Below are positions 1-10,449 of a stretch of DNA of 10,449 bases, piece by piece; the first letter of the stretch is position 1, and each line of letters begins with the position of its first letter. Under the pieces are notes generated by a model. The model saw nothing but the letters and a program-made list of their open reading frames with translations. It was not told where the DNA came from and searched no databases. The position numbers and the translations under genes are program-made. The stretch comes from Myxococcales bacterium (lineage in GTDB: Bacteria > Myxococcota > Polyangia > Fen-1088): contig PMCR01000333.1 of the NCBI GenBank assembly GCA_003155465.1, forward strand, positions 1 through 10,449, in the 5' to 3' direction.

Positions 1-45
1 TCCGGAGCCGATGCAACGGGCATCAACCTGACCCTCGGCCCCTGA
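1..45 (+). CDS. 3' end of a carboxypeptidase-regulatory-like repeat protein (partial)
   Basis: The first 45 bases read in frame 1 as SGADATGINLTLGP and then TGA. This matches the end of both repeats in the next gene (SGADVTGIALTM and SGADATGVDLIL), so it is the C-terminal strand of the same beta-sandwich domain. The gene begins outside the window. It is the upstream copy of a tandem pair: the 67-nt spacer that follows also resembles the spacer after the next gene. By homology the product should be a secreted lipoprotein, but its signal peptide is not visible here. Confidence rests on the exact match of frame, motif and stop position. Confidence 0.8.
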   Translation, partial: SGADATGINLTLGP

Positions 46-112
46 CTCTTGGCTTTCCCGTGGACGACCGGAGAACAAGTTGTGAACCTGATTACAGTGT
101 GAGGGTAGTCCA
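46..112 (+). repeat. Duplicated intergenic spacer, copy 1
   Basis: This 67-nt spacer aligns with the 68-nt spacer at 725-792. Both start after a CCC/CCC-TGA-like gene end with CTTGGCTTT-(T/C)-CC, contain TTG(T/C)GAA in the middle and finish with GTA-x-(x)-CC directly before ATGAT. GAGGG at 101-105 is the Shine-Dalgarno site of the following gene (7-nt spacing to ATG 113). I see no convincing -35/-10 pair or sigma-54 site. Confidence 0.55.
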
Positions 113-724
113 ATGATGGTCACGAGGACATTTGGCGCTCGGTGGGACTTAGCTATCGCTATGTTTGCGGGGTTGCTATTCCTTGGCGGGTGTAAAGCAA
201 AGCCGCACGGCATCTCAGGGACCGTGCGCGATGACGGTGGAATGGCACTTTCCGGAGCCGCGGTCATCCTCCGCTCTGGCGGCGGAGTTGCCAACGGGAC
301 AGTGACGACGGGAAGATCCGGCACCTACAGTTTCAGCAACATCAGCGACGGAACCTGGTCTGTCCAAGCAACCAAGTCTGGCTACAATGCGTCTGCGCAG
401 CGGTTCGTGACGATGTCTGGAGCCGATGTGACTGGCATCGCCCTGACCATGACGGCGGCACCACCGCCGCACGGCATTGCGGGGAGAGTGCGCAGCAGAG
501 ACGGGACGGCTTTGTCAGGGGCCACGGTGATCCTCCGATCGGGAGGAGGGGTAGCAAACGGCACAGTGACGACAGGAAGCTCCGGAGCCTACAGCTTCAG
601 CAATCTCAGCGATGGGTCCTGGTCAGTCCAGGCCACCAAGTCCGGCTACAGTGCGTCCTCACAAGAGTCGGTGAAGCTGTCCGGCGCGGATGCAACCGGA
701 GTAGATCTGATCCTCAAGCCCTGA
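113..724 (+). CDS. Lipoprotein with two carboxypeptidase-regulatory-like domains
   Basis: The 203-residue product is a predicted outer-membrane or surface lipoprotein. Residues 1-26 form a type II signal peptide: basic n-region (R5, R10), hydrophobic core AMFAGLLFLGG, lipobox ending at C27. The mature part is two copies of an 88-residue unit (H32 to A115 and H120 to P203) of the carboxypeptidase-regulatory-like fold. Each has the hallmarks G-x-V-x-x-x-x-G-x-x-L-x-G-A-x-V, T-T-G-x-S-G-x-Y-S-F-S-N and W-S-V-Q-A-T-K-S-G-Y. Such domains are transthyretin-like beta-sandwiches that usually act as spacers or adhesive modules in exported proteins; no catalytic domain is attached here. The start at 113 has GAGGG at 101-105; M2 is equally possible. 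The gene sits in a tandem array with a relative whose end lies at 1-45. Specific function is unknown. Confidence 0.85.
   Translation: MMVTRTFGARWDLAIAMFAGLLFLGGCKAKPHGISGTVRDDGGMALSGAAVILRSGGGVANGTVTTGRSGTYSFSNISDGTWSVQATKSGYNASAQRFVTMSGADVTGIALTMTAAPPPHGIAGRVRSRDGTALSGATVILRSGGGVANGTVTTGSSGAYSFSNLSDGSWSVQATKSGYSASSQESVKLSGADATGVDLILKP
206..457 (+). repeat. Internal coding repeat, unit 1 (period 264 bp)
   Basis: Encodes residues 32-115, the first regulatory-like domain. It aligns without gaps to 470-721 at an offset of exactly 264 bp (88 codons). I count roughly 60 of 84 residues identical. Many of the DNA differences inside the conserved SGGGVANGTVTTG segment are silent, so protein sequence has been held while DNA drifted. 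Confidence 0.85.
470..721 (+). repeat. Internal coding repeat, unit 2 (period 264 bp)
   Basis: Encodes residues 120-203, the second regulatory-like domain, paired with 206-457. The two units are joined by a four-residue Ala/Pro linker (residues 116-119). Confidence 0.85.
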
Positions 725-792
725 CGCTTGGCTTTTCCTCGCTGGCCACCAGAGTGCACATTGCGAAACCGATCCTAAGGCAAAGGTACCCA
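725..792 (+). repeat. Duplicated intergenic spacer, copy 2
   Basis: This 68-nt spacer is the second copy of the element at 46-112, with matching ends and a similar middle. It leads into a different type of gene, although both genes begin ATGAT and encode a lipobox Cys at residue 27. AAAGG at 782-786 gives the Shine-Dalgarno site for ATG 793 (6-nt spacing). Confidence 0.5.
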
Positions 793-2454
793 ATGATCCT
801 CGCTCATCCATCTAGTTTTCGCGGTGGATTCTCAATTCTGGCTCTGGCAGGGCTGGTACTTCCGGCCGCATGTGGCTCAAGCAGCTCTCCCCAACGGGAT
901 GCGGGCGGAAGGGCGGCAGGGGCGCCTTGTGATGCGACAAGCCAGTGTGCCTACCCTTTGGGCTGTATCGAGTACGTGTGCAGGGGCCGGGACGCCGGAT
1001 CATTCGTCTCCGATGCAATTTCACGGGACGGCGCTGCGGTTGCGGACGCATTCAGTTCGACCACGTGGTCCGAGGCTGGAAAACCGGAGGCCCCGTCCGT
1101 CGATGGGCTCGCCGCTGCTGTGGTTGATTCCCTTGACGGTGGCGCATTGGCGACCGACACTTCTTCCGACGGTGGCTCACTGCTGGCCGACAGTTCCGTC
1201 TCAGGTGCGGGGGCCGAGGCGGGAATCCCTGAAGTCCTCCCCGGCGACACACCGCTAGTTCCGAGCCCACGGGACGCAGGGGACGTCTCCGTCGCTTCCC
1301 CGGATGCACCGGTTATCGACGGGGAGCGGGATACCCCGATCACCGACGGTCCTCTGGATGCCGCGTTCCCCGATGGTCCCCAAGAGGCCTCGATTTGCAG
1401 CGCAGCTACCTGCCCCAACGGCTGCTGCTCACAGGGTACCTGCATCGACACGCCCACCGCAGGCCAGTGTGGCGCCGCGGGAACTACTTGTCTTGCCTGC
1501 AACTCTGCCGTTGCCGACACCTGCACGGCGGGATCTTGCATGTGTGGTGCCAGCCAAGCCTGCGTTGCCCCGAAGACATGTGTATCAGGGGTGTGTCGCT
1601 CACCCTGGTCGCCAATGACCAGTCCCACCACGTTTGGCCTCCACACCGTGTGGGGCACCGGTTCCACCGATGTCTACGCAGGCGGCGAAGGTGGCGTGAT
1701 CATCCACTACGATGGCGCGAACTGGACTCCCGTCCAAGATGCCGATGTCGTTTCCCCCTATTCGGTCAAGTCGATCAGTGGCTCGGGACCGAGCGATGTG
1801 TGGGCCGCAACGAGCGACAACCGGCTGCTTCATGGGCCCGCCGCAAAATGGTCGAGCACCGATCCGTGCCCAGAACCCGGCAGTTTCCACCCGGAGTTCT
1901 CCGCCCTCCAGGTCTTCTCGGCCGGGGAAGCCATCGCCGTCCACTTCGACCAGGGCACGATTTGCCAGCAACGAGGAGGCATCTGGCAACCCTCCAGCCT
2001 GGTGCTCCAGTTTGACTCTGGTTTCCAGGACGTCTGGGGCACCGGCCCGAACGACATCTTCGTGGTGGGTTCCAGACGTCTCGCACACTTCGACGGCCTG
2101 AGCTGGAGTGTCGTCGTGGAGAACGTCTCGGCAGTAGCTCTCTGGGGTAGCAGTAGCACCGATGTTTGGGCGCTCGGCGGCCCCTACGGCGGTCTGAAAA
2201 ACAGCGGTCTCCGGTACGGAGGCAGTCAATGGTCGGTTGTCTCCGCAGCACCTGGAGCGGTCGAGATTTGGGGGTCGGGGCCGAACGATGTCTACGCGGT
2301 CGACACGGGGTACTCGATATGGCACTACGATGGCAAGGCCTGGTCCGAAATCAAGACACAGGCGACAAGCAGCCTCAATGCAATATGGGGGAGCGGCCCC
2401 ACTGATGTCTTCGCCGTTGGTGATAAGGGGACCATTCTGCACTGGACGCCATAA
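793..2454 (+). CDS. Cys-rich lipoprotein with WGSG-type propeller repeats
   Basis: The 553-residue product is a predicted surface lipoprotein. In order: type II signal peptide with lipobox LPAAC (C27); a Cys-rich motif GAPC-x5-QC-x5-GC-x4-C (residues 44-63); a low-complexity Asp/Ala/Pro/Ser linker (about 68-198); a second Cys-rich block with 12 or more Cys (202-268); then six repeats of the type WG(S/T)G-x-x-D(V/I)(Y/F/W)AVG-x-x-G-x-I-x-H-(Y/F)-DG-x-x-W (about 286-553). The repeats should fold as a beta-propeller, a common layout in myxobacterial secreted proteins of unknown role. ATG 793 is preferred over an in-frame GTG at 754: it has AAAGG six nt upstream, and it lies exactly 1678 bp before the paralog's ATG, with the N-terminal modules in the same register. 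The fourth blade region (449-482) is imperfect. The ligand is unknown. Confidence 0.85.
   Translation: MILAHPSSFRGGFSILALAGLVLPAACGSSSSPQRDAGGRAAGAPCDATSQCAYPLGCIEYVCRGRDAGSFVSDAISRDGAAVADAFSSTTWSEAGKPEAPSVDGLAAAVVDSLDGGALATDTSSDGGSLLADSSVSGAGAEAGIPEVLPGDTPLVPSPRDAGDVSVASPDAPVIDGERDTPITDGPLDAAFPDGPQEASICSAATCPNGCCSQGTCIDTPTAGQCGAAGTTCLACNSAVADTCTAGSCMCGASQACVAPKTCVSGVCRSPWSPMTSPTTFGLHTVWGTGSTDVYAGGEGGVIIHYDGANWTPVQDADVVSPYSVKSISGSGPSDVWAATSDNRLLHGPAAKWSSTDPCPEPGSFHPEFSALQVFSAGEAIAVHFDQGTICQQRGGIWQPSSLVLQFDSGFQDVWGTGPNDIFVVGSRRLAHFDGLSWSVVVENVSAVALWGSSSTDVWALGGPYGGLKNSGLRYGGSQWSVVSAAPGAVEIWGSGPNDVYAVDTGYSIWHYDGKAWSEIKTQATSSLNAIWGSGPTDVFAVGDKGTILHWTP
862..1053 (+). repeat. Paralogous N-terminal module, copy 1
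   Basis: Codons 24-87 align without gaps to 2540-2731 (offset 1678 bp). Over residues 36-87 I count 42 of 52 identical. At the DNA level, 955-1004 matches 2633-2682 at 49 of 50 positions, with the only difference at 983. Confidence 0.85.
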
Positions 2455-2462
2455 AGAGGAGG
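2455..2462 (+). promoter_or_regulatory. Shine-Dalgarno AGAGGAGG
   Basis: A near-perfect ribosome-binding site starts on the base after the preceding TAA and ends eight nt before ATG 2471. It fixes that start and rejects the in-frame upstream ATGs that lie inside the previous gene. With only 16 nt between genes it indicates co-transcription. Confidence 0.85.
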
Positions 2463-2470
2463 ACCATTCA

Positions 2471-3586
2471 ATGGATTTTCGTCTGCCGTCTGGGACCTCA
2501 CGGTCGTTGTCAGTCGTCGCGTTGTTCGGGTTGGTTTTCCCGGCCGCATGTGGGTCAAGTAGCGCTCCGATGTGGGATGCGGGCGGAAGGCCGGCAGGGG
2601 CGCCGTGTGCCGCGACGAGCCAGTGCGTCGAGCCTTTGGGCTGTATCGAGTACGTGTGCAAGGGCCGGGACGCCGGATCATTTGTGGCCGAGACAATCTC
2701 GCGGGACGGCGCTACGGTTGCGGACACGTTCAATTTGACTGCTGAGACAAATCAGCGAGAGACTGCCGCAATGGCTGACGGGAGCATGGTCGGAGTTGCT
2801 GACAGCGTCCCATCGCCAAAGGCGGACGCAGGCATGCCAGATTCCAGCCTAGACAGGCCGGGGTCGGTTGATTTTCCCTCGCCACCGTCCGATGTGGCTT
2901 TTAGCGATGGACTATCTGCTCCGGATTCAACGTCGGCGAACCCCGACTCGTCGTCGGATGGCGGCAATCCATCGGACACAGTGGACCAGAGGGTCCTCGA
3001 CGCAGAAACTGTCGACACCTCGGCGTCCCCCGTTGATGGGCCGTCACCCGACGCGACCGGAACAGTTGATGTCCCGACCAGTTCAGATGCAGTCCCCTGC
3101 GTGGTCGGGGGCGCTTGCCTGGTTCCCGGCACAACCACCTCCGAGGGTGCAACCTGCGCAACGAACGGACAGATCTCCTGCACGGGCAGCAATGGCACGC
3201 CCGAGTGCCAGAACACTGGCTTCCCTCGCACCTGCTCGATCACCATGAACAGCGACGGCACGATCGCCTGGTACGGCCACAGCAACCAAACATATTGGAA
3301 CCCGAGTGTGTCAATATCCATTCCCGAGGGGAGCGTCGCCACCGGCGTAGCATGCGCCGCGACCTATATGGGGGTATCTTGGGGGCCGCGCTACTTTCCT
3401 TGCCTCGCGAAGTCCTCGCGGCTAGGCGCTCAGCTCCTTTGTGGCAGCGACAGTTCAGTCACGGGGACGGTCTGCTGTTCCTGCGCCGGCGTGGATCGTG
3501 ACACCTTGGCGGCATGCGTGGATGACGTTGCAACTCCCGCACCCGTCGGCGTCGTCCGGCAAATATTCGTTCTGCCATGCCAGTAG
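2471..3586 (+). CDS. Cys-rich lipoprotein sharing the upstream gene's N-terminus
   Basis: The 371-residue product is a predicted lipoprotein with lipobox FPAAC (C27). Its first 87 residues parallel those of the upstream gene: signal peptide, GAPC-x5-QC-x5-GC-x4-C motif (44-63), then ISRDGATVADTF. An Asp/Ser/Pro-rich linker follows (about 88-205). The C-terminal domain (about 209-371) is unrelated to the neighbour's propeller. It has around 14 Cys, including a CCSC cluster at 335-338, plus W/Y/G-rich segments such as AWYGHSNQTYW, and ends LPCQ. I do not recognise this domain. The Cys content implies disulfides in an oxidising compartment. The gene follows the propeller lipoprotein by 16 nt with a strong Shine-Dalgarno, so the two are probably made together and exposed on the same surface. 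Confidence 0.82.
   Translation: MDFRLPSGTSRSLSVVALFGLVFPAACGSSSAPMWDAGGRPAGAPCAATSQCVEPLGCIEYVCKGRDAGSFVAETISRDGATVADTFNLTAETNQRETAAMADGSMVGVADSVPSPKADAGMPDSSLDRPGSVDFPSPPSDVAFSDGLSAPDSTSANPDSSSDGGNPSDTVDQRVLDAETVDTSASPVDGPSPDATGTVDVPTSSDAVPCVVGGACLVPGTTTSEGATCATNGQISCTGSNGTPECQNTGFPRTCSITMNSDGTIAWYGHSNQTYWNPSVSISIPEGSVATGVACAATYMGVSWGPRYFPCLAKSSRLGAQLLCGSDSSVTGTVCCSCAGVDRDTLAACVDDVATPAPVGVVRQIFVLPCQ
2540..2731 (+). repeat. Paralogous N-terminal module, copy 2
   Basis: Codons 24-87 of the second lipoprotein, paired with 862-1053. Similarity stops near codon 88, where the low-complexity linkers begin and the two proteins diverge completely. Confidence 0.85.
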
Positions 3587-3592
3587 CGGGAG

Positions 3593-3632
3593 GCAATTCG
3601 ACCGCCGGGCGAGGATTCGTTTGATGAATTGC
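3593..3632. terminator. Possible bidirectional terminator hairpin between convergent genes
   Basis: The 87-nt gap between two convergent genes (3587-3673) contains a perfect 7-bp inverted repeat, GCAATTC at 3593-3599 and GAATTGC at 3626-3632, with a 26-nt loop. There is no T-tract and the stem is short, so the call rests mainly on position. Nothing else is seen in the gap. Confidence 0.25.
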
Positions 3633-3673
3633 AGGGAAGTGACCCCGCGAAACAACTCGGTCGCCCCGCGCCC

Positions 3674-5023
3674 CTACTCATAGTCAAACGGATGCCCCAG
3701 CCTGAACCACGCCACCACCGTGGGATAGCTCTTGCCGAGCAGGGACATCGACTGGGTCCGGTAGCCCACGGTCCACAGGTTGATGAGCTGCGGATTGCCG
3801 GCTGGGTCCCTCTTCGTGTCCACGATGCCGATGTGGTCGTAGGGCGTGCCGTTCACGATGCCGGTGTCGAGCACTACGATGTCGCCCGGCTGCAACTCGC
3901 CCGCAGGCCCGATGGCGCCGATGGCAGCGTGCGCGCGCAGATAGGGCACGATGTTGCGCACGCGCCGGTGATCCAGGGACGGGTTGGGCACCTCGCCGCG
4001 TCTGCCGTAGCGGCGCGGGTGCAGCAGGCGGTCCTCGTAGATCAGGGCCTGCAGGTCGATGCCTGCTGAACGCAGCGCTCGCACGACGATGTCGCTGCAC
4101 ACGGCCTGGCCAGGGTCGATGTCGCCGCCGGGGAATGACAGCGTGGCTCCGCGCATGGCCTCGTGGGTGTAGATCGCGGGGGCCTGCAGTTGCGCCTGTG
4201 CGCCTGCAAGTACGGCCGCGGCCAGGTAGTTCGGCTCGTTCAGTCGGGTCTCATCCGCGGCGGAGGCGTAAACTTCGACACGTGTGCCCTTGCCGACGCG
4301 GTCGAACAGTGCGACGACGTCGGCGTCGTCGAGCGCCAGGCAACCGAGCGTCCAGTCGCGGCCCGAGCCGCCGCCGTGGATGTCGATGACACTGCCCAAG
4401 GCCGTGTGCTGAAGCGGCAATTGCCCGGCGCGCACCGCCCGCACGATGCGCAGGTAGACGTCGCGCTTGATCAGGCCGGCGGCCAAACCGCGGCGCGCGT
4501 CCTCGGCGTTGGGGTACGACACGCGCAGCCCGCGCGCGCCGGAAACGTCGTCCTTGGGCACAGCCTCGACCGCGGCGATGTAGAAGCGGCCCTCGGGTGT
4601 GGCCATGTCGCCCAGGCGTTGCTTGTCGCCCGCAGGCGCCTGCCAGGCGAGTCCCATGCGATAGGTCGCCTCCACACGTTCGCCATTGAGCAAGAACAGC
4701 TTGCGCTCCTTCTTCCACGCCTTGATCCACACATTCGACACCAGAGCCGCGGGCAGCCAGCCTTCGCGATCGACTCCTAGCCGCACGTGCTGCCAGCCGC
4801 CTTTGGTTTCCAATATGGTCACACTCTCGTTGGCGTCGGCCTCGTCGAGCACGCGCGCGCTGGCCGAGGGCGACGCTCGCAAGGGCGCCGGCCGCAGCGT
4901 GTACGGACGCGCCTGCGCCGGGGCCGCGACGGCAAGCAGCGCCAAGGCGCACAGGAATGCGCTGGTCGGACGCGCCTTCATCGGACCGAGGTTTCGCGGG
5001 TTGGGCCTACTTCCGGTTCGCAT
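3674..5023 (-). CDS. Secreted SH3 - L,D-transpeptidase (YkuD) - DUF1287 fusion
   Basis: The 449-residue product should act on peptidoglycan in the periplasm. Residues about 16-38 are a Sec signal peptide ending APAQA. A bacterial SH3-like domain follows (about 40-95: PLRASPSASARVLDE, GGWQHVRL, REGWLPAALV). The YkuD domain (about 98-252) carries TPEGRFYI and the catalytic signature IDIHG-x-GS-x-R-x-WTLGC, with H216, R222 and C228. The last third (about 295-449) matches DUF1287, a family I recall as related to NlpC/P60-type enzymes: VCSDIVVRALR (C309), DHRRVRNI, LQPGDIVV and DHIGIV (H397). YkuD enzymes make 3-3 crosslinks or attach proteins to peptidoglycan; the DUF1287 activity is not known to me. 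ATG 5023 has AGGA (complement of 5031-5034) 7 nt away; ATG 4981 would give a tighter signal peptide but no clear Shine-Dalgarno. It is second in an operon, 12 nt after the kinase-like gene's stop. Confidence 0.88.
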   Translation of the reverse strand: MRTGSRPNPRNLGPMKARPTSAFLCALALLAVAAPAQARPYTLRPAPLRASPSASARVLDEADANESVTILETKGGWQHVRLGVDREGWLPAALVSNVWIKAWKKERKLFLLNGERVEATYRMGLAWQAPAGDKQRLGDMATPEGRFYIAAVEAVPKDDVSGARGLRVSYPNAEDARRGLAAGLIKRDVYLRIVRAVRAGQLPLQHTALGSVIDIHGGGSGRDWTLGCLALDDADVVALFDRVGKGTRVEVYASAADETRLNEPNYLAAAVLAGAQAQLQAPAIYTHEAMRGATLSFPGGDIDPGQAVCSDIVVRALRSAGIDLQALIYEDRLLHPRRYGRRGEVPNPSLDHRRVRNIVPYLRAHAAIGAIGPAGELQPGDIVVLDTGIVNGTPYDHIGIVDTKRDPAGNPQLINLWTVGYRTQSMSLLGKSYPTVVAWFRLGHPFDYE

Positions 5024-5035
5024 CGGAATTTCCTG

Positions 5036-6853
5036 TCACCCAGGATTCCTGGGTATGTCGAGCAACAACTTCAGCCCGCCGAGAGCGCTGTCCTCGACGC
5101 GGGCTTCGCCATGCAGGCGGTGGACCGTCTGGAGCACGAGTTGCAGCCCCGTGCCGGCCGTCTCCCAGATCCGGCGTCGCTCCTCCGCCGGCATGCCGGC
5201 GCCACTGTCGCTGACGGCCACCTGGACCGTCGGAGCGCGCGGATCGCCCACCAGATAGGCCTCGACCTGCACTGTGGCTGGGCGCACCGTCGCCCCGGCC
5301 TGCGCGGCCCTTGCCGCGTTGTCGAGCAGGCTGCCGAACATCTGCTCCAGCCAGTCCCTTGGTGCCACCAGCGTCAGCGAGCCGCGGAGGGCAGAATCGC
5401 ACTCGAATTTGAAAGACACCTCGGGGTGGAGATCATGCCGAAGACGAAGCACAACGCTCAGCCAGTCGGCCAGGTTGACGCGAAGGAGGCGGCGAATCTC
5501 GTCGGCCATGGTACGGACGCGTTCGACCAGATCATCGAGGTGCAGGAACTGCTCGCGACCCAGTACCGGAGCTAGCGCCAGGCTCTCGGCCTCGGCGATC
5601 TCCTCAGCCATGGTGGTCTCGCCCAGCTGGCGTAGTATCGGGGCGAGCTGCCGAATGATCTGGAGCGCCACCTCGGATTCGCCCGGGGAGAGCTCGGCCG
5701 GGATGACTCTCGCGATCCGCTCGCGCGAGGTGGCGCTTCCGCGCGGCTGCGTCGGCAGGTTCGCGTACTGGTGCTTGATGATGTTGTGTCGGAGGGCTGT
5801 AACGGCGTTCATGACGTGGGCGGCGACGGCCGGTTCGTACTGAAAATAGAGCCAGAGCTCGTTCGCAAGCCGCTCGTCTACGTGCAGGCGGCTGGCGTCC
5901 ATCTCCGCCTTTGACTCATCCGAGGGCGGCATGAGCAGGAAGGCCTTCACCACCAGCACCCGCTCCAACTGACTCAGGTCATCCAGCCCCCGGAGCATGT
6001 CGGCCATCGCGGACGCGCCTAGCCGTCGCTGCGCGCTGATGCACTCCCAGAGCAGTGCCCGGTTGGGCGTCGGTCCCCGCGCCGTTGTCCGCCTGATGTC
6101 GGCCAGAAGGTCGAAGGAGGCTTTGGCCAGCGCTGGGTCGTCGAAGGTGGCCTGCGCCAGCGTTTCCGGGAAGTCGGTGGGGATGTTCAGGGTGCCCGAC
6201 AGGCCGAGTTCCCGCCGCATCTGCGCGAGCCGCGGGCGCCGCGACAGCGGCTCGGCCCCCAGCGCGGAACGCACGCGGGCCATCAGGGTGAGCGCCGGCG
6301 TTCGGTCCACCACTTCGTGAAGCACTGCCCACACGAGCCCGACCCCGAGCCAGCTGGTGAGCATGAGATTCACGGTCGCGTGGAAGCCCGTGGCCGGGGA
6401 GCGCCAAAGGAACAGGACCAGGGCGGCGAACGCCCCGGCTCCCAGCAGCAACAAGGCACGGAGCAGGCGCCGGAGGAGCGGGGCGTCCGCGAACGTCTCG
6501 CCCGGCAGGTTCGTCCGCTGCAGCACGATCAGCAACGCCACCGCGTGCGGCCAGGCCACCGAGATCCCGAGCGTGGGCTCGCGCAGGCCATCCTGGGCGA
6601 GGAACGCCAGCACGGCCCCCGCAAGGGGCCCAGGCGCCAGGACGAGGAACGCCCCCTCCGGCCGCCCGCGTCTGCGCAGAATTCTCTCGCCCAACTCGGC
6701 CAAAAGGCACGCGCCAACACCCAGCGCGACCCAGACCGCCACCATGTCCCACCCGAACGCCTGCCCTTCCAGCAGGCGCCATAGGATGGCGACCAGGATG
6801 TATTCCACGGCCAGATAGGCCGCAACAGATATGCCCAGCACGAACCGCATCAT
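5036..6853 (-). CDS. Six-TM sensor histidine kinase-like protein
   Basis: The 605-residue product is an inner-membrane protein with about six TM helices in residues 4-182. A long, mostly helical cytoplasmic region (about 185-480) follows, then a HATPase_c-type domain (about 478-601). ATP-site motifs are visible: N box LLDNAARAA (N512), G1 box DSGAG (549-553) and G2 box GTGL (567-570). The F box and usual ATP lid are nearly missing, because G1 and G2 are only 13 residues apart, and G2 reads GTGLQL rather than GTGLGL. No canonical H-E-x-x-x-P box is present; the best phosphoacceptor candidates are H346 and H356 (ALRHNIIKH, somewhat like the LRHD-x-x-NH boxes of AgrC/Spo0B-type proteins). There is no adjacent response regulator. 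It lies upstream of the cell-wall enzyme gene, so envelope sensing is a reasonable inference. ATG 6853 or ATG 6850 could start it; AGG upstream fits 6850 slightly better. A sigma-54-like promoter sits just upstream. Confidence 0.75.
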   Translation of the reverse strand: MMRFVLGISVAAYLAVEYILVAILWRLLEGQAFGWDMVAVWVALGVGACLLAELGERILRRRGRPEGAFLVLAPGPLAGAVLAFLAQDGLREPTLGISVAWPHAVALLIVLQRTNLPGETFADAPLLRRLLRALLLLGAGAFAALVLFLWRSPATGFHATVNLMLTSWLGVGLVWAVLHEVVDRTPALTLMARVRSALGAEPLSRRPRLAQMRRELGLSGTLNIPTDFPETLAQATFDDPALAKASFDLLADIRRTTARGPTPNRALLWECISAQRRLGASAMADMLRGLDDLSQLERVLVVKAFLLMPPSDESKAEMDASRLHVDERLANELWLYFQYEPAVAAHVMNAVTALRHNIIKHQYANLPTQPRGSATSRERIARVIPAELSPGESEVALQIIRQLAPILRQLGETTMAEEIAEAESLALAPVLGREQFLHLDDLVERVRTMADEIRRLLRVNLADWLSVVLRLRHDLHPEVSFKFECDSALRGSLTLVAPRDWLEQMFGSLLDNAARAAQAGATVRPATVQVEAYLVGDPRAPTVQVAVSDSGAGMPAEERRRIWETAGTGLQLVLQTVHRLHGEARVEDSALGGLKLLLDIPRNPG

Positions 6854-6880
6854 ACGCCTGACATGATCGGTTCTTGCTAC

Positions 6881-6896
6881 TGCAACGCTTGTACCA
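6881..6896 (-). promoter_or_regulatory. Sigma-54 (-24/-12) promoter candidate for the kinase-like operon
   Basis: On the minus strand this reads TGGTACAAGCGTTGCA, against the consensus TGGCACG-N4-TTGCW. It has GG-N10-GC spacing, a perfect TTGCA, and mismatches only at C4 and G7. Transcription about 12 nt past the GC would start near 6870, giving a 5' leader of about 17 nt before ATG 6853. Confidence 0.5.
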
Positions 6897-7006
6897 GGGC
6901 GCCACTGGCTGCGGAAAGGCCGATCCCCATCGCCGTCCGGTACGCGGTTTCAGGCTGGAACGCAGATGGGAACGGCGAGAGAGCTGGACAGGGCGAGCAG
7001 CACAGC

Positions 7007-7016
7007 ATCCGCGGAT
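7007..7016. promoter_or_regulatory. Palindrome ATCCGCGGAT, possible regulator site
   Basis: A perfect 10-bp palindrome centred about 85 bp upstream of the predicted rightward start and about 140 bp upstream of the leftward one. These are usual distances for sigma-54 enhancer-binding proteins. It is made of the same half-sites (ATCCGC/GCGGAT) as the palindrome at 7061-7070. Confidence 0.3.
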
Positions 7017-7060
7017 TCGATCTGTAAGAGCCCGGTGCCCGCGCAACGCCCTCGGGGACT

Positions 7061-7070
7061 GCGGATCCGC
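7061..7070. promoter_or_regulatory. Palindrome GCGGATCCGC abutting the -24 box
   Basis: A perfect 10-bp palindrome directly adjacent to the sigma-54 -24 element at 7071. It has the same half-sites as 7007-7016 in inverted order, with centres 54 bp apart. A protein bound here would probably interfere with sigma-54 polymerase, so if real it may be an operator. Confidence 0.25.
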
Positions 7071-7086
7071 TGGCACAGCCGTTGCT
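7071..7086 (+). promoter_or_regulatory. Sigma-54 (-24/-12) promoter of the microprotein-Sel1 operon
   Basis: TGGCACAGCCGTTGCT fits TGGCACG-N4-TTGCW at every conserved position except the seventh (A for G), with canonical GG-N10-GC spacing. Predicted transcription starts near 7097, about 91 nt before ATG 7188. Transcription from such promoters requires RpoN and an ATP-dependent enhancer-binding activator; neither is encoded in the window. Confidence 0.65.
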
Positions 7087-7113
7087 GTGAGTTGCGCTGT
7101 CAGCTCAAAGCCA

Positions 7114-7141
7114 TGGTGGATGAAATCCAAGGAGTCCACCA
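7114..7141 (+). promoter_or_regulatory. Leader hairpin in the predicted 5' UTR
   Basis: TGGTGGA (7114-7120) and TCCACCA (7135-7141) form a 7-bp stem with a 14-nt loop, in the predicted leader and about 35 nt before the Shine-Dalgarno. It overlaps an alternative in-frame ATG at 7113 and could hide it. A role is not established. Confidence 0.25.
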
Positions 7142-7175
7142 CTCGGATGCTCCGGCAGGGTTCGCGCCGGGCGTG

Positions 7176-7183
7176 AAAGGAGA
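7176..7183 (+). promoter_or_regulatory. Shine-Dalgarno AAAGGAGA
   Basis: A strong ribosome-binding site ending five nt before ATG 7188. It decides the start of the 21-residue microprotein over the in-frame ATGs at 7113 and 6966, which lack a comparable site. Confidence 0.75.
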
Positions 7184-7187
7184 AACC

Positions 7188-7253
7188 ATGCCTCTCATCT
7201 ATATTATAATCGCTGCTCTGGTGTGGGCTTTCCTCAGCGGGCTCCAAATGTAG
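7188..7253 (+). CDS. 21-residue membrane microprotein
   Basis: This very small gene encodes a peptide starting MPLIYIIIAALVW and ending LSGLQM. It has no charged residue and is hydrophobic throughout, so it should be a single membrane-spanning helix. Evidence that it is translated: an excellent AAAGGAGA Shine-Dalgarno at five-nt spacing, a predicted sigma-54 promoter 91 nt upstream of the start, and a position 32 nt before the next gene, which has its own GGAGG. I do not recognise it. Its size and composition resemble both single-helix regulatory subunits and small hydrophobic type I toxins, and no antisense RNA promoter is evident. An extension to ATG 7113 would give 46 residues (MVDEIQGVHH...) with a polar N-terminus and a poor ribosome site. 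The AT-rich stretch at 7200-7210 encodes IYIII and accounts for the local drop in GC. Confidence 0.6.
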   Translation: MPLIYIIIAALVWAFLSGLQM

Positions 7254-7285
7254 CGAGTCGGTAGTCACTCAACGGAGGTCGCGCC

Positions 7286-9781
7286 ATGACCCAGGTTCTG
7301 GAATTCGGCAGCAAGAAAGGCGCTGCGCTCGTGTGGGCCGTAATCCTCGCGACAGGGGCAGCCTGCGCGCAGGCGCCAGCGCGCGGGCCAGCGCCCGGCC
7401 CGGGCACGACGGTCAGCGGGACTGTTGCCAGCAAGCCACCAGGATTCGGGCCGACCTGCGAGGTCTCCCAGAAGGCATTCACCCCAGCTCTCGTCGGTGT
7501 GCGGCCTGTCGACCCGCCCGCGAAGGACGCGGATTTCACCAACTCCGGGGCTCTCGACAAGTTCTTGTCGGCTGGCGGGCATTCGCTGGCCATGAAGGAT
7601 AGTGGGGAGTGTTTCGACTTCGACCATGTGGTGAGCGGCGGAAGTCAGATGGGCATGCGTTCACGGGAGGCATGCGCCAGGATGTGGAACAGCTGCGATC
7701 GGGGACCGACCCTGGAAGTGGACGTCGCCCGTTGCATGCTGCCCTGCCGCTTGCTGAACGATCCGCCGCTGGAGGCTTGCGAGAAGGCCTGCGCGGTCGA
7801 TGGAACATCCTGTCGCCTCCTCGCGTACAGGCACCTCATGGGCCAGGGAACGCCGCGGAACGAGAGCGAGGCATTCCGGCTGCTTGAGAAGAGCTGTGCG
7901 GCAGGCGACCAGCTCGCTTGTTCCAAGCTGGGAAGCGCTCTCCTCGCCGGCGAGGGCGTCGCCAAGGACGAGCGCCGTGGTGTGGCTCTGCTCTCCGGTG
8001 CGTGTGACGCCCGGCTGGGCCTCGCGTGCGAATTGCTGGGCGACGCGCACGCCGAGGGTCAGGGCGTTCCGCAAGACGACGCGGCGGCCGTCGAACTGTA
8101 CCGGAAGGCCTGCGGGGCAGGGGGCCAAGAGGGAGACGGGAGCGGCGGGTGCACCAAGCTCGGCCGCATGTACCGCGCCGGCCGGGGCGTGCGGGCGGAC
8201 ACCTGCCTGGCCCACGGTGCGTTCGGCCTGGCCTGCGCCCGCAACGAGCCGGAGGGTTGCGCCGAGTTCTCGGAGGCGTACCTGCTCGGAACGGTGGTCG
8301 AGAAGGACCCGGCGCGTTGGGCTGAGTTGAACCAACGCTCGTGCGAAAAGAAGGAAAGGGCGGGGTGCATGCACCTGGCCCTGGGGGGCGGAGTCGTCGG
8401 CAGCGGCTCCGATCTCAAGCTGCTGGGGGCGCTGCAAGGGCGCGTCTGCTCTTCCGATGAGGACGACTCCGGAGCCTGTGCGGCCCTGCGGGTCGGGCTC
8501 AAGTGCCCGGAGGTCAGCAAGTCGATGTGCGCGGCCGCCGCGTACGTCTTCCTGGCGATGAACCAGACCAACGACTTCATCCCCTTCGAGTTGTTGCGGC
8601 AGACGTGCGAGCGCAGTGATCTGGCCGCGTGCCATTTCCTGGGTCTCCTCCACCGCGACAGCCGGGGTGTGCTCCACGACCCGGGCCGGGCCGAGGATAT
8701 CTTTCGTCGTGAATGCGAGAAGGGCGACGGGGACGGCTGCAGCGGGCTTGCACAGATGTGCGAGCGTGGCGACGGCGTTTCCAAGAACCTCGAGCGCGCC
8801 CTGGCTCTCCACGAAAAGGCCTGCGCCGCGGGCACCGCCGCATCATGTGTCTCTGCCGGCTTCCACTACGGCACCCCGACCGCGGCCACGAAGGACGATC
8901 TCACGCGCGCGGTCACCTTCTACCGGCGTGCCTGCGAAGATCTGAACGACGCGACCGGGTGCCGGAACCTGATCGTCGCACTGGGAAAGCTCGAGCCAGT
9001 TTCCGCTGACACACCCGACATCATGAAGACCCGCGAGCGGGCGTGCGCCCTCGGGGATCTCGATAACTGCTCGACGGTTGCCCTGGCCTTGCGCAGGGGG
9101 AAGGTCGAGCCGACCGAGCGCGAGCGCTCCAGTCGCCTGTTTCTTGCTGGATGCATGAACGCGCAGGAGAGCCGGCCGGGCGACTGCCTGGCCTACGGTG
9201 AGATGGTAGTGGCGGGGACGGTGCCCGCGGCCGAGGGCAAGGGGTCGGACTGGGCATTCGCGGAGGCATTCAGAAAGGCGCAGAAGGGTTGTGACGGTAC
9301 CGCGGTTGAGAACTGTTCGACCCTCGGCATACTCTACGAACTCGGGCGGGGAACTCCCAAGGATTCCGTGCGTGCATTCGCTGCGTACACGCGCGACTGC
9401 GACCGGGGCCTGTGCGCGAACGTCGGGTACGCCTATGCCGTGGGTGTGGGGGTTGTGCGCGACGAACGGCGAGCGCTGGAGGTGTTTCGGGAATCGTGCG
9501 CGACCCGCCCCGGCGACTACGCGTGCGCAAACCAGGGCTTCATGCAACTGCTCGGCCTGGGCGGGGCGCAAAGCAGGCCAAAGGCGCTGGCGCTGCTCCG
9601 GGCGGCAAAGTCCTCGATCGTCAATGGGCTCATCGACAGCTGCGACTCCGGGTGCGGCCGCGACTGCTCCATCCTTGGTGCCATCCTGCAGGCACGCGGG
9701 CAGAAGGCCGAGGCAGCCGAGAAGCTGAGGCGGGGCTGTACCCTGGGCGACGATCGGGCCTGCGAGCATCGGGTGCGCTGA
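7286..9781 (+). CDS. Exported Cys-rich Sel1-repeat protein
   Basis: The 831-residue product has an N-terminal export signal (hydrophobic core AALVWAVILATGAA) with likely signal peptidase I cleavage after ACAQA (residue 30). C27 lacks a good lipobox because Gly, not Leu, is at -3. An unrecognised Cys-containing region (about 56-165) is followed by Sel1-like helical repeats from about 170 to the end, of the type A-x-x-L-x-x-x-A-C-x7-C-x-x-L-G-x-x-x-x-x-G-x-G-V. Cys pairs spaced C-x7-C recur every 36-37 residues (204/212, 240/248, 441/449, 477/485, 513/521, 587/595). This is the pattern of Helicobacter Hcp-type Sel1 proteins, in which a disulfide pins each helix pair. These superhelical scaffolds bind partner proteins; the partner here is unknown. 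GGAGG at 7274-7278 sets the start. The repeats are degenerate in the middle (about 300-430). Confidence 0.85.
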   Translation: MTQVLEFGSKKGAALVWAVILATGAACAQAPARGPAPGPGTTVSGTVASKPPGFGPTCEVSQKAFTPALVGVRPVDPPAKDADFTNSGALDKFLSAGGHSLAMKDSGECFDFDHVVSGGSQMGMRSREACARMWNSCDRGPTLEVDVARCMLPCRLLNDPPLEACEKACAVDGTSCRLLAYRHLMGQGTPRNESEAFRLLEKSCAAGDQLACSKLGSALLAGEGVAKDERRGVALLSGACDARLGLACELLGDAHAEGQGVPQDDAAAVELYRKACGAGGQEGDGSGGCTKLGRMYRAGRGVRADTCLAHGAFGLACARNEPEGCAEFSEAYLLGTVVEKDPARWAELNQRSCEKKERAGCMHLALGGGVVGSGSDLKLLGALQGRVCSSDEDDSGACAALRVGLKCPEVSKSMCAAAAYVFLAMNQTNDFIPFELLRQTCERSDLAACHFLGLLHRDSRGVLHDPGRAEDIFRRECEKGDGDGCSGLAQMCERGDGVSKNLERALALHEKACAAGTAASCVSAGFHYGTPTAATKDDLTRAVTFYRRACEDLNDATGCRNLIVALGKLEPVSADTPDIMKTRERACALGDLDNCSTVALALRRGKVEPTERERSSRLFLAGCMNAQESRPGDCLAYGEMVVAGTVPAAEGKGSDWAFAEAFRKAQKGCDGTAVENCSTLGILYELGRGTPKDSVRAFAAYTRDCDRGLCANVGYAYAVGVGVVRDERRALEVFRESCATRPGDYACANQGFMQLLGLGGAQSRPKALALLRAAKSSIVNGLIDSCDSGCGRDCSILGAILQARGQKAEAAEKLRRGCTLGDDRACEHRVR

Positions 9782-9796
9782 GACGGAGCCAGGAAC

Positions 9797-10042
9797 ATGA
9801 ACCACAAGAGAAAGAGACCGGCCCACCAGAGGGCGGGCTGCAAGAGGTGCAAGCCTTGGAAGGATGAGCGTGATTTCAAGACGGACCGGTTCACGCCCGC
9901 CGAGCGCCGGCGGCTCCTGGGGGAAAGGGACGAACGACGCGCAGCCCCCGTTCCCAGGACGGTGAGTTCATCCGCGTGCCGACAGCCGGGAACCGCGGCT
10001 GCTCGACCAGCCAGCGCAAAAGCGCATCATGCTGTGAAATAA
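9797..10042 (+). CDS. Small basic C-x2-C protein
   Basis: The 81-residue product begins MNHKRKRPAHQRAGCKRC and continues KPWKDERDFKTDRFTPAERRRLL. It is very basic at the N-terminus, with one C-x2-C pair (C15, C18) in the context RAGC-x-x-CKPWK. From memory, short proteobacterial hypothetical proteins share a KR-x-x-RAGC-x-LCKP-x-K core, so the first about 45 residues are probably conserved and the Ala/Arg/Ser-rich tail is not. I know no function; a metal-binding or nucleic-acid-binding role is only a guess. ATG 9797 has GGAG at 9785-9788 (8-nt spacing) and lies 15 nt after the Sel1 gene's stop, so it is likely the last gene of that operon. No signal peptide is present, so it should stay in the cytoplasm, unlike its neighbours. 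Confidence 0.6.
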   Translation: MNHKRKRPAHQRAGCKRCKPWKDERDFKTDRFTPAERRRLLGERDERRAAPVPRTVSSSACRQPGTAAARPASAKAHHAVK

Positions 10043-10077
10043 CCACGAACTACGCGCGCCGGGCTGGTCATCGTGGT
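10042..10077 (+). terminator. Possible terminator hairpin after the small basic gene
   Basis: ACCACGA (10042-10048), beginning on the last base of the TAA stop, pairs with TCGTGGT (10071-10077) in a 7-bp stem with a 22-nt GC-rich loop. No T-run follows, so intrinsic termination is doubtful. Confidence 0.3.
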
Positions 10078-10101
10078 GCAGCAATCGAATTTCGGCCGGG
10101 C

Positions 10102-10107
10102 TAGACT
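10102..10107 (+). promoter_or_regulatory. Candidate -10 element (TAGACT) for tag
   Basis: TAGACT ends seven nt before ATG 10115 and there is no Shine-Dalgarno between them. This spacing would place transcription initiation at or next to the start codon, giving a leaderless mRNA. No convincing -35 box is visible at 16-18 nt upstream. Confidence 0.3.
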
Positions 10108-10114
10108 CGGCCGC

Positions 10115-10449
10115 ATGAGCAAATCGAAGACCTCAGTTGAACCCGTGCGGTGTGGCTGGGCCAGCGCGGAACCGATCTACGTGCGCTACCACGACGAAGA
10201 ATGGGGCGTGCCCGTCTACGACGATCGCGTGCTTTTCGAGTTCTTGGTGCTCGAAGGCGCGCAGGCAGGTCTGTCGTGGCTCACGATTTTGAAGAAACGG
10301 GAGGCGTACCGCAAAGCCTTCGACGAGTTCGACGCAGGCAAGGTCGCGCGCTACGGTGCTGCCAAGATCGCCGCGCTAATGGCGGACGCAGGCATTGTTC
10401 GCAATCACCTGAAGATCGAGTCGGCCGTCAAGAACGCGCGCGCCTTCCT
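10115..10449 (+). CDS. tag: DNA-3-methyladenine glycosylase I (partial, 3' end outside window)
   Basis: Tag removes 3-methyladenine from alkylated DNA by cleaving the N-glycosidic bond, the first step of base excision repair in the cytoplasm. The 111 visible codons match the family closely: VRCGWA, YHDEEWGVPVYDD, LFEFLVLEGAQAGLSW, TILKKREAYRKAFDEFD, DAGIVRNHLKIESAVKNARAF. Aligned to E. coli Tag with a nine-residue N-terminal extension, C13 and H26 correspond to zinc ligands C4 and H17, and E47 to the key Glu38 of the base pocket. The C-terminal zinc ligands lie beyond the window. The frame is open to the last base with no defect. The start at 10115 lacks a Shine-Dalgarno; no better ATG fits before RCGW. 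It is a housekeeping gene, probably unrelated to the preceding operon and separated from it by 72 nt. Confidence 0.96.
   Translation, partial: MSKSKTSVEPVRCGWASAEPIYVRYHDEEWGVPVYDDRVLFEFLVLEGAQAGLSWLTILKKREAYRKAFDEFDAGKVARYGAAKIAALMADAGIVRNHLKIESAVKNARAF

Follow-up and report, generated by a model that had tools for sequence, protein, structure and literature searches.

The question raised by this locus is whether the gap between two divergent start codons contains a pair of sigma-54 promoters, and whether such a pair would form a single switch for the envelope-type gene sets on both sides. The gap covers positions 6854-7187 (334 nt), which is 3.2% of the window, the term used here for the whole 10,449-nt stretch of DNA that was analyzed. 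Based on consensus match and placement, two -24/-12 elements were recognized in it: TGGCACAGCCGTTGCT at 7071-7086 on the plus strand, assigned to the microORF and Sel1 genes, and TGGTACAAGCGTTGCA at 6881-6896 on the minus strand, assigned to the kinase-like gene. Re-reading of the sequence returned the same coordinates and strands for both sites as the preliminary description. A consensus scan also reproduced its mismatch counts against TGGCACGN4TTGCW (one for the plus site and two for the minus site), as well as the exact GG-N10-GC spacing, which is present together with TGG and TGC boxes in both sites. Each site indeed faces its gene at a suitable distance, the minus site ending 28 nt before the kinase ATG at 6853 and the plus site 102 nt before the ATG at 7188. 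In our assessment, the gap quite probably holds two real divergent RpoN promoters, one for each flanking gene set; promoter activity, start points and operon extents are what we infer from these sites.

Chance levels differed strongly with the form of the motif. Taken by itself, GG-N10-GC spacing is frequent (254 occurrences in the window and nine in the gap, both strands included) and uninformative. When up to two mismatches were allowed, TGGCACGN4TTGCW matched five times in the window, where 2.15 matches would be expected, and five were reached in 15 of 200 shuffles; alone, this plain-consensus count is weak evidence for the sites. The degenerate form TGGYAYRN4TTGCW had just two exact matches in the window, which are the two gap sites facing outward, versus a mean of 0.011 over 3000 dinucleotide shuffles, a figure that is somewhat flattering since the form was picked with both sites known. 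Two matches were reached by approximately 1 in 3000 shuffles. The outward placement of both sites in the gap is evidence beyond motif rarity.

On the minus strand, the first gene (5036-6853) encodes a membrane kinase-like protein of 605 aa with a C-terminal HATPase_c domain (PF02518, 37.9 bits versus a cut-off of 26.4). This was its sole Pfam domain, with no match to a phospho-acceptor (HisKA-type) domain; NCBIfam kinase models scored far below cut-off on this protein, and its known-structure matches span the ATPase domain only. Homologue searches against 5.8 billion proteins, each limited to the scoring of about 8000 candidates, gave one close homologue each for the kinase-like and Sel1 proteins besides their own copies: P0002, which is 65% identical to the kinase-like protein and shares its Met-Met start, and P0124, at 65% to the Sel1 protein. 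Both are proteins from metagenome contigs, possibly from one sister lineage. The RHNIIKHQ segment common to the kinase-like protein and P0002 is a candidate phospho-acceptor stretch. The presumed second gene of this set (3674-5023, minus strand) encodes a protein with SH3, YkuD (L,D-transpeptidase) and DUF1287 domains according to Pfam, and lies 12 or 54 nt past the kinase-like gene depending on the choice of start. The start is probably at 4981, a position backed by the codon-score caller and by a 435-aa copy (P0003).

On the plus strand, a ribosome-binding site read from the sequence (AAAGGAG, 7176-7182) stands before a predicted hydrophobic microORF of 21 aa (7188-7253), whose translation, MPLIYIIIAALVWAFLSGLQM, had no NCBIfam match. 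The next gene (7286-9781, plus strand) encodes an 831-aa protein with Sel1 repeats (Pfam) and, by a crude rule, a hydrophobic N-terminus. Transcription is predicted to start at 6870 on the minus strand and at 7097 on the plus strand, in each case 12 nt beyond the C of the GC dinucleotide in the -12 box. The predicted leader measures 17 nt for the kinase-like gene (ATG at 6853) and 91 nt for the microORF (ATG at 7188). The plus site is spanned by an open frame of 95 aa (6966-7253); G+C at its three codon positions upstream of the microORF was 0.63/0.57/0.69, as compared with 0.68-0.74/0.47-0.54/0.81-0.85 in three window genes. Due to this weak codon-position bias, the stretch was treated as non-coding. 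A consensus scan of 6700-7400 detected no sigma-70-type site.

To place these sites in a wider context, we compared genomes of one bacterial class. The YkuD/DUF1287 protein has relatives at approximately 60% identity, some of them labelled Polyangia or Deltaproteobacteria, and its best locus in named genomes (L001, 56%) is in genome G001, which became the center of the genome comparisons. Judged by protein similarity, the window would belong to the class of G001, a class that was picked through this one protein relative. A search for orthologous gaps through the kinase-like protein yielded none: its alignment gave no relative in genome_contigs or viral_contigs, its matches in the eight genomes reached through loci were confined to the C-terminal kinase region, and only one match passed E 1e-12 in 317 class genomes (four candidates scored per genome). 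This sole match (L091) aligns only over residues 432-605.

The strict motif TGGCACRN4TTGCW occurred 597 times in 96 class genomes versus 180 times with the spacer lengthened by one base, and the correct spacing was ahead in 74 genomes, behind in nine and tied in 13. A backward-pattern control gave 158 occurrences for N4 and 530 for N5; since this control is sensitive to composition, we relied on site placement instead. Of the 60 strict sites sampled, 49 preceded a gene on their own strand, 43 of them by no more than 300 nt, and the rest were inside genes (five), before a wrong-way gene (two) or at locus edges (four). Only nine of 60 spacing-control sites were upstream of a same-strand gene, all within 300 nt, the others being inside genes (38), before wrong-way genes (five) or at edges (eight). 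Both sets of 60 were hand-picked from the listed sites and lean to the first-listed genomes, several sites being from one genome; genes in these relatives were called by the codon-score caller, and nine further regions that were read are outside all counts. A single strict site in this class is usually promoter-like. For the TGGTACR type, to which the minus site of the window belongs, half of the sites (10/20) were upstream of a same-strand gene, nine of the 20 within 300 nt, and the remainder were inside genes (seven) or before wrong-way genes (three); these 20 were also hand-picked from the listed sites, with four more left out, one of them near a contig end. Such a site is above control as a promoter, yet less certain than the strict type. 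The RpoN DNA-binding domain was detected in 92 of the 96 class genomes, and RpoN is presumed in the organism of the window.

A few observations on individual genomes accompany these counts. G044 (3.4 Mb) had 42 strict motif sites versus no backward-pattern controls, and its best RpoN-domain match was the weakest among the 92 RpoN-bearing genomes (E 4.1e-48). G009 had nine strict sites and no RpoN-domain match; its assembly is possibly incomplete. A 13.9-kb contig of G001 (L092, C260) carries strict sites at 3324-3339 on the minus strand and at 6409-6424 and 7480-7495 on the plus strand, two of which are identical 16-mers, and its minus site immediately precedes an 870-aa frame that has a hydrophobic segment close to the N-terminus. 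A bias toward secreted products behind strict sites was also considered: by the crude rule, a hydrophobic N-terminus was assigned to 25 of the 43 genes that follow strict sites versus 78 of 198 others in the fetched loci, and the p value of 0.028 was too weak to lean on.

The two window sites are separated by 174 nt (6897-7070). A class of 160-190 nt was set before any pairs of the relatives were seen, and nine divergent pairs fell within it, in nine of 317 class genomes. The neighboring classes contained none (100-130 nt), two (130-159 nt) and one new pair (190-220 nt; this class gave two, of which one was the pair at exactly 190 that had already been counted). Random scatter predicts approximately 0.25 pairs per class over the 317 genomes (based on 1808 half-sites in 96 genomes); real promoters are concentrated in gaps, which makes the neighboring distance classes a fairer control than this figure. 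After homologous-looking sets (L221/L222 and L223/L224) were collapsed, seven of 10 pairs were in one of the four classes (binomial p 0.0035). A limited search of open-licence papers gave no study describing a favored spacing of divergent sigma-54 promoters.

None of the nine 160-190-nt gaps (L221-L229) was overlapped by a called gene, and both flanking genes pointed outward in seven of them; of the other two, L221 runs into the end of its contig and L226 is flanked on one side by a distant gene in the wrong orientation. Flanking genes were examined beside these nine, part of them searched against Pfam, and L230-L232 were considered by position only. A response-regulator activator with a Sigma54_activat domain lies beside the pair in L222 and L223. 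Outer-membrane efflux proteins were also among the Pfam-matched flanking proteins, and both look-alike sets have activator and efflux genes. Other matches included OmpA/fasciclin (L225), a cation ATPase (L226) and Rieske/cytochrome b (L229), whereas a YHS match in L222 was below its cut-off. L227 has exactly 174 nt between its sites, with CsbD and DUF1328 small proteins alongside. In the L221/L222 comparison, both sites and a mid-gap block were kept and the remainder of the gap had diverged; the L223/L224 gaps were alike throughout, which makes them uninformative on conservation. Significant dyads were present between the sites in L222, L225 and L226, near the middle in L222 and L225, and seven of the 10 gaps tested in relatives had no significant dyad. 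The pairs in L221-L229 are like the window in having outward -24/-12 sites 160-190 nt apart, but their genes are unrelated to those of the window, and the adjoining activators (L222, L223) and dyads (L222, L225, L226) are features of those loci that were not found in it.

Within the window, an enhancer would be expected in the inter-promoter segment (6897-7070, 174 nt). The best dyad in this segment was no better than those of shuffles (97.5% do as well); as most of the tested gaps of relatives are also dyad-less, the missing palindrome is not decisive. The best direct repeat (6964-6979/6982-6997) was reached by 15% of shuffles, and no IHF-like site within two mismatches was found in the gap. 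The Sigma54_activat domain was absent from the seven window proteins searched with Pfam. With respect to the leader, Rfam gave no family at cut-off in the window, and the predicted fold of the 95-nt plus leader did not surpass those of shuffled versions (z -0.25); structured-leader control is therefore not proposed. In Desulfovibrio vulgaris, 23 operons have sigma-54 promoters and no predicted activator site (PMC4641369), and for this reason the absence of an enhancer site in the window is not a refutation.

Several other explanations were weighed against these results. The two sigma-54 promoters might have separate enhancers or activators, so that the gene sets answer different signals and no single switch exists. 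Such independence would agree with the lack of an enhancer dyad between the window sites and of activator domains among the seven proteins searched, and with gene sets that have no known functional link; we nevertheless consider it rather unlikely, since a distance of 174 nt in the enriched class would be explained most easily by a single enhancer halfway between the promoters. Such an enhancer would be about 113 nt away from either predicted start, a usual distance for looping. It is more doubtful still that the plus site alone is a promoter and that the kinase-like gene uses another one missed by the consensus scans. The two departures of the minus site from the consensus would fit this, as would the smaller share of promoter-placed sites within 300 nt for the TGGTACR type (9/20) than for the strict type (43/60), but the minus site lies just 28 nt upstream of a start codon, where the only homologue found has the same Met-Met, it shares the gap with a strong outward site, and no sigma-70-like site is present in 6700-7400.

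Least probable of all, and very unlikely in our view, is that the two sites arose by chance in GC-rich DNA, or that they make up an inverted repeat serving some other function. Chance would be favored by the G+C content of the window (65%) and by the plain-consensus count at two mismatches, which was not significant (5 versus 2.15); against it are the expectation of 0.011 for the degenerate form and the right placement and orientation of both sites. The two sites together do form a 19-nt inverted repeat (79%), but the letters they share are mainly at sigma-54 consensus positions, which argues against a different role for the repeat.

The preferred reading thus remains that of two divergent RpoN promoters. 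The preliminary description had gone further and proposed one RpoN-dependent switch. Its two sigma-54 promoters are upheld by the chance controls, by placement and by the behavior of the motif in related genomes, whereas the shared switch, for which geometry and analogy speak, did not gain comparable support. The geometry consists of a distance inside the enriched class, together with the dyad or activator gene that accompanies some of the pairs in relatives. A single activator driving both operons is plausible, and we would put its chances at about even. Under such an arrangement, RpoN holoenzyme would form a closed complex at each -24/-12 element, and an AAA+ enhancer-binding protein whose gene is not in the window would bind between or near the sites and remodel both complexes by looping. 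Transcription would start near 6870 for the kinase-like protein, probably together with the YkuD/DUF1287 protein, and near 7097 for the microORF and the Sel1 protein, and both gene sets would be off until the signal of the activator arrives.

Divergent sigma-54 pairs are already known (zraP/zraSR, hycA/hypA and orp1/orp2). In addition to its kinase, zraSR includes the activator ZraR, whereas the window has a kinase-like protein, no activator was found in it, and the other genes are different. By analogy with zraSR, the kinase-like protein may feed the activator envisaged above. In E. coli, the divergent units of hycA/hypA and zraP/zraSR flank a spacer to which RpoN holoenzyme binds (PMC8743547), an arrangement resembling that of the window; in zra, one of the two sides encodes a sensor kinase. 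A D. vulgaris study describes orp1/orp2 as divergent sigma-54 operons synchronized by one enhancer-binding protein (PMC3897727), similar to the outward site pair of the window; however, orp1/orp2 have their own palindromic activator sites, IHF sites and an activator gene in the cluster, none of which was found in the window, and the genes differ.

If the promoter assignment is true, an uncharacterized orphan kinase, a YkuD-type wall enzyme and a Sel1 protein would be under RpoN control, which fits the proposal that sigma-54 governs the bacterial exterior (PMC3162934). Sigma-54 has been linked to envelope functions in general (PMC3162934), and also to cell-wall genes in Myxococcia (PMC12316311). 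With spacing and placement controls from related genomes, the reliability of an individual sigma-54 site can be usefully gauged in an uncultured lineage with GC-rich DNA, and the concentration of divergent pairs around 160-190 nt offers a testable geometric rule for shared enhancers. A tentative extension, which we regard as somewhat unlikely, is that this class spacing rule (about 160-190 nt between -24 elements) reflects one midpoint activator hexamer serving both promoters, and that the activator of the window acts from elsewhere in the genome, joining the orphan membrane kinase, wall enzyme, microprotein and Sel1 protein as one envelope-response module.

Finally, two features were noted elsewhere in the window. 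The frame at 754-2454 on the plus strand and a neighboring frame ending at 3586 have alike cysteine-containing N-terminal stretches (AACGSSS...GCIEYVC...GRDAGSF), which resembles a tandem duplication. A 203-aa protein encoded at 113-724 on the plus strand contains two CarboxypepD_reg stretches that are similar in sequence.
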